In this document: positions 1-64,000 of the stretch, piece after piece
How positions within the stretch are numbered: position 1 is the first letter of the stretch
How the letters are laid out: every line of letters begins with the position of its first letter
Assembly: GCF_021405525.1 (NCBI RefSeq)
Contig: NZ_JAGQAG010000001.1
Coordinates: 558,001 to 622,000, forward strand
Length of the DNA stretch: 64,000 nucleotides
Reading direction: 5' to 3'
Origin: Ruegeria pomeroyi
Lineage (GTDB): Bacteria; Pseudomonadota; Alphaproteobacteria; Rhodobacterales; Rhodobacteraceae
Position numbers and translations under genes: made by a program
Notes under the pieces: generated by a model
Seen by the model: the letters and a program-made list of their open reading frames with translations, nothing else
The model's database searches: none
What the model was told of the DNA's origin: nothing

Positions 1-152
1 TGGTGGATCTTCCGGACCGGCTGGCGCATTCGCAGTTAAGAGGAGGAGCACGTTGCAAATATGCCCGTTCGCTGTGGGAAATATGTTGCCGTCGCGTATC
101 TGTCATGCCGCGCGTCTTGTTTGTCGGCAGGGCGCGCTCTACATCGGCTGCC

Positions 153-950
153 ATGACACTCGCCCTTCCGTTTAAGAAAAAGCCGCCTCTGGTGGCCGTG
201 GTTCGCCTGTCCGGTGCGATTGGTCTCGCCGGGCGCGGGGCGCTGAACGACACCACGCTTGCCCCCATTCTGGAGCGCGCCTTTCGCAAGGGCAAGCCTG
301 CCGCCGTTGCGCTGGAAATCAATTCGCCCGGCGGCTCGCCCGTGCAAAGCTCGCTGATCGGGGCGCGCATCCGGCGCCTGGCGACCGAGCATGAGATGCC
401 GGTTTATGCCTTTGTCGAGGATGTTGCCGCCTCGGGCGGGTATTGGCTGGCCTGCGCCGCTGACGAGATTTGGGCCGATGACAGCTCGGTCCTGGGCTCG
501 ATCGGGGTAATCTCGGCCAGCTTCGGCGCGCATGTGTTCCTGGCGCGCCAAGGGTTCGAACGGCGGGTACACACGGCGGGCAAGTCGAAATCCATGCTCG
601 ACCCGTTCAGCCCGGAAAAGAAAGAGGATGTGACCCGGCTCAAGGGATTGCTGGGCGACATCCACCAGAACTTCATCACTCATGTCAAAGAACGTCGCGG
701 CGACCGGCTGGATGCCACCGAAGACCTGTTTACCGGCGAGGTCTGGCTGGGTGCGCGGGCCCGCGATCTGGGGCTGATCGACGGGATCGCCCATCTGAAA
801 CCCAAGATGCAGGAGCGGTTCGGCGACAAGGTGCGGTTCCGCCGCTATGGTATCCGCCGCCCGTTCTGGTCGCGCTTCGGCGTGCATCTGGCCGAGGACG
901 CCCTTGCCGGTATCGAGGAGCGCGCGGCCTTTGCGCGTTTCGGTCTCTGA
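153..950 (+). CDS. S49 family (SohB/SppA-like) serine peptidase
   Basis: Signal-peptide-peptidase-type serine protease of 265 aa, expected to act at the cytoplasmic membrane. Visible motifs are NSPGG at residues 57-61, the nucleophile in ASGGYW (Ser94) and the general-base lysine in the GKSKSMLDPF stretch (Lys146). These form the Ser/Lys dyad known for SppA/SohB. The frame stays open to position 3, but the conserved part begins at the ATG at 153, which I take as the start; an ATG at 105 is possible. It is short, about one S49 domain, as in SohB, unlike the double-domain E. coli SppA. There is no clear N-terminal membrane segment from the chosen start, so localisation is uncertain. A zinc-ribbon microprotein follows by 1 bp. 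Confidence 0.88.
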   Translation: MTLALPFKKKPPLVAVVRLSGAIGLAGRGALNDTTLAPILERAFRKGKPAAVALEINSPGGSPVQSSLIGARIRRLATEHEMPVYAFVEDVAASGGYWLACAADEIWADDSSVLGSIGVISASFGAHVFLARQGFERRVHTAGKSKSMLDPFSPEKKEDVTRLKGLLGDIHQNFITHVKERRGDRLDATEDLFTGEVWLGARARDLGLIDGIAHLKPKMQERFGDKVRFRRYGIRRPFWSRFGVHLAEDALAGIEERAAFARFGL

Positions 951-951
951 C

Positions 952-1122
952 ATGCTGACAAAGATCGTCGCCCTTTTCCTGGTTGGCATGATGGTTCTCG
1001 CCATGTTCGGACGTTTGCGGTTTCCGGGCGCGTCCCGGTTGAAATCGGCAAAATGTCCGCGGTGCGGGCGCTACAGGATCGGCAAGGGCCCCTGTGCCTG
1101 TGGACATGGAGGCAGCGCATGA
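952..1122 (+). CDS. Small membrane-anchored zinc-ribbon protein
   Basis: A 56-aa protein starting 1 bp after the S49 peptidase stop and overlapping the antiporter gene by 4 bp (ATGA), so it is probably translationally coupled between them. Residues 1-20 are hydrophobic (one membrane segment). The C-terminal half carries CPRCG and, about ten residues later, CACGH, a four-cysteine arrangement that would fit a small rubredoxin-like zinc ribbon. Function is unknown. The reading is supported by position and motif, not by a recognised family. Confidence 0.72.
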   Translation: MLTKIVALFLVGMMVLAMFGRLRFPGASRLKSAKCPRCGRYRIGKGPCACGHGGSA

Positions 1123-2078
1123 TGCCATGGATCCTATCGGCGCTGGGGCTGGTCATCCTGCTTCTGGCCGGGGACGCGCTGGTACGGGGCGCGGTCAATC
1201 TCAGCCTGCGGCTGGGCGTGCCCGCGCTGATCGTCAGCCTGACGATCGTGGCCTTCGGTACCTCGGCACCGGAGCTGCTGATCTCGATCAAGGCGGTGCT
1301 GGAGCACGCGCCGGGCATCGCACTGGGCAATGTGGTCGGTTCGAACACCGCCAACATCCTGCTGGTTCTGGGGGTTCCCGCGCTGCTGGCGACGCTGCAC
1401 ACCAGCGAATGCGACAGCCGTCGCAACTATGTGCTGATGATCCTTGCCTCGGTCCTTTTCATCGGTCTGGCCTTTTGCGGCACCTTTACCGCCACCAGCG
1501 GTCTGATCCTGCTGGCCGGTCTGGGATTGATGCTGGCCAATGCCTTTCGCGAGGCGCATGCCCATCGCAAGGCCTGTGGCGACCCCTGTGCCGATGACGA
1601 TCTGGAGGTGCTGGAAGAAGCCGACCCCGACATGCCCTGGTGGCGCATCGGCATCTATCTGCTGCTGGGTCTGATCGGGCTGCCGATGGGCGCGCATCTG
1701 CTGGTCGACAATGCCTCGATCATCGCGCGGACCTACGGGGTCAGCGAAACCGTGATCGGCCTGACACTGGTGGCTGTCGGTACCTCGTTGCCCGAACTGG
1801 CCACCACCGTTATGGCGGCGCTCAGACGCCAGGCGGATGTGGCGCTGGGCAATGTGATCGGGTCGAACATGTTCAACCTGCTGGCCATCATCGGTGTGGC
1901 TACGATGTTCGGCCCCATCCCGGTCGATCCGGAATTCCTGCGTTTCGACCTCTGGGTGATGTTGGCAGCCTCGCTGCTGCTTATCCCCTTCGTGTTCTTC
2001 AAGTGGGACATCACCCGCACCTGGGGGGTGTTCCTGACGGGTATCTACCTCGTCTATATCGTTGTCGTCCTCGTTTAG
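1119..2078 (+). CDS. Calcium/sodium antiporter (CaCA family, YrbG-like)
   Basis: Integral membrane cation exchanger of 319 aa with about ten hydrophobic segments in two homologous halves. Each half has the alpha-repeat signature of the CaCA superfamily. The N-terminal repeat reads ...AFGTSAPEL... followed by GNVVGSNTANILL. The C-terminal repeat reads ...AVGTSLPELATT... followed by GNVIGSNMFNLL. The linker between the halves (around residues 140-180) is charged and acidic, and probably cytoplasmic. The start at 1119 overlaps the upstream stop (ATGA); the in-frame ATG at 1122 is an alternative. The family exchanges Ca2+ for Na+ or K+; the substrate here is inferred from family membership. Confidence 0.93.
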   Translation: MMPWILSALGLVILLLAGDALVRGAVNLSLRLGVPALIVSLTIVAFGTSAPELLISIKAVLEHAPGIALGNVVGSNTANILLVLGVPALLATLHTSECDSRRNYVLMILASVLFIGLAFCGTFTATSGLILLAGLGLMLANAFREAHAHRKACGDPCADDDLEVLEEADPDMPWWRIGIYLLLGLIGLPMGAHLLVDNASIIARTYGVSETVIGLTLVAVGTSLPELATTVMAALRRQADVALGNVIGSNMFNLLAIIGVATMFGPIPVDPEFLRFDLWVMLAASLLLIPFVFFKWDITRTWGVFLTGIYLVYIVVVLV

Positions 2079-2104
2079 GCGACCCGCAACAGAGAGGAGC
2101 GGTC

Positions 2105-2884
2105 ATGGCATTGGCGCTTGTCACCGGGGCAGGTATCCGTCTGGGCCGCGCTATGGCGCTGTATCTTGCCGGGCGCGGTCATGATGTGGCGGTGCACTAT
2201 GCCCGCTCCGAGACCGATGCGGCCGAAGTTGTGGAGCGGATCCACCATTTGGGACGACGCGCCGTAGCACTTCAGGCCGATCTGCTGGACGAGGACCAGA
2301 TGCAGGCCCTTTTGCCGCGCGCGAGCGAGGCGTTGGGCGGTCTTGTCACCTGCCTGGTCAACAATGCCTCGATCTTTGAATATGACAGCCTGTCCAGCGC
2401 CAGCCGTCATAGTTGGGATCGGCATATGGAAAGCAATCTGCGCGCGCCATTCGTACTGACCCAGGCGATGGCAGCACAGGGGTTGGAACCGATACTGGAC
2501 GACAATGGCGAGCCGATGGCGAGCGGGCTGATCGTCAACATGATCGACATGCGGGTGCGCAAGCTGACACCGGAGTTCATGACCTACACGCTGGCAAAGG
2601 CCGCATTGTGGACCCTGACTCAAACCAGCGCTCAGGCGCTGACGCCGGCGATCCGGGTCAATGCGATCGGACCCGGCCCAACCCTGAAAGGTCACCGCCA
2701 GTCGCCAGAGCATTTCGCGGCGCAGCGGGCCAACACGATCTCGGGGCGCGGTTCGAACCCGCGGGATATCATCGCTGCTTTGGGATATTTCCTTGATGCC
2801 CCTGCGGTAACCGGACAGTTGCTTTGCGTCGATGGCGGGCAGCACCTGGGGTGGCGCACACCCGATGTTCTGGGGGTGGAATAG
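2105..2884 (+). CDS. SDR oxidoreductase, pteridine reductase/FolM-like
   Basis: Short-chain dehydrogenase of 259 aa. The cofactor loop TGAGIRLG is at residues 7-14, an NNAS motif follows in mid-protein, and the catalytic pair is Tyr161/Lys165 (YTLAK). The TGAxxRLG form of the glycine motif, rather than the usual TGxxxGIG, is typical of pteridine reductase and dihydromonapterin reductase (FolM). These NADPH enzymes reduce pterins or dihydrofolate. The start ATG at 2105 follows an AGAGGAG ribosome site. The gene ends an S49-to-SDR run and is followed by an AT-rich gap before uvrC. The pterin substrate is inferred from the motif. Confidence 0.85.
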   Translation: MALALVTGAGIRLGRAMALYLAGRGHDVAVHYARSETDAAEVVERIHHLGRRAVALQADLLDEDQMQALLPRASEALGGLVTCLVNNASIFEYDSLSSASRHSWDRHMESNLRAPFVLTQAMAAQGLEPILDDNGEPMASGLIVNMIDMRVRKLTPEFMTYTLAKAALWTLTQTSAQALTPAIRVNAIGPGPTLKGHRQSPEHFAAQRANTISGRGSNPRDIIAALGYFLDAPAVTGQLLCVDGGQHLGWRTPDVLGVE

Positions 2885-3009
2885 AGGTTTGCGCCGCGAG
2901 TTTTGCACCGGCGTCAGTCATGTTACGAAAGCGTTACAAAAACACCTTTGTTTTCATTGGCTTGCAGCGAATTAAAAAAGTTTTGTTTAGATTCAATATG
3001 TTGCATTGG

Positions 3010-3026
3010 TGCCTAATTTTTAGGCA
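3010..3026. repeat. Perfect 7-bp inverted repeat (TGCCTAA-TTT-TTAGGCA)
   Basis: Two perfectly complementary 7-base arms separated by three T residues, inside the AT-rich gap between the SDR gene and uvrC. With only a 3-nt loop it is more likely a protein-binding dyad than a strong terminator, although a hairpin is possible. It lies about 125 bp downstream of the SDR stop and about 150 bp upstream of uvrC. Confidence 0.5.
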
Positions 3027-3087
3027 ACTCGGCAAACCGCCCGCGAAACAAGGGAAAATCCCGCGCGTCTTAAACTTGTCTTCAGAC

Positions 3088-3096
3088 TTATCCACA
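3088..3096 (+). promoter_or_regulatory. Perfect DnaA-box match TTATCCACA
   Basis: The nine bases match the high-affinity E. coli DnaA box exactly. The site lies 77 bp upstream of the uvrC start, in an AT-rich pocket, and its last six bases form one arm of a dyad with GTGGAT at 3103-3108. There is only one box, with no neighbouring cluster or replication genes, so a regulatory or titration site is more likely than an origin. Confidence 0.4.
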
Positions 3097-3173
3097 TAAT
3101 CCGTGGATTTGTTTCCTCTTGAAACGGACGCCACAAGATTGCAGCGGGGTCCAGAGAATCATATCTCGGTCCC

Positions 3174-5045
3174 ATGCAAGACACGAACCCGTCCCAACCT
3201 GATTCCCCGGTCACCGGATATGCCTGTATCCAGGACTATCTTCGCAATCTGAGCGGTGCGCCGGGAGTCTACCGGATGCTCGATGCACAGGCGCGGGTGC
3301 TTTATGTCGGCAAGGCGCGCAACCTGCGCGCGCGGGTGTCGAACTATGCCCGCCCAGGCCATAGTCCGAGGATCGAGCGGATGATCCGCGAGACCGCCTC
3401 GATGATGTTCCTGACCACGCGCACCGAGACCGAGGCGCTGCTGCTGGAACAGAACCTGATCAAGCAGCTCAAGCCGAAATACAACGTGCTGCTCAGGGAT
3501 GACAAAAGCTTTCCCAATATCCTGGTGGCCAAGGATCATCCCTTTGCCCAGATCAAGAAACACCGGGGCGCGAAGAAGGAGAAGGGCACCTATTTCGGCC
3601 CCTTCGCCAGTGCCGGTGCGGTCAACCGCACCCTGAACCAGCTGCAAAAGGCGTTCCTGCTGCGCAACTGCACCGACGCGGTATTCGACAGCCGCACCCG
3701 GCCCTGTCTGCTCTATCAGATCAAGCGGTGTTCGGGGCCCTGCGTGGGGCTGATTTCCGAGGCCGACTATGCCGCCGCCGTCAAGGATGCCGAACGGTTC
3801 CTCTCGGGTCGCTCGACCCGGGTGCAGGAGGAATTGGCCGAACAGATGATGGCCGCGTCCGAGGCGATGGAGTTCGAGCGCGCCGCCGCCCTGCGCGACC
3901 GGATCCGGGCTTTGACCACGGTGCAGGGCGCACAGGGCATCAACCCGCGCGGCGTGGCCGAGGCGGATGTGGTGGCGCTGCATCTGGAAAACGGTCAGGC
4001 CTGCGTGCAGGTCTTTTTCATCCGGGCCAACCAGAACTGGGGCAACCGCGATTTCTATCCCCGCGTGGGCGAAGATGTATCGGCGGCCGAGGTGATGGAG
4101 GCGTTCCTGGGCCAGTTCTATGACAACAAGGAACCGCCCCGGCAGCTGATCCTGTCGGACGCGATCGAGAATGCCGACCTGATGACCGAGGCGCTGAGCG
4201 AGAAGGCAGGGCGCAAGGTTGAACTGCTGGTGCCCCAGCGCGGCGAAAAGGCCGAACTGGTCTCAGGCGCGCTGCGCAACGCGCGCGAGTCGCTGGCCCG
4301 GCGGATGTCCGAAAGCGCGACCCAGGCCAAGCTCCTGCGCGGCCTGGCCGAGGCCTTCGACCTGGACGGCCCGCCAAAGCGGATCGAGGTCTATGACAAC
4401 AGCCATATCCAGGGCACCAACGCGGTCGGCGGCATGATCGTGGCCGGGCCTGAGGGGCTGATGAAGAACCAGTACCGCAAGTTCAACATCCGGGGCGACG
4501 ACCTGACGCCGGGCGACGATTTCGGCATGATGAAAGAGGTTCTGACCCGCCGGTTTACAAGGCTGCTGAAAGAGGACCCGGACCGCGACAAGGGGCTGTG
4601 GCCCGATCTGTTGCTGATCGACGGCGGCGCCGGTCAGGTCAGCGCGGTGCAGGAAATCATGGTGGCGCACGGGGTCGAGGATATCCCGATGGTTGGCGTC
4701 GCCAAGGGCATCGACCGCGACCACGGCAAGGAAGAGTTCCACCGCATCGGGCAGCGCCCCTTTGCCCTGAAACGCAACGACCCGGTGCTGTATTTCATCC
4801 AGCGACTCCGGGACGAGGCGCACCGCTTTGCCATCGGCACCCATCGCGCCAAGCGGGCAAAGGCGGTCAGCGCAACTCCGCTCGACGATATCCCCGGCGT
4901 CGGCGCCGCCCGCAAACGCGCACTGCTTGCGCATTTCGGCAGCGCCAAGGCGGTAAGCCGCGCCGATCTGGCCGACCTGACCGCGGTCGAAGGTGTCTCC
5001 GAGGGTCTGGCGCAGAAAATCTACGACTTCTTCCACGAAAGCTGA
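3174..5045 (+). CDS. uvrC: Excinuclease ABC subunit C (UvrC)
   Basis: Nucleotide excision repair endonuclease of 623 aa that makes both incisions after UvrAB damage recognition. Domains appear in the usual order. A GIY-YIG nuclease occupies about residues 28-110, with GVYRML and [13 protein letters not shown], giving the 3' incision. A UVR domain near residues 215-252 ([11 protein letters not shown]) contacts UvrB. A central RNase H-like domain follows ([20 protein letters not shown]), giving the 5' incision. Tandem helix-hairpin-helix motifs lie at the C-terminus ([25 protein letters not shown]). The length is normal for the family. The start is the ATG right after the AT-rich gap. Confidence 0.97.
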
Positions 5046-5095
5046 CTTGCCATTTGCGGTGCCCTGCGCTTGGCTGACGCGGGGAGGATGTTTCG

Positions 5096-6256
5096 ATGAC
5101 AGTGATGCAGGGGTTTCCGCCAGCCGAGGGTGACCGCGCCACATTGGCGAACTGGCGCACCCGGCCCTATTCGGCCTGGGCGTTCCATCATGTGCGCGAA
5201 ATCGTGCCCTCGGCCCAGATCGCCAACGCGCCGGGTGACGTGTGGGCGCTGGAGCAGAGCGCGCCGCTGCTTTCCGAGGATATGCTGAACGATATCCTCG
5301 CCCCTACCTGCACCGATGCGCTGGTTGTGCTGCATCGAGGCCGCGTGGTCCACGAGGTCTATCGCAACGGCATGGGGGCCGATGATCCGCATATCCTGAT
5401 GTCGGTCTCGAAATCCATGCTGGGCCTTCTGGCCGGGATTCTGGCGGACAAGGGGCTGTTGGACCTGAACGCGGCGATCACCGATTGTGTTCCCGAACTG
5501 GCAGCAACCGCCTATGCCGGCGCGACGGTGCGCCAGGCGCTGGATATGCGGGTGGGCGTCGCATTCTCCGAGGATTACACCGCCACCACCGGCCCGATCA
5601 TCGCCTATCGCAAGGCGGCCAACTGGAACGTGGTCGAGCCGGGTGACACGGTACCCGATCTGCGCGGGTTCCAGCAGATGCTGACCGAGCGTGACGGTCC
5701 GCATGGCGGGCGGTTTCACTATGTCTCGCCGGTCACCGACCTGCTGGCCTGGGTGATCGAACGGGCGGCGGGGCGGCGTTATGCCGATCTGATGTCCGAA
5801 CATCTCTGGCGGCCCATGGGCGCCCAGCAGGCGGCCTATATCACTGTCGACCGTATTGGTGGACCGCGCGCGGCGGGTGGCATGTGCGTCACCGCCCGCG
5901 ATCTGGCGCGGGTGGGGCAGTTGATCTGCCAGGGCGGCGCGCGCGCGGACGGGTGTCAGGTGATCCCCGCCGACTGGCTGGACGATATCGCAACGCAGGG
6001 TGATCCCGAGGCCTGGGCGACCGGTGATTTCGCCGACCGTTTCCCGGAATATGACATGGTCTATCGCAGCAAATGGTATGTCCACCCCGGAGCCAAACCG
6101 CTGATCCATGGCATGGGCATCCACGGTCAATACCTCTTTGCCGATCCAGCCCGCGACCTCGTTGTGGCGTGGATGGCATCCGAGTCGGACCCAACCAGCG
6201 ACCGCGCCTTTGGCCTGCGCTATCGCCTGATTGAACAGTTGCGCGCGGTTGTCTGA
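5096..6256 (+). CDS. Serine hydrolase (class C beta-lactamase fold, NylB-like)
   Basis: Penicillin-binding-like hydrolase of 386 aa. The nucleophile motif SxxK is SVSK at Ser103-Lys106. Downstream are FHYVSP (the YxN/YxS position) and, near the C-terminus, GMGIHGQYLF in place of the KTG box. The GxxGQ form resembles the 6-aminohexanoate-dimer hydrolase and esterase branch rather than true beta-lactamases. No signal peptide is seen, so it is probably cytoplasmic. A GGGGAGGA ribosome site precedes the ATG. Substrate is unknown; amide or ester hydrolysis is inferred. Confidence 0.85.
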   Translation: MTVMQGFPPAEGDRATLANWRTRPYSAWAFHHVREIVPSAQIANAPGDVWALEQSAPLLSEDMLNDILAPTCTDALVVLHRGRVVHEVYRNGMGADDPHILMSVSKSMLGLLAGILADKGLLDLNAAITDCVPELAATAYAGATVRQALDMRVGVAFSEDYTATTGPIIAYRKAANWNVVEPGDTVPDLRGFQQMLTERDGPHGGRFHYVSPVTDLLAWVIERAAGRRYADLMSEHLWRPMGAQQAAYITVDRIGGPRAAGGMCVTARDLARVGQLICQGGARADGCQVIPADWLDDIATQGDPEAWATGDFADRFPEYDMVYRSKWYVHPGAKPLIHGMGIHGQYLFADPARDLVVAWMASESDPTSDRAFGLRYRLIEQLRAVV

Positions 6257-6313
6257 GAGATGTGGTACTTCTGTCCTCTTTCCCATTCGCTCGGGGCAGG
6301 ATAAACCCGGCGC

Positions 6314-6985
6314 ATGAAGTGGAACCTGCCCAATATCCTGACCCTGCTGCGCCTGCTTGCCGCGCCCGGCCTGGCCGTCATGTTTCTCTATTTCACACGG
6401 CCCTATGCAGACTGGTTCGCGCTAATCCTGTTTGTCTCTGCGGCGATCACCGACTGGTTCGACGGCTATCTGGCAAGGGCCTGGAAACAGGAAACCAAGA
6501 TGGGCGCGATGATGGACCCGATCGCCGACAAGGCGATGGTGGTGATCGCGCTGATGATCCTTGTGGGCTATTCCACCGAACACTGGACGCCATGGCTGGT
6601 GCTGCCCGCCACGGTGATCCTGTTCCGCGAGGTCTTTGTCTCGGGCCTGCGCGAATATCTCGGCGATGTGGCCGGCACGCTCAAGGTCACCAAGCTGGCC
6701 AAGTGGAAGACCACCGCCCAGATGATCGCCATCGCGGTGCTGTTCAGCCAGGGCATTTTCGAACACTATCTGGTGATGTCCTCGTTCGGCATGGATCAGG
6801 GGATCGTCGATCAGATCATGGCGGGCGAGGTCGCGGACCTGCACGGCCTGCGTTGGAAGCTGGATGGCATGATCTGGTCCGGACGCGTGGGCCTGTGGCT
6901 GTTGTGGATCGCGGCGGCGCTGACATTGATCACGGGCTTTGACTACCTACGTAAAGCCATGCCGCACCTGAGGGAGACGCGCTGA
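6314..6985 (+). CDS. pgsA: CDP-diacylglycerol-glycerol-3-phosphate 3-phosphatidyltransferase
   Basis: Makes phosphatidylglycerophosphate, the committed step to phosphatidylglycerol and cardiolipin, in the inner membrane. This 223-aa multi-spanning protein has the complete CDP-alcohol phosphotransferase signature: Asp47, Asp50, Gly51, Ala54, Arg55, Gly64, Asp68 and Asp72 match DxxDGxxARx8Gx3Dx3D exactly. The N-terminus (MKWNLPNILTLLRLLAAPG) is typical of PgsA. Its last base overlaps the moaD start (TGATG), so it shares a transcript with moaDE, a link of position rather than pathway. Confidence 0.96.
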   Translation: MKWNLPNILTLLRLLAAPGLAVMFLYFTRPYADWFALILFVSAAITDWFDGYLARAWKQETKMGAMMDPIADKAMVVIALMILVGYSTEHWTPWLVLPATVILFREVFVSGLREYLGDVAGTLKVTKLAKWKTTAQMIAIAVLFSQGIFEHYLVMSSFGMDQGIVDQIMAGEVADLHGLRWKLDGMIWSGRVGLWLLWIAAALTLITGFDYLRKAMPHLRETR

Positions 6986-7230
6986 TGGATGTTCTCTATT
7001 TCGCCTGGGTCCGCGAGCGGATCGGTGTGCCGCGCGAGCGGGTCGAAACCGGGGCGCAGACCGTGGCGCAACTGGTCGAGGAGTTGCGCGCGCGCGAGCC
7101 GCGTTACGAGGCGGCCTTTGCCGACCTGACCGCCCTGCGGGTGGCGCTGGATCAGGATCTGGCCGATTTCGACGCATCGCTCAGCGGCGTGCGCGAAGTG
7201 GCCTTCTTTCCGCCGATGACCGGGGGCTGA
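6985..7230 (+). CDS. moaD: Molybdopterin synthase small subunit MoaD
   Basis: Ubiquitin-like sulfur carrier of 81 aa for molybdopterin synthase. The C-terminus ends in MTGG; the terminal Gly-Gly is adenylated and thiocarboxylated before sulfur transfer to cyclic pyranopterin monophosphate. The opening strand (MDVLYFAWVRERIG) is typical of MoaD. It overlaps pgsA by one base and is followed 5 bp later by moaE, its catalytic partner. Confidence 0.95.
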   Translation: MDVLYFAWVRERIGVPRERVETGAQTVAQLVEELRAREPRYEAAFADLTALRVALDQDLADFDASLSGVREVAFFPPMTGG

Positions 7231-7235
7231 GCCCG

Positions 7236-7679
7236 ATGCGGGTGGTGGTCCAGAAGGAACCCTTTGACCTTGGCGCCGAGGCCAACGCCTTTGCCGCCGC
7301 CGATACAGGCATGGGCGCCATCGTGACCTTTACCGGCGTGGTGCGCGATCTGGCGCAGGGCGATCTGGATGTGATGGAGATCGAGCATTATCCGGGCATG
7401 ACCGAAAAGGCGCTGACCAGGATCGCGACCGAGGCGCAGGAACGCTGGTCGCTGGGCGATGTGCTGGTAATCCACCGCTACGGGCGGTTGGCGCCCGGCG
7501 ACCGGATCATGATGGTCGCCACCGCCGCACCCCATCGCAAGGATGCTTTCGAGGCCGCCGAATACCTGATGGACTATCTGAAATCCCGCGCTCCGTTCTG
7601 GAAAAAGGAAATCACCGGGACTGGCGCAGGCTGGGTCGCTGCCAAGGACGAAGACGAAGACGCCCTGACCCGCTGGTAG
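7236..7679 (+). CDS. moaE: Molybdopterin synthase catalytic subunit MoaE
   Basis: Large subunit (147 aa) of molybdopterin synthase, which converts cyclic pyranopterin monophosphate to molybdopterin using MoaD thiocarboxylate. Conserved elements are FTGVVRD near residue 30, the HYPGMTEKAL segment, RLAPGD, and the C-terminal SRAPFWKKE with the active-site lysines. It sits 5 bp after moaD. Other cofactor genes are in the window at 21.9 kb (moaB) and 38-42 kb. Confidence 0.96.
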   Translation: MRVVVQKEPFDLGAEANAFAAADTGMGAIVTFTGVVRDLAQGDLDVMEIEHYPGMTEKALTRIATEAQERWSLGDVLVIHRYGRLAPGDRIMMVATAAPHRKDAFEAAEYLMDYLKSRAPFWKKEITGTGAGWVAAKDEDEDALTRW

Positions 7680-7697
7680 GCGCCCCGCGACGGTCGC

Positions 7698-8009
7698 TCA
7701 GCCGTGATGATGGCGTAGCTCTTCGGCCTCTTGCCGAGCGGCGCGCAACCCGTCCATGGCAGCGCCCAGTTCTGCCTCGGTCTGGGTTAGCTGATTGGTC
7801 AGCTCGGCCTCGCGCTGTTGCAGATAGGTGATCGCCTGATCGCGGGCCTCTTCGGCCTCGTGCAATTCCTGGCTCATCCGGTCCAGATCGGCCACATCGC
7901 TTTGCCGCACGCGGGTAAACCGGTGCACCAGCCAGTTCGCGAACCATCCCATGGAAAAGGCCACGAACAGGATGATGGCGGTGGTGATGATGAATTCGGT
8001 TCTGTTCAC
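7698..8009 (-). CDS. Membrane-anchored coiled-coil protein of unknown function
   Basis: A 103-aa protein with one transmembrane segment at about residues 6-28 followed by a long charged helix with heptad-like spacing and a histidine-rich end (HHHG). The start is GTG, directly abutting the stop of the upstream OmpA-family gene, with no spacing. This suggests translational coupling and a shared role at the envelope. The family is not recognised; the topology resembles small bitopic envelope scaffolds. Confidence 0.75.
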   Translation of the reverse strand: MNRTEFIITTAIILFVAFSMGWFANWLVHRFTRVRQSDVADLDRMSQELHEAEEARDQAITYLQQREAELTNQLTQTEAELGAAMDGLRAARQEAEELRHHHG

Positions 8010-9923
8010 TTACTGATCCTCCCCGGTGGCCCCGGTGGTGCTCTGTTCGGTATCCGCATCGCCGGATTGCTCTGCCTCGACCTGTTCCAGCGCCGTGGTG
8101 TGTTCGTCTGCCTGTTCCGGTCGGATCAGGCGGAATTCGATGCGGCGGTTGGCTTCGCGACCATCCTCGGTCCCGTTATCGGCGATCGGTTGGCTTTCGC
8201 CATAACCGACGGCGGCATAGCTGGCGGTCAGCACCCGGCGCGCGCGTAGCTCGTTCAGAACCGACTGTGCGCGTGCCTGGCTAAGCTGCTGGTTCATCTC
8301 TTCGCGGCCCTGACTGTCGGTATGACCCTGGATTTCCAGCCGGATCGGTCCGCAGCTCTGCAACAGCTCCGCGATCCGGTCCATCGTGCCCGAGGCACTG
8401 GCCGCAATGGTGGCAGAGCCGGGTTCAAAGGCGATCTTGTCATTCGCCTGCACCTCGGCCAGCAGAGCCTCGCACCGGTCGGCGTCCAGGCTGGTTTCTG
8501 CGGGTTCTGGCGGCGCCTCATAGGCGATTTCCAGATCGAAGCTCTGGTTCTCACCCAGCTTGTCGGCCAGCAGGCGGGCGATCTCGGCGCTGGCCTCTTC
8601 CAAATGGCTGGTACCGCGCAGGACAACAAGATCAGGAGTTACCACAAGAGCGCCCTTGCTGAGCGTCGCCAGCGCCTCGAGGCCGGCCAACACCCTGACG
8701 GGCCAGTCGGCCGGCAGATCGGGAACGATCCGGGCGGCGGTATAGACCGCAGCTGCGCCGAACGCCGCCTTAGCATAGCTGTCCACCATCTCGCGGGCAT
8801 AGTCGCTGCCAAGGCGACCGCGCAGTTGCACCAGCCCCTCTGGGCTTAGTGTGGCGGTAAACTCGGGCGGGCCGACTGTTTGCTTGGTTTCTGGCTCGGG
8901 CAAGACCGCATGCAAGGCAAACACATCTGGCAGACCGGTTTCCAACTCTCCGACCACGCGGTCGAACAGGGCCGGGTCGGTGCCCTGCGCCACCACCAGC
9001 GTGATATCGGCATCGGCAATGGTGACAGTACCCTGGCCCAGTTCCGCCAATGCACCAAGGCTCAGTTCAGCGGCTTTAGCCCAACGGGGCGAAGGCACGC
9101 CCATGCCTATGGTGCAAGAGGCGGCCCCCTGCATGCCGGCGGCGCGTGCGGCGGTCAGGATGCGGTCGCGCGCGGCCTCTGTATCGGCGGCGCAGGCGTC
9201 GAAACGGGCGCCGTTCTGGTCGATCAGGAACCGCAGGGTAAACGGCGTCAGCACCGGACGCGGTGCCGCGATATCAAGGCCGATCCGCAGCGAAGGCGGC
9301 GCGGCACGGTTCAGCGCCTGTTCCAGCCGTTTCTTGTCGGCGCCGCTGTCCGATATGGCGCGCACGGTCACCCGTCCGGCGCTGACCGAGATTTTCGAAC
9401 GCGGCAGCATCCCCAGCGCGACCACCGCGTAATCGAGAGCATCCTGCCAGCCTTCGGGGACGGGATAGCTGGCGGTTTCCAGCAGATCGGCCACTTGCTG
9501 CCCGTCGGCCAGCCGTTTCAGCGAGGTTAGAAGCGCCTTCCGGTTCATCGAGGCGGGAACCAGGCCGATGATCGACACGCCGGAATCGTTGCGTAGTATT
9601 TCGATCGAAAATTTCGGATCGGCCAAGCCGGCCGAGGGTCGTACCTGCATCATGTCGATAACGCGCGAAGCATCGACCTCGCCCCCCACCACCGACAGTG
9701 CGTTGAACCGCGTCGCCTCGTCCGGGGCCATGCCGGTAACGATGACCTGCAAGCCATTGGCCTGAACCTCAGCCCAATTGTGGCCGGCCCGATCCAACCC
9801 GCGCCGCACGGCAATTTCCGAGTTCTCCTCGACTGCAGTCACGGCAAAACTGGCGGCCACACCGCAAATCAGCGCTGCCAGAACAAAGGTCAGCGCGACC
9901 ACGAGGGTCAGAGGAAGTCGCAT
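8010..9923 (-). CDS. OmpA-family envelope protein with N-terminal membrane anchor
   Basis: A large (about 637 aa) OmpA-family protein. An N-terminal hydrophobic segment (residues about 6-28) acts as anchor or signal. A long middle region contains repeated alpha/beta segments resembling BON-type domains. The C-terminal 120 residues are an OmpA peptidoglycan-binding domain with the GHTDSQG loop and NRRIEF end. A charged tail follows, rich in Glu, Asp and Gln. It probably links membrane to cell wall. An in-frame TTG at 9926 is an alternative start. It is co-directional with, and abuts, the coiled-coil gene at 7698. Confidence 0.88.
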   Translation of the reverse strand: MRLPLTLVVALTFVLAALICGVAASFAVTAVEENSEIAVRRGLDRAGHNWAEVQANGLQVIVTGMAPDEATRFNALSVVGGEVDASRVIDMMQVRPSAGLADPKFSIEILRNDSGVSIIGLVPASMNRKALLTSLKRLADGQQVADLLETASYPVPEGWQDALDYAVVALGMLPRSKISVSAGRVTVRAISDSGADKKRLEQALNRAAPPSLRIGLDIAAPRPVLTPFTLRFLIDQNGARFDACAADTEAARDRILTAARAAGMQGAASCTIGMGVPSPRWAKAAELSLGALAELGQGTVTIADADITLVVAQGTDPALFDRVVGELETGLPDVFALHAVLPEPETKQTVGPPEFTATLSPEGLVQLRGRLGSDYAREMVDSYAKAAFGAAAVYTAARIVPDLPADWPVRVLAGLEALATLSKGALVVTPDLVVLRGTSHLEEASAEIARLLADKLGENQSFDLEIAYEAPPEPAETSLDADRCEALLAEVQANDKIAFEPGSATIAASASGTMDRIAELLQSCGPIRLEIQGHTDSQGREEMNQQLSQARAQSVLNELRARRVLTASYAAVGYGESQPIADNGTEDGREANRRIEFRLIRPEQADEHTTALEQVEAEQSGDADTEQSTTGATGEDQ

Positions 9924-9985
9924 CAACAGGTCGTATCTCTCCGGTTTGTGGAAGAGTTCTTAACTCCCCGGGATCGATGGTGCAA

Positions 9986-10948
9986 TCACACGAACAACGC
10001 GATCAGAAAGAAGATGAGCGGAATCAGGCCGGTGTCGCGGTTGACCCGAAACAGTTGCAGCAGTTTGCGATTGTCTTTGAGGTCCAGTCCACGCAGTTGC
10101 CAGGCCATGTGCCAGCCCATCGCCCAGGGTCCCGCCAGCGCCAGGACCAGCGCCAGGATCGAGGCATCTGGCAGCGCGGCCTCGATCACCGCGATCCCCA
10201 TCAGGCTGACGGTTGCGACCAGGAAATAGGCCATCCATCGCGGCGTCTGGTCGCCAAACAGCCGGGCAGTGGACTTGACCCCGATCAGCGCGTCATCCTC
10301 GGTATCCTGATGCGCATAGATCGTGTCATAGAACAGCGTCCAGGCGATGCCCGCTACATAAAGGAACACCGCCCCCCATCCCAGCGAGCCGGAATGCGCT
10401 GTCCAGGCCAGTAGCGCGCCCCAGTTGAACGCCAGCCCCAGAAACACCTGCGGCCACCAGGTGAAGCGTTTCGCATAGGGATAGACCGCCACCGGCAACA
10501 GCGACAGCACGCCCATGGCAATGGCCGCCCGGTTGAACGTCAGCAGGATCATCAGCGCCAACAGCGCCTGCGCCACCATCCAGACCACCGCCATCCGGAC
10601 GCTCACCTGCCCCGAGGGGATCGGGCGCGAGCGGGTCCGTTCGACCCGACCGTCGAAATCGCGATCGGTGATATCGTTCCAGGTACAGCCCGCGCCCCGC
10701 ATCAGGAACGCGCCCATCCCGCAACCGACAGCGATCCACAGATCGCCCCAGCGCGCATCCTGCCCGTCAAGCATGGCCAGCGCCAATCCCCACCAGCAGG
10801 GGATCAACAACAACCAGGTGCCGATGGGCCGATCGGCCCGACTCAGCCGCAAATAGGGGCGCGACCAGGCCGGTGCATGGATATCGACCCAGTTGCCGGT
10901 CACCGCATCTGCGACCTGACCGTCTGGCGTTGGGGCTTGGCCTTGCAT
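9986..10948 (-). CDS. ubiA: 4-hydroxybenzoate polyprenyltransferase
   Basis: Integral membrane prenyltransferase of 320 aa that attaches the polyprenyl tail to 4-hydroxybenzoate in ubiquinone synthesis. The Mg-diphosphate motif NDITDRDFDG (NDxxDxxxD) and the following RTRSRPIPSG are clear. The second aspartate-rich segment is seen in the YAHQDTEDD stretch, and many hydrophobic helices are present. The frame runs open further upstream, but the UbiA-like sequence starts at the ATG at 10948. The start lies only 12 bp from the divergent rsmE start. Its polyprenyl substrate is probably made by the synthase encoded at 49848-50846. Confidence 0.95.
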   Translation of the reverse strand: MQGQAPTPDGQVADAVTGNWVDIHAPAWSRPYLRLSRADRPIGTWLLLIPCWWGLALAMLDGQDARWGDLWIAVGCGMGAFLMRGAGCTWNDITDRDFDGRVERTRSRPIPSGQVSVRMAVVWMVAQALLALMILLTFNRAAIAMGVLSLLPVAVYPYAKRFTWWPQVFLGLAFNWGALLAWTAHSGSLGWGAVFLYVAGIAWTLFYDTIYAHQDTEDDALIGVKSTARLFGDQTPRWMAYFLVATVSLMGIAVIEAALPDASILALVLALAGPWAMGWHMAWQLRGLDLKDNRKLLQLFRVNRDTGLIPLIFFLIALFV

Positions 10949-10953
10949 ATGTA
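10948..10953 (+). promoter_or_regulatory. Candidate -10 box (TATGTA) for a near-leaderless rsmE transcript
   Basis: TATGTA lies 7 bp before the rsmE ATG, and the bases between have no Shine-Dalgarno sequence. A possible weak -35 (CTGGCG) sits 18 bp upstream, inside the ubiA coding region. If used, transcription would start at or next to the A of the ATG, giving a leaderless mRNA. This is inferred from spacing only. Confidence 0.35.
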
Positions 10954-10960
10954 GTCTTTC

Positions 10961-11686
10961 ATGAGTGCAAAGATCAGACTGTATGTAGAGCAGGCGCTGG
11001 GCCAGGGGCAACCGGTTCCAGTGTCGCGCGACCAGGCGCATTACCTCTTCGGGGTGATGCGGCTTGACGTGGGCGCGGCCGTGGCGCTGTTCAACGGGCG
11101 TGACGGCGAATGGCTGGCCCAGGTGACCGAGGCTGGCAAACGCGGCGGTGCGCTGGTCTGCGAGGCGCAGACCAAACCCCTGCAATTGCCCCCCGACCTG
11201 TGGCTGCTGTTCGCGCCGATCAAGAAAGCGCGTACCGATTTCATCGTCGAGAAGGCGGCCGAGATGGGGGCGGCCCGGATCGTGCCGGTGCAGACCGATT
11301 TCACCAATTCCGAACGCATCCGCCAAGACCGGCTCCAGGCCCACGCCATCGAGGCCGCCGAACAATGCGGCGGCACCTTCGTGCCCGAGGTGACGGATCT
11401 CCAAAAACTCTCCCGCCTGCTCGACACCTGGCCCGCCGATCGACAACTGATGTTTTGTGACGAAGCCGAGGCCGGGTCCGCCCTGCGCCTCGCCTCCGAG
11501 ACGCGGGGCAAACCCTGGGCCATCCTGATCGGCCCCGAGGGCGGCTTCTCCGAAGCCGAGCGCAAGCGTCTGCACACAATGACCGAGGCCCATGTGGTCA
11601 GCCTCGGCCCCCGCATCCTGCGCGCAGATACCGCTGCCGTAGCGGCCATGACCCTCTGGCAACAGGCATTGGGGGATTGGAAATGA
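10961..11686 (+). CDS. rsmE: 16S rRNA (uracil1498-N3)-methyltransferase
   Basis: SPOUT-class RNA methyltransferase of 241 aa that methylates U1498 of 16S rRNA. The N-terminal PUA-like part is followed by the SPOUT knot, with FIVEKAAEMGA in mid-protein, ILIGPEGGFSEAE (the SAM-binding knot loop) and SLGPRILRADTAAVAAM at the C-terminus, all standard for RsmE. There is no visible ribosome site before the ATG. The gene overlaps the next gene by 4 bp (ATGA). Confidence 0.95.
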   Translation: MSAKIRLYVEQALGQGQPVPVSRDQAHYLFGVMRLDVGAAVALFNGRDGEWLAQVTEAGKRGGALVCEAQTKPLQLPPDLWLLFAPIKKARTDFIVEKAAEMGAARIVPVQTDFTNSERIRQDRLQAHAIEAAEQCGGTFVPEVTDLQKLSRLLDTWPADRQLMFCDEAEAGSALRLASETRGKPWAILIGPEGGFSEAERKRLHTMTEAHVVSLGPRILRADTAAVAAMTLWQQALGDWK

Positions 11687-12210
11687 GCTTCATCCGCCCC
11701 GAAGCGCGCGCCGCGCTGTGGCGCTGGCGCGAGGTGTTGGCGGGGCTTGCTCTTACCCTCGTTGGGCTAAGCTGGATCGCCGGGCCCGGTGGCCTCTTGG
11801 GTTGGACAGGCTGGCCAGTAGCTGCGGCAGGTGTGGCTTTGGCGGTTGTCGGGGTCCAGCGCGCACGGTTCCGCACGGGTGGTGGCGGTCCCGGTATCGT
11901 GCTGCTGGACGAGGGCGAGATCACCTATATGGGGCCGCTTGGCGGCGGTTCGGTCGCTTCGGCCGAGATCGAGCGGCTGACCTTTGACCCAACGGCCACC
12001 CCGCCGCATTGGCTGCTGGAACAAAAGGGGCGCGACGTGCTTGCCATCCCCGTCAATGCCGAGGGGGCCGAGGTCCTGTTCGACAGTTTTTCGGCGTTGC
12101 CCGGTCTCCGGACCGAGCGCATGCTGACCGCGTTGAAAACCGAAGCACGCCATCCGGTGGTGATCTGGGAACGTACGCCTTCACGTCCCGCGGCGCTGCC
12201 TTTGCACTGA
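11683..12210 (+). CDS. Conserved membrane protein of unknown function
   Basis: A 175-aa protein with two hydrophobic segments near the N-terminus (about residues 18-55) and a soluble C-terminal part. The latter, with strand-rich sequence such as ILLDEGEITYMGPLGGGSV and ISVNAEGAEV-like stretches, recalls small membrane-linked PH-like domains. It overlaps the rsmE stop by 4 bp, so it is probably cotranslated. No family was recognised with confidence. Confidence 0.8.
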   Translation: MSFIRPEARAALWRWREVLAGLALTLVGLSWIAGPGGLLGWTGWPVAAAGVALAVVGVQRARFRTGGGGPGIVLLDEGEITYMGPLGGGSVASAEIERLTFDPTATPPHWLLEQKGRDVLAIPVNAEGAEVLFDSFSALPGLRTERMLTALKTEARHPVVIWERTPSRPAALPLH

Positions 12211-12285
12211 TCCGGTCAGGGTGTTGCATCGTTTCCGGTGATGGGCTGGCCAACACAACCGCGTGAGTTTCTGCCCCCCGTTCCA

Positions 12286-12301
12286 TTGACACTTGCGTCA
12301 A
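12286..12301. promoter_or_regulatory. Dyad (TTGAC-N6-GTCAA) overlapping a possible gshA -35
   Basis: A perfect 5-bp inverted repeat lying 49 bp upstream of the gshA start. Its left arm plus the next base reads TTGACA, a consensus -35 hexamer, so the dyad could be an operator on the gshA promoter. Spacing differs from the FNR/CRP layout (TTGAT-N4-ATCAA). The -10 element is not convincing. Confidence 0.3.
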
Positions 12302-12349
12302 ATGTGCCACTTGTCGGCAGATCGAGTAAAGCCAAGACGGAGCCCGAGC

Positions 12350-13720
12350 ATGTCCATTCCCCAGTCCGGCGGCGGACCGATCGAACGCCATGAACAGCTG
12401 GCCGAATACCTTGCCTCGGGCTGCAAGCCCAAGTCCGACTGGCGTATCGGCACCGAACACGAGAAATTCGGCTACTGCAAGGACACGCTGAAACCGCTCC
12501 CTTACGAGGGCGAGCGCTCGATTCTCGCCGTGCTCCAGGGTCTACGCGACCTGCACGGCTGGGCCCCGCTGGAAGAGGGCGGCAAGCTCATCGGCCTGAC
12601 CAAGGACGGCGCCAATGTCAGCCTTGAACCGGGTGGGCAGCTGGAACTCAGCGGCGCACCGGTGGAAACCATCCACCAGACCTGCGACGAGGTGAACGAC
12701 CACCTGCGCGATGTCAAGGATATCGCCGACAAGATCGGCGTCGGCTTCATCGGCCTTGGCGCCGCGCCGATCTGGACCCATGACCAGATGCCGCTGATGC
12801 CCAAGGGCCGCTACAAGCTGATGGACAACTACATGCAACAGGTGGGCACTTCGGGCACCACCATGATGCGCCGCACCTGCACGGTGCAGGTGAACCTCGA
12901 TTTCTCCTCCGAGACGGACATGGTGCAGAAACTGCGTGTCGCCATCGCGCTGCAACCGGTGGCCACCGCGCTGTTTGCCAATTCCCCCTTCCTCGAAGGC
13001 AAGCCCAACGGCCATAAAAGCTGGCGCGCCCGTGTCTGGCGGCATCTGGATGACGACCGCACCGGAATGGTGCCCTTCGTGTTCGAAGAGGGGTTCGGGT
13101 TCGAACGGTGGGTGCAATACGCGCTCGATGTACCGATGTATTTCGTCTACCGCGACGGCGCGTATATCAACGCGCTGGGCCAATCCTTCCGCGATTTCCT
13201 CAAGGGCCAATTGCCCGCGCTGCCGGGCGAGACGCCGACGCTGTCCGACTGGGCCGATCACCTGACCACGCTCTTCCCCGAGGCGCGGATCAAGAAATTC
13301 ATCGAGATGCGCGGCGCTGACGGTGGCCCTTGGCGCAGGCTTTGTGCGCTGCCCGCCTTCTGGGTCGGGCTGATGTACGACCAGTCCGCGCTCGATGCCG
13401 CCTGGGACCTTGTCAAGGGGTGGGATGCCGAGACCCGTGAGACATTGCGAGTAGAGGCCAGCCGTCAGGGTCTTCAGGCACAGGCTGGTGACATCGGCAT
13501 GCACGATCTCGCGCGCGAGGTGCTGGCGATCTCAGAGGCCGGGCTGAAGGCCCGCGCCCGCCCTGGCGCCGGCGGCATGGTCCCGGACGAGACCCACTTC
13601 CTGAGCGCGCTGAGGGACAGCGTCGAAACAGGCAAGGTCCCCGCCGACGAACTGCTCGACCATTACAACAGCGACTGGAACGGCGACCTGAGCCAGATCT
13701 ACGCACAATACAGCTATTGA
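12350..13720 (+). CDS. gshA: Glutamate-cysteine ligase, plant/alphaproteobacterial type
   Basis: ATP-dependent ligase of 456 aa making gamma-glutamylcysteine, the first step of glutathione synthesis. The sequence matches the plant-type class: IGTEHEKFGY near residue 30, GGQLELSGAP near residue 100, and MPKGRYKLMDNYM and MMRRTCTVQVNLDF in the middle. The ATG at 12350 was chosen because conserved sequence starts just after it. The upstream frame (from 12293) encodes nothing family-like. The gene stands alone between an unknown membrane protein and a hemoglobin gene. Confidence 0.94.
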   Translation: MSIPQSGGGPIERHEQLAEYLASGCKPKSDWRIGTEHEKFGYCKDTLKPLPYEGERSILAVLQGLRDLHGWAPLEEGGKLIGLTKDGANVSLEPGGQLELSGAPVETIHQTCDEVNDHLRDVKDIADKIGVGFIGLGAAPIWTHDQMPLMPKGRYKLMDNYMQQVGTSGTTMMRRTCTVQVNLDFSSETDMVQKLRVAIALQPVATALFANSPFLEGKPNGHKSWRARVWRHLDDDRTGMVPFVFEEGFGFERWVQYALDVPMYFVYRDGAYINALGQSFRDFLKGQLPALPGETPTLSDWADHLTTLFPEARIKKFIEMRGADGGPWRRLCALPAFWVGLMYDQSALDAAWDLVKGWDAETRETLRVEASRQGLQAQAGDIGMHDLAREVLAISEAGLKARARPGAGGMVPDETHFLSALRDSVETGKVPADELLDHYNSDWNGDLSQIYAQYSY

Positions 13721-13828
13721 CTGCCCCCGGCGGCCAGTTGCCTTTTCGGGCAGAGTCCTTGCTTGACGAGCGCAGTTCGCGCGCCATATCCGGCTAGGCT
13801 GTCAGTTGCGAGCTGGCCGCGTCAGTAC

Positions 13829-13853
13829 GACCAAAATTCTGGGCGTTTTGGTC
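13829..13853. repeat. Inverted repeat (8-bp arms, 9-nt loop) upstream of hemoglobin gene
   Basis: Arms GACCAAAA and TTTTGGTC are perfectly complementary, about 73 bp before the likely hemoglobin start. It could be an operator or a leader hairpin. It lies downstream of a weak TTGACG (13763-13768) / TATCCG pair with 18-bp spacing, so on that promoter it would be in the untranslated leader. Confidence 0.4.
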
Positions 13854-13925
13854 CAAATAGGCCTCCATGCTAGCGTCGACGATAGACCACTGTTTCGAAA
13901 TCATCCGGAAACGAGGAGGCGCATC

Positions 13926-14285
13926 ATTGCTGCAACGTTATTTGACCGTCTGGGAGGAGCGGACGGTATCCGACGCATCGTCGGTGTACTTGTCGATAAT
14001 CACGCCAAAAACCCTGTCGTGGCGCCACGATTTGCGGGAAGCGATATGAAGAACCTCAAGAAAATGGCCGGAGATTTCTTCATAGCTGGCTCTGGCGGGC
14101 CCGAGATTTATACGGGCAAGGACATGATTGCGGCCCACAAGCACATGAATATCAGTGGAGACGAGTTTGTCGCAGTTCTCGACGATGCGATGAACGCTCT
14201 GCAAGCGAACAATGTTGGTCAGCGGGAACAAGAAGAAGTCTTGTTTAATTTGTACAGCCTCAAAGATCAGGTCGTCGGAATCTGA
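13926..14285 (+). CDS. Group 1 truncated hemoglobin, probable ATT start
   Basis: Truncated 2-on-2 hemoglobin of about 119 aa, binding heme for O2 or NO chemistry. The opening TLFDRLGGADGIRRIV and the proximal-histidine segment AAHKHMNIS with following helix are typical of group 1. No ATG, GTG or TTG lies at the expected place. A perfect AGGAGG at 13914-13919 is followed 6 bases later by an ATT codon, exactly where homologues begin, so I take ATT as the start. Alternatives are TTG at 13848 or TTG at 13806, which add 26-40 residues that do not look globin-like. ATC at 13923 is also possible but too close to the ribosome site. Confidence 0.82.
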   Translation: MAATLFDRLGGADGIRRIVGVLVDNHAKNPVVAPRFAGSDMKNLKKMAGDFFIAGSGGPEIYTGKDMIAAHKHMNISGDEFVAVLDDAMNALQANNVGQREQEEVLFNLYSLKDQVVGI

Positions 14286-14445
14286 CTGTCTCGACACCGC
14301 GGCAACCCTGGGCATCTGTCTATGAATTGCCTGGTGAATGATGCTTACGCGCTGCTGATACTCGAACATTGCGCGATAGGCCCCTCTATTCTACATGCCG
14401 TGGCCTTGTGGACGGTTCTGCTACAGACTGCCCTACCCGCACACT

Positions 14446-14481
14446 ACAAAACGCGACCGGCGGCAGTATGCACTGCCGCCG
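14446..14481 (-). terminator. Terminator-like hairpin after the YHS gene
   Basis: Perfect 10-bp stem (CGGCGGCAGT and complement) with a 4-nt ATGC loop at 14458-14481. On the minus strand it is followed, after six bases, by TTTT. It lies 22 bp past the stop of the YHS gene. The T-run is short, so termination efficiency is uncertain. Confidence 0.5.
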
Positions 14482-14503
14482 ATCCTTGTTCCGGAAACCG
14501 GAC

Positions 14504-14977
14504 TCAGTTCTGCAGTTCAGCCGGGCTCTTCGCGGCGATGTCGGTCCAGTTGGTGTCGGCTTTCACGATAAAGCCGGAGATGTCTTCTTCCCACTTGGCC
14601 TGGATCTCGTCGGACAGGTTCAGATACAGTTGGCCGTCAACGATCTTCCAGTTGTCCGGGTCTCCATCGAACTTGAAGCCCATCGCTGCGCCGAAGGCGC
14701 AATAGCCGCCATAAGCCGGCAGATAGGCTTCCGGGTTTGCCTCGAACGCCGCCTTGTTCTCGTTGTTGGCAAAGCGATAGGTGGCGTCATGATAGACCGA
14801 GGTGATCTTCCAGTCGCCTTCAGTGGCTTCGCCCACGGTGAAATAGGCCACCGGATCATAGCCTTGCAGCGCCAGTCCGGTCGAGCTTGCGTTCAGTTCG
14901 ACACCGGCTGCCAGGGCCGACCCGGCCAGCGTCAGCGACAGGGCGACGCCGCCGATGAAAGATTTGAGCGTGTTCAT
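14504..14977 (-). CDS. Periplasmic YHS domain protein
   Basis: A 157-aa exported protein: positively charged N-terminus, hydrophobic core, and an AxA-type cleavage site near residue 23 (GSALAAG). The mature part holds a YHS-type fold with LQGYDPVAYF, YRFANNENKAAFEANPEAYLP and YGGYCAFG. YHS domains bind metal in some heavy-metal proteins; the single cysteine in GGYCAFG is the likely ligand position. Such stand-alone proteins are common in marine proteobacteria, and their role is unproven. Confidence 0.87.
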   Translation of the reverse strand: MNTLKSFIGGVALSLTLAGSALAAGVELNASSTGLALQGYDPVAYFTVGEATEGDWKITSVYHDATYRFANNENKAAFEANPEAYLPAYGGYCAFGAAMGFKFDGDPDNWKIVDGQLYLNLSDEIQAKWEEDISGFIVKADTNWTDIAAKSPAELQN

Positions 14978-15155
14978 TCTATGTGCCTTTCGCGTTGATG
15001 GCCCCTTGGCGGTCTCTGCGCTGTAAGGGCCCTTTGATCCCGCACGGCGTAATGCGCCGTGGTGACCCCGATCTGGGAGGTCCCCCGATCACGTTCAAAG
15101 CAACTCTTTTTGAGTGGGCGTGTTGTGTCGGTGAGCACGCCGGGAGCAGCAGGAC

Positions 15156-15431
15156 CTAGCCCCGGTTTCCCTCGCGGCGCAGCTGGCTTAGAAAGTTCAG
15201 GACCTTGTCCAGCGGCATCTCGCAGGGCGCCAGCCGCGGTCCTGCGGTCAGGTCGTAGAAACAAAGGCTGATGTAATCGTTGCCGCCGCGCTCGTGCGCG
15301 ACCAGCTTGATCGAGCGTCCCCCCGCAAAGACGGTCTTGCAAACCAGATAGCGCTTGCCTCCGGACCGACCGTGATGCGTGCCGAGCGGCCAGTTCCGCA
15401 GGCAGGTCAGCGCCGTCGGGATGGGGGTCAA
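15156..15431 (-). CDS. Small unknown protein, TTG start overlapping plsY
   Basis: A 91-aa basic protein, last gene of the pyrB operon. No ATG exists in the frame. A TTG whose last two bases form part of the plsY stop (TTGA, 4-bp overlap) is the natural start, matching the overlapping style of the whole operon. The sequence is globular (e.g. RYLVCKTVFAGGRSIKLVAH and NDYISLCFYDL) with two cysteines and no membrane segment. The family was not recognised. Reality is supported by coupling and by a codon pattern like the neighbours. Confidence 0.62.
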   Translation of the reverse strand: MTPIPTALTCLRNWPLGTHHGRSGGKRYLVCKTVFAGGRSIKLVAHERGGNDYISLCFYDLTAGPRLAPCEMPLDKVLNFLSQLRREGNRG

Positions 15432-16039
15432 CTGGATTTCTGTCCGATACGCGGTTCGGTGCCAGCCTTCAGGCGGGCGATATTGGCGCTGTGACGCCAA
15501 TAGACCAGCAAGGTCAGCGCGATGCCCAGGAACAGCGTCGTGCCATGGCCAAGAAAGACCAGCCACAGCGTCGAGCTGGCCGCCGCTGCCAGGGCACTGA
15601 GTGACGAAATACGGGTGACAAAGGCAACGACCAGCCAGGTCAGACAGCAGGCGATGCCGACAGGCCAGGCCAACGCCAGCCACAGACCCAGAAAGGTGGC
15701 GACTCCCTTGCCCCCCTTGAAGCCCAGCCAGACCGGATAGCAATGGCCCAGGAACGCTGCCAGCGCCGCCAGTTGTGCGGCATCCTCGCCAGCGAACACC
15801 CGCGCCAGCAGCACCGCCACCGCCGCTTTGCCGCCGTCCAATAGCAGGGTCAGTGCCGCCGCCTTCTTGCTGCCGGTGCGCAGCACGTTGGTGGCACCGA
15901 TATTGCCCGAACCGATCTGGCGAAGGTTGCCCAGACCCATCATGCGCGACAGCAGCAGGCCAAAAGGTATGGAACCCAACCCATAGCCGATCAGGGCCCA
16001 GAGGATCAGAGTGTTGGTGGCGGTCTCGATCGGTGGCAT
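15428..16039 (-). CDS. plsY: Acyl-phosphate:glycerol-3-phosphate acyltransferase
   Basis: Integral membrane enzyme (about 203 aa, five hydrophobic helices) that acylates glycerol-3-phosphate from acyl phosphate, opening phospholipid synthesis. Family motifs are GSIPFGLL near the N-terminus, GSGNIGATNVLR, and the FKGGKGVATFLG loop. The ATG at 16039 overlaps the stop of the upstream dihydroorotase-like gene by one base; a TTG one codon earlier is possible. It is placed in a pyrimidine operon with no obvious pathway link. Confidence 0.95.
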   Translation of the reverse strand: MPPIETATNTLILWALIGYGLGSIPFGLLLSRMMGLGNLRQIGSGNIGATNVLRTGSKKAAALTLLLDGGKAAVAVLLARVFAGEDAAQLAALAAFLGHCYPVWLGFKGGKGVATFLGLWLALAWPVGIACCLTWLVVAFVTRISSLSALAAAASSTLWLVFLGHGTTLFLGIALTLLVYWRHSANIARLKAGTEPRIGQKSS

Positions 16040-17319
16040 CAATCTCTCCGATAGACGGGCAGGCCCGCGACATAGGTTGCCAGCACCCTACCTTGCATCC
16101 GCTGGCCGTCAAACGGAGTGTTCTGCGATTTCGATTTCAGCGTGAACCGGTCCAGTACAAAGGGTACATCCGGGTCGAACAGCACCAGATCGGCGGGCGT
16201 CCCCGCGCTCATCCGTCCCGACGCCAGCCCCAGCCGCCGCGCCGGGTTCAGCGCCATGGCCCGGAACAGGGTGGGCAGGTCCAGTTGGCCCGCATGATAG
16301 AGCCTCAGCGCCGCAGGCAACAGCGTTTCCAGCGCCACCGCACCACTGGCGGCCTCCTCAAAGGGCAGCCGCTTGCTTTCCTCGTCCTGTGGTGTGTGCA
16401 TGGAACTGATCGTGTCGATCAGGCCCGTGCGCACCGCCTCGATCACCGCTTGCCGGTCCTCCTCGCTGCGCAAGGGCGGCTTGACCTTGAAGAAGGTGCG
16501 ATAGCCCGACACATCCAGTTCGTTCAGCGTCAGGTGATGGATCGAGGTTCCAGCGGTGATGTCCAGCCCGTTCTTCTTGGCCCGTTCCAACGCGGGCAGG
16601 GCGCGCGCGGTGGTGATCTGGTCGGCGTGGTATTTTGCCCCGGTCATCTCCAACAGCGCGATATCCCGGTCCAGACCCATCCGTTCCGCCATGGGCGACA
16701 CGGCGGGCAGGCCATAGAGTGCCGCGAACTTGCCGCTGGTGGCTGCCGCCCCCTCGCTCAGCCCCGGTTCCTGCGGATGCGCGATCACCAGAGCGCCGCA
16801 GGACCTGGCATAGGTCAGCGCGCGGGAAAACACCTTGGTATTGGCGACCACATGGTCGCAATCGGTGAACGCCACCGCGCCCGCATCCAGCAGGAAGCCG
16901 ATCTCGGTCATCTCGCGGCCTTGCCGCCCCTTGGTCAGTGCCGCCATCGGCAGCACGTTGACCGGCGTGTCCGCCTGCGCCCGGCGGGTGACAAACTCCA
17001 GCGCCTCGGGCGTGTCGATGGCCGGGTGAGTGTCGGGCCGGGTGATGATGGTGGTGACACCGCCCGCCGCCGCTGCAAGTCCTGCGGATTTAAAGCTCTC
17101 CTTGTGGCGCTCGCCCGGCTCGCCCACCTTGACCCCGATATCGACGATGCCGGGGGCCAGGCACTTGCCGCCGCAATCGACCACCTCGACATGCTCGGGC
17201 ACGCCGATCTCGTGGCCCTGCGCCACGATCCGCCCGCCCTCGACCAGCAACGCACCGCGTTCGTCGGTGCCTGCCTCGGGGTCGATCAGCCGGGCATTGG
17301 TGAAAAGGATGTTGCTCAT
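16039..17319 (-). CDS. pyrC': Dihydroorotase-like protein lacking metal ligands (PyrC'/PyrX type)
   Basis: A full-length (426 aa) amidohydrolase of the dihydroorotase family, with the N-terminal beta-sandwich, a barrel, and a C-terminal NPARRLGL...GTPADLVLFD segment. The catalytic signature is lost. The usual DxHxHxRxPG reads DIGVKVGEPG, so both zinc histidines and the substrate arginine are replaced. The usual TDHAPH reads SSMHTPQ, so the catalytic aspartate is missing. In Pseudomonas an inactive PyrC' like this is a structural partner of aspartate carbamoyltransferase. Co-location with pyrB here fits that role. A catalytic dihydroorotase should then be encoded elsewhere in the genome. Confidence 0.92.
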   Translation of the reverse strand: MSNILFTNARLIDPEAGTDERGALLVEGGRIVAQGHEIGVPEHVEVVDCGGKCLAPGIVDIGVKVGEPGERHKESFKSAGLAAAAGGVTTIITRPDTHPAIDTPEALEFVTRRAQADTPVNVLPMAALTKGRQGREMTEIGFLLDAGAVAFTDCDHVVANTKVFSRALTYARSCGALVIAHPQEPGLSEGAAATSGKFAALYGLPAVSPMAERMGLDRDIALLEMTGAKYHADQITTARALPALERAKKNGLDITAGTSIHHLTLNELDVSGYRTFFKVKPPLRSEEDRQAVIEAVRTGLIDTISSMHTPQDEESKRLPFEEAASGAVALETLLPAALRLYHAGQLDLPTLFRAMALNPARRLGLASGRMSAGTPADLVLFDPDVPFVLDRFTLKSKSQNTPFDGQRMQGRVLATYVAGLPVYRRD

Positions 17320-17702
17320 GTCATCGCCCTTTCGATGGCGGCCTTGGTGGCGGCCGGATCCGCCTGATACTTGATCAGGTGCTTGTCACCGCCCTTGGTG
17401 ATCACCTGCACATAGCTGCCCATGGTGCGCACCATTTCGATCTGGTTGAGCGGTACGCGGGGGCCGGGCCCGCTGAGCGTGCCCCCGGAGATCTCCCAGA
17501 CCACCGCCAGTTCCTCGGAAGCGAGGTACCAGCCGCGCAGGGCAATCGCGGCCAGACCCGCTGGAGCGCCGGTCCAGATATAGGGGTTGCCCAATGCCCA
17601 GAGCACGGCCATGGCGCCACCCATGGCGATTGCCGCCATCCATGTGTGGTTGCGCAGATAGGCCTGCCGGTCTGCAACAAAGCGGATCACAGGATCAGCC
17701 AT
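17316..17702 (-). CDS. Two-helix membrane protein with PH-like tail
   Basis: A 128-aa protein with two hydrophobic segments (about residues 19-35 and 44-58) and a C-terminal strand-rich domain with LSGPGPRVPLNQIEMVRTMG, resembling small bacterial PH-like membrane proteins. It overlaps the dihydroorotase-like gene by 4 bp and the upstream gene by 16 bp, so it is part of the coupled pyrB operon. Function is unknown. Confidence 0.82.
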   Translation of the reverse strand: MADPVIRFVADRQAYLRNHTWMAAIAMGGAMAVLWALGNPYIWTGAPAGLAAIALRGWYLASEELAVVWEISGGTLSGPGPRVPLNQIEMVRTMGSYVQVITKGGDKHLIKYQADPAATKAAIERAMT

Positions 17703-18211
17703 GCCAGCCCCACGATGATCAGTGACATGATGATGGCAAACAGGGCGAAGCCGATATTGCGTGCCTTGCGCCGTGCCGCGCGCGGAGAAAGGCGGGGCGC
17801 GGAATGGGGCAGGGCGCTGGCGGTCTCTATCGGGGTGCCGGTCCAGTCGGTTCCGGCCTCGCGATACGTCCCGATGGGTTTGAGCACCGCCGGCAGCGGC
17901 AGGTCCAGCGCCCGCCCGCCAAAGGCCCGGCTGCGCAGCATCAGCACCCAGCCAGTGCGCGCCCGCAAGTCCGCTCGGTCGAACTGGTCCTCGGGCACGC
18001 CCAACCCCTCGGCCAGATACCCGTCAAGGCCAAGCTCTTCGAGATCAGCAACCGGAAAGACCTCGACATGATCCATGTCGAGCGTTTCGGCCCCCAACAG
18101 CTGCGCCACCGCACCCGGCTCTTGCAGGAACCGCGCCTCTTCGGGCCGCATGTCGAGGGAATAGAGCCGGATCACGCCGTGTTCGGTTGCGGAAACGTCC
18201 AGCCGGGTCAT
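17687..18211 (-). CDS. Tail-anchored membrane protein in the pyrB operon
   Basis: A 174-aa protein with an acidic soluble N-terminal part and a basic stretch ([10 protein letters not shown], about residues 142-151). One C-terminal hydrophobic segment (about residues 153-174) makes it a tail-anchored candidate. Its start overlaps the pyrB stop by 4 bp. No family was recognised; the sequence contains a repeated [15 protein letters not shown]-type acidic region. Association with pyrB suggests, but does not prove, a link to pyrimidine synthesis. Confidence 0.82.
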
Positions 18212-19143
18212 GCGGCCTCGCGCTGGTTGCGGGCCAGCAGCTCCATCGCCGCCATACGCACGGCGACGCCCATTTCCACCTGTTCCTGGATCACCGAGCG
18301 GTTGATGTCGTCGGCCAGTGTTCCGTCGATCTCGACCCCCCGGTTCATTGGGCCGGGATGCATCACGATGGCGTCCGCCTTGGCGAGGCCGAGTTTGTCG
18401 CGATCCAGCCCGTAGCGGTGGTAGTATTCGCGCTCGGACGGGATGAAGCCGCCATCCATCCGCTCGCGCTGAAGGCGCAGCATCATTACCACATCGACGT
18501 CTTTCAGGCCCTCGCGCATGTCGTCATAAACCTCGGCGCCGAACGCGGCGAACTGGCCGGGAACCAGCGTCGGCGGTCCGATCAGGCGGATGCGGTTTTC
18601 CATCTTGCCCAGCAGGATCAGGTTCGAGCGGGCAACGCGGCTGTGCGCGATGTCGCCGCAGATGGCGATGTTCAGCCGGTGCAGCCGCCCCTTGGCCCGG
18701 CGGATCGTCAGCGCATCCAAGAGCGCCTGGGTCGGGTGTTCGTGGCGCCCGTCGCCCGCATTCAGCACCGCGCAATTGACCTTCTGCGCCAGCAGGTCCA
18801 CGGCGCCCGAATGCGGATGCCGCACGACAAGCAGGTCAGGATGCATCGCGTTCAATGTCATCGCGGTGTCGATCAGGGTTTCGCCCTTCTTGATCGAGCT
18901 TGCCTGCATCGACATGTTCATCACATCCGCTCCCAGCCGCTTGCCCGCCAGTTCGAAACTGGCCTGCGTGCGGGTGGAGTTTTCAAAGAACATGTTGATC
19001 TGGGTCAGCCCCGACAGCACGTCGGAATGCTTGGCCGATTGCCGGTTCAGGGCCACATAGGTCTCGGCCAGGTCCAGAATGGCGGTGATATCGGCGGGAG
19101 ACAGCTGTTCGATGCCAAGCAGGTGTCGGTGGGCAAATGACAT
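18208..19143 (-). CDS. pyrB: Aspartate carbamoyltransferase catalytic subunit
   Basis: Catalyses carbamoyl phosphate plus aspartate to carbamoyl aspartate, the committed pyrimidine step. The 311-aa sequence has the carbamoyl-phosphate motif [12 protein letters not shown] near residue 50, HPTQALLD in the middle and [11 protein letters not shown] in the C-terminal third. No pyrI is next to it. Instead the operon carries a degenerate dihydroorotase, as in organisms where PyrB and PyrC' assemble together. It is the first gene of a six-gene operon with overlapping junctions. Confidence 0.97.
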
Positions 19144-19214
19144 GGGCGGCTCCGGTCAGGCGATTGCGCCGCTTATAGAAAGGGTGCGGTCTGGGGGCAA
19201 TACGGCCCTTCGCC

Positions 19215-19808
19215 TCAGTCGGCGGGCGCGCAGCCGCCCTCGGGCAGGCAGATCTCGCCCGGTTTGCACCATTTGCCCTGTCCGCAATCGACCGCCAGCT
19301 GCGGGACACAGCCCCGTTCGGCCGAGCATTTGAAGCCGGGCCTGCATTGCGATCCGGTCTCTTCGCAAAGGAACCAGCCGACGCGACTGCACCCGCCACC
19401 GGGCAGGCATTGAGTGCCTGCCGGGCAGACCCGCCCGTCCTTGCAGGGTGTGTTTATCGGAATTTCCAGCTCGCGCGTTGTGATAGGAACACATCTGCCA
19501 CTGGCGGTGCAGGTCATGCCGGGTCCGCAGGTCAGGCCCGATTGGCAGCTGCCGTCTCCCTTGGGGGCGCAGCGGGTACCACCCGCCACACATTGCTCGA
19601 ACGGGCCGCACGAGCGCCCGCCGCCGCAATAAGTCGCGCCCAGGGGGATGCAATAGCCGTCCCAGGAACAGGTCTGCGCCCCTGAACAACAGCTTGTCGC
19701 ACCACACCGCAAGGTTCCGGGCGGGCAATCTGCGGTTGCGGCGCCAGCAGGCAGCGTGACGCAGAACCAGAGCAGAAATGGCAACAGCAAGAGGTGGACG
19801 CGGGACAT
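19215..19808 (-). CDS. Secreted cysteine-rich repeat protein
   Basis: A 197-aa exported protein with a clear signal peptide (hydrophobic core to about residue 24). The mature part of roughly 170 residues has 26 cysteines. They fall into about six tandem units of 22-32 residues, each with four cysteines spaced roughly C-x6-C-x5-C-x5-C and rich in glycine; unit 1 has two extra cysteines. Examples are CKDGRVCPAGTQC and CGQGKWCKPGEIC. This is the layout of disulfide-knotted eukaryote-like domains (granulin/EGF-like) rather than Fe-S or zinc proteins. No family was recognised. A hydrophobic-surface or extracellular structural role is a guess. Confidence 0.82.
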   Translation of the reverse strand: MSRVHLLLLPFLLWFCVTLPAGAATADCPPGTLRCGATSCCSGAQTCSWDGYCIPLGATYCGGGRSCGPFEQCVAGGTRCAPKGDGSCQSGLTCGPGMTCTASGRCVPITTRELEIPINTPCKDGRVCPAGTQCLPGGGCSRVGWFLCEETGSQCRPGFKCSAERGCVPQLAVDCGQGKWCKPGEICLPEGGCAPAD

Positions 19809-19888
19809 GACCCCATGCTCGACCCCGTCGCGCGCGCTGTCCAGCCCAATCCGCTTTCCCTTGCCGCAGGGACGGTTAGATTGGGGGC

Positions 19889-20674
19889 ATGGAATCGGCA
19901 CTTGACCCTCATACCGCGCTGGCCCTGCTGCAATGGCAGGTCGAACTGGGTGTGTCCGAGACGATCATGGATGCGCCGCTGGATCGCTATGCGCTGACCG
20001 ACACCGAACCGCGCCAGTCGGTGCATGCGACGCCCGATCCGCGTCGCCCGGCAATGTCCGCGCCGCCTCCCAAGGCGCCCGAGGTCGATCCGGCCCAAGA
20101 AGCTGCGCACGCCGCGCATGCGGCAGCTTCGCTCGATGCCTTGCGTGCTGCGCTGGCCGAGTTCGAGCATTGCGACCTGAAGCGCGGGGCCCGCAATCTG
20201 GTCTTTGCCGATGGGGCGCCCGGTGCGCGGGTGATGATCATTGGCGAGGCTCCGGGCCGTGACGAGGATCGCGAGGGCCGTCCCTTTGTCGGCCGGGCCG
20301 GGCAGTTGCTGGACCGGATGCTGGCGGCGATCGGTCTCAGCCGGTCGGAGAGCGTCTATATCACCAACGTCCTGCCATGGCGGCCCCCGCAGAACCGCGA
20401 CCCGTTGCCGGTGGAAATCGGCATGATGAAGCCGTTTCTGGAACGGCATGTGGCATTGGCCAAGCCCGAGGTGCTGGTGTTGATGGGCAATATCAGCTGC
20501 GAAACGGTGCTGGGCCGACGCGGGATTACCCGGTTGCGCGGGCAATGGACCCAAGCCATGGGCCTGCCGGTGCTGCCGATGTTTCATCCGGCCTATCTGC
20601 TGCGTCAGCCGCAGATGAAGCGGCAGGCCTGGGTCGATCTGCTGGAGCTTCAGGCGAAGCTGAGGGAGGCGTGA
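19889..20674 (+). CDS. Family-4-type uracil-DNA glycosylase lacking Fe-S cysteines
   Basis: A 261-aa glycosylase of the uracil-DNA glycosylase superfamily. The N-terminal 85 residues are low-complexity (Ala/Pro rich). The catalytic motif GEAPGRDEDREG is at residues 119-130, and FHPAYLLR holds the second active-site region. The four cysteines that hold the 4Fe-4S cluster in family 4 are mostly absent: the positions read Phe92, Cys95, Trp164 (LPWRPP for the usual KCRPP) and Lys181 (MMKPFL for ACxPFL). Either it folds without a cluster or it has shifted function. The stop overlaps the next gene (TGATG). Confidence 0.88.
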   Translation: MESALDPHTALALLQWQVELGVSETIMDAPLDRYALTDTEPRQSVHATPDPRRPAMSAPPPKAPEVDPAQEAAHAAHAAASLDALRAALAEFEHCDLKRGARNLVFADGAPGARVMIIGEAPGRDEDREGRPFVGRAGQLLDRMLAAIGLSRSESVYITNVLPWRPPQNRDPLPVEIGMMKPFLERHVALAKPEVLVLMGNISCETVLGRRGITRLRGQWTQAMGLPVLPMFHPAYLLRQPQMKRQAWVDLLELQAKLREA

Positions 20675-21273
20675 TGCGCATTCTGGCCTTTTCCGATCTG
20701 CACATGGCGCGCGCCCGGGCCGCCGATCTGGTTGCCGCCAGTCTTGAGGCCGATCTGGTCATCGGGGCGGGCGATTATTGCAACGGGCGGCAGGGCCTGG
20801 ATCAGGCGATGGCCATGCTGGCCGGGATCATGGTGCCGCTGGTGCTGGTGCCCGGCAATGCCGAAAGCGCCGACGAGCTGCGCGCTGCCGCCCCCGATGG
20901 TGCCCATGTGCTGCACGGCTCTGGCGCGCGCATCGACGGGTTGCGCCTGTTCGGTGTGGGATACGGTGTGCCGCCCACCCCCTTTGGCGACTGGTCCTGC
21001 GACCTGACCGAGGGCGCGGCGGCCGAACTGCTCGACCGCTGCACGGGTGCCGATATCCTGATCACCCATTCGCCGCCCAAGGGGATCGGCGATGTGACTG
21101 GAACCGGGCTTTCGGTCGGGTCGACCGAGATCCGCGACGCCATCGAACGGGTCCAGCCCCGGCTGGCGCTTTGCGGACATATCCATGACAGCTGGGGGGC
21201 CCAGGGCATGATCGGGCGCAGCCGGGTCGTCAACCTTGGCCCCACCGTGAACTGGTTCGAGATACCGGCATGA
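20674..21273 (+). CDS. Metallophosphoesterase
   Basis: Calcineurin-like phosphoesterase of 199 aa with the metal-binding series in order: FSDLHM (residues 6-11), GAGDY, GNAES, THSPPKG and GHIHDSW near the C-terminus. The first motif DLH and the final GHIH supply the di-metal ligands. The ATG overlaps the glycosylase stop. The substrate is unknown; family members cleave nucleotides or phosphodiesters. It is followed by a 4-bp overlap with a LysE gene. Confidence 0.9.
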   Translation: MRILAFSDLHMARARAADLVAASLEADLVIGAGDYCNGRQGLDQAMAMLAGIMVPLVLVPGNAESADELRAAAPDGAHVLHGSGARIDGLRLFGVGYGVPPTPFGDWSCDLTEGAAAELLDRCTGADILITHSPPKGIGDVTGTGLSVGSTEIRDAIERVQPRLALCGHIHDSWGAQGMIGRSRVVNLGPTVNWFEIPA

Positions 21274-21890
21274 TCGATCCGGTCACCTTGCTTACATTCG
21301 TCCCCGCCGCGCTCGCGCTGAACCTGACACCGGGGGCCGACATGATGTTTTGTCTCGGGCAGGGGCTGCGAGCGGGTCCGCGCGCGGGCTGGGCCGCCAG
21401 CGCCGGGATTTCGGCGGGCGGCATGGTGCATGTTTCGATCGCGGGGCTGGGTCTGGGGGCTGCGGTACAGGCGATGCCCTGGCTGTTCGACGTGATCCGC
21501 TGGGCCGGGGTTGCCTATCTGCTCTGGCTGGCCTGGGGCGCGTTGCGGCAAGAGTTCAGCGCATCCGAGGTGCCGGTACGCCCGGCGCGGCGCGCCTTTC
21601 GTGACGGGATGCTGGTAAACCTCACCAACCCCAAGGTGATCCTGTTCGTGCTTGCCTTCATCCCGCAATTCATCGACCCGGCTGCCGGACCGATCCTGAT
21701 GCAATTCCTGACCTTTGGCCTTGTAATCGCGATCGGCGGATTCATCGTCAACGGCATGGTGGGTCAGTTCGCTGGCGGATTGGGCAGACGGCTGACCGGC
21801 GATCCGCGATTGGGCCGTCTGCTCAGCCGCTTTACCGCCGGCATTTTCGCCGCGCTGGCGCTGCGGCTTGCCTTGCTAGAAAGGACCTGA
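21270..21890 (+). CDS. LysE/RhtB family amino acid exporter
   Basis: A 206-aa membrane protein with about six hydrophobic helices. The family opening NLTPGADMMF (the LysE NPxPG-type motif) and the central LVNLTNPKVILFVLAFIPQF are clear. These proteins export amino acids or their derivatives; the specific substrate cannot be told. Overlap with the upstream phosphoesterase (4 bp) indicates cotranscription. Confidence 0.92.
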   Translation: MIDPVTLLTFVPAALALNLTPGADMMFCLGQGLRAGPRAGWAASAGISAGGMVHVSIAGLGLGAAVQAMPWLFDVIRWAGVAYLLWLAWGALRQEFSASEVPVRPARRAFRDGMLVNLTNPKVILFVLAFIPQFIDPAAGPILMQFLTFGLVIAIGGFIVNGMVGQFAGGLGRRLTGDPRLGRLLSRFTAGIFAALALRLALLERT

Positions 21891-21894
21891 TCTC

Positions 21895-22437
21895 TTGTCC
21901 CGCATCGACGAAAGCCTCGATTTCATCCCGGTCCGTATCGCGGTGCTGACCGTGTCGGATACCCGCTCGCTGGACGAGGACCGCTCGGGCCAGACCCTGG
22001 TCGACCGGATCGCGCGGGCAGGTCATGTGCTGGCCGACCGGCGCATCATCCGGGACGAACGCGCCCAGATTGCCGACCAGCTGCGCGCCTGGGTTGCAGA
22101 CCCCGAAATCGACGTGATCATCTCGACCGGCGGCACCGGCCTGACCGGGCGCGACGTGACCGTCGAGGCCCATCGTGACGTCTATGAAAAAGAGATCGAG
22201 GCCTTTGCCACCGTCTTTACCCTGATCTCGATGGAAAAGATCGGTACCTCGGCGGTACAGTCACGCGCCACGGGTGGTGTGGCGGGCGGCACTTATCTGT
22301 TTGCATTGCCCGGCAGCCCCGGTGCCTGCAAGGATGCCTGGGACGGAATTCTGGAAAAACAGCTGGATTATAGGCACCGGCCCTGCAATTTCGTGGAAAT
22401 CATGCCCAGACTGGACGAACATCTGCGACGGAAATAG
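21895..22437 (+). CDS. moaB: Molybdenum cofactor biosynthesis protein B
   Basis: A 180-aa MoaB/MogA-fold protein, which adenylates molybdopterin before metal insertion. The sequence shows LTVSDTRSLDEDRSG, IISTGGTGLTGRDVT and FALPGSPGACKDAWD, the conserved loops of the family. The start is TTG at 21895 behind an AAAGGA ribosome site. It is 5 bp after the LysE gene and apart from the other cofactor genes at 7 kb and 38-42 kb. Confidence 0.93.
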   Translation: MSRIDESLDFIPVRIAVLTVSDTRSLDEDRSGQTLVDRIARAGHVLADRRIIRDERAQIADQLRAWVADPEIDVIISTGGTGLTGRDVTVEAHRDVYEKEIEAFATVFTLISMEKIGTSAVQSRATGGVAGGTYLFALPGSPGACKDAWDGILEKQLDYRHRPCNFVEIMPRLDEHLRRK

Positions 22438-22533
22438 CTTTGCGACCCGTTCAAGCACTTGGGGCTTGGCGTTTTTCCATACGCTGCTAGTTCTGTTACA
22501 GTGCGATCCTGAGCGAGCGGGGTGCGAAAACCG

Positions 22534-23991
22534 ATGCGATTTCTGCGGCAGAGCCTTTTGGGTGTCTTTCTGGCCTCGGTGGCGCTTGCCCTGCTGATCT
22601 GGGCCGGACAGCTGGTGATGGAGGCGGTGCAAACCAGAATGGCCGGTGACCGCAAGCCGCCGGCAGCGCGCGAACGGGTCTTTGCGGTCAATGTGCAGCG
22701 TGCCGAATATGGCACCGTCACCCCGGTTCTCGAAGCCTTCGGTCAGGTCCAAAGCCGCCGCACGCTGGAACTGCGCGCCGCGATGGGCGGGCGGGTGATC
22801 GGCCTGTCGGACAGTTTCGTCGAGGGCGGCACGGTCGCTATGGGCGAGGTGCTGGTGCGCATCGACCCGGCCAAGCCGCAGACCGAGCTGGACCGCGCGC
22901 GATCCGACCTGATGGATGCCGAGGCCGAGGAACGCGATGCCGCAAGGGCGCTGATCCTGGCCGGTGACGAGTTGCAGGCCGCCGAGGATCAGTCGGCCTT
23001 GCGGGCCCAGGCGATGAAGCGGCAACGGGATCTGGTGGAACGCGGCGTCGGCAGCGCCGCCGCCGCCGAGACCGCAGAGCTGGCCGATGCCCAGGCGCGG
23101 CAAGCCGTATTGGCGCGGCGCATCGCGGTGGCCCAGGCCGAGGCGCGCGTGGATCAGGCCGCGACCCGTCTGGCCCGCGCCCGGCTGGCGCTGGAACAGG
23201 CCGAACGCGATCTGACCGAAACCGAGGTGACAGCCCGGTTCGACGGCACGCTCAGCGGCGTGACTCTTGTCGAGGGGCGGCTGGTGGCGGTGAACGAGAA
23301 GCTGGCCGAACTGATCGACCCCGACGCGCTCGAAGTGGTGTTCCGCGTCTCGACGGCCCAGCATACGCGGCTGCTGGATGCGGCCGGTCGTTTGATTGGT
23401 GCTGCAGTCGAGATCGAGTTGGATGTGGCGGGGGCCGATCTGACCGCCACCGGCACTGTCAGCCGCGACAGCGCGGCAGCGGGCGAGGGACAGTCGGGCC
23501 GGGTGATCTATGCCCGTCTCGATGCGGCGCCGGGGTTCAAGCCCGGCGATTTCGTCACCGTCCGTGTCGAGGAACCGCCGCTGGCCGACGTGGTCCGCCT
23601 GCCGGCCTCGGCGCTGGACGCGGCGGGCACGGTGCTGGTTCTGGATAGTGAGGACCGGCTGGAACAAGTGTCGGTCACCCTGATCCGGCGGCAGGGCGAT
23701 ATGGTGCTGATCCGGGGCGAGGGGCTGGCCGGGCGCGAGGTGGTGCTGGGACGCACCCCGCTTTTGGGCCCCGGCATCCGGGTCCGCCCCCTGCGCGACG
23801 AGGCGCAGGCAGGCAGCCCCGACCTGTCGATGCTGGAGCTGAGTGACGAGCGCCGTGCCCGGCTGGTGGCTCTGGTCGAGGCCAATGAGCGGATGCCCTC
23901 GGAAGTCAAGGCCAAGGTGTTGGGCCAGCTCGCCGAAACCCGCGTTCCCGCCGGGCTGGTGGCCCGGCTGGAAGACCGGGCCGGGGGCTGA
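22534..23991 (+). CDS. RND efflux periplasmic adaptor (HlyD/MFP family)
   Basis: Membrane-fusion protein (485 aa) that bridges an inner-membrane RND pump to an outer-membrane channel. One N-terminal membrane segment (residues about 6-32) comes first. Next is the lipoyl half-motif region with VTPVLEAFGQVQSRRTLELR, then a long alpha-helical hairpin rich in Ala/Glu/Arg. The second half-motif follows (TEVTARFDGTLSGV), then a beta-barrel. A GTG 4 codons upstream is an alternative start. The pump gene follows by 6 bp. Confidence 0.93.
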   Translation: MRFLRQSLLGVFLASVALALLIWAGQLVMEAVQTRMAGDRKPPAARERVFAVNVQRAEYGTVTPVLEAFGQVQSRRTLELRAAMGGRVIGLSDSFVEGGTVAMGEVLVRIDPAKPQTELDRARSDLMDAEAEERDAARALILAGDELQAAEDQSALRAQAMKRQRDLVERGVGSAAAAETAELADAQARQAVLARRIAVAQAEARVDQAATRLARARLALEQAERDLTETEVTARFDGTLSGVTLVEGRLVAVNEKLAELIDPDALEVVFRVSTAQHTRLLDAAGRLIGAAVEIELDVAGADLTATGTVSRDSAAAGEGQSGRVIYARLDAAPGFKPGDFVTVRVEEPPLADVVRLPASALDAAGTVLVLDSEDRLEQVSVTLIRRQGDMVLIRGEGLAGREVVLGRTPLLGPGIRVRPLRDEAQAGSPDLSMLELSDERRARLVALVEANERMPSEVKAKVLGQLAETRVPAGLVARLEDRAGG

Positions 23992-23997
23992 TCCGCG

Positions 23998-26900
23998 ATG
24001 GTGCGCGGCATCCCCAGCGCGGCGGGCGGCTTGCTCAGCTATTTCACCCGGCACCGGACGGCGGCGAACCTGCTCTTGATGGTGTTGCTGGTGCTGGGCG
24101 CGGCGGCGATACCCAACATGCGGGCGCAGTTCTTTCCCGATGTGATCGTGCAAAATGTCTCGGTCAACGTGGAATGGGAGGGCGCCGGCCCCGAGGATGT
24201 GGACAGCGCCATCGTGCAGGTGCTGGAACCGGCGTTGCTGGCGGTCGACGGGGTGGAAAGCACCACCGCCAGTTCCCGCGAAGGGCGCGCCGATATCGAG
24301 CTGGAATTCGAGCCCGGCTGGGACATGTCGCAGGCCGCCGACGATGTGCAGGCCGCCGTCGACGCGGTCACCACCCTGCCCGAGGATGCCGAGGACCCGG
24401 CGGTGCGCCGGGGCGCCTGGCGTGACCGGGTGACCGATGTGGTGATCACCGGGCCGGTCGGTCCACAGCAACTGGCGCTCTTTACAGACGAGCTGATCGT
24501 GCGCCTGTTCGAGATCGGCGTCACCCGCACCACCATTCGAGGCATCGCCGCGCCGCGCACGGTGGTCGAGGTGTCCTCGGCCAAGCTTATCGCCAATGAT
24601 ATCTCGATGAACGAGATCGCAACCGCCATTGCCGCCGAGGTCACCGGCGACCCGGCGGGCGATGTGTCGGGGGCCAATGCGCGCATCCGAACCGGGGTGG
24701 AAAAGCGCAGGCCCGAGGATATCGCGGGCATTGTCCTGCGCTCGAACCCCGATGGCTCCAAGCTGCGGATCGCGGATGTGGCCCAGATCCGGGTCGAAGG
24801 CGTCACCCGCGACCGCTCCTATTGGGTCGGCGACCAGCCGGCCATGTCGATCCGGGTCGACCGCTCCGACCGGGGCGACGCGATCCGGGTACAGAAGCAG
24901 GTCGCCGAGGTGGTCGAGCGGATGCAGGCCAGCCTGCCCCAAGGCGTCACCATGCAGCTGATCCGCACCCGGGCCGAGGCGATCAGCGACCGTCTCAACA
25001 TTCTGGTCGACAACGGGCTGATGGGGCTGGCGCTGGTGGTGATGCTGCTGTTCCTGTTCCTGAACGCGCGCACCGCCTTCTGGGTTGCGGCGGGGATCCC
25101 GGCCTCGATGTTCGCGGCGATCGCACTGATGTATGTGGGTGGGCTGACCATCAACATGGTGTCGCTCTTTGGCCTGATCATCACGCTGGGCATCGTGGTG
25201 GACGACGCCATCGTGGTGGGCGAGCACGCCGATTTTCGCGCCCGGCGCCTGGGCGAACACCCCGTGGTCGCCGCCGAGACCGCCGCGCGCCGCATGGCAA
25301 TGCCGGTCTTTGCCGCGACGCTGACCACGATCATCGCCTTTTTCGGCCTGACCGCGATTGGCGGCCGGTTCGGCGAGCTGATCCGCGACATCCCCTTTAC
25401 CGTGATCGCGGTGCTGGCGGCCTCGCTGGTCGAGTGTTTCCTGATCCTGCCCAACCACATGTCCCATGCCATCGCCCATTCGGCCAAGGAACATTGGTAT
25501 GACTGGCCCAACCGGGTGGTGAACCGCGGCTTTCGCTGGCTGCGCGATCACCTGTTCCGGCCCTTTGTCGGCTGGGTGGTCCAGGCCCGCTATGTGGTGC
25601 TGGCCGCGACCGTCACCGTGCTGGCCAGTCAGGCGGCACTGTTCATCACCGGTGATGTGCAATGGCGGTTCTTCAACGCGCCCGAGCGCGGATCGGTCAC
25701 GGGTAATTTCATCATGGCCGAAGGCGCCACCCGCGCCGACACGCTGGAGATGATGCGCGAATTGCAGCGCGCCACCGAGGAACTGGGCCGCATCTACGAA
25801 GAGCGTCATGGCCGCAATCCGATCGACTATGTCCTGGCCGAGGTGGGCGGCAATGCCGGGCGCGGTCTGGCGGGGGCCGAGACCAAGGATGGCGACCTGT
25901 TGGGCGGTATCTCGATCGAGCTGATCGACGCCGATCTGCGCCCCTATTCCAGCTTTGCTTTTGTCGGCGAGTTGCAGGATTTCGTCACCCGCCACCCCAA
26001 GGTCGAAACGCTCAGCTTCCGTGGCTGGCGCTCGGGGCCGGGTGGCGATGCGCTGGACGTTCAGTTCTATGGCGCCTCGGCACAGGTGCTCAAGGCGGCG
26101 TCGAACGACCTTCAGGCGGCGCTGTTGCGCTATCCCGAGGTGTCGGCGGTCGAGGATGATCTGGCCTATGACAAGGAAGAGGTGGTGCTGGACCTGACCG
26201 CGCAGGGGCAGGCGATGGGCTTTACCGTCGACGCGCTGGGCCGGGCCTTGCGGGCGCGGCTCAACGGGATCGAGGCGGCCACCTATCCCGACGGTCCCCG
26301 GAGTGCCGAGATCCGGGTGGAACTGCCCGAGGGCGAACTGACCGCCGATTTTCTGGAGCGCACGCTGATGCGGGCGCCCGCCGGGGTCTATGTGCCGCTG
26401 GCCGATATCGTTTCGGTCAGCCAGCGCACCGGGTTTTCGACCGTTCGGCGCGAAAACGGCATCCGCCGGATCTCGGTCACCGGGGATATCTCCGAGGACG
26501 ACCCGGCCCGGGCCACCGAGATCTCGACCGCGCTGGAAACGCAGATCCTGCCGCGCATCGCCAGTGAACGGCAGGTCGAATGGCGCATGGCGGGGCTGAG
26601 CGAGCAGGAGGACACGTTCCTGTCCGAGGCGGCGACCGGGCTGACCCTGTGCCTGACCGGCATCTACCTGGTGCTGGCATGGATCTTTGCCAGCTGGACC
26701 CGGCCGCTGGTGGTGATGGCGATTATCCCCTTCGGCCTCGTCGGGACGATCTGGGGTCACTATATCTGGGAGGTGCCGCTGAGCATGTTCACGGTTGTGG
26801 GCCTCTTGGGCATGACCGGCATCATCATCAACGATTCCATCGTGCTGGTGACAACCATCGACGAATATGCCGAGAGCAGGGGGCTTTTGCCCTCGATCAT

Positions 26901-27399
26901 CGACGGGACGGCCGACCGCTTGCGGCCCGTTTTGCTGACCTCGCTGACCACGGTGCTGGGTCTGGCGCCGCTGCTCTATGAAAGCTCGCAACAGGCGCAA
27001 TTCCTCAAGCCCACGGTGATCACGCTGGTCTACGGGCTGGGATTTGGCGTGCTGTTGGTGCTGCTGGTGGTTCCCGCGCTGCTGGCGGTGCAGAATGATG
27101 TGGCGCGCCCGTTGTCGGCGTTGCGCCGAGCGCTGCGCGGCGGGGCGCCTCTGGCGCGTGGGGCGGTGGCGGTAAGCGGTGTGCTGACCTTGGCCTGGCT
27201 GGGTGTCACGGTGGCCTGGGTTGCGGTAACGGGCGCGCTGCCTGTCTGGATGCTGGGGCTGGTACCGCAGGTGCAGAGTTTGGCGCCGATGCCTACCGCG
27301 CTGGTGTTGTTCATTGCAGGGGCGCTTGTTGTCTGCTTGCTGGCAATGGCGGTTTCGGCACTGATCCTGATGCGCAACGCTGGACGCAAACCGGCCTGA
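23998..27399 (+). CDS. RND efflux transporter permease subunit (AcrB family)
   Basis: Proton-driven inner-membrane pump of 1133 aa. The two homologous halves are visible. Each has a first helix, a large periplasmic loop with porter sequence, and a cluster of helices. The TM4 charge motif appears as LGIVVDDAIVVGEHADF. The second half carries GIIINDSIVLVTTIDEYAESRG. It is somewhat longer than AcrB, owing to a C-terminal extension with extra hydrophobic segments (about residues 1040-1130). It is paired with the adaptor gene; the outer-membrane channel is not in the window. Substrates are unknown. Confidence 0.95.
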   Translation: MVRGIPSAAGGLLSYFTRHRTAANLLLMVLLVLGAAAIPNMRAQFFPDVIVQNVSVNVEWEGAGPEDVDSAIVQVLEPALLAVDGVESTTASSREGRADIELEFEPGWDMSQAADDVQAAVDAVTTLPEDAEDPAVRRGAWRDRVTDVVITGPVGPQQLALFTDELIVRLFEIGVTRTTIRGIAAPRTVVEVSSAKLIANDISMNEIATAIAAEVTGDPAGDVSGANARIRTGVEKRRPEDIAGIVLRSNPDGSKLRIADVAQIRVEGVTRDRSYWVGDQPAMSIRVDRSDRGDAIRVQKQVAEVVERMQASLPQGVTMQLIRTRAEAISDRLNILVDNGLMGLALVVMLLFLFLNARTAFWVAAGIPASMFAAIALMYVGGLTINMVSLFGLIITLGIVVDDAIVVGEHADFRARRLGEHPVVAAETAARRMAMPVFAATLTTIIAFFGLTAIGGRFGELIRDIPFTVIAVLAASLVECFLILPNHMSHAIAHSAKEHWYDWPNRVVNRGFRWLRDHLFRPFVGWVVQARYVVLAATVTVLASQAALFITGDVQWRFFNAPERGSVTGNFIMAEGATRADTLEMMRELQRATEELGRIYEERHGRNPIDYVLAEVGGNAGRGLAGAETKDGDLLGGISIELIDADLRPYSSFAFVGELQDFVTRHPKVETLSFRGWRSGPGGDALDVQFYGASAQVLKAASNDLQAALLRYPEVSAVEDDLAYDKEEVVLDLTAQGQAMGFTVDALGRALRARLNGIEAATYPDGPRSAEIRVELPEGELTADFLERTLMRAPAGVYVPLADIVSVSQRTGFSTVRRENGIRRISVTGDISEDDPARATEISTALETQILPRIASERQVEWRMAGLSEQEDTFLSEAATGLTLCLTGIYLVLAWIFASWTRPLVVMAIIPFGLVGTIWGHYIWEVPLSMFTVVGLLGMTGIIINDSIVLVTTIDEYAESRGLLPSIIDGTADRLRPVLLTSLTTVLGLAPLLYESSQQAQFLKPTVITLVYGLGFGVLLVLLVVPALLAVQNDVARPLSALRRALRGGAPLARGAVAVSGVLTLAWLGVTVAWVAVTGALPVWMLGLVPQVQSLAPMPTALVLFIAGALVVCLLAMAVSALILMRNAGRKPA

Positions 27400-27406
27400 G
27401 CGGGGC

Positions 27407-27826
27407 TTAGCTGGCGCGCAGCGCGATTTCCATCAGTTCGGTCACCCGGTCGATCACCGGCACCGTACCATCGCGCAAGCGGTCAATCGGGAACCAGCGT
27501 GCATCCATTGCATCGTCGCCCGCCTGCAACGTGCCCCCCTGATACCGGCAGAGCACACCGACCAGCAGGTAATGCACCACGGCCTGCCCGTTGTCGTCGT
27601 GGTGGATCAGATCGAAATGGGTCAGATAGCTCTGGGCGCGGGCCTCGATCGCGGTTTCCTCGCGCAGTTCGCGCAAGGCGGCCTCGCGCACGGTTTCGCC
27701 CCATTCCACGTGGCCGCCGGGAAAGCCCCAAAGCCCGCGCCCGGGATCCTTGCCGCGCTGCGCCAGCAACACCTGGCCCTCGTGGATCACCACGGCCAGT
27801 GCGCCGATCTTTGGCTGGGGTGTCAC
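27407..27826 (-). CDS. NUDIX hydrolase
   Basis: A 139-aa nucleoside-diphosphate-X hydrolase. The NUDIX box is complete: GGHVEWGETVREAALREL followed by REETAIEA fits Gx5Ex7REUxEExGU. The beginning (GALAVVIHEGQVLLAQRG) matches ADP-ribose or dinucleotide hydrolases. It converges with the RND pump gene across 7 bp and is 3 bp after the DsbD-like gene, with which it is probably co-transcribed. Confidence 0.93.
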   Translation of the reverse strand: MTPQPKIGALAVVIHEGQVLLAQRGKDPGRGLWGFPGGHVEWGETVREAALRELREETAIEARAQSYLTHFDLIHHDDNGQAVVHYLLVGVLCRYQGGTLQAGDDAMDARWFPIDRLRDGTVPVIDRVTELMEIALRAS

Positions 27827-27829
27827 CGA

Positions 27830-28642
27830 TCAGCCCGGCAGGCAGCCGTGGATATCCACCGCCCGCTTGGCCCCCAGTACCGTAATCCGGATGCGCGAGC
27901 GGTCGACGGCGAAGGCGGTGCCGCCGGCATTGAGGATTTCCGAACTGGCGATCAGGGTATTGCCCTGGCGCCGGGTCTGCGCCTCGCCCGCCCAGAGAGT
28001 CGGGTCGCCCGGTTCGAACACGGCAAGTTCCGAGCCGCCGGTTGAAGGCATCGCGATCCGCGCTTCGATCCGCATACCGTCCTGGCTGGGGCTGATCCGG
28101 CAAGTGGCCGAGGTCACGCCCGCCTCGGCCGCCGAATAGGGCCGCCGGGCCAGTGCCGCCACGATGGCCGGGTTGCGCGGTGCGCCAGCGTCAAGCGTAT
28201 GATCGAAGTCCAGATTGCCCGGTACGCAGATATCCTTGCAGACGCCAAATTCCATCTCGCCGCGCAGCCGCACCGGGCGGTTGGAATCCTTTGGGGTGAT
28301 CTCGATCGGCAGCACCATCTGGTCGGTATAGCCGATCGACCGCAGGCCGCTTTGCTCGAACACTTCGGGTGCGGGCCAGGTGATGCTCACCTCGCCCAGA
28401 TTGCGCGAGCCGCGCCAGTCGAAACTGGGAGGGATACCCGCTTCGCCCGGAGCGCGCCAATAGGTTTTCCAGCCCTCGGACAGGGTCATGCGGATCGCGC
28501 CCAGATAGGTGCCGCGTGGGGTCAGCCCGCCGTCGAGGATTTCGATCTGCACCAGATCGTCCAGCCCTGCGGCAGGCGCGGGATTGGCGAGCGGCAGGCT
28601 CAGCAGCGCGACAAGCGCCAAGGCAGAAAAACGGGTCGACAT
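27830..28642 (-). CDS. Stand-alone periplasmic DsbD N-domain-like protein
   Basis: An exported protein of about 270 aa with a signal peptide ending near the ANPAPAAG stretch. The mature sequence resembles the N-terminal domain of DsbD/ScsB (immunoglobulin-like fold). Supporting motifs are LSEGWKTYWRAPGEAGIPP, GYTDQMVLPI and the redox-type pair CKDIC followed by VPG. The membrane and thioredoxin-like domains of DsbD are absent, so it would need a separate electron donor. The ATG at 28642 was chosen over a TTG at 28663 because it directly precedes the signal peptide. Confidence 0.87.
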   Translation of the reverse strand: MSTRFSALALVALLSLPLANPAPAAGLDDLVQIEILDGGLTPRGTYLGAIRMTLSEGWKTYWRAPGEAGIPPSFDWRGSRNLGEVSITWPAPEVFEQSGLRSIGYTDQMVLPIEITPKDSNRPVRLRGEMEFGVCKDICVPGNLDFDHTLDAGAPRNPAIVAALARRPYSAAEAGVTSATCRISPSQDGMRIEARIAMPSTGGSELAVFEPGDPTLWAGEAQTRRQGNTLIASSEILNAGGTAFAVDRSRIRITVLGAKRAVDIHGCLPG

Positions 28643-28779
28643 GACCAATAGATGCGCTTTCAAATGCGGTTTGCCAAGTCACGATGCGGTCAACCGCGGG
28701 ATTTCCGCGCGTCCTGCCCGCTGTCCCTTGCACCCTGGCCTGCGGTTGCCCATTGTAGGGCAAAGGAGAGCCCTAGCCG

Positions 28780-29337
28780 ATGATGGACCTGACCGGAAAA
28801 CTGCTGATCGCGATGCCGGGGATGGGCGATCCGCGCTTCGAACGCTCGGTGATCTTCCTGTGCAGCCATGGCGAGGACGGTGCCATGGGGCTGATCGTGA
28901 ACAAGCCCGCCGATCTGAACGTTGCCACGCTGCTGGAGCAGCTTGAGATTTCTGCGACCTCGGCCTCTGCCGCCCGGGCGCCGGTACGGCTGGGCGGACC
29001 GGTAGAGATGGCACGCGGCTTTGTGCTGCACTCACCGGATTACGCGGGCAAGTTGCAGTCGCTGAAAGTGTCGGACGCGTTCACCATGACCGCGACGCTG
29101 GATATTCTCGAAGACATCGCGCGCGACAGCGGCCCTGCCCGCGCGGTGCTGATGCTGGGCTATTCCGGCTGGGGTCCGGGCCAACTCGAGGCGGAAATCG
29201 CCGACAATGGCTGGCTGACCGCCGAGGCGGACCCCGACATCGTGTTCGGCAGTCGTGATGAGGACAAATGGGAAGCTGCGCTGAAATCGCTCGGAATTGA
29301 CGCGCTTTTGCTGTCGGCCAGCGCCGGACACGCCTGA
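28780..29337 (+). CDS. UPF0301 protein (YqgE/AlgH family)
   Basis: A 185-aa conserved cytoplasmic protein of the YqgE/AlgH family. Signature segments are LTGKLLIAMPGMGDPRFERSV with VIFLCSHGEDGAMGLIVNKP, and the later LGYSGWGPGQLE. The role is unsettled; in some bacteria it is a regulator or lies near tRNA-modification genes. The next gene on the other strand encodes the tRNA t6A enzyme TsaC. Confidence 0.95.
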   Translation: MMDLTGKLLIAMPGMGDPRFERSVIFLCSHGEDGAMGLIVNKPADLNVATLLEQLEISATSASAARAPVRLGGPVEMARGFVLHSPDYAGKLQSLKVSDAFTMTATLDILEDIARDSGPARAVLMLGYSGWGPGQLEAEIADNGWLTAEADPDIVFGSRDEDKWEAALKSLGIDALLLSASAGHA

Positions 29338-29440
29338 TCCGATCGTGCGCCTGCGGCGCGCTCGATATCTCGTCGTCGTTCCTCCTCCTCGGTGTTTGTG
29401 GCGGCGTGACGTGCCGTCTTGCTGTTTGGGTCGTGAGGGG

Positions 29441-29480
29441 GCTGATGCCTCCGGCGGGAGTATTTTGGGCGAAATGAAGC
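29441..29480 (+). repeat. Dispersed GGAGTATTT repeat, copy A
   Basis: In the 147-bp gap between the convergent yqgE and tsaC genes, the strand reads CTCCGGCGGGAGTATTTTGG, then GCGAAATGAAG. The same core appears in copies B (49780-49844) and C/C' (61741-61872), always at a gene-end junction. It is a short non-coding element and is not transposase-linked. Confidence 0.6.
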
Positions 29481-29484
29481 GGGT

Positions 29485-30435
29485 TCAGGGCATGCGCGGG
29501 GCGGCGGCGCGGCGCAGGCGGTCGTTGATGGCAAGGCCCAGGCCGCGCTCGGGGATCGGGGCAATGGCGATGGGGTGGCCCGTTGCGTCGAGGCGGTGCA
29601 GCGCGGCAAAGAGATTGGCGGCGGCTTCGGTCAGGTCGCCGGTGGGTGAAAGGTTTTCGTCGCAGTCCACCGGGCCGAAGCCGAGAAAGACCTCGTCCTC
29701 AGAGGGGGCTGTGGCATTGAGGCGGACTGTGCTCTGAGGCGCGTAATGCGACAGCAGCTGACCCGGGGCGCTGATGTTGTCGCCCTGCTGGTGCCGCGCC
29801 AGAGGCTGGCCCAGCAGCGCCTCGATCTCTTCGGCGGGCAAGCCACCGGGACGCAGCAGGGTGGGCGTGCCGGAAAGGCCGATGATGGTCGATTCCACAC
29901 CCACGCCGCAGGGGCCTGCGTCGAGCACCGCCGCGATCCGGCCATCGAGGCCCGCCAGCACGTGATCCGCCGTGGTCGGGCTGATCCGGCCCGAAGGGTT
30001 GGCCGAGGGAGCGGCGACCGGCCGGTCGAGGGTGGCAAGCAGCGTGCGGGCGGTCGGGTGGGCGGGCACCCGCACCGCCAGCGTGTCGAGCCCGGCGGTA
30101 ACCAGCTCTGAAATCCCATGATCGGAGCGCAGTGGCAGAACCAGCGTCAGCGGGCCGGGCCAGAAGGCGGTGGCGAGCCGCTCGGCGGTTTCGGACCACT
30201 GCACATGGCGCCCGGCGGCTGCGGCGCTGGCGACATGGGCGATCAGCGGGTTGAAGCTGGGCCGTCCCTTGGCGGCATAGATGCCGGCCACCGCTTGCCC
30301 GTTGGTGGCATCGCCGCCGAGGCCATAGACCGTCTCGGTCGGGAAGGCGACAAGCTGGCCGTCCCGCAACAGCTCTGCCGCGCGGGCGATGCCGTCTCGA
30401 TCGGCGGCAAGGCGAAGGGTGTGTTGGACAGGCAT
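29485..30435 (-). CDS. tsaC: Threonylcarbamoyl-AMP synthase (TsaC/Sua5)
   Basis: Makes the threonylcarbamoyl-adenylate used for the t6A modification of tRNA. The 316-aa length and two-domain form fit Sua5. The N-terminal YrdC domain has LVAFPTETVYGLG near residue 30, AKGRPSFNPLIAHV and the KRxR-equivalent region. It is followed by a C-terminal Sua5 domain (APGQLLSHYAPQSTVRL). The frame is open to 30531, but the conserved start is the ATG at 30435. An acyl-CoA dehydrogenase is divergently transcribed. Confidence 0.94.
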   Translation of the reverse strand: MPVQHTLRLAADRDGIARAAELLRDGQLVAFPTETVYGLGGDATNGQAVAGIYAAKGRPSFNPLIAHVASAAAAGRHVQWSETAERLATAFWPGPLTLVLPLRSDHGISELVTAGLDTLAVRVPAHPTARTLLATLDRPVAAPSANPSGRISPTTADHVLAGLDGRIAAVLDAGPCGVGVESTIIGLSGTPTLLRPGGLPAEEIEALLGQPLARHQQGDNISAPGQLLSHYAPQSTVRLNATAPSEDEVFLGFGPVDCDENLSPTGDLTEAAANLFAALHRLDATGHPIAIAPIPERGLGLAINDRLRRAAAPRMP

Positions 30436-30560
30436 GGCGGGGTGACGCGGCGTTTTGGTTGCTTGCCGGATGGCTCTGGATAGGTAATCGGACAAGCCTT
30501 GATACATACCGATGCGCCCGCGGCTTGCCAAGCCGCCAAGACCACCACCGAGGGGACCTC

Positions 30561-32264
30561 ATGCCGTACCGTTCGCCCGTGACCGATTATACGTTCCTGC
30601 TGAGCCATGTGGTGGGATATGACCGGGTGTCCGGGACCGAGAAATATGCCGAGGCGGGTGCCGATATGGTGAGCGCTATCCTGACCGAGGCAGGGCGGAT
30701 GTGCGACGAGGTGATGGCGCCCTTGCAACGCGGTGGCGATCTGAACCCTGCGCGGCTGGAAAACGGGGCGCTGCGCAGCTCGCCCGGCTTTGCCGAAGGA
30801 TGGAAGGCCATTGCCGAAGGCGGCTGGATCGGGATGAGCGGGTCGCCGGAGCATGGCGGCATGGGCCTGCCGATGGCCGTCACCACCGCCGTGAACGACA
30901 TGATGAGCGGTGCCTGCCTGTCGCTGCAACTGGCGCCGCTGATGAGCCAGGGCCAGATCGAGGCGCTGGAGCACCATGCCAGCGACGCGATCAAGGAGCT
31001 GTACCTGCCCAAGCTGATCTCGGGCGAGTGGTCGGGCACGATGAACCTGACCGAACCGCAGGCCGGGTCGGATGTGGGCGCGCTGAGCTCCAAGGCCGAG
31101 CCCAATGGCGACGGCACCTATGCGGTGACCGGGCAGAAGATCTTCATCAGCTGGGGCGACAACGATTTCTGCGACAATGTCTGCCACCTGGTGCTGGCAC
31201 GGCTGCCCGATGGTGTGCCCGGGACCAAGGGCATCTCGCTGTTCCTGGTGCCGCGCAACCTGCCGGATGAAAATGGCAATGCGGGCGTGGCCAATAGCCT
31301 CAAGGTGGTGTCGCTGGAGCACAAGATGGGCCTGCATGGCTCTCCTACATGCGTGATGCAATATGACGGAGCCACCGGCTGGCTGGTGGGCGAGGAACAT
31401 GGCGGCATGGCGGCCATGTTCACCATGATGAACAACGCGCGCCTTGGCGTGGGCGGGCAGGGCGTTGGCGTGGCCGAGGCAGCCTGGCAGCACGCGATGG
31501 CCTATGCGATGGAGCGCAAGCAGGGCAAATCGGCCTCGGGCACCATAGCCGATCATGCCGATGTGCGGCGGATGCTGACCAGCATGAAGGCCGATGTCTT
31601 TGCCGCCCGCGCGATCCTGATGGCCTGCGCCGTGGCGATCGACATGGGCAATGCGACCGGATCGGCCGAGTGGAAGGCGCGCGCCGCGTTCCTGACCCCG
31701 ATTGCCAAGGCATTTGGAACAGACACGGGTATCGCGGTCTCGGAAACCGGGGTGCAGGTGCATGGCGGCATGGGCTTTATCGAGGAAACCGGTGCGGCGC
31801 AGTTTTATCGCGATGTGCGGGTGACTGCGATCTACGAAGGCACCAACGGCATTCAGGCGATGGACCTGGTGGCGCGCAAGATGATGGATGGGGGCGAGGC
31901 GGCCGCCAAGCTGCTGGACGAGATCGAGGACCACGCCGAGCGCGCCCGTGGTCGCCTGCCGGAGCTGGCCGGACCCGTCTGGGAGGCGACCGAGACCCTG
32001 CGCGAGGCCACCGAATGGATGGTGGCGCAAGGTGAGTTGAACGACCGCTTTGCCGGGGCAGTGCCATTCCTGCGCGCCTTTGCGCGGGTGTTGGGCGGCC
32101 ATTTCCACCTGATCGCGGCGCTGACCGATCCCAGTGGCGCGCGCGAGAAACTGGCGCGGTATTACATCAACGCGCTGTTGCCCGAACATGTCGGCCTGCT
32201 CGAACAGGCGCAGGGCGGTTGTGCCGACCTGTATGCCATCAGCCTTGAAGAGCTGTCGGCGTGA
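30561..32264 (+). CDS. Acyl-CoA dehydrogenase, DmdC-like
   Basis: FAD flavoprotein of 567 aa, longer than ordinary acyl-CoA dehydrogenases (about 380 aa) because of a C-terminal extension. Standard elements are MNLTEPQAGSDVG (FAD/acyl binding), GVQVHGGMGFIEETG, and the catalytic base Glu426 in YEGTNGIQAMDLVARK. In roseobacters this length class includes DmdC, which oxidises 3-methylmercaptopropionyl-CoA in DMSP breakdown. That assignment here is an inference, and a fatty-acid role is equally possible. Its stop overlaps the MBL gene (TGATG), implying a joint pathway. Confidence 0.92.
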   Translation: MPYRSPVTDYTFLLSHVVGYDRVSGTEKYAEAGADMVSAILTEAGRMCDEVMAPLQRGGDLNPARLENGALRSSPGFAEGWKAIAEGGWIGMSGSPEHGGMGLPMAVTTAVNDMMSGACLSLQLAPLMSQGQIEALEHHASDAIKELYLPKLISGEWSGTMNLTEPQAGSDVGALSSKAEPNGDGTYAVTGQKIFISWGDNDFCDNVCHLVLARLPDGVPGTKGISLFLVPRNLPDENGNAGVANSLKVVSLEHKMGLHGSPTCVMQYDGATGWLVGEEHGGMAAMFTMMNNARLGVGGQGVGVAEAAWQHAMAYAMERKQGKSASGTIADHADVRRMLTSMKADVFAARAILMACAVAIDMGNATGSAEWKARAAFLTPIAKAFGTDTGIAVSETGVQVHGGMGFIEETGAAQFYRDVRVTAIYEGTNGIQAMDLVARKMMDGGEAAAKLLDEIEDHAERARGRLPELAGPVWEATETLREATEWMVAQGELNDRFAGAVPFLRAFARVLGGHFHLIAALTDPSGAREKLARYYINALLPEHVGLLEQAQGGCADLYAISLEELSA

Positions 32265-33310
32265 TGGATCGGACACCGGGCCTGGCCATGCGCTACCCCT
32301 GGGACGAGCCGCCTGCCCATGGCTCTGCGATCGAGGTGGCCGAGGGCGTCTTATGGATGCGCCTGCCGCTGCCGATGAAGCTCGATCACGTCAATGTCTA
32401 TGCGCTGGATGATGGCGATGGCTGGACGGTGATTGACACCGGTTTTTCGTCAAAAAAGACGCGCGGCATCTGGCAGGCGCTGATCGACGGGCCGCTGGCT
32501 GGCAAGCCGGTGCGCCGGGTGGTCGTGACCCATCACCACCCCGACCATATGGGCAATGCAGGCTGGTTCCAGTCCGAACTGGGTGCCGAGCTGGTCACCA
32601 CGCGCACCGCATGGTTGTTCTCGCGCATGCTGACGCTGGACGTGCAGGAGACCTGGCCCGAGGAAACGCTCGACTATTACCGCAGCGCGGGCATGGCGCC
32701 CGAAATCCTGGCAAAGCGTATGGCCGAGCGGCCGTTCAACTTTGCCGATATGGTCTATCCGATGCCGCTGGGGTTCACCCGGATCAAGCAGGGCGACGTG
32801 TTCCGCATGGGCGGGCGCGACTGGGACGTGCATATGGGTAACGGCCACGCGCCCGAACATGCGACCTTCTGGAGCCGCGATGACAATCTGGTCATCACCG
32901 GCGACCAGATCCTCAGCTCGATCAGCCCCAATATCGGCGTCTATGCGACCGAACCGATGGCCGACCCGCTGGCCGACTGGCTGGAAACCTGTGAACGGCT
33001 GGCACCGTTGGCACGTCCCGAGCATCTGGCGCTGGGCGGGCACAAGCTGCCCTTTACCGGGTTGCCGATCCGGATGCGGCAACTGATCGACAACCATCAT
33101 GGCGCGCTGAAGCGTCTGCGCGACCATCTCGATACGCCAAAAGCGGCCTCGGACTGTTTTGCGCCGCTGTTCAAGCGCACCATTGGCGAGGGCGAGTACG
33201 GGCTGGCGCTGGTTGAAGCGGTTGCCCATGTCAACCATCTCTATCATACCGGAGAGGTGACACGGACCCGGCGCGCGGATGGCGCCTGGCTCTATCAGCG
33301 GAAAGGATGA
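32264..33310 (+). CDS. MBL-fold metallo-hydrolase
   Basis: A 348-aa metallo-beta-lactamase fold hydrolase. The metal motif HxHxDH is present as THHHPDHMG (His90-His95). Downstream are GNGHAPEH and LGGHKLPF, supplying the further ligands. The ATG overlaps the acyl-CoA dehydrogenase stop; a GTG one codon earlier is possible. The family covers thioesterases and lactonases, so with this neighbour an acyl-thioester hydrolase is plausible. DUF6173 follows by 3 bp. Confidence 0.9.
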   Translation: MDRTPGLAMRYPWDEPPAHGSAIEVAEGVLWMRLPLPMKLDHVNVYALDDGDGWTVIDTGFSSKKTRGIWQALIDGPLAGKPVRRVVVTHHHPDHMGNAGWFQSELGAELVTTRTAWLFSRMLTLDVQETWPEETLDYYRSAGMAPEILAKRMAERPFNFADMVYPMPLGFTRIKQGDVFRMGGRDWDVHMGNGHAPEHATFWSRDDNLVITGDQILSSISPNIGVYATEPMADPLADWLETCERLAPLARPEHLALGGHKLPFTGLPIRMRQLIDNHHGALKRLRDHLDTPKAASDCFAPLFKRTIGEGEYGLALVEAVAHVNHLYHTGEVTRTRRADGAWLYQRKG

Positions 33311-33313
33311 GCC

Positions 33314-33769
33314 ATGGAAAACAAGATCGAGACCTCGGCCGAATATGCCGAGGCGGCGGTGTTGCCGCCCCGGTGCCACGAGGTGCATGCCGATCCTGAC
33401 AGCCCCGCCCGTATGACCGAGGTGCCCGCACCGCTGCAGGAACCGGTCCAGAACAAAAGCCCGGCGCAATGGGCCTATGAACGTCTGATCCTCTATATCC
33501 GCAACTTCGAGGAGCAGCTCGACGCCAGCCAGGAAGTGGCGATGGGCTTTGTCGGCGGCGATGCCGGGGTGTTGCGGATCGAGGGGATCGGTTATTTCGA
33601 CCCCGATATCGTCACCTTTTACGGGGCCGATGGCACCGGCGCGCGGACCCAGCTGGTCCAGCATGTGAGCCAGTTGAACGTGATGTTGCGCGCCATGCCG
33701 GTGGCGACCGAGGATCGTCCGGCCCAGCGCATCGGTTTCCGGCTGGCCGCCGATCTGGAAGCGGACTAG
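33314..33769 (+). CDS. DUF6173 family protein
   Basis: A 151-aa soluble protein with a flexible acidic N-terminus and a conserved C-terminal half (QWAYERLILYIRNFEEQL and VGGDAGVLRIEGIGYFDP). It is seen in alphaproteobacteria as DUF6173, with no known activity. It lies 3 bp after the MBL hydrolase gene and probably shares its transcript. Confidence 0.85.
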   Translation: MENKIETSAEYAEAAVLPPRCHEVHADPDSPARMTEVPAPLQEPVQNKSPAQWAYERLILYIRNFEEQLDASQEVAMGFVGGDAGVLRIEGIGYFDPDIVTFYGADGTGARTQLVQHVSQLNVMLRAMPVATEDRPAQRIGFRLAADLEAD

Positions 33770-33839
33770 GCGCTTTCGGCTTGCCTTGGCAGCGGTAGGG
33801 CCGTTCAATACCTGCATTGTTTGCAGGAGATAGCCGCCC

Positions 33840-35684
33840 GTGTCGCATTTTACCCATGTCCGCAATGCCTGGTCCGGTTCCTGGGCTCGGCGACGGGTCT
33901 TTGTTCCGCTCTATGCCGCACTGCGCCTGCTGGTTCTGGCGCTGATCGCTCCGGCGCTGGCTGGGCTGATCAATCTGGCCGTCGGCCTGTCGGACCAATC
34001 GGCGCTGACCGATCAGGATATCGCGCGTTTTGTCCTGTCTCCGCTGGGCTTTGCCGCGACGCTTGCGGTGCTGAGCATCCTTCTGGTTGCCGAGGTGCTG
34101 AGCTTTGCGGTGATGGCCGCGACCCTGCGCAGCGGTGCCAGCAATGTCTGGCACGCGGGCAGTTCCGGCCTGACGCTGGTGCTGCGGCACCTGCGGCCGC
34201 TGCTGGCCTTTGCCGCGCTCTTTGTTCTGCGGGTGCTGGTACTGGCGTTGCCCTTTGTCGCGCTTGCCGGGCTGATCGCCTGGTGGGTGCTGGGTGATTA
34301 CGACATCAACTATTACCTGACCTTCCGCCCGCCCTCGTTCCGGCTGGCGATGGCGGCGATCGCGGTTCTGGTTCTGATCCTGGCCTGGCTCTTGATGCTG
34401 CGGCTCTCGGGCTGGGCGCTGGCGCTGCATCTGGTCATCTTCGAAGGGATCCGGCCGGCTCAGGCCTTTGCCGAAAGCACCCGCCGCATGGGCACCCGCC
34501 GCACCGCGCTCAAGATCGAACTGGTGCTCTGGCTGCTGACCCGGTTGGCGCTGGCCGCCGTTCTGGGCGCTTTGGCCAGTGTGGCGCTGGCGCTGGTCCC
34601 GATCCCGGCCGAGGGCGCGTTGCGTCGGGCGTTGGTACTGGTGGTGCTGGTGATGGGGCTCTGGTCGCTGGCCGGGCTGGTGCTGGCCGCGACTGCGCTG
34701 GGGGCGCTGACCAAGCTACTGGATCGTTTCTACGACGGAGCCGCGGCGGCGGCCCCCCTGCCGCCCGCGGATCCGCAGGGCCTGCGCGCGCGGCTCATTG
34801 GAGCGGCGATACTGGCCGCTCTTGCGCTGGGCGTTGGCATGTGGGTCAGCGACGGGGTGCTGACCCAACTGACGGCTGCGGACGAGGTGACCGTGATTGG
34901 CCATCGCGGCGCCGCCGGGGCGCGGCCCGAGAACACCATGGCCTCGGTCGTCAAAGCGATCGAGGACGGTGCCGACTGGGTCGAGATCGACGTGCAGGAG
35001 ACCGCCGATGGCGAGGTGGTCGTCATGCATGACAGCGATTTCATGAAGCTTTCCGGCGTGCCGACCAAGATCTGGGACGCCACCATGCAGGATATCGAGG
35101 AAATCGATATCGGCAGCTGGTTTTCTCCGGACTACGCGGCCGAGCGGGCACCTACCTTGCGCGCGGTTCTGGAGACCGCCAAGGGTAAATCCAACGTCCT
35201 GATCGAACTGAAATATTATGGCCATGACGTGGATCTGGAGAACCGGGTGATTGCCCTGGTTGAGGAATTCGGCATGCAGGACCAGATCGCCACCATGTCG
35301 CTGAAATACCCGGCGGTGCAAAAGATGCGTGCCTTGCGCCCCGATTGGCGCACCGGTGTTCTGGCGGCGACGGCAGTGGGCAATCTGGCCGGGCTCGAGG
35401 GTGACTTCGTTGCCGTCAGCAGTGCCAGCCTGCGCCCGTCGCTGCTGCGCGCCGCCCATGCGGCGGGCAAGGATGTCTATGTCTGGACGGTGAACGAGCC
35501 GCTGTTGATGTCCAAGATGATCTCTCTGGGGGTCGACGGCTTGATCACCGACGAACCCGCCATGGCGCGCGAGGTTCTGGCGGTGCGCGCCACGCTGAAC
35601 CCCGCTGAACGGCTGCTCTTGTGGCTGACCCAGGAAATGGGGTGGGAGCTGAATGCAAAGGCCTATCGCGATGACAGCCCGTAA
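33840..35684 (+). CDS. Membrane-bound glycerophosphodiester phosphodiesterase
   Basis: A 614-aa protein in two parts. Residues 1 to about 345 hold several hydrophobic helices, a glycerophosphodiesterase-associated membrane domain. Residues about 350-600 form a GDPD barrel with VIGHRGAAGARPENT (His355), WVEIDVQETADGEVVVMHD (metal ligands) and a C-terminal GLITDEP. GDPDs release glycerol-3-phosphate from deacylated phospholipids. The start is GTG behind an AGGAGA site. Its end overlaps the next gene, which encodes a phospholipase-A2-like secreted protein, so a two-step lipid breakdown is likely. Confidence 0.92.
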   Translation: MSHFTHVRNAWSGSWARRRVFVPLYAALRLLVLALIAPALAGLINLAVGLSDQSALTDQDIARFVLSPLGFAATLAVLSILLVAEVLSFAVMAATLRSGASNVWHAGSSGLTLVLRHLRPLLAFAALFVLRVLVLALPFVALAGLIAWWVLGDYDINYYLTFRPPSFRLAMAAIAVLVLILAWLLMLRLSGWALALHLVIFEGIRPAQAFAESTRRMGTRRTALKIELVLWLLTRLALAAVLGALASVALALVPIPAEGALRRALVLVVLVMGLWSLAGLVLAATALGALTKLLDRFYDGAAAAAPLPPADPQGLRARLIGAAILAALALGVGMWVSDGVLTQLTAADEVTVIGHRGAAGARPENTMASVVKAIEDGADWVEIDVQETADGEVVVMHDSDFMKLSGVPTKIWDATMQDIEEIDIGSWFSPDYAAERAPTLRAVLETAKGKSNVLIELKYYGHDVDLENRVIALVEEFGMQDQIATMSLKYPAVQKMRALRPDWRTGVLAATAVGNLAGLEGDFVAVSSASLRPSLLRAAHAAGKDVYVWTVNEPLLMSKMISLGVDGLITDEPAMAREVLAVRATLNPAERLLLWLTQEMGWELNAKAYRDDSP

Positions 35685-36231
35685 CCTGTTGATCCTGTGC
35701 CTTTGCGTGGGCAGTCCGGTCGCGGCGCAGGATCTGAACCGGATGCTCGAACTGCCGGCGCACCGCGCGCTGATGGCGGCGCAACAGGCCGCGCCGCTGG
35801 CACCGTTCACCACTGATGGCTGTTCGGGCGGGCTCAGCGCCGGTTGGACCATGGTTGCCGACACGTTTCCCGATTTTGCTGCCGCGCAGGGCAATCTTCC
35901 GCCTTGGGAGGCCTGCTGTGTCATTCATGACCGCGCTTATCACGATGCAGGCGGGTCAGAAACTGCCGAGGACAGCTATGCCGCGCGTTATGAGGCCGAC
36001 CGGGCCTTGCAAAGCTGCGTGCGCGACACCGGCGAAAGCCATCTGGCGGATCTGGCGACACGTTATGACACCACGCCCGAAACGGTCCGCGCCGCCTATG
36101 GCACCATTGCTGACGCGATGTATCTGGCAGTCCGCTTTGGTGGTGGCCCCTGCTCTGGCCTGCCATGGCGCTGGGGCTATGGGTATGCCCATTGCACCCC
36201 CTTTGACTCAACCGCGCCTGCGCGCGATTGA
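35653..36231 (+). CDS. Secreted phospholipase A2-like protein
   Basis: A 192-aa exported protein with a signal peptide (hydrophobic core to about residue 25, ending VAAQ). The mature part has a Ca-loop-like FTTDGCSGG (Asp55-Cys57) and the His-Asp signature WEACCVIHDRAYHDAGG (Cys88, Cys89, His92, Asp93), as in phospholipase A2 active sites. The mature protein has six cysteines, enough for three disulfides. Activity is an inference from motif; I know of no characterised bacterial member this close. The ATG at 35653 has a GGGAG ribosome site inside the upstream GDPD gene; ATG at 35671 is an alternative. The 32-bp overlap supports a functional pair. Confidence 0.83.
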   Translation: MQRPIAMTARNLLILCLCVGSPVAAQDLNRMLELPAHRALMAAQQAAPLAPFTTDGCSGGLSAGWTMVADTFPDFAAAQGNLPPWEACCVIHDRAYHDAGGSETAEDSYAARYEADRALQSCVRDTGESHLADLATRYDTTPETVRAAYGTIADAMYLAVRFGGGPCSGLPWRWGYGYAHCTPFDSTAPARD

Positions 36232-36293
36232 CGTCGTGACAGAGCGGCGAGAATCCGCTATCCAACCGGAAAAACGCGAATAGGATGATTGCT

Positions 36294-36428
36294 ATGGCTG
36301 ACTTCAAACCCGGTTCGATGGACATCACCACTCAGACCAAGACCTTTGATGGGTTCATCAAGGCGATGATCTGGGTCTGTGTCGTGATCTTCTTCGTCCT
36401 GCTGTTCATGGCCGTGTTTACCGCCTGA
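36294..36428 (+). CDS. aa3-type cytochrome c oxidase subunit IV
   Basis: A 44-aa single-span protein: a short hydrophilic front (MADFKPGSMDITTQTKTFDG) and one membrane helix of about 20 residues ending FMAVFTA. This is the small, non-catalytic subunit IV of alphaproteobacterial aa3 cytochrome c oxidases. An AGGA ribosome site lies 8 bases before the ATG at 36294; an in-frame ATG at 36285 is less likely. It stands apart from the main oxidase genes, which is usual in this group. Confidence 0.9.
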   Translation: MADFKPGSMDITTQTKTFDGFIKAMIWVCVVIFFVLLFMAVFTA

Positions 36429-36447
36429 TCCTGCGAGGGGCCTTCCC

Positions 36448-37065
36448 GTGAAGCTGATTTTTCTTGCCGGCGCGTTGGCGCTGAGCCTGATGGCTTGTAC
36501 CCGCCAGAGCGCGCCGCAGGCCGATGATGCGACCGTCGCTGCCGTTCGCTATCGCGATCCGGGGCCGGCAAAGCTGACGCTTTATACGATGGTCAACAAC
36601 CGGTCGGGCGCAGGGGCGCATACCTCGCTGATGATCAATGCCAGTGAGCGGGTGATCTTTGACCCGGCGGGCTCGTTCTGGGCCGATATCGTGCCGGAAC
36701 AGAACGATGTTCTGTTCGGCATCACGCCCGCGGTCGAGACTGCCTATCGGGGCTCGCATGCGCGAGAGACGCATCACGTGGTGGTGCAAGAATTGGAAGT
36801 ATCCCCGGAACAGGCAGAGGCGGCCTATCGGCTGGCGCGTACCATGGGGCCGGTGCCGGGTGCCTATTGTGCCAATTATACTGCGCGCCTGTTGCAGCAG
36901 ATTCCGGGGTTCGGTGACATCAAGGTCACGTTCCAGCCGACCAAATTGGCCGATCAGTTCGGTTCGCGCCCCGGTGCGGTGACGAACAAGTATTACGAGC
37001 AGGACGACGCCGACCTGCAAAAGGGTCTTGCCGCCAACAACGCCAAGCTGAACCAGCCGGGCTGA
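36448..37065 (+). CDS. Lipoprotein resembling a permuted papain-like hydrolase
   Basis: A 205-aa probable lipoprotein: signal peptide with lipobox LMAC, acylated Cys17. The mature sequence has GAGAHTSLMIN (His58) early and GAYCANYTARLLQQ (Cys141) late. That His-first, Cys-last order is seen in circularly permuted NlpC/P60-like amidases and acyltransferases. The family is not established by name; the fold call is from motif order only. It lies 19 bp after the oxidase subunit gene. Confidence 0.8.
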   Translation: MKLIFLAGALALSLMACTRQSAPQADDATVAAVRYRDPGPAKLTLYTMVNNRSGAGAHTSLMINASERVIFDPAGSFWADIVPEQNDVLFGITPAVETAYRGSHARETHHVVVQELEVSPEQAEAAYRLARTMGPVPGAYCANYTARLLQQIPGFGDIKVTFQPTKLADQFGSRPGAVTNKYYEQDDADLQKGLAANNAKLNQPG

Positions 37066-37073
37066 GCCTCGTC

Positions 37074-37406
37074 TCAGCCCAGCAGGTAGAGCAGGCCGTA
37101 AAGCGTGCCTGCGCCTGAAAAGATCGCGACCAGCACGTTTTTCGACCAGTATCCGGCGGCAAGCGCCACTGTCGCCGCGCTCATCCGGGGCACATCGGGC
37201 TGACCGCCGGTGGCCTGCGGCCAGATCACCAAAGGCGCGATCAGGGCGGGTAGGATGGCCACGGCGGTATAGCGCAGATGCCGCAGCAGCCAGTCGGGCA
37301 GCGGACGGTCGCCGACCAGCCCGATAAAGACAAAACGCAGACCAAAGCTGCCAAAGGCAAGCCCGACGATGACGATCCACATGGTTGATGGGTCGATCTC
37401 GGTCAT
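37074..37406 (-). CDS. azlD: AzlD-family branched-chain amino acid exporter subunit
   Basis: A 110-aa membrane protein with about four hydrophobic segments, the small partner of AzlC in branched-chain amino acid (and analogue) export. It opens TMWIVIVGLAFGSFGLRF, and LPALIAPLVIWP lies in the middle. It overlaps azlC by 4 bp, as is usual for the pair. Confidence 0.9.
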   Translation of the reverse strand: MTEIDPSTMWIVIVGLAFGSFGLRFVFIGLVGDRPLPDWLLRHLRYTAVAILPALIAPLVIWPQATGGQPDVPRMSAATVALAAGYWSKNVLVAIFSGAGTLYGLLYLLG

Positions 37407-38119
37407 GTGTTCTTGTTCCTGCGGGCGAGCATCACTTCGGCCTGCGCACCGGCCATCATTCCGGTGGTGCCCGCGATCAGCAGGCCCAGGTTGAACGGCA
37501 CACCGGCCGTCAGCAGCGCGGTCACGATTGCCACCAGTGCCGCAATCACATGCGGCAGGGTGCGCAGCATCGGTCCGATCATTGCCAGAAAGGTGATCGG
37601 CAGGGCGAAATCCAGCGCCCAGCTTTCGGGAATGCGGGTGCCCAACACCGCACCCAGATAGGTCGCCAGGTACCAGGCGGGTGCCAGCGGAGTGACGGTG
37701 CCAAAGAAATAGGCCATCCGCTGCGGCACGGTCAGGTCCGGCTCGGTCTCGAACCGCACCACGGACAAGGCATAGGACTGATCCACCGTGAAATAGGCGG
37801 CCACCGCCCGCTGCCAGAGCGGCGCGGCGCCCAGATAGGGCGTCAGCGCGGCGGAGTACATCGCCACACGCAGGTTTACGGCCAGCGCTGACAAGAGCAC
37901 GATCAGCGTCGGCGTGTCATCGAGCAAGAGTTGCAGCGCGGTGAACTGCGCAGCACCGGCAAAAACGGTGGCGGTAAAGGTCATCACCTGCACCAGGTTC
38001 AGCCCGGCCTCGGTCGCAAACACGCCGAACAGGGTGCCAAAAGGGGCCGCCACCATGATGAAGGGGGCGCCGTCGCGAAAACCCTTCCAGTAGACGGATT
38101 TGGATGTGGTGAAGGACAT
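37403..38119 (-). CDS. azlC: AzlC-family branched-chain amino acid exporter subunit
   Basis: A 238-aa membrane protein with about six helices: FRDGAPFIMVAAPFGTLFG near the N-terminus and the family motif GAAQFTALQLL near residue 60. With AzlD it forms a small two-part exporter. It is divergent from fdhD across 49 bp, leaving little room for two promoters; nothing else is recognised in that gap. Confidence 0.92.
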   Translation of the reverse strand: MSFTTSKSVYWKGFRDGAPFIMVAAPFGTLFGVFATEAGLNLVQVMTFTATVFAGAAQFTALQLLLDDTPTLIVLLSALAVNLRVAMYSAALTPYLGAAPLWQRAVAAYFTVDQSYALSVVRFETEPDLTVPQRMAYFFGTVTPLAPAWYLATYLGAVLGTRIPESWALDFALPITFLAMIGPMLRTLPHVIAALVAIVTALLTAGVPFNLGLLIAGTTGMMAGAQAEVMLARRNKNT

Positions 38120-38168
38120 GCCTAAATCCTAAGGTAAGCCCAACCGCTCTACCGGGCTATCGAAAGGG

Positions 38169-39059
38169 GTGCAATTGGCTATTTCGGACGACCTGTCGGA
38201 CTACATCATCGCCCCTGACCCGGGAGCCGCCCGGCTGACCCGCGCGGTCGAGGGGCTGGACCAGACCGGCGCGCCCGCGCGTATCTCGGTAGTCGAGGAA
38301 CGGCCGCTGACCATATTCCTCAACAGTCAGGAGATCGTGACCGCCATGACCATCGGGGATTACCCCGAATATCTGGCGTTGGGGTTCCTGCGCAATCAGG
38401 GCATGCTGAAACCGGATGAAGAGATCACCGGCGTCGATTACGACGAGGACCTGGAAACCGTCGTGGTGCGCACCGCGGTGGAAACCAGCCACGAGGAAAA
38501 GCTGAAGAAAAAGACCCGCACCAGCGGTTGCGCCGTGGGCACCGTATTCGGTGACATGATGGAGGGGCTGGAAGAGGTGCGTTTGCCTCAGGTAGAGGTG
38601 CGAACCTCGTGGCTCTACGATCTGGCGGCGCGGATCAACCGCACACCCTCGCTCTATCTGGAGGCCGGGGCCATCCATGGTACGGTTCTGTGCCGTGAGA
38701 ACCGGCCGCTGGTCTATATGGAGGATGTGGGCCGCCATAACGCGGTGGACAAGATAGCGGGCTGGATGCTGTCCACGGGCGAGGGGGCGGGTGACAAGAT
38801 CCTCTATACCACCGGGCGGCTGACATCCGAGATGGTGATCAAGACCGCAATGATGGGTATCCCGGTACTGGCCTCGCGCTCGGGCTTTACCGCCTGGGGG
38901 GTCGAGATCGCGCGGCAGGTGGGGCTGACCCTGATCGGCCGGATGCGTGGGCAACGGTTTGTCTGTCTGTCTGGGGCCGAGCGGCTGGTCTGGGATGCCG
39001 ACCCGGACAGCGTGCCGGTCGAAGACAGGAAACATCGCAGGAAGAGTATGGAAGGGTGA
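38169..39059 (+). CDS. fdhD: Formate dehydrogenase accessory sulfurtransferase FdhD
   Basis: A 296-aa FdhD protein, which passes sulfur from IscS to the molybdenum cofactor of formate dehydrogenase. Family segments are EYLALGFLRNQG, TRTSGCAVGTVFG, EDVGRHNAVDKI and YTTGRLTSEMVIK. Cys121 of the usual CxxC is kept; the second position (124) is Gly, which agrees with the view that only the first cysteine is essential. The start is GTG at 38169. It begins the cofactor block; a double palindrome follows its stop. Confidence 0.95.
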   Translation: MQLAISDDLSDYIIAPDPGAARLTRAVEGLDQTGAPARISVVEERPLTIFLNSQEIVTAMTIGDYPEYLALGFLRNQGMLKPDEEITGVDYDEDLETVVVRTAVETSHEEKLKKKTRTSGCAVGTVFGDMMEGLEEVRLPQVEVRTSWLYDLAARINRTPSLYLEAGAIHGTVLCRENRPLVYMEDVGRHNAVDKIAGWMLSTGEGAGDKILYTTGRLTSEMVIKTAMMGIPVLASRSGFTAWGVEIARQVGLTLIGRMRGQRFVCLSGAERLVWDADPDSVPVEDRKHRRKSMEG

Positions 39060-39104
39060 CCGAATTTCGCACGAAATTCGGACCGGAAAACGCGCGTTTT
39101 CCGG
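39060..39104. repeat. Two adjacent perfect 22-bp palindromes between fdhD and mobA
   Basis: The first palindrome (39060-39081) has 10-bp arms CCGAATTTCG and complement around CA. One base later the second (39083-39104) has arms CCGGAAAACG and complement around CG. Both are exact. They lie right after the fdhD stop and 16 bp before the mobA ATG. No T-run follows, so they are more likely binding sites, mRNA processing hairpins or a dispersed extragenic repeat than terminators. Confidence 0.7.
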
Positions 39105-39120
39105 CGCGGGAGGAGAGGGC

Positions 39121-39762
39121 ATGACAGGACGTAGACCGTTGGGCGTGATCCTTGCCGGGGGGCTCGCTACCCGAATGGGTGGCGGCGACAAGGGGTTGCT
39201 GCCGATTGGGAGACAGACGTTGCTGGGCCATGTCATCGACCGGCTGGCGCCGCAGGTAGGGGCGCTGGCGCTCAATGCCAATGGTGATCCGGCGCGGTTT
39301 GACGCGTTCGGCCTGCCGGTTCTGCCCGACACGGTCGAGGGGTTTGCCGGGCCGCTGGCGGGTGTGCTCGCGGGGCTCGATTGGGCCGCAGGGCAGGGGG
39401 CCGACAGCATCGTCACGGCCGCTGCCGACACGCCGTTCTTTCCGCGCGATCTGGTGGCGCGGCTGGTCGAGGCGTCCGAGGGGCAGACGCATCCGCTGGT
39501 GCTGGCCACAACCCCGCGCGATGGCGCGGCGTTGAAATCGGGCGGCAAGGTCAACCGGCATCCGACCTTCGGTCTCTGGCCCGTGGCCCTTCGCGGTGAT
39601 CTGCGCGCAGCGCTGAACGGCGGGTTGCGCAAGGTGGTGCTGTGGACCGACCGGCATGGCGGGCGCGAGGCGTTGTTTGACGCGGAGCCGTTCGATCCTT
39701 TCTTCAACGTCAACACGCCCGAGGATCTGGCCCGGGCCGAAACCCTGTTGGAGCGTGCATGA
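39121..39762 (+). CDS. mobA: Molybdenum cofactor guanylyltransferase
   Basis: A 213-aa nucleotidyltransferase that joins GMP from GTP to molybdopterin. The signature loop LAGGLATRMGGGDKGLLPIG is near residue 10, and AADTPFFPRDLV follows in mid-protein. The start ATG follows GGAGGAGAGG. It overlaps mobB by 4 bp (ATGA). Confidence 0.95.
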   Translation: MTGRRPLGVILAGGLATRMGGGDKGLLPIGRQTLLGHVIDRLAPQVGALALNANGDPARFDAFGLPVLPDTVEGFAGPLAGVLAGLDWAAGQGADSIVTAAADTPFFPRDLVARLVEASEGQTHPLVLATTPRDGAALKSGGKVNRHPTFGLWPVALRGDLRAALNGGLRKVVLWTDRHGGREALFDAEPFDPFFNVNTPEDLARAETLLERA

Positions 39763-40250
39763 GGGTCTATGGCGTCACAGGCTGGAAGAATGCGGGCAAA
39801 ACCGGGCTGATGGAACGGCTGGTGGCCGAGATCACCGGGCGCGGGCTGACGGTGTCGACGGTCAAGCATGCGCATCATTCGTTCGACGTCGACCATCCGG
39901 GCCGCGACAGCTGGCGGCATCGGCAGGCGGGGGCGTCCGAGGTGATCCTTGCCTCGGGTTATCGTGTGGCGCAGATGACCGAGTTGCGCGGCGCGGCGGA
40001 ACCGCCCTTGGCCGAGCTGCTGGGCCGCCTGTCGCCGGTCGATCTGGTGCTGATCGAGGGCTACAAGCGCGAGGGTCATCCCAAGGTTGAGGCATTCCGG
40101 ACCGAGGCGGGCACAGACCTGATTGCGCCGGGTGATCCGACCATCCGCGCGGTGGCCAGTGACACGCCCCTGACGCTCGATCGGCCGGTGTTCGACCTGA
40201 ACGACACATCCGCGATCGCCGATTTCATCCTCTCCGAGGTCGGGCTGTGA
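39759..40250 (+). CDS. mobB: Molybdopterin-guanine dinucleotide biosynthesis protein MobB
   Basis: A GTP-binding adaptor of 163 aa for MobA. The P-loop GWKNAGKTGLMERL is at the N-terminus, followed by STVKHAHHSFD and later LIEGYKREGHPKVE, all standard for MobB. It overlaps both neighbours by 4 bp, inside the fdhD-mobA-mobB-unknown-moeA operon. Confidence 0.95.
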   Translation: MRVYGVTGWKNAGKTGLMERLVAEITGRGLTVSTVKHAHHSFDVDHPGRDSWRHRQAGASEVILASGYRVAQMTELRGAAEPPLAELLGRLSPVDLVLIEGYKREGHPKVEAFRTEAGTDLIAPGDPTIRAVASDTPLTLDRPVFDLNDTSAIADFILSEVGL

Positions 40251-41047
40251 CACCCTTTGACACCATTGCCATGGTCGATTGGTCGGGCGGCAACGATACC
40301 GGCCAGCGCCCGCGAAAGGATGCGATCTGGGCCTGTGTTGCCGGGGAGGAGCCGCAGTATTTCAGGAACCGGGGGCTGGCCGAGAACTGGTTGTGCGATC
40401 TGATCGAAACCGCGCTGGCTGCCGGTCGGCGGCTGATGCTGGGGTTCGATTTTCCATTCGGCTACCCGGCGGGATTTGCCCGGGCGGTGAGCGGAACGGA
40501 CGACCCGTTGCGCCTGTGGGACTGGTTCGAGGCCCGGATCGAGGATACGCCGCAGACCAATAACCGGTTTGATCTCGCGGGTGCGATCAATCGCGGTTTG
40601 GGCGGGAAAGGGCCGTTCTGGGCCAATGGGTTGAAACGCGACATCGCCGGGTTGCCACGAACCAAGCGGGACTACCACAATCCGTTCCCTGACCGGCGCT
40701 TGGTCGAGCGTTTCGCTCCGGGCGCCTTTACCTGCTGGCAGATGGCCGGGGCGGGGGCGGTTGGCGGGCAGGTGATGATGGGGCTACCGGTGTTGGCGCG
40801 TCTGCACCGCCGCTTTGCCGGGTGGGTTTCTGCCTGGCCGTTCGAACCGTTGGACAAGCCCGTGACCCTGGTGGAAATCTGGCCCTCGCTGACCTTGGGA
40901 AAGGGGCCAATGGACCGCATCAAGGATGCCTGGCAGGTAGAGCGTGTGGCCGGTGATCTGGCCGTGTTGCCACAGGCAAGGCTCGGTTCCCTGCTGGACA
41001 TAACCGCGCCCGAGGAGGGTTGGATATTGGGAGTGAACCAGACATGA
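40247..41047 (+). CDS. Unknown protein embedded in the molybdenum cofactor operon
   Basis: A 266-aa soluble protein starting at GTG, overlapping mobB and moeA by 4 bp each. It opens DTIAMVDWSGG and later has LMLGFDFPFGYPAGFA. The order of an early Asp strand and a mid FDFP recalls RNase-H-like DUF429 proteins. No activity is known to me. Strict coupling between mobB and moeA suggests a role in cofactor synthesis or insertion rather than chance placement. Confidence 0.85.
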   Translation: MTPFDTIAMVDWSGGNDTGQRPRKDAIWACVAGEEPQYFRNRGLAENWLCDLIETALAAGRRLMLGFDFPFGYPAGFARAVSGTDDPLRLWDWFEARIEDTPQTNNRFDLAGAINRGLGGKGPFWANGLKRDIAGLPRTKRDYHNPFPDRRLVERFAPGAFTCWQMAGAGAVGGQVMMGLPVLARLHRRFAGWVSAWPFEPLDKPVTLVEIWPSLTLGKGPMDRIKDAWQVERVAGDLAVLPQARLGSLLDITAPEEGWILGVNQT

Positions 41048-42303
41048 CCGGGCTGAAACCGCCACCGCTGCGCAACGATTGCTTTGCCCTGCCCGCCGGG
41101 GTCGAGTGGACACCGGTCGATGCGGCGCTGGAAATGCTGCGGGACAGGTTGGGACCGACGACCGGGACCGAAACGCGCCCGGTGGCGCAGGCCTTGGGCG
41201 CGGTGCTGGCAGCGGATGCGGTAGCGCTGCGCGCCAGCCCGCCGCAGGCCAACAGCGCGGTCGATGGTTATGGCTTTGCCGGGGCGGTACCCGAGGGCGC
41301 GCATGTGATGCCGCTGGAGCAGGGCCGCGCGGCGGCGGGAGTACCGTTTGATGGCGTCTTGCCCATGGGCCGCGCGTTGCGGGTGCTGACTGGCGCGGCG
41401 CTGCCCGAGGGGGTCGAGACCGTGATCCTCGAAGAGGATGTGACGCTGGGCGACGGTGAAGTCGCCTTTCGCGGGCCGCTCAAACGCGGCGCGAACACGC
41501 GCAAGGCGGGCGAGGATGTGGCCGCGGGTGCGGTTGTGCTGCGCGAAGGGCGGCGGTTGACCCCCGCCGATCTGGCGCTTTTGGCGTCGGTCGGCATTGC
41601 CGAGGTAGCGGTGCGGGCAACGTTGCGGGTGGCGATCCTGTCCACCGGCGACGAGTTGACCGAACCGGGGGCAGAGGCCGGGCCAGGCCAGATCTATGAC
41701 GCGAACCGGCCGATGCTCTGCGCATTGGTGCAGCGGCTGGGATACAGGGTGTGCGACATGGGGCGGGTTCCGGATGACCGGGCGAGCCTGCGCGCGACCC
41801 TGGACCGGGCGGCCGCCGAGGCGGATGTGATCCTGACCAGCGGCGGCGCCTCGGCGGGGGACGAGGACCATGTCTCGGCGCTGTTGCGCGAGGCCGGCGC
41901 GATGCAGGAATGGCGCATCGCGCTGAAACCGGGGCGCCCACTGGCGCTGGGCTTGTGGCAAGGAAAACCGGTCTTTGGCCTGCCGGGCAATCCGGTGGCT
42001 GCGCTGGTGTGCAGCCTGGTTTTTGCCCGTCCGGCGATGGCGGTTCTGGCGGGTGAAACCTGGAGTGCGCCGCAAGGGTATGACGTACCGGCAGGGTTCG
42101 AGAAACGCAAGAAACCCGGTCGGCGCGAATATCTGCGTGCCCGCATCCGTGAGGGCCGGGTCGAGGTCTTCGCCTCCGAAGGGTCGGGCCGGGTCAGCGG
42201 GCTCAGCTGGGCCGAGGGGCTGGTCGAGATCGGCGACGAAGCCTGCCATATCCGGCCCGGCGACCCGGTGCGGTTCATTCCCTATGGGAGTTTCGGACTC
42301 TAG
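41044..42303 (+). CDS. moeA: Molybdopterin molybdotransferase MoeA
   Basis: A 419-aa enzyme that inserts molybdate into adenylated molybdopterin. It has the four-domain MoeA layout: SPPQANSAVDGYGFA near residue 70, ILSTGDEL in the middle, TSGGASAGDEDHV and LPGNPVAALVC. The ATG overlaps the previous gene by 4 bp. It is the last gene of the cofactor operon and converges with a membrane-protein gene. Confidence 0.96.
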   Translation: MTGLKPPPLRNDCFALPAGVEWTPVDAALEMLRDRLGPTTGTETRPVAQALGAVLAADAVALRASPPQANSAVDGYGFAGAVPEGAHVMPLEQGRAAAGVPFDGVLPMGRALRVLTGAALPEGVETVILEEDVTLGDGEVAFRGPLKRGANTRKAGEDVAAGAVVLREGRRLTPADLALLASVGIAEVAVRATLRVAILSTGDELTEPGAEAGPGQIYDANRPMLCALVQRLGYRVCDMGRVPDDRASLRATLDRAAAEADVILTSGGASAGDEDHVSALLREAGAMQEWRIALKPGRPLALGLWQGKPVFGLPGNPVAALVCSLVFARPAMAVLAGETWSAPQGYDVPAGFEKRKKPGRREYLRARIREGRVEVFASEGSGRVSGLSWAEGLVEIGDEACHIRPGDPVRFIPYGSFGL

Positions 42304-42326
42304 ATCTTTGGGCGGTCGGGCGCGGG

Positions 42327-43334
42327 TTAGTCGAACGTGCCCGCCACCCGGCCCAGCAGCATGAAGGCGCGTGCGGTACGTGTCTCTCCCAGGGCCGAAA
42401 TCTCGGCATCGCTGGCTTGTGCCTCGAAGGTGGCGAACATCCGGTCGAACAGGCGCAGGAAATGGTGCGCCGCATCACGAAAGATCGGATCCTGCTTCAT
42501 CCTGCCGGCGGTCAGCGCCAGCGACGAGCGGTCGCGCACCCCGCCCAAAGAGGCCACAGCGCGCCCGCGTGCGCCATGGGCAAACTGGCGCCAGACCTCG
42601 GGCCGCGCCATGTCGGGGCGCAGGTCGTCCATATAGATGCCCTCGTGGCTGAGCAGGGTCAGCACATCCTGCGCGGCCTGGATCAGTTGCGCCGCAGACC
42701 GGTCCTTGAGTGCGCGGCGCAGCGCTGCAAAGCCTTCGACATCCTCGGCTGTTTCCGGGAAATGCAGGGCGCGGATCAGATCCTCGGTCGAGAGCGGCGG
42801 CGACAGCGCCTCGGCTGGGGTGCCAAGCGCGAGCAGGCCCTGATCCTCGGCGCTTTCCGGTGCGGCAGCGGGGATGGGCAAGGGGCGCGCCCGCCGCGAT
42901 GTCGAAAAGGTGGCCAGCGTGGTCTCGGTCTTTTTCGCGGCGGCGGCGATCTCGTCCAGCTTCTTGGCGACCGAGGGTTCATGCCCGGCGGCCTGTTTCT
43001 GTTGCTGGGTGATATAGGCCTGGCGGATCGCGTCGATCGCCGCTTGCAGGCGCTGGCTTTCCTCGCGCATGACCCGGCTGGCCTTGGCCGCAGTGGCCGC
43101 GACCCAGATCATCGCCACCGGCATGAAGATCGCCAGCATGGTCACCAGAAACCCGATGCCGCCCCCCGCGCCCGCGTCCGCGAAGGCGAAGAGATAAACC
43201 GACACAGCCAGCCAAAGCAGGGTCAGAGCGATAGCGATGATTTCGATGCCGGTCACCGAAGCGCGCCGGGGCCGGTCATAGAGCCCGAGCGGTGTGTTGC
43301 GGGCGGGGTCTGGGTCAGGCGACGGGCCGGACAT
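42327..43334 (-). CDS. Membrane protein with coiled-coil domain, unknown function
   Basis: A 335-aa protein with a proline-rich front and two transmembrane helices (about residues 29-82). A charged coiled-coil region follows (about residues 84-140), then a helical C-terminal domain (DLIRALHFPETAEDVEGF onwards). It resembles alphaproteobacterial two-span coiled-coil proteins of unknown role. It lies 13 bp after the greA stop, in the same direction. Confidence 0.85.
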   Translation of the reverse strand: MSGPSPDPDPARNTPLGLYDRPRRASVTGIEIIAIALTLLWLAVSVYLFAFADAGAGGGIGFLVTMLAIFMPVAMIWVAATAAKASRVMREESQRLQAAIDAIRQAYITQQQKQAAGHEPSVAKKLDEIAAAAKKTETTLATFSTSRRARPLPIPAAAPESAEDQGLLALGTPAEALSPPLSTEDLIRALHFPETAEDVEGFAALRRALKDRSAAQLIQAAQDVLTLLSHEGIYMDDLRPDMARPEVWRQFAHGARGRAVASLGGVRDRSSLALTAGRMKQDPIFRDAAHHFLRLFDRMFATFEAQASDAEISALGETRTARAFMLLGRVAGTFD

Positions 43335-43347
43335 GGGCGATGCTCCG

Positions 43348-43818
43348 TCAGGAGTACTCGATACTCAGGATTTCATAGGACTTCTGGCCGCCGGGTGTTT
43401 TCACCTCGACGCTGTCGCCTTCGTCCTTGCCGATCAGTGCGCGGGCTATCGGCGATTTGATATTCAACAGGCCCTTTTCGATATTGGCCTCGTGTTCGCC
43501 GACGATCTGCCAGGTCTTCTCCTCGTCGGTGTCCTCGTCCACCAGCGTCACGCGGGCGCCGAACTTGATGGCGCCGGTCAGCTTCGCAGGGTCGATGACA
43601 TCGGCCAGAGACAGAACGCCCTCCAGTTCCTTGATGCGACCTTCGATAAAGGACTGCTTCTCGCGGGCCGAATGATACTCGGCGTTTTCCGACAGGTCGC
43701 CATGTTCGCGCGCCTCGGCGATGGCCTTGATGATGGCGGGGCGCTCGACGCTCTTGAGCTGTTTCAGCTCCGCTTCAAGCGCGGCAAAGCCCGAAGGCGT
43801 CATGGGGATCTTTTCCAT
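43348..43818 (-). CDS. greA: Transcription elongation factor GreA
   Basis: A 156-aa factor that rescues backtracked RNA polymerase by stimulating transcript cleavage. The N-terminal coiled coil holds [18 protein letters not shown], whose acidic tip residues enter the secondary channel. The C-terminal FKBP-like domain has the [17 protein letters not shown] motif. The frame is open further upstream, but the ATG at 43818 gives the normal length. A 7-bp stem at 43846-43872 lies just upstream. Confidence 0.96.
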
Positions 43819-43953
43819 ATCGTCTTGTCCACGCAGAAATTGTATCGCCCCGCCGCGCGATGCGCCGGGGCGACTGTTGGGTTGCTGTTTACCTGACCCA
43901 AACCGGGCGTGGAATGCAAGAGGGGACAAGCGGTGGTTGGGCAGAACCCCGCC

Positions 43954-44334
43954 TCAGGCGTAGCTGATCACCTCGAATTCGATACCGTTTTCATCGTCGA
44001 AATAGAACCGGCGTCCGGGTTCGTAATCGGCGTGGTTATGAGGGCTAAACCCGGCCGCGCGAACCCGTTCCTCTGTCGCGTCGATGTCATCGACCAGCAC
44101 GCCCACATGGTTCAAACCGCCGATCACATCGTAACTGCTCTCGGTCGAAGCGACCGGCGCGGGCGGGGCGTAAAGCGCCAGATAGGTATGGGCATCGCCC
44201 ACATGCACGGTATAGCCCCCCGCCATCGCGGCGCCCTCCCAGCGGGTTTCCCAGCCGAAGACCGTGTTCAGCCAGGCGGCGGTCGCCTTGGGGTCGGCGA
44301 CGGTGAAGTTTGCGTGTTCCAGTGTGGCCTTCAT
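43954..44334 (-). CDS. VOC (glyoxalase/bleomycin-resistance) family protein
   Basis: A 126-aa single-module vicinal-oxygen-chelate protein: it opens with ATLEHANFTVADPKATAAW, continues with GGLNHVGVLVDDIDAT, and ends with a metal-type GRRFYFDDENGIEFEV. The His in each half and the final Glu are the usual ligands. It is divergent from soxR, and its promoter carries a 19-bp MerR-type spacer with a dyad (44368-44398), so it is probably induced by SoxR under redox stress. The substrate is unknown. Confidence 0.9.
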   Translation of the reverse strand: MKATLEHANFTVADPKATAAWLNTVFGWETRWEGAAMAGGYTVHVGDAHTYLALYAPPAPVASTESSYDVIGGLNHVGVLVDDIDATEERVRAAGFSPHNHADYEPGRRFYFDDENGIEFEVISYA

Positions 44335-44367
44335 GAAAATCTTCCTTTTGCTCTGTTGCCACGAGTG

Positions 44368-44398
44368 AAGATAATTTCTAAACCTAACTTTAGGTCAA
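44368..44398 (-). promoter_or_regulatory. SoxR-type promoter with 19-bp spacer, driving the VOC gene
   Basis: On the minus strand a TTGACC -35 (44393-44398) and TATCTT -10 (44368-44373) are separated by 19 bp, the stretched spacing used by MerR-family activators. A perfect 6-bp dyad (ACCTAA-CT-TTAGGT, 44382-44395) overlaps the -35 and spacer. It resembles known SoxR boxes. soxR itself starts at 44420 on the other strand. Confidence 0.75.
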
Positions 44399-44419
44399 GG
44401 TCTGTGTGGGAAAAAAAAT

Positions 44420-44875
44420 ATGTCGGCTTCCGAAGGTCTCTCTATCGGCGCTTTGGCGCGGCGCACCGGGCTGGCGGTGTCGGCGATCCGCTACTACGAA
44501 ACCCAAGGGCTGATCGCGCCCTGGCGCAATGCAGGCGGGCAGCGGCGCTATCAGCGCGCCGACCTGCGGCGGCTGAGCTTTGTCATGATCGCACAGCAAT
44601 TGGGATTGACGTTGCCGGAAATCCGCGAGGTCCTTGCCGGGCTACCCGGCAACCGCACCCCGACCCGCGCCGACTGGACCCGCATCAGCACCGGGCTGCG
44701 CGACCGCCTGAACCAGCGAATCGCAACGCTGGAACGGCTGCGCGACAATCTGGACGGCTGCATCGGCTGCGGCTGCCTGAGCCTGCCCAATTGTGCGCTG
44801 TACAATCCGGCCGACCGCGCCGGGAGCAAGGGCCCCGGCCCCCGGTTGGTGCTGGACGAGACCGGGGACCTGTGA
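44420..44875 (+). CDS. soxR: Redox-sensitive transcriptional activator SoxR
   Basis: A MerR-family regulator of 151 aa with a 2Fe-2S sensor. The N-terminal winged helix (IGALARRTGLAVSAIRYYETQGL) is followed by a coiled coil. The sensor loop has Cys114, Cys117, Cys119 and Cys125 in the exact CxxCxCx5C pattern of SoxR. Roseobacters usually lack soxS, so SoxR acts directly. The likely target is the divergent VOC gene, whose promoter fits SoxR control. Confidence 0.95.
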   Translation: MSASEGLSIGALARRTGLAVSAIRYYETQGLIAPWRNAGGQRRYQRADLRRLSFVMIAQQLGLTLPEIREVLAGLPGNRTPTRADWTRISTGLRDRLNQRIATLERLRDNLDGCIGCGCLSLPNCALYNPADRAGSKGPGPRLVLDETGDL

Positions 44876-44882
44876 CGCGGGT

Positions 44883-45191
44883 TTAGCCAACCACCTCGCC
44901 GATCAGCATCTGCGGCGCATCGTTGTAGAAATTCGGGATATCCGCCACGACCGGTCCGGCGGCGGCCATCGCCGCGTTCATCGCGGTCTGGTCTGCGAAC
45001 ACGATGGTGGCGATCGCGTGGAACGGGGGCGGTGTGTCGGGACCGCCTGCCAGACCCTTGGTCACAACCGTGTTCTGGATGTGGGCGCCCATGTGTTCAG
45101 CGACCAGACCCATATGGGTGCCAAGGTAGTAGTCGTAATCGAAGCTGGTGTCGTCGCGGGCGGGATAGGCGACTTGCAAGGATACGGGCAT
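44883..45191 (-). CDS. EthD family protein
   Basis: A 102-aa dimeric alpha/beta-barrel protein of the EthD group. It has an early Asp/His pair (FDYDYYLGTHMGLVAEHM) and a later FHAIATIVFADQTAMNAAM. The family is linked to small-molecule oxygenation or ring chemistry in some operons, but a specific role cannot be given. It converges with soxR across 7 bp. Confidence 0.88.
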   Translation of the reverse strand: MPVSLQVAYPARDDTSFDYDYYLGTHMGLVAEHMGAHIQNTVVTKGLAGGPDTPPPFHAIATIVFADQTAMNAAMAAAGPVVADIPNFYNDAPQMLIGEVVG

Positions 45192-45327
45192 TCACTCTCT
45201 CCAGATAAAGGGGTGTGGACAGAGTAGGGCGATTCCCGAGGATGCGGCAAATTATCCTGAAAGGCCCGCAAGAACCCTCATCAGGCGCGGGAAATGCTGC
45301 ATGTGCGAATATAACCTCGCGTTTCAA

Positions 45328-45355
45328 TTGACGCTTGACCTGCATAGCCTGTAAT
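45328..45355 (+). promoter_or_regulatory. Candidate sigma-70-type promoter for ETF-QO
   Basis: TTGACG (45328-45333) and TGTAAT (45350-45355) are 16 bp apart, about 70 bp before the ETF-QO start. Both hexamers are close to consensus and no better pair is seen in the 231-bp gap. A second TTGACC at 45335 overlaps the spacer. Confidence 0.4.
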
Positions 45356-45422
45356 CAAGCGCGAAACTTTATTGCGTCCGGCCCGCGACCGGAGAGCCAA
45401 ACCAAAGCCAAGGAGCGTCACG

Positions 45423-47069
45423 ATGGCCGAGATTGAACGCGAAGCGATGGAATATGACGTGGTGATCGTCGGGGCGGGTCCGGCGGGCCTGTCGGCGGCC
45501 ATTCGTCTAAAACAACTCGATGCCGACCTGAACGTCGTCGTGCTGGAAAAGGGCTCGGAAGTGGGCGCGCATATCCTGTCGGGCGCGGTGCTGGACCCTT
45601 GCGGTCTGGACGCGCTGATCCCCGACTGGAAGGAAAAGGGCGCACCGCTGAACGTGCCGGTCAAGGACGACAACTTCTATATGCTGGGTGAGGCGGGGCA
45701 GATCCGCATCCCCAACTTCCCGATGCCGCCGCTGATGAACAACCACGGCAATTACATCGTTTCGATGGCCAATGTCTGCCGCTGGATGGCCGAGCAGGCC
45801 GAGGAACTGGGTGTCGAGATCTTCCCCGGCATGTCCTGTTCCGAACTGGTCTATGGCGACAATGGCGAGGTCAAGGGCGTGGTCGCCGGTGTCTTTGGCC
45901 TGGAGGCCGACGGCTCTTATGGCCCCAACACAGAGCCGGGGATGGAGCTGCACGGCAAATATGTCTTCCTCTCCGAAGGCGTGCGCGGGTCGCTGGCCAA
46001 GGAAGTGATCGCCAAATACGACCTGCAAAAAGGCAAGGAGCCGCAGAAATTCGGCGTCGGCATGAAAGAGATCTGGGAGATCGACCCGGCCAAGCACCGC
46101 GAAGGCTCGGTCACGCACACCATGGGCTGGCCGCTGGGCGGCAATGCGGGGGGCGGGTCGTTCATCTACCACCTCGACAACAACCAGGTCTATGTCGGTT
46201 TCGTGGTGCACCTGAACTACAAGAACCCGCACCTGTTCCCCTACATGGAGTTCCAGCGCTTTAAGCATCACCCGATGGTGGCCGAGCTGCTGAAGGGCGG
46301 CAAGCGCGTCGCCTATGGCGCCCGCGCCATCACCGAGGGCGGATACCAGTCGATGCCCAAGATGGTGGCGCCCGGTGTGGCGCTGCTGGGCTGCTCGGTC
46401 GGCATGGTCAACGTGCCGCGCATCAAGGGCAACCACAACGCCATGCTGTCGGGCAAGGCCGCGGCCGAGGCCGCCCATGCCGCCATCAAGGCGGGCCGTC
46501 AGTCGGACGAGTTGAGCGATTACGAGACCGAAGTGCGCAGCGGCCCCATCGGCAAGGACTTGAAAAAGGTCCGCAACGTCAAGCCGATGTGGTCGAAATG
46601 GGGCCTGACCGCCAGCCTGGCGCTGGGCGGGCTGGACATGTGGACCAATACACTGGGCTTTTCGCTGTTCGGCACCCTGGGCCATGGCAAGACCGACGCC
46701 GCCGCGACCGAGGATGCCAGCAAACACAAGCCCATCGACTATCCCAAGCCCGATGGCGTGCTGTCCTTTGACCGGCTGACCAACGTGTCCTTTGCCGCCA
46801 CCAACCACGAGGAAAGCCAGCCCTGCCACCTGCGGCTGACCGACCCCGACCTGCCGGTCAAGGTCAACTTGCCCAAATACGACGAGCCGGCGCAGCGCTA
46901 TTGCCCGGCCGGCGTCTACGAGGTGGTCGAGGACGAGGCCGGCCCGCGCTTTGTCGTCAACTTCCAGAACTGCGTGCACTGCAAGACCTGCGATATCAAG
47001 GACCCCAGCCAGAACATCACCTGGGTCACCCCGCAGGGCGGCGACGGTCCGAACTATCCGAACATGTGA
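45423..47069 (+). CDS. Electron transfer flavoprotein-ubiquinone oxidoreductase
   Basis: A 548-aa iron-sulfur flavoprotein that passes electrons from ETF (fed by acyl-CoA dehydrogenases) to ubiquinone at the inner membrane. The FAD-binding VVIVGAGPAGLSAAIRLKQ is at the N-terminus. The C-terminal ferredoxin domain has CPAGVYE and CVHCKTCDIKDP, giving the four 4Fe-4S cysteines. The start at 45423 follows AAGGAG. An acyl-CoA dehydrogenase in the window (30561) is a possible electron source. A strong terminator follows. Confidence 0.96.
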   Translation: MAEIEREAMEYDVVIVGAGPAGLSAAIRLKQLDADLNVVVLEKGSEVGAHILSGAVLDPCGLDALIPDWKEKGAPLNVPVKDDNFYMLGEAGQIRIPNFPMPPLMNNHGNYIVSMANVCRWMAEQAEELGVEIFPGMSCSELVYGDNGEVKGVVAGVFGLEADGSYGPNTEPGMELHGKYVFLSEGVRGSLAKEVIAKYDLQKGKEPQKFGVGMKEIWEIDPAKHREGSVTHTMGWPLGGNAGGGSFIYHLDNNQVYVGFVVHLNYKNPHLFPYMEFQRFKHHPMVAELLKGGKRVAYGARAITEGGYQSMPKMVAPGVALLGCSVGMVNVPRIKGNHNAMLSGKAAAEAAHAAIKAGRQSDELSDYETEVRSGPIGKDLKKVRNVKPMWSKWGLTASLALGGLDMWTNTLGFSLFGTLGHGKTDAAATEDASKHKPIDYPKPDGVLSFDRLTNVSFAATNHEESQPCHLRLTDPDLPVKVNLPKYDEPAQRYCPAGVYEVVEDEAGPRFVVNFQNCVHCKTCDIKDPSQNITWVTPQGGDGPNYPNM

Positions 47070-47092
47070 TCGGGCGCTGATACCAAGACAGA

Positions 47093-47126
47093 CACCGGGC
47101 CGACATGCTGCCCGGTGGTTTCTTTT
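47093..47126 (+). terminator. Rho-independent terminator after ETF-QO
   Basis: An 8-bp perfect stem (CACCGGGC and its complement) with a 9-nt loop is followed by a T-rich run (TTTCTTTT), 24 bp after the ETF-QO stop. The stem is GC-rich and the tail clear. Confidence 0.75.
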
Positions 47127-47245
47127 GTGCAGATGACCGGATCTTTATTGCTGCTTATCGATCCCGGACCCCCCCAGCCATTGCACCCGCGCCCGCAACG
47201 CCCTAGCTTTGCGGGAAAGCAGCAGGAAAAGGCGGATCCTTGGCG

Positions 47246-48952
47246 ATGTCTCTGGTCAAAAAAGCGGTGGCGGCGATACTGGTCTCGGCGCTGGCACTGC
47301 CGGTGTCGGCGGATGTGGGCGCGGGATCGTATCTGGCAGCGCGCCAGGCGGCATATGACAATGATTTCTCGGCTGCCGCGGATTACTTCGCGCGCGCCCT
47401 CGCCTTCGACCCCAAGAACCCGGCCCTGATGGAAAACATGGTTCTGTCTCAGCTGGCGCTGGGGCGGCACGAGCAGGCCTATCCGATCGCGCTGCTGATG
47501 CAGGAGGCAGGGCTGAAAAGCCAAGTTGCCAATATCGCCATCGCGGTTCATCTGCTGGCCGAGGAGCGCTATCAGGAAATTCTGGACCGCGACCCTGAAA
47601 CCCGGGGTGTGGGCAAGCTGGTCGACGGGTTGGTTGCAGGCTGGGCCGAGATGGGGCTGGGCTCGGTCGCCCGTGCGCTGGCGCAGTTCGACAAGGTGGC
47701 GGACGAGGCTGGGCTGCGCGGTTTCGCCAATTACCACAAGGCGATGGCCTTGGCCTCGGTTGGTGATTTCGAAGGTGCCGAGGCGCTGTTCGCCGCCGAT
47801 GACGGGGCATTGACCACCATCTCGCGGCGAGCGGCCCTGGCCCGTGCCGAGATCCTGTCGCAACTGGATCGGAATGACCAGGCGCTCGAAATGCTGGCCG
47901 ACGTATTCAACGGCAGTTTCGACCCGGCATTGACCGATATCGCCGATCGTCTGGCAGCGGGGGAAACGCTGCCCTTCTCGCTGGTGCGATCAGTCCGAGA
48001 CGGCCTGGCCGAAGTGTTCTTTACGATCGGCGCCGCGTTGAATGGCGAGGCGGCGGATGATTTCACCCTGATCTATATCCGCTCTGCGGTGCATCTGCGC
48101 CCCGACCATATCGACGCGCTGCTGATGACGGCAGGCCTGCTTGAATCGCTTGGCCAGTACGATCTGGCCGTGGCCACCTATAAGCAAATCCCCAGCGATA
48201 GTCCCGACTACCACGCCGCGGAATTGGGCCGGGCCGAGGCGCTGCGCCGCTCGGCCAAACCGGACGCTGCCATCGAGGTGCTGGAGAAACTGGCCAAGGA
48301 TTATCCGACGCAACCGCAGGCCTTTGTGGCGCTGGGCGATCTGGAGCGGCAGCAAGAGGCCTATGACCGCGCGGCTGCCGCCTATGACAAGGCGTTGGAG
48401 TTCACCGAATCCGGCGCGCCGAACCTGTGGTTCCTGTATTATGCACGCGGCATCTGTCACGAACGTCTGGGCAACTGGCCCGGTGCCGAGGCCGATTTCC
48501 GGTCGGCGCTCGAGTTGAACCCGGATCAGCCGCAGGTGCTGAATTACCTGGGGTATTCGCTGGTCGAAAAGCAGGAGAAGCTGGACGAAGCACTGGACCT
48601 GATCGAACGTGCCGTCGCGGCGCGGCCCGACAGCGGCTATATCGTCGACAGCCTCGGCTGGGTTCTGTTCCGGCTTGGCCGCTATGACGAGGCCGTCGGG
48701 CATATGGAACGCGCGGTCGAGCTGATGCCGGTCGATCCGGTGGTCAATGATCATCTGGGCGATGTGCTCTGGGCGGTGGGCCGCGTGCGTGAGGCCGAAT
48801 TCCAGTGGAAACGCGCGCTCTCCTTCATCAAACCCGACGATACCGATGGAGAGGCCGACCCGGACCGTATTCGCCGCAAGCTGGAAATCGGCCTCGACCG
48901 GGTTCTGGCCGAGGAGGGTGTGCCGCCGCTGAAGGTCGCCAATGGCGATTGA
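47246..48952 (+). CDS. Exported TPR-repeat protein
   Basis: A 568-aa protein with a short signal peptide (ends near VSADVG) and mostly alpha-helical tetratricopeptide repeats. The helical pairs are easiest to see from about residue 325 on (AFVALGDLERQQEAYDRA; YARGICHERLGNWPGAEADF; NYLGYSLVEKQEKLDEAL; ). TPR proteins act as envelope or assembly scaffolds; no specific role is visible. It overlaps ispE by 11 bp. A TTG two codons upstream is an alternative start. Confidence 0.9.
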   Translation: MSLVKKAVAAILVSALALPVSADVGAGSYLAARQAAYDNDFSAAADYFARALAFDPKNPALMENMVLSQLALGRHEQAYPIALLMQEAGLKSQVANIAIAVHLLAEERYQEILDRDPETRGVGKLVDGLVAGWAEMGLGSVARALAQFDKVADEAGLRGFANYHKAMALASVGDFEGAEALFAADDGALTTISRRAALARAEILSQLDRNDQALEMLADVFNGSFDPALTDIADRLAAGETLPFSLVRSVRDGLAEVFFTIGAALNGEAADDFTLIYIRSAVHLRPDHIDALLMTAGLLESLGQYDLAVATYKQIPSDSPDYHAAELGRAEALRRSAKPDAAIEVLEKLAKDYPTQPQAFVALGDLERQQEAYDRAAAAYDKALEFTESGAPNLWFLYYARGICHERLGNWPGAEADFRSALELNPDQPQVLNYLGYSLVEKQEKLDEALDLIERAVAARPDSGYIVDSLGWVLFRLGRYDEAVGHMERAVELMPVDPVVNDHLGDVLWAVGRVREAEFQWKRALSFIKPDDTDGEADPDRIRRKLEIGLDRVLAEEGVPPLKVANGD

Positions 48953-49769
48953 GGTCTTTGCGCCGGCAAAGATCAACCTGACCCTGCATGTGACCGGCCA
49001 GCGTGACGACGGCTATCACCTGCTCGATTCGCTGGTTGTCTTCGCGGATATCGGTGACACGGTGCGGGTGACCCCGGCGGATCGGCTCAGCCTCGATATC
49101 GATGGGCCCGAAGCGGGTGGGCTTGACGCCGAGCCCGACAATCTGGTCCTGCGTGCCGCACGCCTGCTGGCGCCCGACCGTGGCGCTGCGATCACCCTGA
49201 CGAAACGGCTCCCCGTCGCTTCGGGCATCGGCGGCGGCTCGGCGGATGCGGCGGCAGGTCTGCGCGCGCTGGCGCAGCTTTGGGATATGTCCCTGCCAGA
49301 GCCCGAGCAGGTCCTGTCGCTGGGGGCCGATGTTCCGGTCTGCCTGTCTGTGATGCCGCGCCGCATGCGCGGGATCGGCGAGCAGCTGGATCACGTGCCG
49401 CCGCTGCCCGCGATGGATATCCTGCTGGTCAATCCGCGCGTTGCAGTCTCGACGCCGACCATCTTTCGCACGCTTGCTGAAAAGAACAATCCGCCCATGG
49501 AGCGGGACTTGCCGCGATGGCGCGATCTGCCCGATTTCGCCGGTTGGCTCGCAAACCAGCGCAACGATCTGGCCCTGCCAGCCATTGCCCAGCAACCGGC
49601 GATCACCGAAGTCATCGATGCATTGAGCGAGGCCGGCGCACTTTTTGCCGGTATGTCGGGATCCGGGGCGACCTGCTTTGGATTGTTTTCACCCGATCAT
49701 CCGCCCGCTGAGCCGGTGCTTAGACGACGTCACCCGGACTGGTGGTGCGCAAGGGGACGGGTGCTCTGA
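48942..49769 (+). CDS. ispE: 4-diphosphocytidyl-2-C-methyl-D-erythritol kinase
   Basis: A GHMP kinase of 275 aa in the MEP pathway for isoprenoid precursors. It opens EVFAPAKINLTLHVTG. The ATP loop PVASGIGGGSADAAAG is near residue 92, and GMSGSGATCFGLF is in the C-terminal third. It overlaps the TPR gene. A polyprenyl diphosphate synthase, a consumer of its pathway product, is the next gene on the other strand. Confidence 0.95.
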   Translation: MAIEVFAPAKINLTLHVTGQRDDGYHLLDSLVVFADIGDTVRVTPADRLSLDIDGPEAGGLDAEPDNLVLRAARLLAPDRGAAITLTKRLPVASGIGGGSADAAAGLRALAQLWDMSLPEPEQVLSLGADVPVCLSVMPRRMRGIGEQLDHVPPLPAMDILLVNPRVAVSTPTIFRTLAEKNNPPMERDLPRWRDLPDFAGWLANQRNDLALPAIAQQPAITEVIDALSEAGALFAGMSGSGATCFGLFSPDHPPAEPVLRRRHPDWWCARGRVL

Positions 49770-49779
49770 CCTCCCGTTC

Positions 49780-49844
49780 CCTTCATTTCGCCAGAAATAC
49801 TCCGGGGGTGAGGCCTGTCAGGGCCGAGGGGGCAGCGCCCCCTT
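49780..49844 (-). repeat. Dispersed GGAGTATTT repeat, copy B
   Basis: In the gap between convergent ispE and polyprenyl synthase genes, the minus strand reads GGGGGCGCTGCCCCC, a short spacer, then CCCCCGGAGTATTTCTGGCG and AAATGAAG. The core matches copies A (29441) and C (61741); the GGGGGCGCTGCCCCC stem is also present in copy C. Confidence 0.65.
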
Positions 49845-49847
49845 GCT

Positions 49848-50846
49848 TCAGTTCAGCCGCGCCACCACATAATCGGCAAGATCGCTCAGCATGGCGCGGA
49901 TCTCGTGATTGGGCAGCACTTCCAGTGCGGCGCGTGCCTTCGCGGCCCAGGTGCGGGCATCGGCCCGGGTCGCCTCCAGCGTGCCGTATTTTTCCATCAG
50001 CGCCAGCGCCTGGCCCAGATCTCCCTCGGTCTGTTTGCCTTTTTCGATGGTCCGCACCCAGAATGCGCGCTCTTCGTCGGTGGCTTGCGCCACCGCCTTG
50101 ATCACCGGCAGGGTCAGCTTGCGCTCGCGGAAATCGTCGCCCACGTTCTTGCCCGTCGCCTTGGCGTCGCCCTGATAATCCAGCAGATCGTCGGCGATCT
50201 GGAACGCGATACCTAGGGCATCGCCATAGTCGAACAGCGCCTTGACCTGTGCCTCGGGAACGCCCGCGATCACGCCGCCAACCTCTGTCGCGGCCGAGAA
50301 CAGCGCCGCCGTCTTGCCCCGCACCACTTGCAGATAGATGCTCTCGTCCGTGCGCAGGTCGCTGGCCGCGGTCATTTGCAGCACTTCGCCCTCGGCGATG
50401 GTTGCAGCGGCATTGGCAAGGATGTCCAGCACCCTGAGCGAGCCGGTTTCCACCATCAGCTGGAAACTGCGGGCAAACAGGTAATCGCCCACCAGCACCG
50501 AGGATTTGTTGTCCCAGAGCAAATTGGCCGTAGGACGTCCACGGCGCTGGCCGCTTTCGTCCACCACGTCGTCATGCAGCAGGGTGGCGGTATGGATGAA
50601 CTCGACCGTGGCGGCCAGTTTGACGTGGTCCTCGCCTTGGTAGCCGCACAGCCGCGCCGCCGCCAGTGTCAGCATCGGGCGCAGGCGCTTGCCACCCGCC
50701 TCGACCAGATGCGCCGTCACCTCGGGGATGCGGGGCGCGTGGTCCGACGCCATCCTGGTACGGATCAGCGTGTTTACCGCCGCCATCTCATCGGACAGGG
50801 TTGCGGCCAGCATCTCATGCGGTTTCGTGCTCACCTTGGCGTCCAT
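49848..50846 (-). CDS. ispB: Polyprenyl diphosphate synthase (ubiquinone side chain)
   Basis: A trans-prenyltransferase of 332 aa that makes a long-chain polyprenyl diphosphate for ubiquinone. The two aspartate-rich motifs are LLHDDVVDES near residue 90 and FQIADDLLDYQGD near residue 215. The small residues before the first motif agree with a long product. The product would feed UbiA (9986-10948). The chain length cannot be read from sequence; decaprenyl is usual in this group. Confidence 0.94.
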   Translation of the reverse strand: MDAKVSTKPHEMLAATLSDEMAAVNTLIRTRMASDHAPRIPEVTAHLVEAGGKRLRPMLTLAAARLCGYQGEDHVKLAATVEFIHTATLLHDDVVDESGQRRGRPTANLLWDNKSSVLVGDYLFARSFQLMVETGSLRVLDILANAAATIAEGEVLQMTAASDLRTDESIYLQVVRGKTAALFSAATEVGGVIAGVPEAQVKALFDYGDALGIAFQIADDLLDYQGDAKATGKNVGDDFRERKLTLPVIKAVAQATDEERAFWVRTIEKGKQTEGDLGQALALMEKYGTLEATRADARTWAAKARAALEVLPNHEIRAMLSDLADYVVARLN

Positions 50847-50902
50847 CGCTCTCCTGCAACAAGGCTCGACAATGCGCCAACCTTGCCCTTACATCCATCC
50901 TT

Positions 50903-51118
50903 ATGAAGGAACTTTTGCGCAGCACCGACCCGACCGTCATGGCCTTTGCATCCGCCCTTCTCGAGGGCGAGGATATAGACTGCTTTCAGATGGACGTAAA
51001 TATGAGCATCCTCGAAGGCGGCATCGGAATCTTTCCGCGCCGCATGATGGTGCGGGACGAGGATTATGACGACGCCCTGCGCGTGGTCACCGACAATGGC
51101 ATTCCGCTGGGAAGATGA
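50903..51118 (+). CDS. DUF2007 domain protein
   Basis: A 71-aa protein: MKELLRSTDPTVMAFASALL, then EGEDIDCFQMD and GIFPRRMMVRDEDYDDA. This is the compact DUF2007 fold, seen as a putative signal-transducing or binding domain. It overlaps the methyltransferase gene by 4 bp. The frame continues upstream, but conserved sequence begins at the ATG at 50903. Confidence 0.9.
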   Translation: MKELLRSTDPTVMAFASALLEGEDIDCFQMDVNMSILEGGIGIFPRRMMVRDEDYDDALRVVTDNGIPLGR

Positions 51119-51888
51119 CCACCTTTGCCGAAAGCGAACTGACCTGCGACGCTTTCCTGGGTGGGTATCTGCAACTCTATCAACCGCGGGCCGGATACCG
51201 GGCCGGGGTTGATCCGGTGTTTCTGGCCGCCAGCGTCACGGCGCAGGCAGGACAATCGGTGCTGGAACTGGGCTGTGGCGCTGGTGCCGCAATCCTGTGC
51301 CTGGGTCGTCGGGTGCCGGCACTGGCGCTGACGGGGGTCGAATTGCAGTCGGACTATGCCGATCTGGCCCGGCGCAATGCGGCGCTGAACGATATCGCGC
51401 TCGACGTTGTCGAAGGCGATATTACCGCCCTGCCGCAGGCGCTGCGACAGCAGAGCTTTGACCATGTCATCGCAAACCCGCCCTACTACCTTGCTGGCAC
51501 CCACAGCCCGGCGAGCGATGCGGGGCGGGCCACCGCGTTGGGAGAGCAAACGCCGCTTGCGCGCTGGGTCGATGCGGCTGCGCGCCGTCTCCGCCATCGC
51601 GGCTATCTTCATATGATTGCCAAGGCCGACCGTCTGCCGGATATGCTGGCGGCCTGCGACGACAGGCTGGGCTCGCTTGAGGTGTTACCACTGGTTCCGC
51701 GTCAGGGCCGCGCCGCCGAGTTGGTGATTCTGCGCGCCCGCAAGGGCGGACGGGCGCCGTTTCGCCTGTATTCCGGCCTGATCCTGCATCAGGGCACCCG
51801 GCATCCGGGCGACCGCGACCATTACCTGCCTGAAATCGCAAAGGTTCTACGCGAACCGGCGCCGCTGCACTGGCCCGGTGCCGGATAG
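51115..51888 (+). CDS. tRNA1(Val) adenine-N6 methyltransferase-like (TrmN6 family)
   Basis: A SAM-dependent methyltransferase of 257 aa. The SAM loop VLELGCGAGAAILCLG is near residue 48, and the catalytic motif NPPYY (IANPPYYLAG) marks N6-adenine methylation. In E. coli the relative YfiC/TrmN6 modifies A37 of tRNA-Val. It overlaps the DUF2007 gene by 4 bp. Confidence 0.9.
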   Translation: MTTFAESELTCDAFLGGYLQLYQPRAGYRAGVDPVFLAASVTAQAGQSVLELGCGAGAAILCLGRRVPALALTGVELQSDYADLARRNAALNDIALDVVEGDITALPQALRQQSFDHVIANPPYYLAGTHSPASDAGRATALGEQTPLARWVDAAARRLRHRGYLHMIAKADRLPDMLAACDDRLGSLEVLPLVPRQGRAAELVILRARKGGRAPFRLYSGLILHQGTRHPGDRDHYLPEIAKVLREPAPLHWPGAG

Positions 51889-52001
51889 GCCGGGTTTGGC
51901 CGATATGTCGGTTTTATGACAGAATGCGACCGCTGCCCGCGTGACAGGCCGCTTGGGATGTGCTCAACTTGATTCATTCATAACAGAGAAGGAGGATCGC
52001 C

Positions 52002-52166
52002 ATGAGTGTGAGCGCGCATTTGACCGAACTGAAGAAAAAGCACGCAAATCTCAGTCTCGAAGTTGAACAAGCCCAGCGTTCGCCAGGTACTGACGACCTT
52101 CAGATCAGCCAGCTGAAGAAACAGAAGCTGAAGCTCAAGGAAGAAATCGAGCGGCTGTCCGTCTAA
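52002..52166 (+). CDS. DUF465 (YdcH-like) small helical protein
   Basis: A 54-aa, charged, all-helical protein (MSVSAHLTELKKKHANLSL onward; ends LKLKEEIERLSV). This matches the DUF465 pattern of a short helical hairpin. It has a strong AGAAGGAGG ribosome site. Its stop overlaps the stop of the opposite EamA gene by 3 bp. Function is unknown. Confidence 0.88.
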   Translation: MSVSAHLTELKKKHANLSLEVEQAQRSPGTDDLQISQLKKQKLKLKEEIERLSV

Positions 52167-53029
52167 GCCGCAAAGCTGGCGCGCGCTGCCAGCAGCGCGC
52201 CGCCAGTGATCAGAAGCGCAGAGATTGCCAGAACCCAGCTGGGCGCTGCGATGCCGCTGATCACCAGAACAAGTGTTGACAGCAGGGGGGCGGCATAAGA
52301 GCTCGTTCCCAGCAGTTGGATGTCTCCACGTTTCACCCCGATGTCCCAAACGTAAAAGGCCAGACCCACTGGCCCCAGGCCCAATGCCAAGGTCGAGGCC
52401 CAGCCCAGCGTGTCGCGCGGCCAGACCGTTTCTTCGACCATGAAATGCAGCCCCCATGAGGCCGCCGCGGTGGCAAGGCAGAATATGGCGACCGAACTGG
52501 TGGGGGCATTCCCAAGGCGCCGGGACAGGACCGAATAGCCCGACCATGTCAGCGCGCAGAGCATCGCAAGCCCGTAGCCCGGCAGAAACTGTGTCTGGAA
52601 TCCGGGACCACCACCGCCGGTGATGATCAACGCCGCCCCGGAGAAGGCCAAACCCGCACCCACAAGATGGCCCCGCCGCAGGCGCTCCCCCGGCAGCAGG
52701 CCCGAAAACAGAACTATCAACAAAGGCCAGAGATAGGCGATCAGTCCCGCCTCGGCCGCAGGCGCCAGCCTGAGCGCCGAGAAATAGAGCGCGTGATAGC
52801 CGAACAGCCCCAGCGTTCCAAAGGCATATACCCTCCAGCCGACGTTGCGCAATTGCGAGAGGTTGCCGGTGGCCATGACCCAGATCAACCCCAGCGCCCC
52901 GCCGACGGTAAAGCAGAGCGCGTTCAGCAAAAGCGGTGGCACCGGCGCCGATCCGACCGTCAACAGCGCCAGCAACGCCCAGAGAAGGACGGCAACAAAG
53001 CCGATGGCGGTGGCGCGGGTGCGGGTCAT
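52163..53029 (-). CDS. EamA/DMT-family transporter
   Basis: A drug/metabolite transporter of 288 aa with ten hydrophobic helices in two repeats, e.g. LGLFGYHALYFSALRLAPAA and AEAGLIAYLWPLLIVLFSG in the first. The ATG at 53029 was chosen because helix 1 follows at once. Its stop is tail-to-tail with DUF465. Its start overlaps the LysR-type regulator gene by 4 bp, so the two are cotranscribed and probably functionally linked. The substrate is unknown. Confidence 0.92.
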   Translation of the reverse strand: MTRTRATAIGFVAVLLWALLALLTVGSAPVPPLLLNALCFTVGGALGLIWVMATGNLSQLRNVGWRVYAFGTLGLFGYHALYFSALRLAPAAEAGLIAYLWPLLIVLFSGLLPGERLRRGHLVGAGLAFSGAALIITGGGGPGFQTQFLPGYGLAMLCALTWSGYSVLSRRLGNAPTSSVAIFCLATAAASWGLHFMVEETVWPRDTLGWASTLALGLGPVGLAFYVWDIGVKRGDIQLLGTSSYAAPLLSTLVLVISGIAAPSWVLAISALLITGGALLAARASFAA

Positions 53030-53973
53030 GTGGGCGGGATGTCCTTGACGTGAACGATTGTCAAACCGTCCGAGATATGAGCGGTTTTTGCGATCTCGGC
53101 AAGGAACCAATCACGGAATGCCGCGATCTTGGGTTGGGTTTCCGAGCCGGCAAGGCAGACGAAGCGAAACCGCGCATCGGTCTCGACCGCAGTCTTGAAC
53201 GGCATCACGAGTCTCCCCTCGATGACGTCCTTGATGATCATCGGGCGGCGGCCCAGCACCACGCCCACCCCTGCGACCGCCGCGTCGATGGCATGGTCCG
53301 CATTGGAAAAATGCGCCCCGCGTTTGGGGGCGAAATCCATGCCCACTGCGCGGAACCATGTGGGCCAGTCGATGGGCGGATCCAGAAAGCTGATAGATTC
53401 GTCAAAGATCAGCGGCGCTTCGCGCAGGCTTTCTGGTGTCGGGTACCGGCTCGCCAGCTCGGGGGTCATCACCGGGATCATCCATTCCTTGCGGGCAGAG
53501 ATGGAATAAAGACCCGCGTCCAGCCCCTGGCCAAAGCGGATCGCCACATCGACCCCATCCCGCGCAAGGTCGACCAGCCGCAGGCTGGTCGAGATGCGCA
53601 GGTCGATCTCGGGATGCGCCCGCGCAAAATCGTAAAGGCGGGGCGCCAGCCATTTGGCGGTGAGCGCGGGTCCGGCGGTCACCGTCAGAGTGGTGTTGTC
53701 CTGAAGCCGACGGGCGGCCCGCCAAGCGGCGGCCAGCACCTCGAACCCTTCCTGAGCGCCCGGGGCCAGGGCGCGCCCTTCCTCGGTCAGTTCTACCGCG
53801 CGATTGAGACGCCGGAACAAGGGGCGACCCAGATGCTCTTCCAGCGATTTGATCTGAAAGGACAGCGCCGCAGGGGTCACGCTCAACTCGGCTGCCGCCT
53901 TGGCAAAGGACATGTGTCGGGCCGCGGCATCAAAGGCGCGCAGGGCGGTCAGCGGGGGCAGGCGGTCGCTCAT
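53026..53973 (-). CDS. LysR-family regulator, GcvA-like
   Basis: A 315-aa LysR regulator. The N-terminal helix-turn-helix (PPLTALRAFDAAARHMSFAKAA with ELSVTPAALSFQIKSLEEHLG) is followed by an effector-binding domain. The sequence is of the GcvA/AmpR branch. It overlaps the EamA gene and is divergent from a 36-aa microprotein gene. The shared 117-bp region has symmetrical repeats that look like its binding sites. Confidence 0.92.
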   Translation of the reverse strand: MSDRLPPLTALRAFDAAARHMSFAKAAAELSVTPAALSFQIKSLEEHLGRPLFRRLNRAVELTEEGRALAPGAQEGFEVLAAAWRAARRLQDNTTLTVTAGPALTAKWLAPRLYDFARAHPEIDLRISTSLRLVDLARDGVDVAIRFGQGLDAGLYSISARKEWMIPVMTPELASRYPTPESLREAPLIFDESISFLDPPIDWPTWFRAVGMDFAPKRGAHFSNADHAIDAAVAGVGVVLGRRPMIIKDVIEGRLVMPFKTAVETDARFRFVCLAGSETQPKIAAFRDWFLAEIAKTAHISDGLTIVHVKDIPPT

Positions 53974-53977
53974 GTCG

Positions 53978-54069
53978 ATTCAGTTTTTCTTGTCTGAAGG
54001 TCGAAAATGTCTCGTTTGTGATGTTTTTTGATTGGGCGCATATTCACATCAAGTCAAGCAAAACTGAAT
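53978..54069. promoter_or_regulatory. Symmetrical operator-like repeats between LysR gene and microprotein
   Basis: Two 15-bp arms, ATTCAGTTTTTCTTG at 53978-53992 and CAAGCAAAACTGAAT at 54055-54069, are inverted copies (14 of 15 bases). Each is close to one of the divergent starts (5 and 21 bp away). Inside the left arm and beyond, TTCAG-N10-CTGAA (53979-53998) is a further dyad of LysR-site size. This is a likely autoregulation region. Confidence 0.6.
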
Positions 54070-54090
54070 AATTTACAAAGGAGCCCCGCC

Positions 54091-54201
54091 ATGATCGAGA
54101 TGACAACCAATCCCGCCGCCCGTCGGGCTATGGACCGTGCGCACATGGAGCGCGCACAAGCCTTGCGCACAGTCTGGGGATGGCTTTTCGGTTCCCGCTG
54201 A
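54091..54201 (+). CDS. 36-aa microprotein divergent from LysR
   Basis: A short basic protein, MIEMTTNPAARRAMDRAHME then RAQALRTVWGWLFGSR, with an AAAGGAG ribosome site 5 bases before the ATG. It has a terminator-like hairpin 28 bp after its stop. The C-terminal half is amphipathic with two tryptophans. Placement and signals suggest a real gene; its function is unknown and the family unnamed to me. Confidence 0.65.
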   Translation: MIEMTTNPAARRAMDRAHMERAQALRTVWGWLFGSR

Positions 54202-54229
54202 CCGCTGCGCGCGCGGACTTACGGGATGA

Positions 54230-54254
54230 GGGGTCGGCCAGATGCGCCGGCCCC
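54230..54254 (+). terminator. Hairpin after the 36-aa microprotein
   Basis: A 9-bp stem (GGGGTCGGC against GCCGGCCCC, one G-U pair) with a 7-nt loop, 28 bp after the stop. It is followed by TTCGTCGT, a weak T-tail. Likely but not strong. Confidence 0.45.
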
Positions 54255-54274
54255 TTCGTCGTATTGCAGGCACG

Positions 54275-54302
54275 AAAAAGGCCGCCCCGCAATGGGGCGG
54301 CC
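54275..54302 (-). terminator. Rho-independent terminator of phaB
   Basis: A perfect 9-bp stem (GGCCGCCCC and complement) with a 5-nt loop. On the minus strand it is followed by five T, 21 bp after the phaB stop. Clear terminator. Confidence 0.8.
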
Positions 54303-54323
54303 AATCTCCCGGATCGCACCAGG

Positions 54324-55046
54324 TCAGACGAAGAACTGTGCGCCGTTTGCCGAAATGGTCGAGCCGTTGATGAAGCCCGAGTCCTCAGACGCCAGGAAAG
54401 TCACGCAGCGCGCGATTTCCTCGGGTTCGCCAAGGCGCCCAGCGGGGATGCCAGCGACGATCGAATCGCGCACCTTTTCGGGGATCGCCATCACCATCTC
54501 GGTGGCGATATAGCCGGGGCAGATGGCGTTTGCGGTGATGCCGGCGCGGGCGCCTTCCTGGGCCAACGACTTGACGATACCCAGATCACCCGCCTTGGTC
54601 GCGGCATAGTTCACCTGTGCGAACTGGCCCTTCTGGCCGTTGATCGAGCTGATCACGATGACGCGGCCGAACTTGCGCTCGCGCATGCCGGGCCAGACCG
54701 GATGGACGGTGTTGAACACACCGGTCAGGTTGGTGTCGATCACCTGATGCCACTGTTCCGGGGTCATCTTGTGGAACGGTGCGTCGCGGGTGATGCCCGC
54801 ATTGGCGACCACGATGTCGATCGGGCCGATTTCGGCCTCGACCTTGGCGATACCGGCGGCCGATTCCTCGTAATCGGCGACGTTCCACTTGTAGGTGGCG
54901 ATGCCGGTTTCGGCGGTAAACTTGGCTGCGGCTTCATCATTACCGGCATAGGTGGCGGCGACATTGTAGCCTTCGGCCTTGAGCGCCTTGGAAATCGCGG
55001 CGCCGATGCCGCGCGAACCGCCGGTGACGAGTGCTGTACGTGCCAT
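54324..55046 (-). CDS. phaB: Acetoacetyl-CoA reductase (PhaB)
   Basis: An NADPH-dependent short-chain dehydrogenase of 240 aa that reduces acetoacetyl-CoA to (R)-3-hydroxybutyryl-CoA for polyhydroxybutyrate. The cofactor loop TGGSRGIGAAIS is at the N-terminus, NAGITRDAPFHKM in the middle, and VNYAATKAG holds the Tyr/Lys pair. It follows phaA in the same direction but has its own upstream region and terminator. The polymerase phaC is not in the window. Confidence 0.96.
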   Translation of the reverse strand: MARTALVTGGSRGIGAAISKALKAEGYNVAATYAGNDEAAAKFTAETGIATYKWNVADYEESAAGIAKVEAEIGPIDIVVANAGITRDAPFHKMTPEQWHQVIDTNLTGVFNTVHPVWPGMRERKFGRVIVISSINGQKGQFAQVNYAATKAGDLGIVKSLAQEGARAGITANAICPGYIATEMVMAIPEKVRDSIVAGIPAGRLGEPEEIARCVTFLASEDSGFINGSTISANGAQFFV

Positions 55047-55108
55047 TGAAGAATCCTCCAGATCTGAATTGGCTTGATAATGCTGTTACGCTGCGGGGGC
55101 AAAATACG

Positions 55109-55155
55109 CAATATTGTTTCGCGGAGATTTTCCGCGTTGCAGAACGTCAATATTG
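55109..55155. promoter_or_regulatory. Symmetric palindrome cluster upstream of phaB
   Basis: Two exact copies of the palindrome CAATATTG (55109-55116, 55148-55155) flank a 6-bp dyad CGCGGA-N5-TCCGCG (55120-55136). The set is 63-109 bp upstream of phaB. It looks like a regulator-binding region; which protein binds is unknown. Confidence 0.45.
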
Positions 55156-55187
55156 TCGCAGATGCAGCATGCTCTTGGAATGCCACG

Positions 55188-55211
55188 AAAAAGGGCGCCT
55201 GACGGCGCCCT
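55188..55211 (-). terminator. Rho-independent terminator of phaA
   Basis: An 8-bp stem (AGGGCGCC and complement) with a TGAC loop and a T5 tail on the minus strand, 23 bp after the phaA stop. It makes phaA and phaB largely separate transcripts. Confidence 0.8.
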
Positions 55212-55234
55212 GTTCCTATGGCCGGTTCGGGCGA

Positions 55235-56410
55235 TCAGTCACGCTCCACGCAGAGGGCCACGCCCATGCCGCCACCGATGCAGAGGGTTGCGAGACCCTT
55301 CTTGGCGTTGCGGCGCTTCATTTCGAACAGCAGGGTGTTCAGGACGCGGCAGCCCGAGGCGCCGATCGGGTGGCCGATGGCGATGGCACCGCCGTTCACG
55401 TTGACGATGGCCGGATCCCAGCCCATGTCCTTGTTCACCGCACAGGCCTGTGCGGCAAAGGCTTCGTTGGCCTCGACCAGGTCCAGGTCCTCGACCTTCC
55501 AGCCGGCCTTGGCCAGCGCCTTGCGGCTGGCGTGGATCGGGCCGACGCCCATAATCGACGGGTCGAGCCCGGCGGTGGCGTAGGAGGCGATGCGGGCCAG
55601 CGGCTCGATCCCGCGCTTTTCGGCGTTGGCGGCGGTCATCAGCAGGGTGGCTGCGGCGCCATCGTTCAGGCCAGAGGCGTTGGCGGCGGTGACGCTGCCG
55701 TCCTTGGTGAAGGCAGGGCGCAGTTTCTGCATCGCCTCGATGGTGGCGCCGTGACGGATGTATTCGTCCTTGTCCATCACGATGTCGCCCTTGCGGGTTT
55801 TGATGATGAAGGGAACGATTTCATCGGCGAACTTGCCGGCCTTCTGGGCGGCTTCGGCCTTGTTTTGGCTCGCGACGGCGAATTCGTCCTGCATCTCGCG
55901 GCTGATCTGCCACTGCTCGGCCACGTTCTCGGCGGTCTGGCCCATGTGATAGCCGTTGAACGCGTCCCAGAGCCCGTCGCGGATCATGGTGTCGATGTAT
56001 TTCATGTCGCCCATCTTGTGACCGGCGCGCAGGGCGGCGGCATGGGGTGACAGGGTCATGTTCTCCTGGCCGCCAGCGGCAACGATCTCGGCATCGCCCA
56101 GCAGGATGTGCTGGGCGCCCAGCGCCACGGCGCGCAGGCCCGAGCCGCAGACCTGGTTGATGCCCCAGGCCGAGCTTTCCTTGGGCAGACCGGCGTTGAC
56201 ATGGGCTTGGCGGGCGGGGTTCTGACCCTGGGCGGCGGTGAGGACCTGACCCAGAATGGTCTCGCTCACCTCGGCCTTGTCGATGCCGGCGCGCTCGACA
56301 ACGGCTTCGAGCACCGCGGCGCCCAGGTCATGCGCCGGGGTATTCGCGAAAGAGCCGCCAAAGCTGCCGACGCCGGTGCGGGCGGCAGATGCAATTACTA
56401 CGTTGGTCAT
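55235..56410 (-). CDS. phaA: Acetyl-CoA acetyltransferase (PhaA)
   Basis: A thiolase of 391 aa that condenses two acetyl-CoA to acetoacetyl-CoA, the first step of polyhydroxybutyrate synthesis. The acylated Cys is in [14 protein letters not shown] near residue 90, the [10 protein letters not shown] segment holds the catalytic His, and [12 protein letters not shown] the second Cys. The start ATG at 56410 has a promoter with an embedded palindrome upstream. It is paired with phaB downstream. Confidence 0.97.
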
Positions 56411-56511
56411 GTGATCCGATCCTTTGCCGTCATGATCCTATTGGGGAAATCTGACGGCATGACGGGGCGATGTCGACCCCGGAGCGCCCTTATCCCCGCT
56501 CTAGCCCCCTT

Positions 56512-56540
56512 GACATAGCCCAGTGCTGCACATGCAGCAA
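56512..56540 (-). promoter_or_regulatory. Likely phaA promoter with embedded palindromic operator
   Basis: On the minus strand TTGCTG (56535-56540) and TATGTC (56512-56517) are 17 bp apart, about 100 bp before phaA. A perfect inverted repeat TGCTGC-ACAT-GCAGCA (56524-56539) covers the -35 and spacer, the place for a repressor. The CTGC/GCAG halves resemble sites bound by the PHB repressor PhaR in related bacteria. Confidence 0.6.
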
Positions 56541-56577
56541 CTGACAGCTTGTCTCACAAGTAGTGCCAGGATGGTGA

Positions 56578-57417
56578 TCAGCCGTTGGCCTTTGCGGTTT
56601 CGGGTCGTTCCCAGGCCGGCGTCACGGTCGGCGCGCCGTAGAGGTAACCTTGCAAGCAATCGACCCCGTTTTCAGCGAGAAAGCGCGCGTCCTCTTCGGT
56701 TTCGACCGATTCGGCGATAATCAGCATTTCGAACTCGCGGGCCAGCGCGATCAACGCTCTCACGGTGGCGCGATTGGCAGCGTCGGTGCTGACCTGACGG
56801 ATGAAACGACCGTCGATCTTGACCGCGTCAAAAAAGAAGTCGCGGAAACTGTTGAAGTCGATGGGGCCGTCACCGAAATCATCCAGCGCAAAGGCGATCC
56901 CGCGTGGTTGCAGCCTGTCCATGAAGTCGATCACGAGTTCCGGAACGGCCATGGCCGAGGTCTGATTGATCTCGAGGATAAGCCGATCACCCAAGGTTTC
57001 GTCCCGCTTGAGAAAGCGTTCCAGCACCTGCATCCACTTGCGGTAGCCTATCGAGCGGGCCGACATGTTGATTGACAGGCGCAGCGTCGGATTGCGAACC
57101 AGCGCCCGCAGACCGGTTTCCAGCGCGATACAGTCCAGTTCCCGTCCGATTTCGGTATTCTCGACAGCTGGCATGAAATCGCGAGCGGGGATGACCCGGC
57201 CGGTTTCGTCCAGCACGCGGATGAAGCCTTCATAGAAGGCGGTGCCATGTGGTGGCGCGGTTTGCAGGACCGGCTGATAGGCGAGCAGACAATCGCCATG
57301 CCGTACAGCCTCGGTCGCCATGGCCACGGCGGATCGGTCACGGCTCGACACCGCCGCGCTCAGGGGGTTTTCCGCCCCTTCGGGCAAGTCTGCCAGTTTC
57401 TTGATCCGGGGGCGCAT
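56578..57417 (-). CDS. EAL-domain protein (putative c-di-GMP phosphodiesterase)
   Basis: A 279-aa single-domain EAL protein with no sensor or membrane segment. Catalytic positions are mostly kept: Glu63 in YEGFIRV (EAL reads EGF), Asn in LSINMSA, Glu in LEINQTS, Asp-Asp in LDDFGDG, Lys in VKIDGRF, Glu in AESVETEED, and QG in CLQGYLYG. Activity is therefore possible, but the EGF variant is unusual. A CtrA-like motif lies about 60-70 bp upstream. Confidence 0.9.
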   Translation of the reverse strand: MRPRIKKLADLPEGAENPLSAAVSSRDRSAVAMATEAVRHGDCLLAYQPVLQTAPPHGTAFYEGFIRVLDETGRVIPARDFMPAVENTEIGRELDCIALETGLRALVRNPTLRLSINMSARSIGYRKWMQVLERFLKRDETLGDRLILEINQTSAMAVPELVIDFMDRLQPRGIAFALDDFGDGPIDFNSFRDFFFDAVKIDGRFIRQVSTDAANRATVRALIALAREFEMLIIAESVETEEDARFLAENGVDCLQGYLYGAPTVTPAWERPETAKANG

Positions 57418-57475
57418 CGAGGTTCCTTGTCGGACAGGCCAGAACGAGAGATGTGCCCAGCCTTGGCCAAAATCG

Positions 57476-57490
57476 TAAATCGCAGGTTAA
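57476..57490 (-). promoter_or_regulatory. CtrA-like motif upstream of the EAL gene
   Basis: The minus strand reads TTAA-N7-TTTA, one base from the CtrA consensus TTAA-N7-TTAA, 59-73 bp before the EAL gene start. CtrA controls motility and c-di-GMP genes in Rhodobacterales. A single degenerate match has a high chance background. Confidence 0.3.
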
Positions 57491-57635
57491 GCGCAGGATT
57501 TGACTAAAAGACGGATCACCCGGAGCTGTGTCATGTCGCGCTCGGATATCCATCTGATTTCATTGGAATTTCATGGAAATTGCGATGGCGCGGCCCATGA
57601 TCTAGCGACGAGATTGTTAGAATGTGACCGAGTTT

Positions 57636-58568
57636 CTAACCTTCGAAACCGGGTGTCCCCTTCTGTTCGGGGTGACGGGCCAGGTAGCGCGCCTTGATCC
57701 CCTCCGAGGTTTCTCGGCTGCCATCGTGGCTGTAGCCCGGCGGAGCAAAGGCATAGGCCAGCCGCTGGCGCCAGGTCAGGCCCGGTTGGGTCACATCGCG
57801 CCAGATGCCCAGCCATTCGTGAAAGGCCACGCGCAGCGGGTTGAATGTGCCTAAGTTGTGGACGAGGCCGTAATCGACCCTCTCATCGTCCTGCTCGGGA
57901 ACGAAAGTGCCGAACATCTTGTCCCAGATGATGAAGACACCGGCATAATTGCAGTCCAGATAGCGCGGGTTGCGGCCGTGGTGCACGCGGTGATGGCTGG
58001 GCGTGTTCATCACCGCCTCGAACCAGCGGGGCAGCTTGTCGATCGCCTCGGTATGGATCCAGAACTGGTAAATCAGGTTCAACCCACCGCAGAACAGGAC
58101 CAAAGCCGGATGAAAGCCCAACAGCACCAGCGGCGCCTTGACCACCATCATGAAGGTAAACGTGCCGGTCCAGGTCTGCCTGAGGGCTGTGGTCAGGTTG
58201 TAGTGCTGGCTGGAGTGATGGTTCACATGGCTGGCCCAGACCCAGCGTATCCTATGGCCGAAACGGTGCACCCAATAATAGCGCAGGTCGTCCAGCACGA
58301 AACAGATCAGCAGCGCCCAGATGGATGTGCCCATGTCCAGCGGCGTAATCTGCCAGAGCAGCATGAAGAACCCCCAGGCGATGAAGCCCAGCACAATGCC
58401 CTCGGCCACCGATCCGGCCCCCATGATAAGTGAGGTGACGGCATCGCGGGTCTCGTACCGCCCGCCGCGTTTCTTGATGGCGATCCACAGGAATTCGATC
58501 AGGATCGCAGCGATGAAGAAAGGCACAGCCAGCTGGGTTGCATCGGGGTAGCTGATCGAATCGGTCAT
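57636..58568 (-). CDS. Sterol desaturase/fatty acid hydroxylase family protein
   Basis: A membrane di-iron oxygenase of 310 aa with three or four helices. The histidine boxes are visible: HRFGHRIRW, HVNHHSSQHYN and, later, HHRVHHGRN. These are the iron ligands of the superfamily. The N-terminal helices are typical. Substrate is unknown; bacteria use this family on fatty-acid-like lipids or carotenoids. Its start overlaps the next gene by 4 bp. Confidence 0.92.
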   Translation of the reverse strand: MTDSISYPDATQLAVPFFIAAILIEFLWIAIKKRGGRYETRDAVTSLIMGAGSVAEGIVLGFIAWGFFMLLWQITPLDMGTSIWALLICFVLDDLRYYWVHRFGHRIRWVWASHVNHHSSQHYNLTTALRQTWTGTFTFMMVVKAPLVLLGFHPALVLFCGGLNLIYQFWIHTEAIDKLPRWFEAVMNTPSHHRVHHGRNPRYLDCNYAGVFIIWDKMFGTFVPEQDDERVDYGLVHNLGTFNPLRVAFHEWLGIWRDVTQPGLTWRQRLAYAFAPPGYSHDGSRETSEGIKARYLARHPEQKGTPGFEG

Positions 58569-58951
58569 GCGCGGGCCAGTCTTTGTTGCCAGATGGGGGC
58601 TTCATCGGGGTCGAGTCTCAGGGTGACGCGGGGCGCGGTGAAATCGTGGAACGTGATGGTCAACCCGCCCGTAACCTCGTCTATCTCATAGCCCCGAAGG
58701 TGTCGGCCCACGGTATCGGCACCCAGTGCCCAGATCAGGCCAGGACCGCTCTGTGTCTCGACCAGAGCCGCATGACAATCGCGTGCGAGCAGCGTGCCCA
58801 TCACGTGGTCTTCGGGGAAATGTCGCAACCAAGCGGCTTGCAGTGTCTCAGGGCGCAGTATCGCGCGCTCTGACCGGCCGGTCAGATGCAGAACAATGGC
58901 AATGGCCGATATGCCGCCGATCACCAGGATCAGCAGGATTTCAAGTGGCAT
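58565..58951 (-). CDS. Small membrane protein coupled to the desaturase-like gene
   Basis: A 128-aa protein with one N-terminal membrane segment (about residues 4-24) and a soluble strand-rich domain (GYEIDEVTGGLTITFHDF). It overlaps the desaturase-like gene by 4 bp. Family not recognised; a partner role is suggested by coupling. Confidence 0.82.
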   Translation of the reverse strand: MPLEILLILVIGGISAIAIVLHLTGRSERAILRPETLQAAWLRHFPEDHVMGTLLARDCHAALVETQSGPGLIWALGADTVGRHLRGYEIDEVTGGLTITFHDFTAPRVTLRLDPDEAPIWQQRLARA

Positions 58952-59024
58952 GGGCGTCTCCCTGCGACGCAGAGTGAAACCCGGGCGCGCGCTCTGTCAA
59001 AGGTCGCGTGGCGTCAACGCTCGC

Positions 59025-59390
59025 TCAATTGATGGTGAATGGATCACCGACCTTGCCTTTGCCCTTGGAACGGGTGAAGCGGGTCGTATTGCCATCGATC
59101 TCGACCAATTGGCAGTCGGTGCCGATTTCCTTCTTGCCGATGATCCCGTTGCGGCACCAGAACTTGCCGTTCCAGGTCCATGCCCCCTTGTAGGTCTTGC
59201 CGCCAAAGCTTCCGGTCTGACTGCCATCGGATTTGATGATGGTCCAGTTGCCGTTGGCGTCGGTCAGCTTGCGGTCAACAAGCTGGGCGCGAAAGTCCTT
59301 CTCTTTCTTGATCGGCTTGAACTCGGCCAGCGCAGCGGAACCGGCGAGGCCAAAAGAGAGTGAAAGGATGACGAAGGCGGTACGTTTCAT
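59025..59390 (-). CDS. Exported small basic protein of unknown function
   Basis: A 121-aa protein with a signal peptide (ends near AALAE). The mature part is lysine-rich with WTIIKSDGSQTGSFGGKT and WTWNGKFWCRNGIIG; its two cysteines could form one disulfide. Similar proteins occur in roseobacters without assigned function. Confidence 0.78.
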   Translation of the reverse strand: MKRTAFVILSLSFGLAGSAALAEFKPIKKEKDFRAQLVDRKLTDANGNWTIIKSDGSQTGSFGGKTYKGAWTWNGKFWCRNGIIGKKEIGTDCQLVEIDGNTTRFTRSKGKGKVGDPFTIN

Positions 59391-59492
59391 GAAAACCCTC
59401 TGATTTGAATGATCGCTGTAAAACGCCCCAAAACAGGGCCCTGAAATACTGCAGGATCAAAGAGGTCGAATCAAACGTTCCCTTGTCCGGAC

Positions 59493-59518
59493 AAAAAAGG
59501 AGCGCCCAAAGGCGCCCC
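59493..59518 (-). terminator. Rho-independent terminator of the TlpA-like gene
   Basis: An 8-bp stem (GGGGCGCC against GGCGCTCC on the minus strand, one G-U) with a 4-nt loop and six T after it, 53 bp past the gene's stop. Confidence 0.75.
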
Positions 59519-59571
59519 GCTGAGGGAATGATCCGGGATATGCCTGGTCGCTTTGGCGTAGCGGCACCGCG

Positions 59572-60135
59572 CTATTGCATCAACGCTGCGATGATCGCGC
59601 GGGCGCTGTCCGAGTTCCAGTCGGCATCGCCGATCAGGCGGGCGACTTCCATCCCGTCGGCATCGATCAGCACCGTGATGGGCAGGCCGATCACCGCCAT
59701 CTCGCGTGCCAGCGCCTGACGCGGGTCCTGATGCCGGGGCAGGTTGTCGACGCCGATCTCGCCAAAGAACTTCTCGATCCCGGCGGGCGAGTTGCGGCCG
59801 GTGGCGATGGTCAGCACCTCGAAACTGTCGCCGCCCAGTTCGGACTGGAGCGCCGAAAGCTGCGGCATCTCCTTGCGGCAGGGGGCACACCAGGTGGCCC
59901 AGAAGTTCAACAGAACCACCTTGCCCTTGTAATCGCCCAATGTGGCTTCTCCCGCGCCGTCGGCCAGTTGAAACGGTACCTGCGAGACAGCGCGCGCCTC
60001 GGGCAGCACGATCAGTTTCTTCATGTCACCGTCGCGCAGCGCCTCGATCTCGGCGCGGTCGGCGGCCAGGCCGAGCGATGGATTTGCGCCCAACGCGGCG
60101 GCGGTATAGACGAGGGCGAGCAACAGTTTCTTCAT
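59572..60135 (-). CDS. TlpA-family thiol-disulfide reductase
   Basis: An exported thioredoxin-fold protein of 187 aa with a signal peptide (ends near SLGLAAD). The redox motif [11 protein letters not shown] (WCxPC) and a cis-proline region ([10 protein letters not shown]) are present. TlpA/ResA-type proteins reduce periplasmic disulfides, often for cytochrome c maturation. It is divergent from argH with 24 bp between starts. Confidence 0.92.
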
Positions 60136-60159
60136 ATCCCCTCCGAAGGGTTCTCTCAG

Positions 60160-61551
60160 ATGACCGACAAGACCTCGAACCAGATGTGGGGCGGCCGCTT
60201 TGCCGCCGGACCGGACGCGATCATGGAGGCGATCAATGCCTCGATCGGGTTCGACAAGCGACTGGCGGCCCAGGACATCGCGGGTTCGCGGGCCCATGCG
60301 GCCATGTTGGCGGCCACGGGCGTTATTACGGATAGTGATGCCGAGGCCATTCGGGAAGGGCTGCTCACCGTTTTGTCAGAGATCGAGGCGGGAGAGTTTA
60401 CCTTTTCCACCGCGCTGGAGGACATTCACATGAATGTCGAGGCGCGGCTGAAGGAGATCATCGGCGAGCCGGCGGGGCGGCTGCACACGGCGCGGTCGCG
60501 CAACGACCAGGTGGCGACGGATTTCAAACTGTGGGTGCGCGACCAGTTCGACGCCGCCGAACAGGGGCTGTTGGCTTTGATCCGGGCGCTGCTCGGTCAG
60601 GCCGAGGCGGGGGCCGATTGGGTGATGCCGGGGTTCACCCATCTCCAGACGGCGCAGCCGGTGACCTGGGGTCATCACATGATGGCCTATGTCGAGATGT
60701 TCGGCCGCGATCTGAGCCGGGTGCGCGATGCCCGCGCGCGGATGAACGAATCGCCCCTGGGTTCGGCGGCGCTGGCGGGCACCTCTTTCCCGATCGACCG
60801 GCACATAACGGCGGCGGCGCTGGGCTTTGATCGGCCCACTGCCAACTCGCTGGATGCGGTCAGCGACCGAGACTTTGCGCTGGAGTTTCTGTCAGTCGCC
60901 TCGATCTGCGCCATGCACCTGTCGCGCTTTGCCGAGGAGCTGGTGATCTGGTCCAGCGCGCAGTTCCGGTTCGTGATCCTGTCTGACCGGTTCTCGACGG
61001 GCTCGTCGATCATGCCGCAGAAGAAGAACCCCGACGCGGCCGAGCTGATCCGGGCCAAGGTGGGCCGCATCTTTGGCGCCAATACCGCGCTGATGATGGT
61101 GATGAAGGGGCTGCCGCTGGCCTATTCCAAGGACATGCAGGAAGACAAGGAACAGGTCTTTGACGCCGCCGACAACTGGATGCTGGCGCTGGCGGCGATG
61201 GAGGGGATGGTACGTGACATGACCGCGAACCGCGACAGCCTCGCCGCGGCTGCGGGCTCCGGTTTCTCCACCGCGACCGATCTGGCCGACTGGTTGGTGC
61301 GCGTGCTGGGCCTGCCGTTCCGCGATGCGCACCACGTGACCGGCGCGCTGGTGGCGCTGGCCGAAGGCAAGGGCTGCGACCTGCCGGATCTGAGCCTGGA
61401 CGAGATGCAATCGGCCCATGCCGCGATCACCGAGGATGTCTATGGTGTCCTTGGGGTGGAAAATTCGGTAAACTCGCGTCAGAGCTATGGCGGCACCGCG
61501 CCCGCGCAGGTGCGCGCGCAGCTCGCCCGCTGGAAGGAGATGCTGGCATGA
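60160..61551 (+). CDS. argH: Argininosuccinate lyase
   Basis: Catalyses the last step of arginine synthesis, splitting argininosuccinate into arginine and fumarate. The 463-aa protein carries the fumarase/aspartase signature [18 protein letters not shown], and [16 protein letters not shown] near residue 110. The ATG at 60160 precedes the conserved MWGGRF. It overlaps a small lipoprotein gene by 4 bp, an arrangement common in this group. Confidence 0.97.
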
Positions 61552-61730
61552 CACCGATCCGCCTGACCCTCGCCCTTGCACTGGCCGCGCTGGTATCCGG
61601 TTGCGGTGCCGATGGCGAACCGGTGCAGCCGACGGTTGCCGCAAATGTCGGCGTCTCGGGCAGCGGTACCCATGTGAGCGGCGGTGTCGGGTTGGGCAAG
61701 GGTCCGTTCAACCTCTGGCTCGGGTTCTGA
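61548..61730 (+). CDS. Small lipoprotein coupled to argH
   Basis: A 60-aa peptide with a hydrophobic signal and lipobox VSGC (Cys19). A glycine/valine-rich tail ([17 protein letters not shown]) follows. The start overlaps the argH stop by 4 bp. Small lipoproteins in this position are conserved between argH and lysA in many alphaproteobacteria; role unknown. Confidence 0.8.
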
Positions 61731-61740
61731 GCGGCCCGTC

Positions 61741-61807
61741 GTGTCCGGGGGCGCTGCCCCCGCCGCGGCAAGCCGCGACTCCCCCGGAGTATTTTCGGCA
61801 AAGTGAA
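61741..61807 (+). repeat. Dispersed GGAGTATTT repeat, copy C
   Basis: Between the lipoprotein gene and lysA the strand reads GGGGGCGCTGCCCCC, a 16-nt GC spacer with its own inverted arms (GCGGC/GCCGC), then CCCCCGGAGTATTTTCGGCA and AAGTGAATG. This is the fullest copy of the dispersed element; a partial copy (C') in the opposite direction follows. Confidence 0.65.
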
Positions 61808-61835
61808 TGATCTTGGGGCTGCTGCTTCTTTCTGG

Positions 61836-61872
61836 TTCAAAATACTCCGGAGCGCGAGGCGGAGCCTCGCAA
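61836..61872 (-). repeat. Dispersed GGAGTATTT repeat, copy C' (inverted)
   Basis: On the minus strand: GCGAGGCTCCGCCTCGC, then GCTCCGGAGTATTTTGAACC and AGAAAGAAG. It faces copy C, forming a head-to-head pair with about 28 bp between the cores. Confidence 0.6.
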
Positions 61873-61936
61873 AAATCTTCTCCGCTTTGCGTGGCGGCAA
61901 TTGATCCGCCACCGGATTTCAGGCTAAGCGCGCGAC

Positions 61937-63202
61937 ATGGATCATTTTCTTTATCGTGACGGTGCGCTCTGCGCCGAGGATGTTCCCCTGGCCGAGATCG
62001 CGGCCACGGTGGGTTCGCCTTTCTATGTCTATTCCACAGCGACGCTGCTGAGGCATTTCCAGCTGTTTGACGAGGCGCTGGACGGGACAGAGCACCTGAT
62101 CTGCTACGCGATGAAGGCGGCCAGCAACCAGGCCATCCTGCGCACCCTTGCGCAGGCAGGGGCGGGGATGGATGTGGTCTCGGTCGGCGAATATCTGCGT
62201 GCACGGGCGGCAGGTGTGCCAGGTGAGCGAATCGTCTTTTCCGGCGTCGGCAAGACGGCCGAGGAGATCCGGATCGCGCTCGAAGGTGGCATCCGCCAGT
62301 TCAATGTGGAATCCGAACCCGAGATGGAGGTCATCAACGCCATCGCTCTGGAACTGGGCAAGGTGGCGCCGATCACCATCCGGGTGAACCCGGATGTGGA
62401 TGCCAAGACGCATGCCAAGATCGCGACCGGCAAGTCCGAGAACAAGTTCGGTATTCCGATCGCGCGCGCCAGCGCGGTCTATGCCCAGGCCGCGGCGTTG
62501 CCGGGGCTGGAGGTAGTGGGGATCGACGTTCATATCGGCTCGCAACTCACCGATCTGGCGCCGTTCGAAACCGCCTATCGCAAGGTGGCGGAACTGACCG
62601 AGCGACTGCGCGCCGAGGGTCACGATATCCGCAGGCTCGACCTGGGCGGGGGGCTCGGCATTCCCTATACCCGCTCGAACGAGGCGCCGCCGCTGCCGAT
62701 GGAATACGGCGCGTTGATCAAGCGGACGCTCGGCCATCTGGGTTGCGAGATCGAGATCGAGCCGGGACGGCTGATCGCGGGCAATGCCGGGCTGATGGTG
62801 TCGAAAGTCATCTATGTCAAATCGGGCGAGGGGCGCGATTTCCTGATCCTTGATGCGGCGATGAACGACCTGATCCGCCCGGCCATGTATGACGCCCATC
62901 ACGACATCGTGCCGGTGATCGAACGCGAGCCGGGGGTCGAGCCACAGCCCTATGACATCGTTGGACCTGTTTGCGAAACCGGCGATACCTTTGCCAAGGC
63001 GCGGATGATGCCGCCGCTGGCCGCCGGCGATCTGGTGGCGTTTCGCAGCGCCGGCGCCTATGGCGCGGTGATGTCGAGCGAGTACAATACGCGCCCCCTG
63101 ATCCCCGAGGTTTTGGTGCATGGGGATCAATTCGCGGTTATTCGCCCACGCCCGAGCTTTGACGAAATCATAAACCGCGATACCATTCCCTCATGGCTCT
63201 GA
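61937..63202 (+). CDS. lysA: Diaminopimelate decarboxylase
   Basis: A PLP enzyme of 421 aa that forms lysine from meso-diaminopimelate. The PLP lysine lies in CYAMKAASN (near residue 57). GIDVHIGSQL and LDLGGGLGIPY (near residue 235), EPGRLIAGNAG and GPVCETGDTFAK are family motifs. The start is the ATG 16 bp after the stem-rich repeat region. A DUF4175 gene follows. Confidence 0.96.
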   Translation: MDHFLYRDGALCAEDVPLAEIAATVGSPFYVYSTATLLRHFQLFDEALDGTEHLICYAMKAASNQAILRTLAQAGAGMDVVSVGEYLRARAAGVPGERIVFSGVGKTAEEIRIALEGGIRQFNVESEPEMEVINAIALELGKVAPITIRVNPDVDAKTHAKIATGKSENKFGIPIARASAVYAQAAALPGLEVVGIDVHIGSQLTDLAPFETAYRKVAELTERLRAEGHDIRRLDLGGGLGIPYTRSNEAPPLPMEYGALIKRTLGHLGCEIEIEPGRLIAGNAGLMVSKVIYVKSGEGRDFLILDAAMNDLIRPAMYDAHHDIVPVIEREPGVEPQPYDIVGPVCETGDTFAKARMMPPLAAGDLVAFRSAGAYGAVMSSEYNTRPLIPEVLVHGDQFAVIRPRPSFDEIINRDTIPSWL

Positions 63203-63241
63203 CGCGGTGACCTCATCGTGCGGGCCGACAGGAGGCCCGAT

Positions 63242-64000
63242 GTGATCCCGAACCGCCAGCCGAACCTGCCGCTGCCTCGCTTTGCGCTGGGCCTGACCCA
63301 TGCGGGCCTTTGGGCCGAACGGCTGTGGCGGGCGTTCTGGCCGTTCCTTTCGGTTCTGATGCTGACGGCATCACCTCTGCTGCTGGGTCTGCACGCGCTT
63401 GTGCCGCTGGAATGGGCCTGGGGGCTCGCAGCTCTGCTGGCCCTGATGGCGGGTGCGACGCTGGTCATGGGCTTGCGGCGGTTCTGCAGGCCGTCCCGGG
63501 GCGAGGCGCTGTCGCGGCTCGACGCCGCGCTGCCGGGCCGACCGATCCAGACCCTCCTCGATGAACAGGCGGTCGGCGCGCAAGATCCGTCGTCGGCCGC
63601 GCTCTGGCGGGCGCATCAGGCCCGCATGGCGGCGCGGGTCGCAAGCGCCGAACCGGTCGCGCCCGATCTGGTACTGACCAAGCGCGATCCCTATGGTCTG
63701 CGCTTCATGGCGGCGCTGTGTTTCGTCGCGGCGCTTCTCTTTGGCTCGGTCTGGCGGGTGGGGAGCGTGGCCGATCTGGCGCCGGGTGCGGCGCAGGCTG
63801 CGGCAGGGCCAAGCTGGGAAGGCTGGATCGAGCCTCCACGCTATACCGGTCTGCCGACGCTCTATCTGAACGACCAGAACGATGAGGTGCTGCAACTGCC
63901 GCAGGGCAGCCGTATCACGCTGCGGTTCTATGGCGAGCTAGGGCAGCTGCGTCTGGCCGAGGATGTCTCGGGCATACCGGTGGAGCGCCCCGAACACCCG
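63242..64000 (+). CDS. TIGR02302/DUF4175 family membrane protein (start; cut by window end)
   Basis: The open frame runs to the last base of the window; about 253 residues are visible of what is usually 800-900. The start is GTG with an AGGAGG ribosome site 7 bases before. There are two N-terminal membrane segments (about residues 34-78), then EALSRLDAALPGRPIQTL, a third hydrophobic segment, and the periplasmic WEGWIEPPRYTGLPTLYL. It follows lysA by 39 bp, as in other roseobacters. Function unknown. Confidence 0.85.
   Translation, partial: MIPNRQPNLPLPRFALGLTHAGLWAERLWRAFWPFLSVLMLTASPLLLGLHALVPLEWAWGLAALLALMAGATLVMGLRRFCRPSRGEALSRLDAALPGRPIQTLLDEQAVGAQDPSSAALWRAHQARMAARVASAEPVAPDLVLTKRDPYGLRFMAALCFVAALLFGSVWRVGSVADLAPGAAQAAAGPSWEGWIEPPRYTGLPTLYLNDQNDEVLQLPQGSRITLRFYGELGQLRLAEDVSGIPVERPEHP

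Follow-up and report, generated by a model that had tools for sequence, protein, structure and literature searches.

A conserved two-gene unit of a predicted exported phospholipase A2-like protein and a membrane glycerophosphodiesterase in marine roseobacter-type bacteria

According to our analysis, the gene for a small phospholipase A2 (PLA2)-like protein and an overlapping upstream gene for a multi-transmembrane (multi-TM) glycerophosphodiesterase (GDPD) form a conserved two-gene unit in marine roseobacter-type bacteria, and their pairing suggests a small envelope pathway for phospholipid breakdown. The unit was identified in a 64,000-nucleotide stretch of Ruegeria pomeroyi DNA (contig NZ_JAGQAG010000001.1, positions 558,001 to 622,000), referred to as the window, whose coordinates are used below. 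No published description of such a PLA2-like/GDPD pair was found in the open-licence PMC literature.

33780..33827, +: promoter-like block CTTGCC-18-TTCAAT and small hairpin CCTGCATTGTTTGCAGG, recognized by eye on relatives
33840..35684, +: membrane-GDPD gene, 614 aa, GTG start, multi-TM N-terminal part and C-terminal GDPD domain
33915..34721, +: GPDPase_memb domain (PF10110), aa 26 to 294
34902..35561, +: GDPD domain (PF03009), aa 355 to 574
35653..35684, +: overlap of GDPD end and PLA2-like start, 32 nt
35653..36231, +: PLA2-like gene, 192 aa
35815..35832, +: DGCSGG (aa 55 to 60), where group XIV PLA2s have their Ca-loop, with Asp55 as a predicted Ca ligand
35914..35931, +: CCVIHD (aa 88 to 93), with the predicted catalytic His92 and with Asp93
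35998..36000, +: Asp116, the predicted dyad Asp, in an R-x-x-x-D motif with Arg112

Locus layout and distribution of the unit

Both open reading frames (ORFs) lie where the preliminary description had placed them, and the 32-nt overlap that it reported is real, provided that the first ATG of the PLA2-like gene is its start; an alternative in-frame ATG at 35671 (Met7) would leave an overlap of just 14 nt. An overlap of equal size is present between the GDPD and PLA2-like matches of four related loci (L002 to L004 and L009). The hairpin CCTGCATTGTTTGCAGG extends into the GDPD ribosome-binding site. No site was called by a sigma-70 scan of positions 33000 to 37500, and the link to phosphate-poor sea water that had been suggested gained no support, the Pho box scan having found none near the unit.

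Among 295 genomes of Rhodobacteraceae, representing 294 genera, 32 carry the PLA2-like gene and 31 the membrane GDPD; both are present in 28 genomes, the PLA2-like gene only in 4, the GDPD only in 3 and neither in 260. This co-occurrence is far beyond chance (Fisher p = 1.2e-31, with genomes treated as independent). GDPDs were counted at a threshold of E ≤ 1e-40, with at most four candidates scored per genome among the matches listed, so that a diverged GDPD could be missed. The two genes are adjacent in 26 of the genomes sampled, and the GDPD lies directly upstream of the PLA2-like gene at 26/30 sampled loci and at 6/7 loci of a seven-locus set; the adjacency expected in relatives is thus borne out, and gene order is not random.

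An adjacent GDPD is absent in 6 of the 32 sampled genomes with a PLA2-like gene. One genome (G240) carries the two genes on separate contigs, while G214 harbors two PLA2-like copies, with L035 counted as non-adjacent; for its second copy, a gap of about 1 kb that contains a membrane-protein-like ORF separates the gene from the GDPD ahead of it. Further loci of the DGCSGG type with no adjacent GDPD are L040 and L041, from one genus of the same family, L042, and L008 from a gammaproteobacterial metagenome-assembled genome, and the other relatives examined have no GDPD within about 1.5 kb. Such copies imply that the PLA2-like protein can work without the GDPD.

The PLA2-like protein and its relatives

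The product of the smaller gene has, as judged by eye, a Sec-type signal peptide (about aa 1 to 25) and would be exported to the periplasm; this signal peptide and the GDPD topology were both read without dedicated predictors. As previously noted from the sequence, DGCSGG occupies residues 55 to 60, CCVIHD residues 88 to 93, and six cysteines (57, 88, 89, 122, 167, and 181) lie outside the signal peptide. All 36 aligned sequences of the DGCSGG type agree at D55 to G60, at each of these cysteines, and at H92 and D93; this set, which also served as a profile, excludes L002 (protein identical to that of L009) and the later-found L038 to L043. The wider alignment of 57 sequences, with 37 to 81% identity to the window protein, comprises 34 of these 36 sequences, six long relatives, and 17 short ones (L002, L003, L006, L038 to L043, L053 to L064, and L095 are not part of it). 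Here D55, C57, C88, C89, H92, D93, Y96, R112, D116, and C122 are invariant in 57/57, so that the predicted conservation of Asp55, His92, and Asp93 holds, and C167 and C181 vary. Family members are annotated as "hypothetical protein" in the database records examined.

No direct link to a PLA2 emerged from the window protein, which had no match in Pfam or NCBIfam up to E 1 and none at the cut-offs of PF09056 or of DUF1353 (PF07087). PF09056 likewise had no match in 21 related genomes, that of the window included, the phage records searched contained no match, and the DGCSGG-type profile found no relative among PDB sequences. The single row returned for the window protein by the PDB sequences, a kinesin-like chain (E 0.16), was taken as chance. 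Single DGCSGG-type members, one for each model, reached PLA2G12 (E 0.0063) and other PLA2 models (E 0.064 to 0.068) in Pfam.

The proposed relationship to PLA2s is nevertheless supported as a remote one, which would run through short relatives of the family found elsewhere in the phylum, each match being individually weak. These short relatives align with the family profile to profile (hhalign probability 99.9, E 6.6e-31). PF09056 was matched by 5/10 of them at E ≤ 1 and by 4/18 at E ≤ 0.1 (best E 7.7e-4), the best reaching 20.5 bits, under the 29.4-bit cut-off; one alone, L103, passes the cut-off of DUF1353 (23.3 versus 22.5 bits). In a search of the PDB up to E 10, the profile of 18 short relatives had two matches, both weak PLA2s, 8k1w (E 0.048) and 4aup (E 0.14), which align with it at the Ca-loop and at the His-Asp motif. 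A first short-relative profile gave three PDB rows, of which two were these PLA2s (E 0.39 and 2) and the third was a serine protease (E 2.6), a mixed profile gave four PDB rows with no PLA2 among them, and the sole NCBIfam match of the short relatives was MerP (E 0.046). Such a link would tie a family that has no Pfam name to the PLA2s.

Of the active site first proposed, His92 and Asp93, His92 stands, but Asp93 does not as dyad partner, since it is the invariant Asp116 that corresponds, in the alignment, to the dyad Asp of group XIV PLA2. His92 and Asp116 probably form the dyad, and Asp93 is a likely Ca ligand. All four determinants (D55, H92, D93, and D116) align to 4aup, where the stretch around Asp116 reads RKRIDDNFK/RkeaDealk, and D55, H92, and D93 align to 8k1w. 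In both of two structure models of fair quality (pLDDT 85.5 and 82.4), His92 and Asp116 sit on successive long helices. Foldseek searches of the PDB with these models gave no PLA2 among the matches listed (50 of 111 and 50 of 192), and nothing reached E ≤ 0.001 in the PDB with either model or in BFVD. Densovirus capsids carry a PLA2 domain, and two densovirus structural proteins rank within the BFVD top ten (E 0.82 and 1.1); as the output does not give the aligned range, this is a lead only.

Like the group XIV PLA2s (PF09056), such as Streptomyces violaceoruber PLA2 and Tuber borchii TbSP1, the window protein is cysteine-bearing and predicted to be exported, and by way of the short relatives the DGC Ca-loop, the Cys at His-3, the HD motif, and, for 4aup, R-x-x-x-D can be aligned. 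It differs from them in that neither it nor the DGCSGG-type profile matches them directly, and in having extra cysteines 167 and 181, another loop after DGC, a GDPD partner, and a C-terminal GGxPCxxLPWRWGYG block, which is partly common to the short relatives (GG, R173, W174, and G177). A second point of comparison is TtaP, of the DUF1353 family, a distant group XIV homologue with a His/Asp dyad, an adjacent Asp and assayed PLA2 activity, which has neither a signal sequence nor the four disulfide cysteines of SvPLA2 and TbSP1 (PMC11525133). The window protein, in contrast, appears to be exported, contains six cysteines and has no DUF1353 match of its own.

The membrane GDPD

On sequence grounds, the assignment of the upstream gene product as a GDPD is solid. 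Its match to PF03009 scores 140.6 bits where the cut-off is 23.6, and that to GPDPase_memb PF10110 scores 31.3 bits where the cut-off is 29.6; the catalytic residues H355, R356, E382, D384, and H397 (HRG, ExD, and HD) are invariant in 27/27 homologues. Its best PDB chain is the GDPD 2pz0 (E 8.5e-28, 100.5 bits), while the lysoplasmalogenase 7ymq scores 43.6 bits; the PRK09454 model gives 97 bits against a cut-off of 264, and the LpgD equivalog model 38.3 bits, below its cut-off of 450. Judged by these scores, the domain is nearer to ordinary GDPDs. Besides this GDPD, the genome of the window contains one other, located elsewhere.

Seven Kyte-Doolittle peaks fall within aa 30 to 337, and a positive-inside reading gives an N-in/C-out topology, which would put the GDPD domain on the periplasmic side of the inner membrane. 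The architecture is that of the GPDPase_memb-GDPD proteins (PF10110 plus PF03009), from which the window GDPD differs by its coupling to a PLA2-like gene; we know of no function assigned to the GPDPase_memb domain, nor of a PLA2 partner gene for LpgD. LpgD, the lysophosphatidylglycerol phospholipase D of Staphylococcus aureus, is described as a membrane-tethered bacterial GDPD with a canonical active site and lysophospholipase D activity, which acts on a lysolipid (PMC10404611). LpgD has a single N-terminal helix, whereas the window GDPD has a multi-TM domain.

Possible joint role of the pair

By one route or another, the PLA2-like protein and the GDPD probably act in sequence on phospholipids. 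The route that we tentatively prefer is an envelope unit in which a PLA2 step is followed by the GDPD acting as a lysophospholipase D, each catalytic step being predicted from sequence. The small protein, once exported to the periplasm, would work like a Ca-dependent group XIV PLA2, with Asp55 and Asp93 holding Ca and the His92-Asp116 dyad activating water, and would release the sn-2 acyl chain, as remote homology and residue invariance suggest. The GDPD domain, held by the multi-TM protein at the outer face of the inner membrane according to the predicted topology, would then remove the head group, most likely straight from the 1-acyl-lysophospholipid, forming lysophosphatidic acid and the head-group alcohol, so that the lysolipid would not build up. 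Mammals are thought to run a similar relay with PLA2 and GDE4/GDE7, and a Pyrococcus GDPD reportedly has lysophospholipase D activity. With less assurance, the exported PLA2 of an unnamed subfamily and the multi-TM GDPD may be viewed as a genetically coupled relay, portable between roseobacter chromosomes and plasmids.

The preliminary description had envisaged that PLA2 makes lysophospholipid, which we retain, and that the GDPD acts on a fully deacylated substrate, which lies beyond PLA2 alone. Since PLA2 by itself does not yield that substrate of a classical GDPD, either another lipase is needed or the GDPD cleaves the lysolipid. In the former case the pair would serve salvage, PLA2 and another lysophospholipase deacylating the lipid fully and the GDPD releasing glycerol-3-phosphate and the head-group alcohol for import. 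The closeness of the domain to ordinary GDPDs fits this, as do the annotated ugpB-A-E genes near the pair on plasmid pSC52_1 and the sugar-type ABC importer near it on pLA6_002, one permease of which is labelled UgpA and whose permeases cluster with those of pSC52_1; head-group release is also reported for Phaeobacter sp. MED193 given PC or PE (PMC10132767). However, the required second deacylase is absent from the unit, no Pho box was found near it, and a single query, UgpB of pSC52_1, gave no match in the genome of the window, an empty answer that is by itself uninformative. Overall, we consider salvage rather unlikely.

More doubtful still is that the small protein, although descended from the PLA2 superfamily, has another role, such as lipid binding or action on another ester, with the GDPD working on a substrate of its own. 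No significant fold match was obtained, just the Ca-loop/His-Asp core (plus R-x-x-x-D for 4aup) aligns with known PLA2s, and the loop after DGC is GGLSxxW versus FPDG. Yet every predicted PLA2 catalytic determinant is invariant across the 57 sequences despite their divergence, and TtaP, whose homology to group XIV is likewise only distant, has PLA2 activity by assay (PMC11525133).

It is very improbable that the adjacency is inherited linkage with no functional meaning. Part of the set has its entire neighbourhood in common with the window, and a Mantel test shows correlated distance matrices for the PLA2-like protein and the GDPD (r 0.66, 0/5000 permutations, 27 of the 28 genomes with both genes, G220 being left out as no locus was listed for it and L035 standing for G214), although shared descent alone gives such a correlation too. 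In nine pair neighbourhoods, however, three of them on the plasmids pDSHI05, pSC52_1, and pLA6_002, no other ORF cluster is common with the compared 20 kb of the window. Least probable of all is that the small protein is a lipase effector aimed at other bacteria or a host, with the GDPD in an accessory role: some effectors are bacterial PLA2s, both terms occur in a polymorphic-toxin review, and a VapC toxin gene lies just upstream of the pDSHI05 pair, but the latter more likely serves plasmid maintenance, the signal peptide appears plain by eye, and no secretion-system gene is annotated near the pair on any of the three plasmids.

Information on marine bacterial phospholipid degradation is called almost nonexistent in PMC10132767. 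The unit provides two concrete candidate enzymes for this process, with predicted catalytic residues, which, together with a model host, makes the question directly testable in Dinoroseobacter shibae, where the pair on pDSHI05 corresponds to DSHI_RS21120/RS21115.

The gene pair and its neighbourhood

According to our analysis, an exported phospholipase A2 (PLA2)-like protein and a membrane glycerophosphodiesterase (GDPD) are encoded as one unit in the window, which belongs to a 4.51-Mb genome. Both open reading frames (ORFs) of the preliminary description were found, the second starting within the first, so that the positions and the overlap claimed for them stand:

33840-35684, + strand: ORF of the membrane-GDPD gene, carrying GPDPase_memb and GDPD domains above the Pfam cut-offs
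35653-36231, + strand: ORF of the PLA2-like gene, with its start inside the 3' end of the GDPD gene

The PLA2-like protein, whose nearest named relatives are from Ruegeria, matches no family in Pfam or NCBIfam at E 1 or better. Searches of the open-licence PMC literature on PLA2 with glycerophosphodiester phosphodiesterase, on Roseobacter/Ruegeria, and on DUF1353 yielded no description of such a pair. At 36448-37065, a 205-aa lipoprotein-like protein is encoded, with relatives in all five window-type neighbourhoods tested (L005, L117, L121, L123, and L124) but neither a Pfam match nor an NCBIfam match over the cut-off.

Coupling of the two genes within the family

A contig search returned seven relatives of the PLA2-like protein, from five Ruegeria, one Rhodobacteraceae bacterium, and one Gammaproteobacteria metagenome-assembled genome (MAG), and a GDPD gene lies upstream in all of them except the MAG. 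The PLA2-like protein was matched in all five genomes of the genus and in 32 of the 295 genomes sampled from the taxonomic family, which represent 294 genera, and the membrane-GDPD, counted at E <= 1e-40, in 31 of the same 295. Both genes occur together in 28 genomes, the PLA2-like gene alone in four (G019, G034, G075, and G105), the GDPD alone in three (G068, G083, and G130), and neither in 260 (Fisher p 1.2e-31). With one locus per genome, the GDPD gene is directly upstream on the same strand in 26 of 30 loci, the gap between matched parts ranging from -29 to +151 nt, which bears out the adjacency proposed for relatives. The exceptions are G034, G019, G214, where one ORF separates the genes (in the copy on the GDPD's contig), and G240, where they lie on separate contigs; the remaining two of the 32 genomes, G075 and G105, lack an adjacent GDPD. 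Among four of the six plasmid records with a relative, the GDPD gene precedes the PLA2-like gene in all three from Rhodobacterales (pDSHI05, pLA6_002, and pSC52_1) and is not in front of the Pseudoalteromonas relative. Coupling of the two genes within this bacterial family is well supported. No GDPD gene was found at the three DGCSGG-type loci new from a phylum search (L040, L041, and L042), nor within about 1.5 kb in the neighbourhoods read of shorter relatives or of ten further relatives (L104 to L109, L044, L096, L098, and L103).

When the ORFs of 29 neighbourhoods were clustered together with 20 kb of the window, nine pair-bearing neighbourhoods (L061, L062, L063, L126 to L130, and L132; L131 was counted with L062, since the two, of 180,236 bases each, are apparently one record) had no other cluster in common with the window, and at most two more among themselves; the surroundings have therefore changed while the pair stayed together. 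At L117, in G075, the surrounding genes are those of the window and the PLA2-like gene is retained, but the GDPD is gone, making G075 a natural comparison genome. G214 carries two PLA2-like copies (L035 and L092), one of which follows its GDPD after an intervening membrane-protein-like ORF.

Relation to phospholipases A2

An alignment-profile search of the phylum matched 15 of 398 genomes: five belong to the same family, one, a strong match, to a different family of the class, and the other nine gave weak matches to a shorter form. A profile of this short form matched 15 of 185 genomes from a single class within the phylum, and six further long DGCSGG-type proteins were among the matches; one short relative is carried by a Pseudoalteromonas xiamenensis record. 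The 36 DGCSGG-type sequences all keep D55-G60, W65, C88, C89, H92, D93, Y96, R112, D116, and C122, and, in the C-terminal part, V160, R161, G163, G164, C167, W172-G175, G177, and C181. Across 57 sequences (34 of these 36, the six further long ones, and 17 short ones), D55, C57, C88, C89, H92, D93, Y96, R112, D116, and C122 are invariant, as are V160, R161, G163, G164, R173, W174, and G177 in the C-terminal part; Asp55, His92, and Asp93, on which the PLA2 reading had first been built, are thus conserved throughout. Judged by sequence, the invariant residues include those a PLA2 would require, namely the Ca-loop Asp, the His-Asp with a Tyr three residues on, and the second-helix Asp.

The link to PLA2s suggested by profile comparisons is indirect, yet several kinds of comparison point to it. 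Aligned to the profile of the 36 DGCSGG-type sequences, the short relatives, whose ORFs measure 100-159 aa, give an hhalign probability of 99.9 (E 6.6e-31). In single searches, PF09056, the model for prokaryotic PLA2, is matched by 5 of 10 of them at E <= 1 and by 4 of 18 at E <= 0.1, the best match (E 7.7e-4) being under the cut-off, and one, L103, matches DUF1353 above the cut-off. To this family belongs TtaP, an assayed PLA2 which its authors regard as a distant group XIV homologue (PMC11525133). A profile of 18 short relatives had two matches up to E 10 among 177,635 PDB sequences, both PLA2s (8k1w, E 0.048; 4aup, E 0.14). The DGCS motif, the Cys three residues before the His, and the HD motif line up in both alignments, and in that with 4aup so does R-x-x-x-D. 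On this basis we infer that His92 and Asp116 form the dyad and that Asp55 and Asp93 are Ca ligands, in keeping with the residue roles in the Streptomyces enzyme, some of which the TtaP paper states. The profile of the 36 long sequences and a mixed long and short profile matched no PLA2 in the PDB.

In both AlphaFold models (the full protein, 36-row alignment, pLDDT 85.5; residues 49-192, 57-row alignment, pLDDT 82.4), His92 and Asp116 are on successive long helices. Neither model had a Foldseek match in the PDB at E <= 0.001, and PLA2s were absent from the best 50 of 111 and the best 50 of 192 matches. This does not refute the PLA2 reading, since the predicted structure of TtaP is reported likewise to depart from known PLA2s outside a three-helix core (PMC11525133). 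We regard the PLA2 assignment of the window protein as probable, not proven, and a PLA2 fold as unproven. Several short relatives (L044, L096, and L100 to L103) may be envelope lipoproteins, because their signal peptides appear lipobox-like by eye (e.g., LSAC and VASC).

Possible joint action and expression

The membrane-GDPD has an Arg-rich N terminus followed by seven hydrophobic peaks, with K/R absent after the last, which suggests an N-in, C-out topology; the GDPD domain would therefore face the periplasm, the side to which the signal peptide would send the PLA2-like protein. Acting as a PLA2, the latter would yield lysolipid. The classical GDPD substrate is a fully deacylated diester, so that the route would need either help from a second deacylase or a GDPD that accepts lysolipid. 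For the latter there is a precedent in LpgD, a GDPD-family lysophospholipase D of Staphylococcus aureus (PMC10404611). We favour direct action of the membrane-GDPD on lysolipid, since the unit lacks a further lipase and the GDPD sits in the membrane, although its GDPD domain is closer in sequence to ordinary GDPDs, which counts against this route.

No Pho box was detected in 33-37 kb, and the five matches with 2-3 mismatches in the 64-kb window compare with 3.6 expected by chance. By eye, a promoter-like block (CTTGCC-18-TTCAAT) is seen again in close relatives, although a sigma-70 scan called no site in 33000-37500. Translational control is possible through a small hairpin ahead of the GDPD start (33811-33827), the 3' arm of which extends into the ribosome-binding site. 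Its pairing is not kept in L005 and L006, and in L002, L003, and L004 the arms differ yet still pair by eye.
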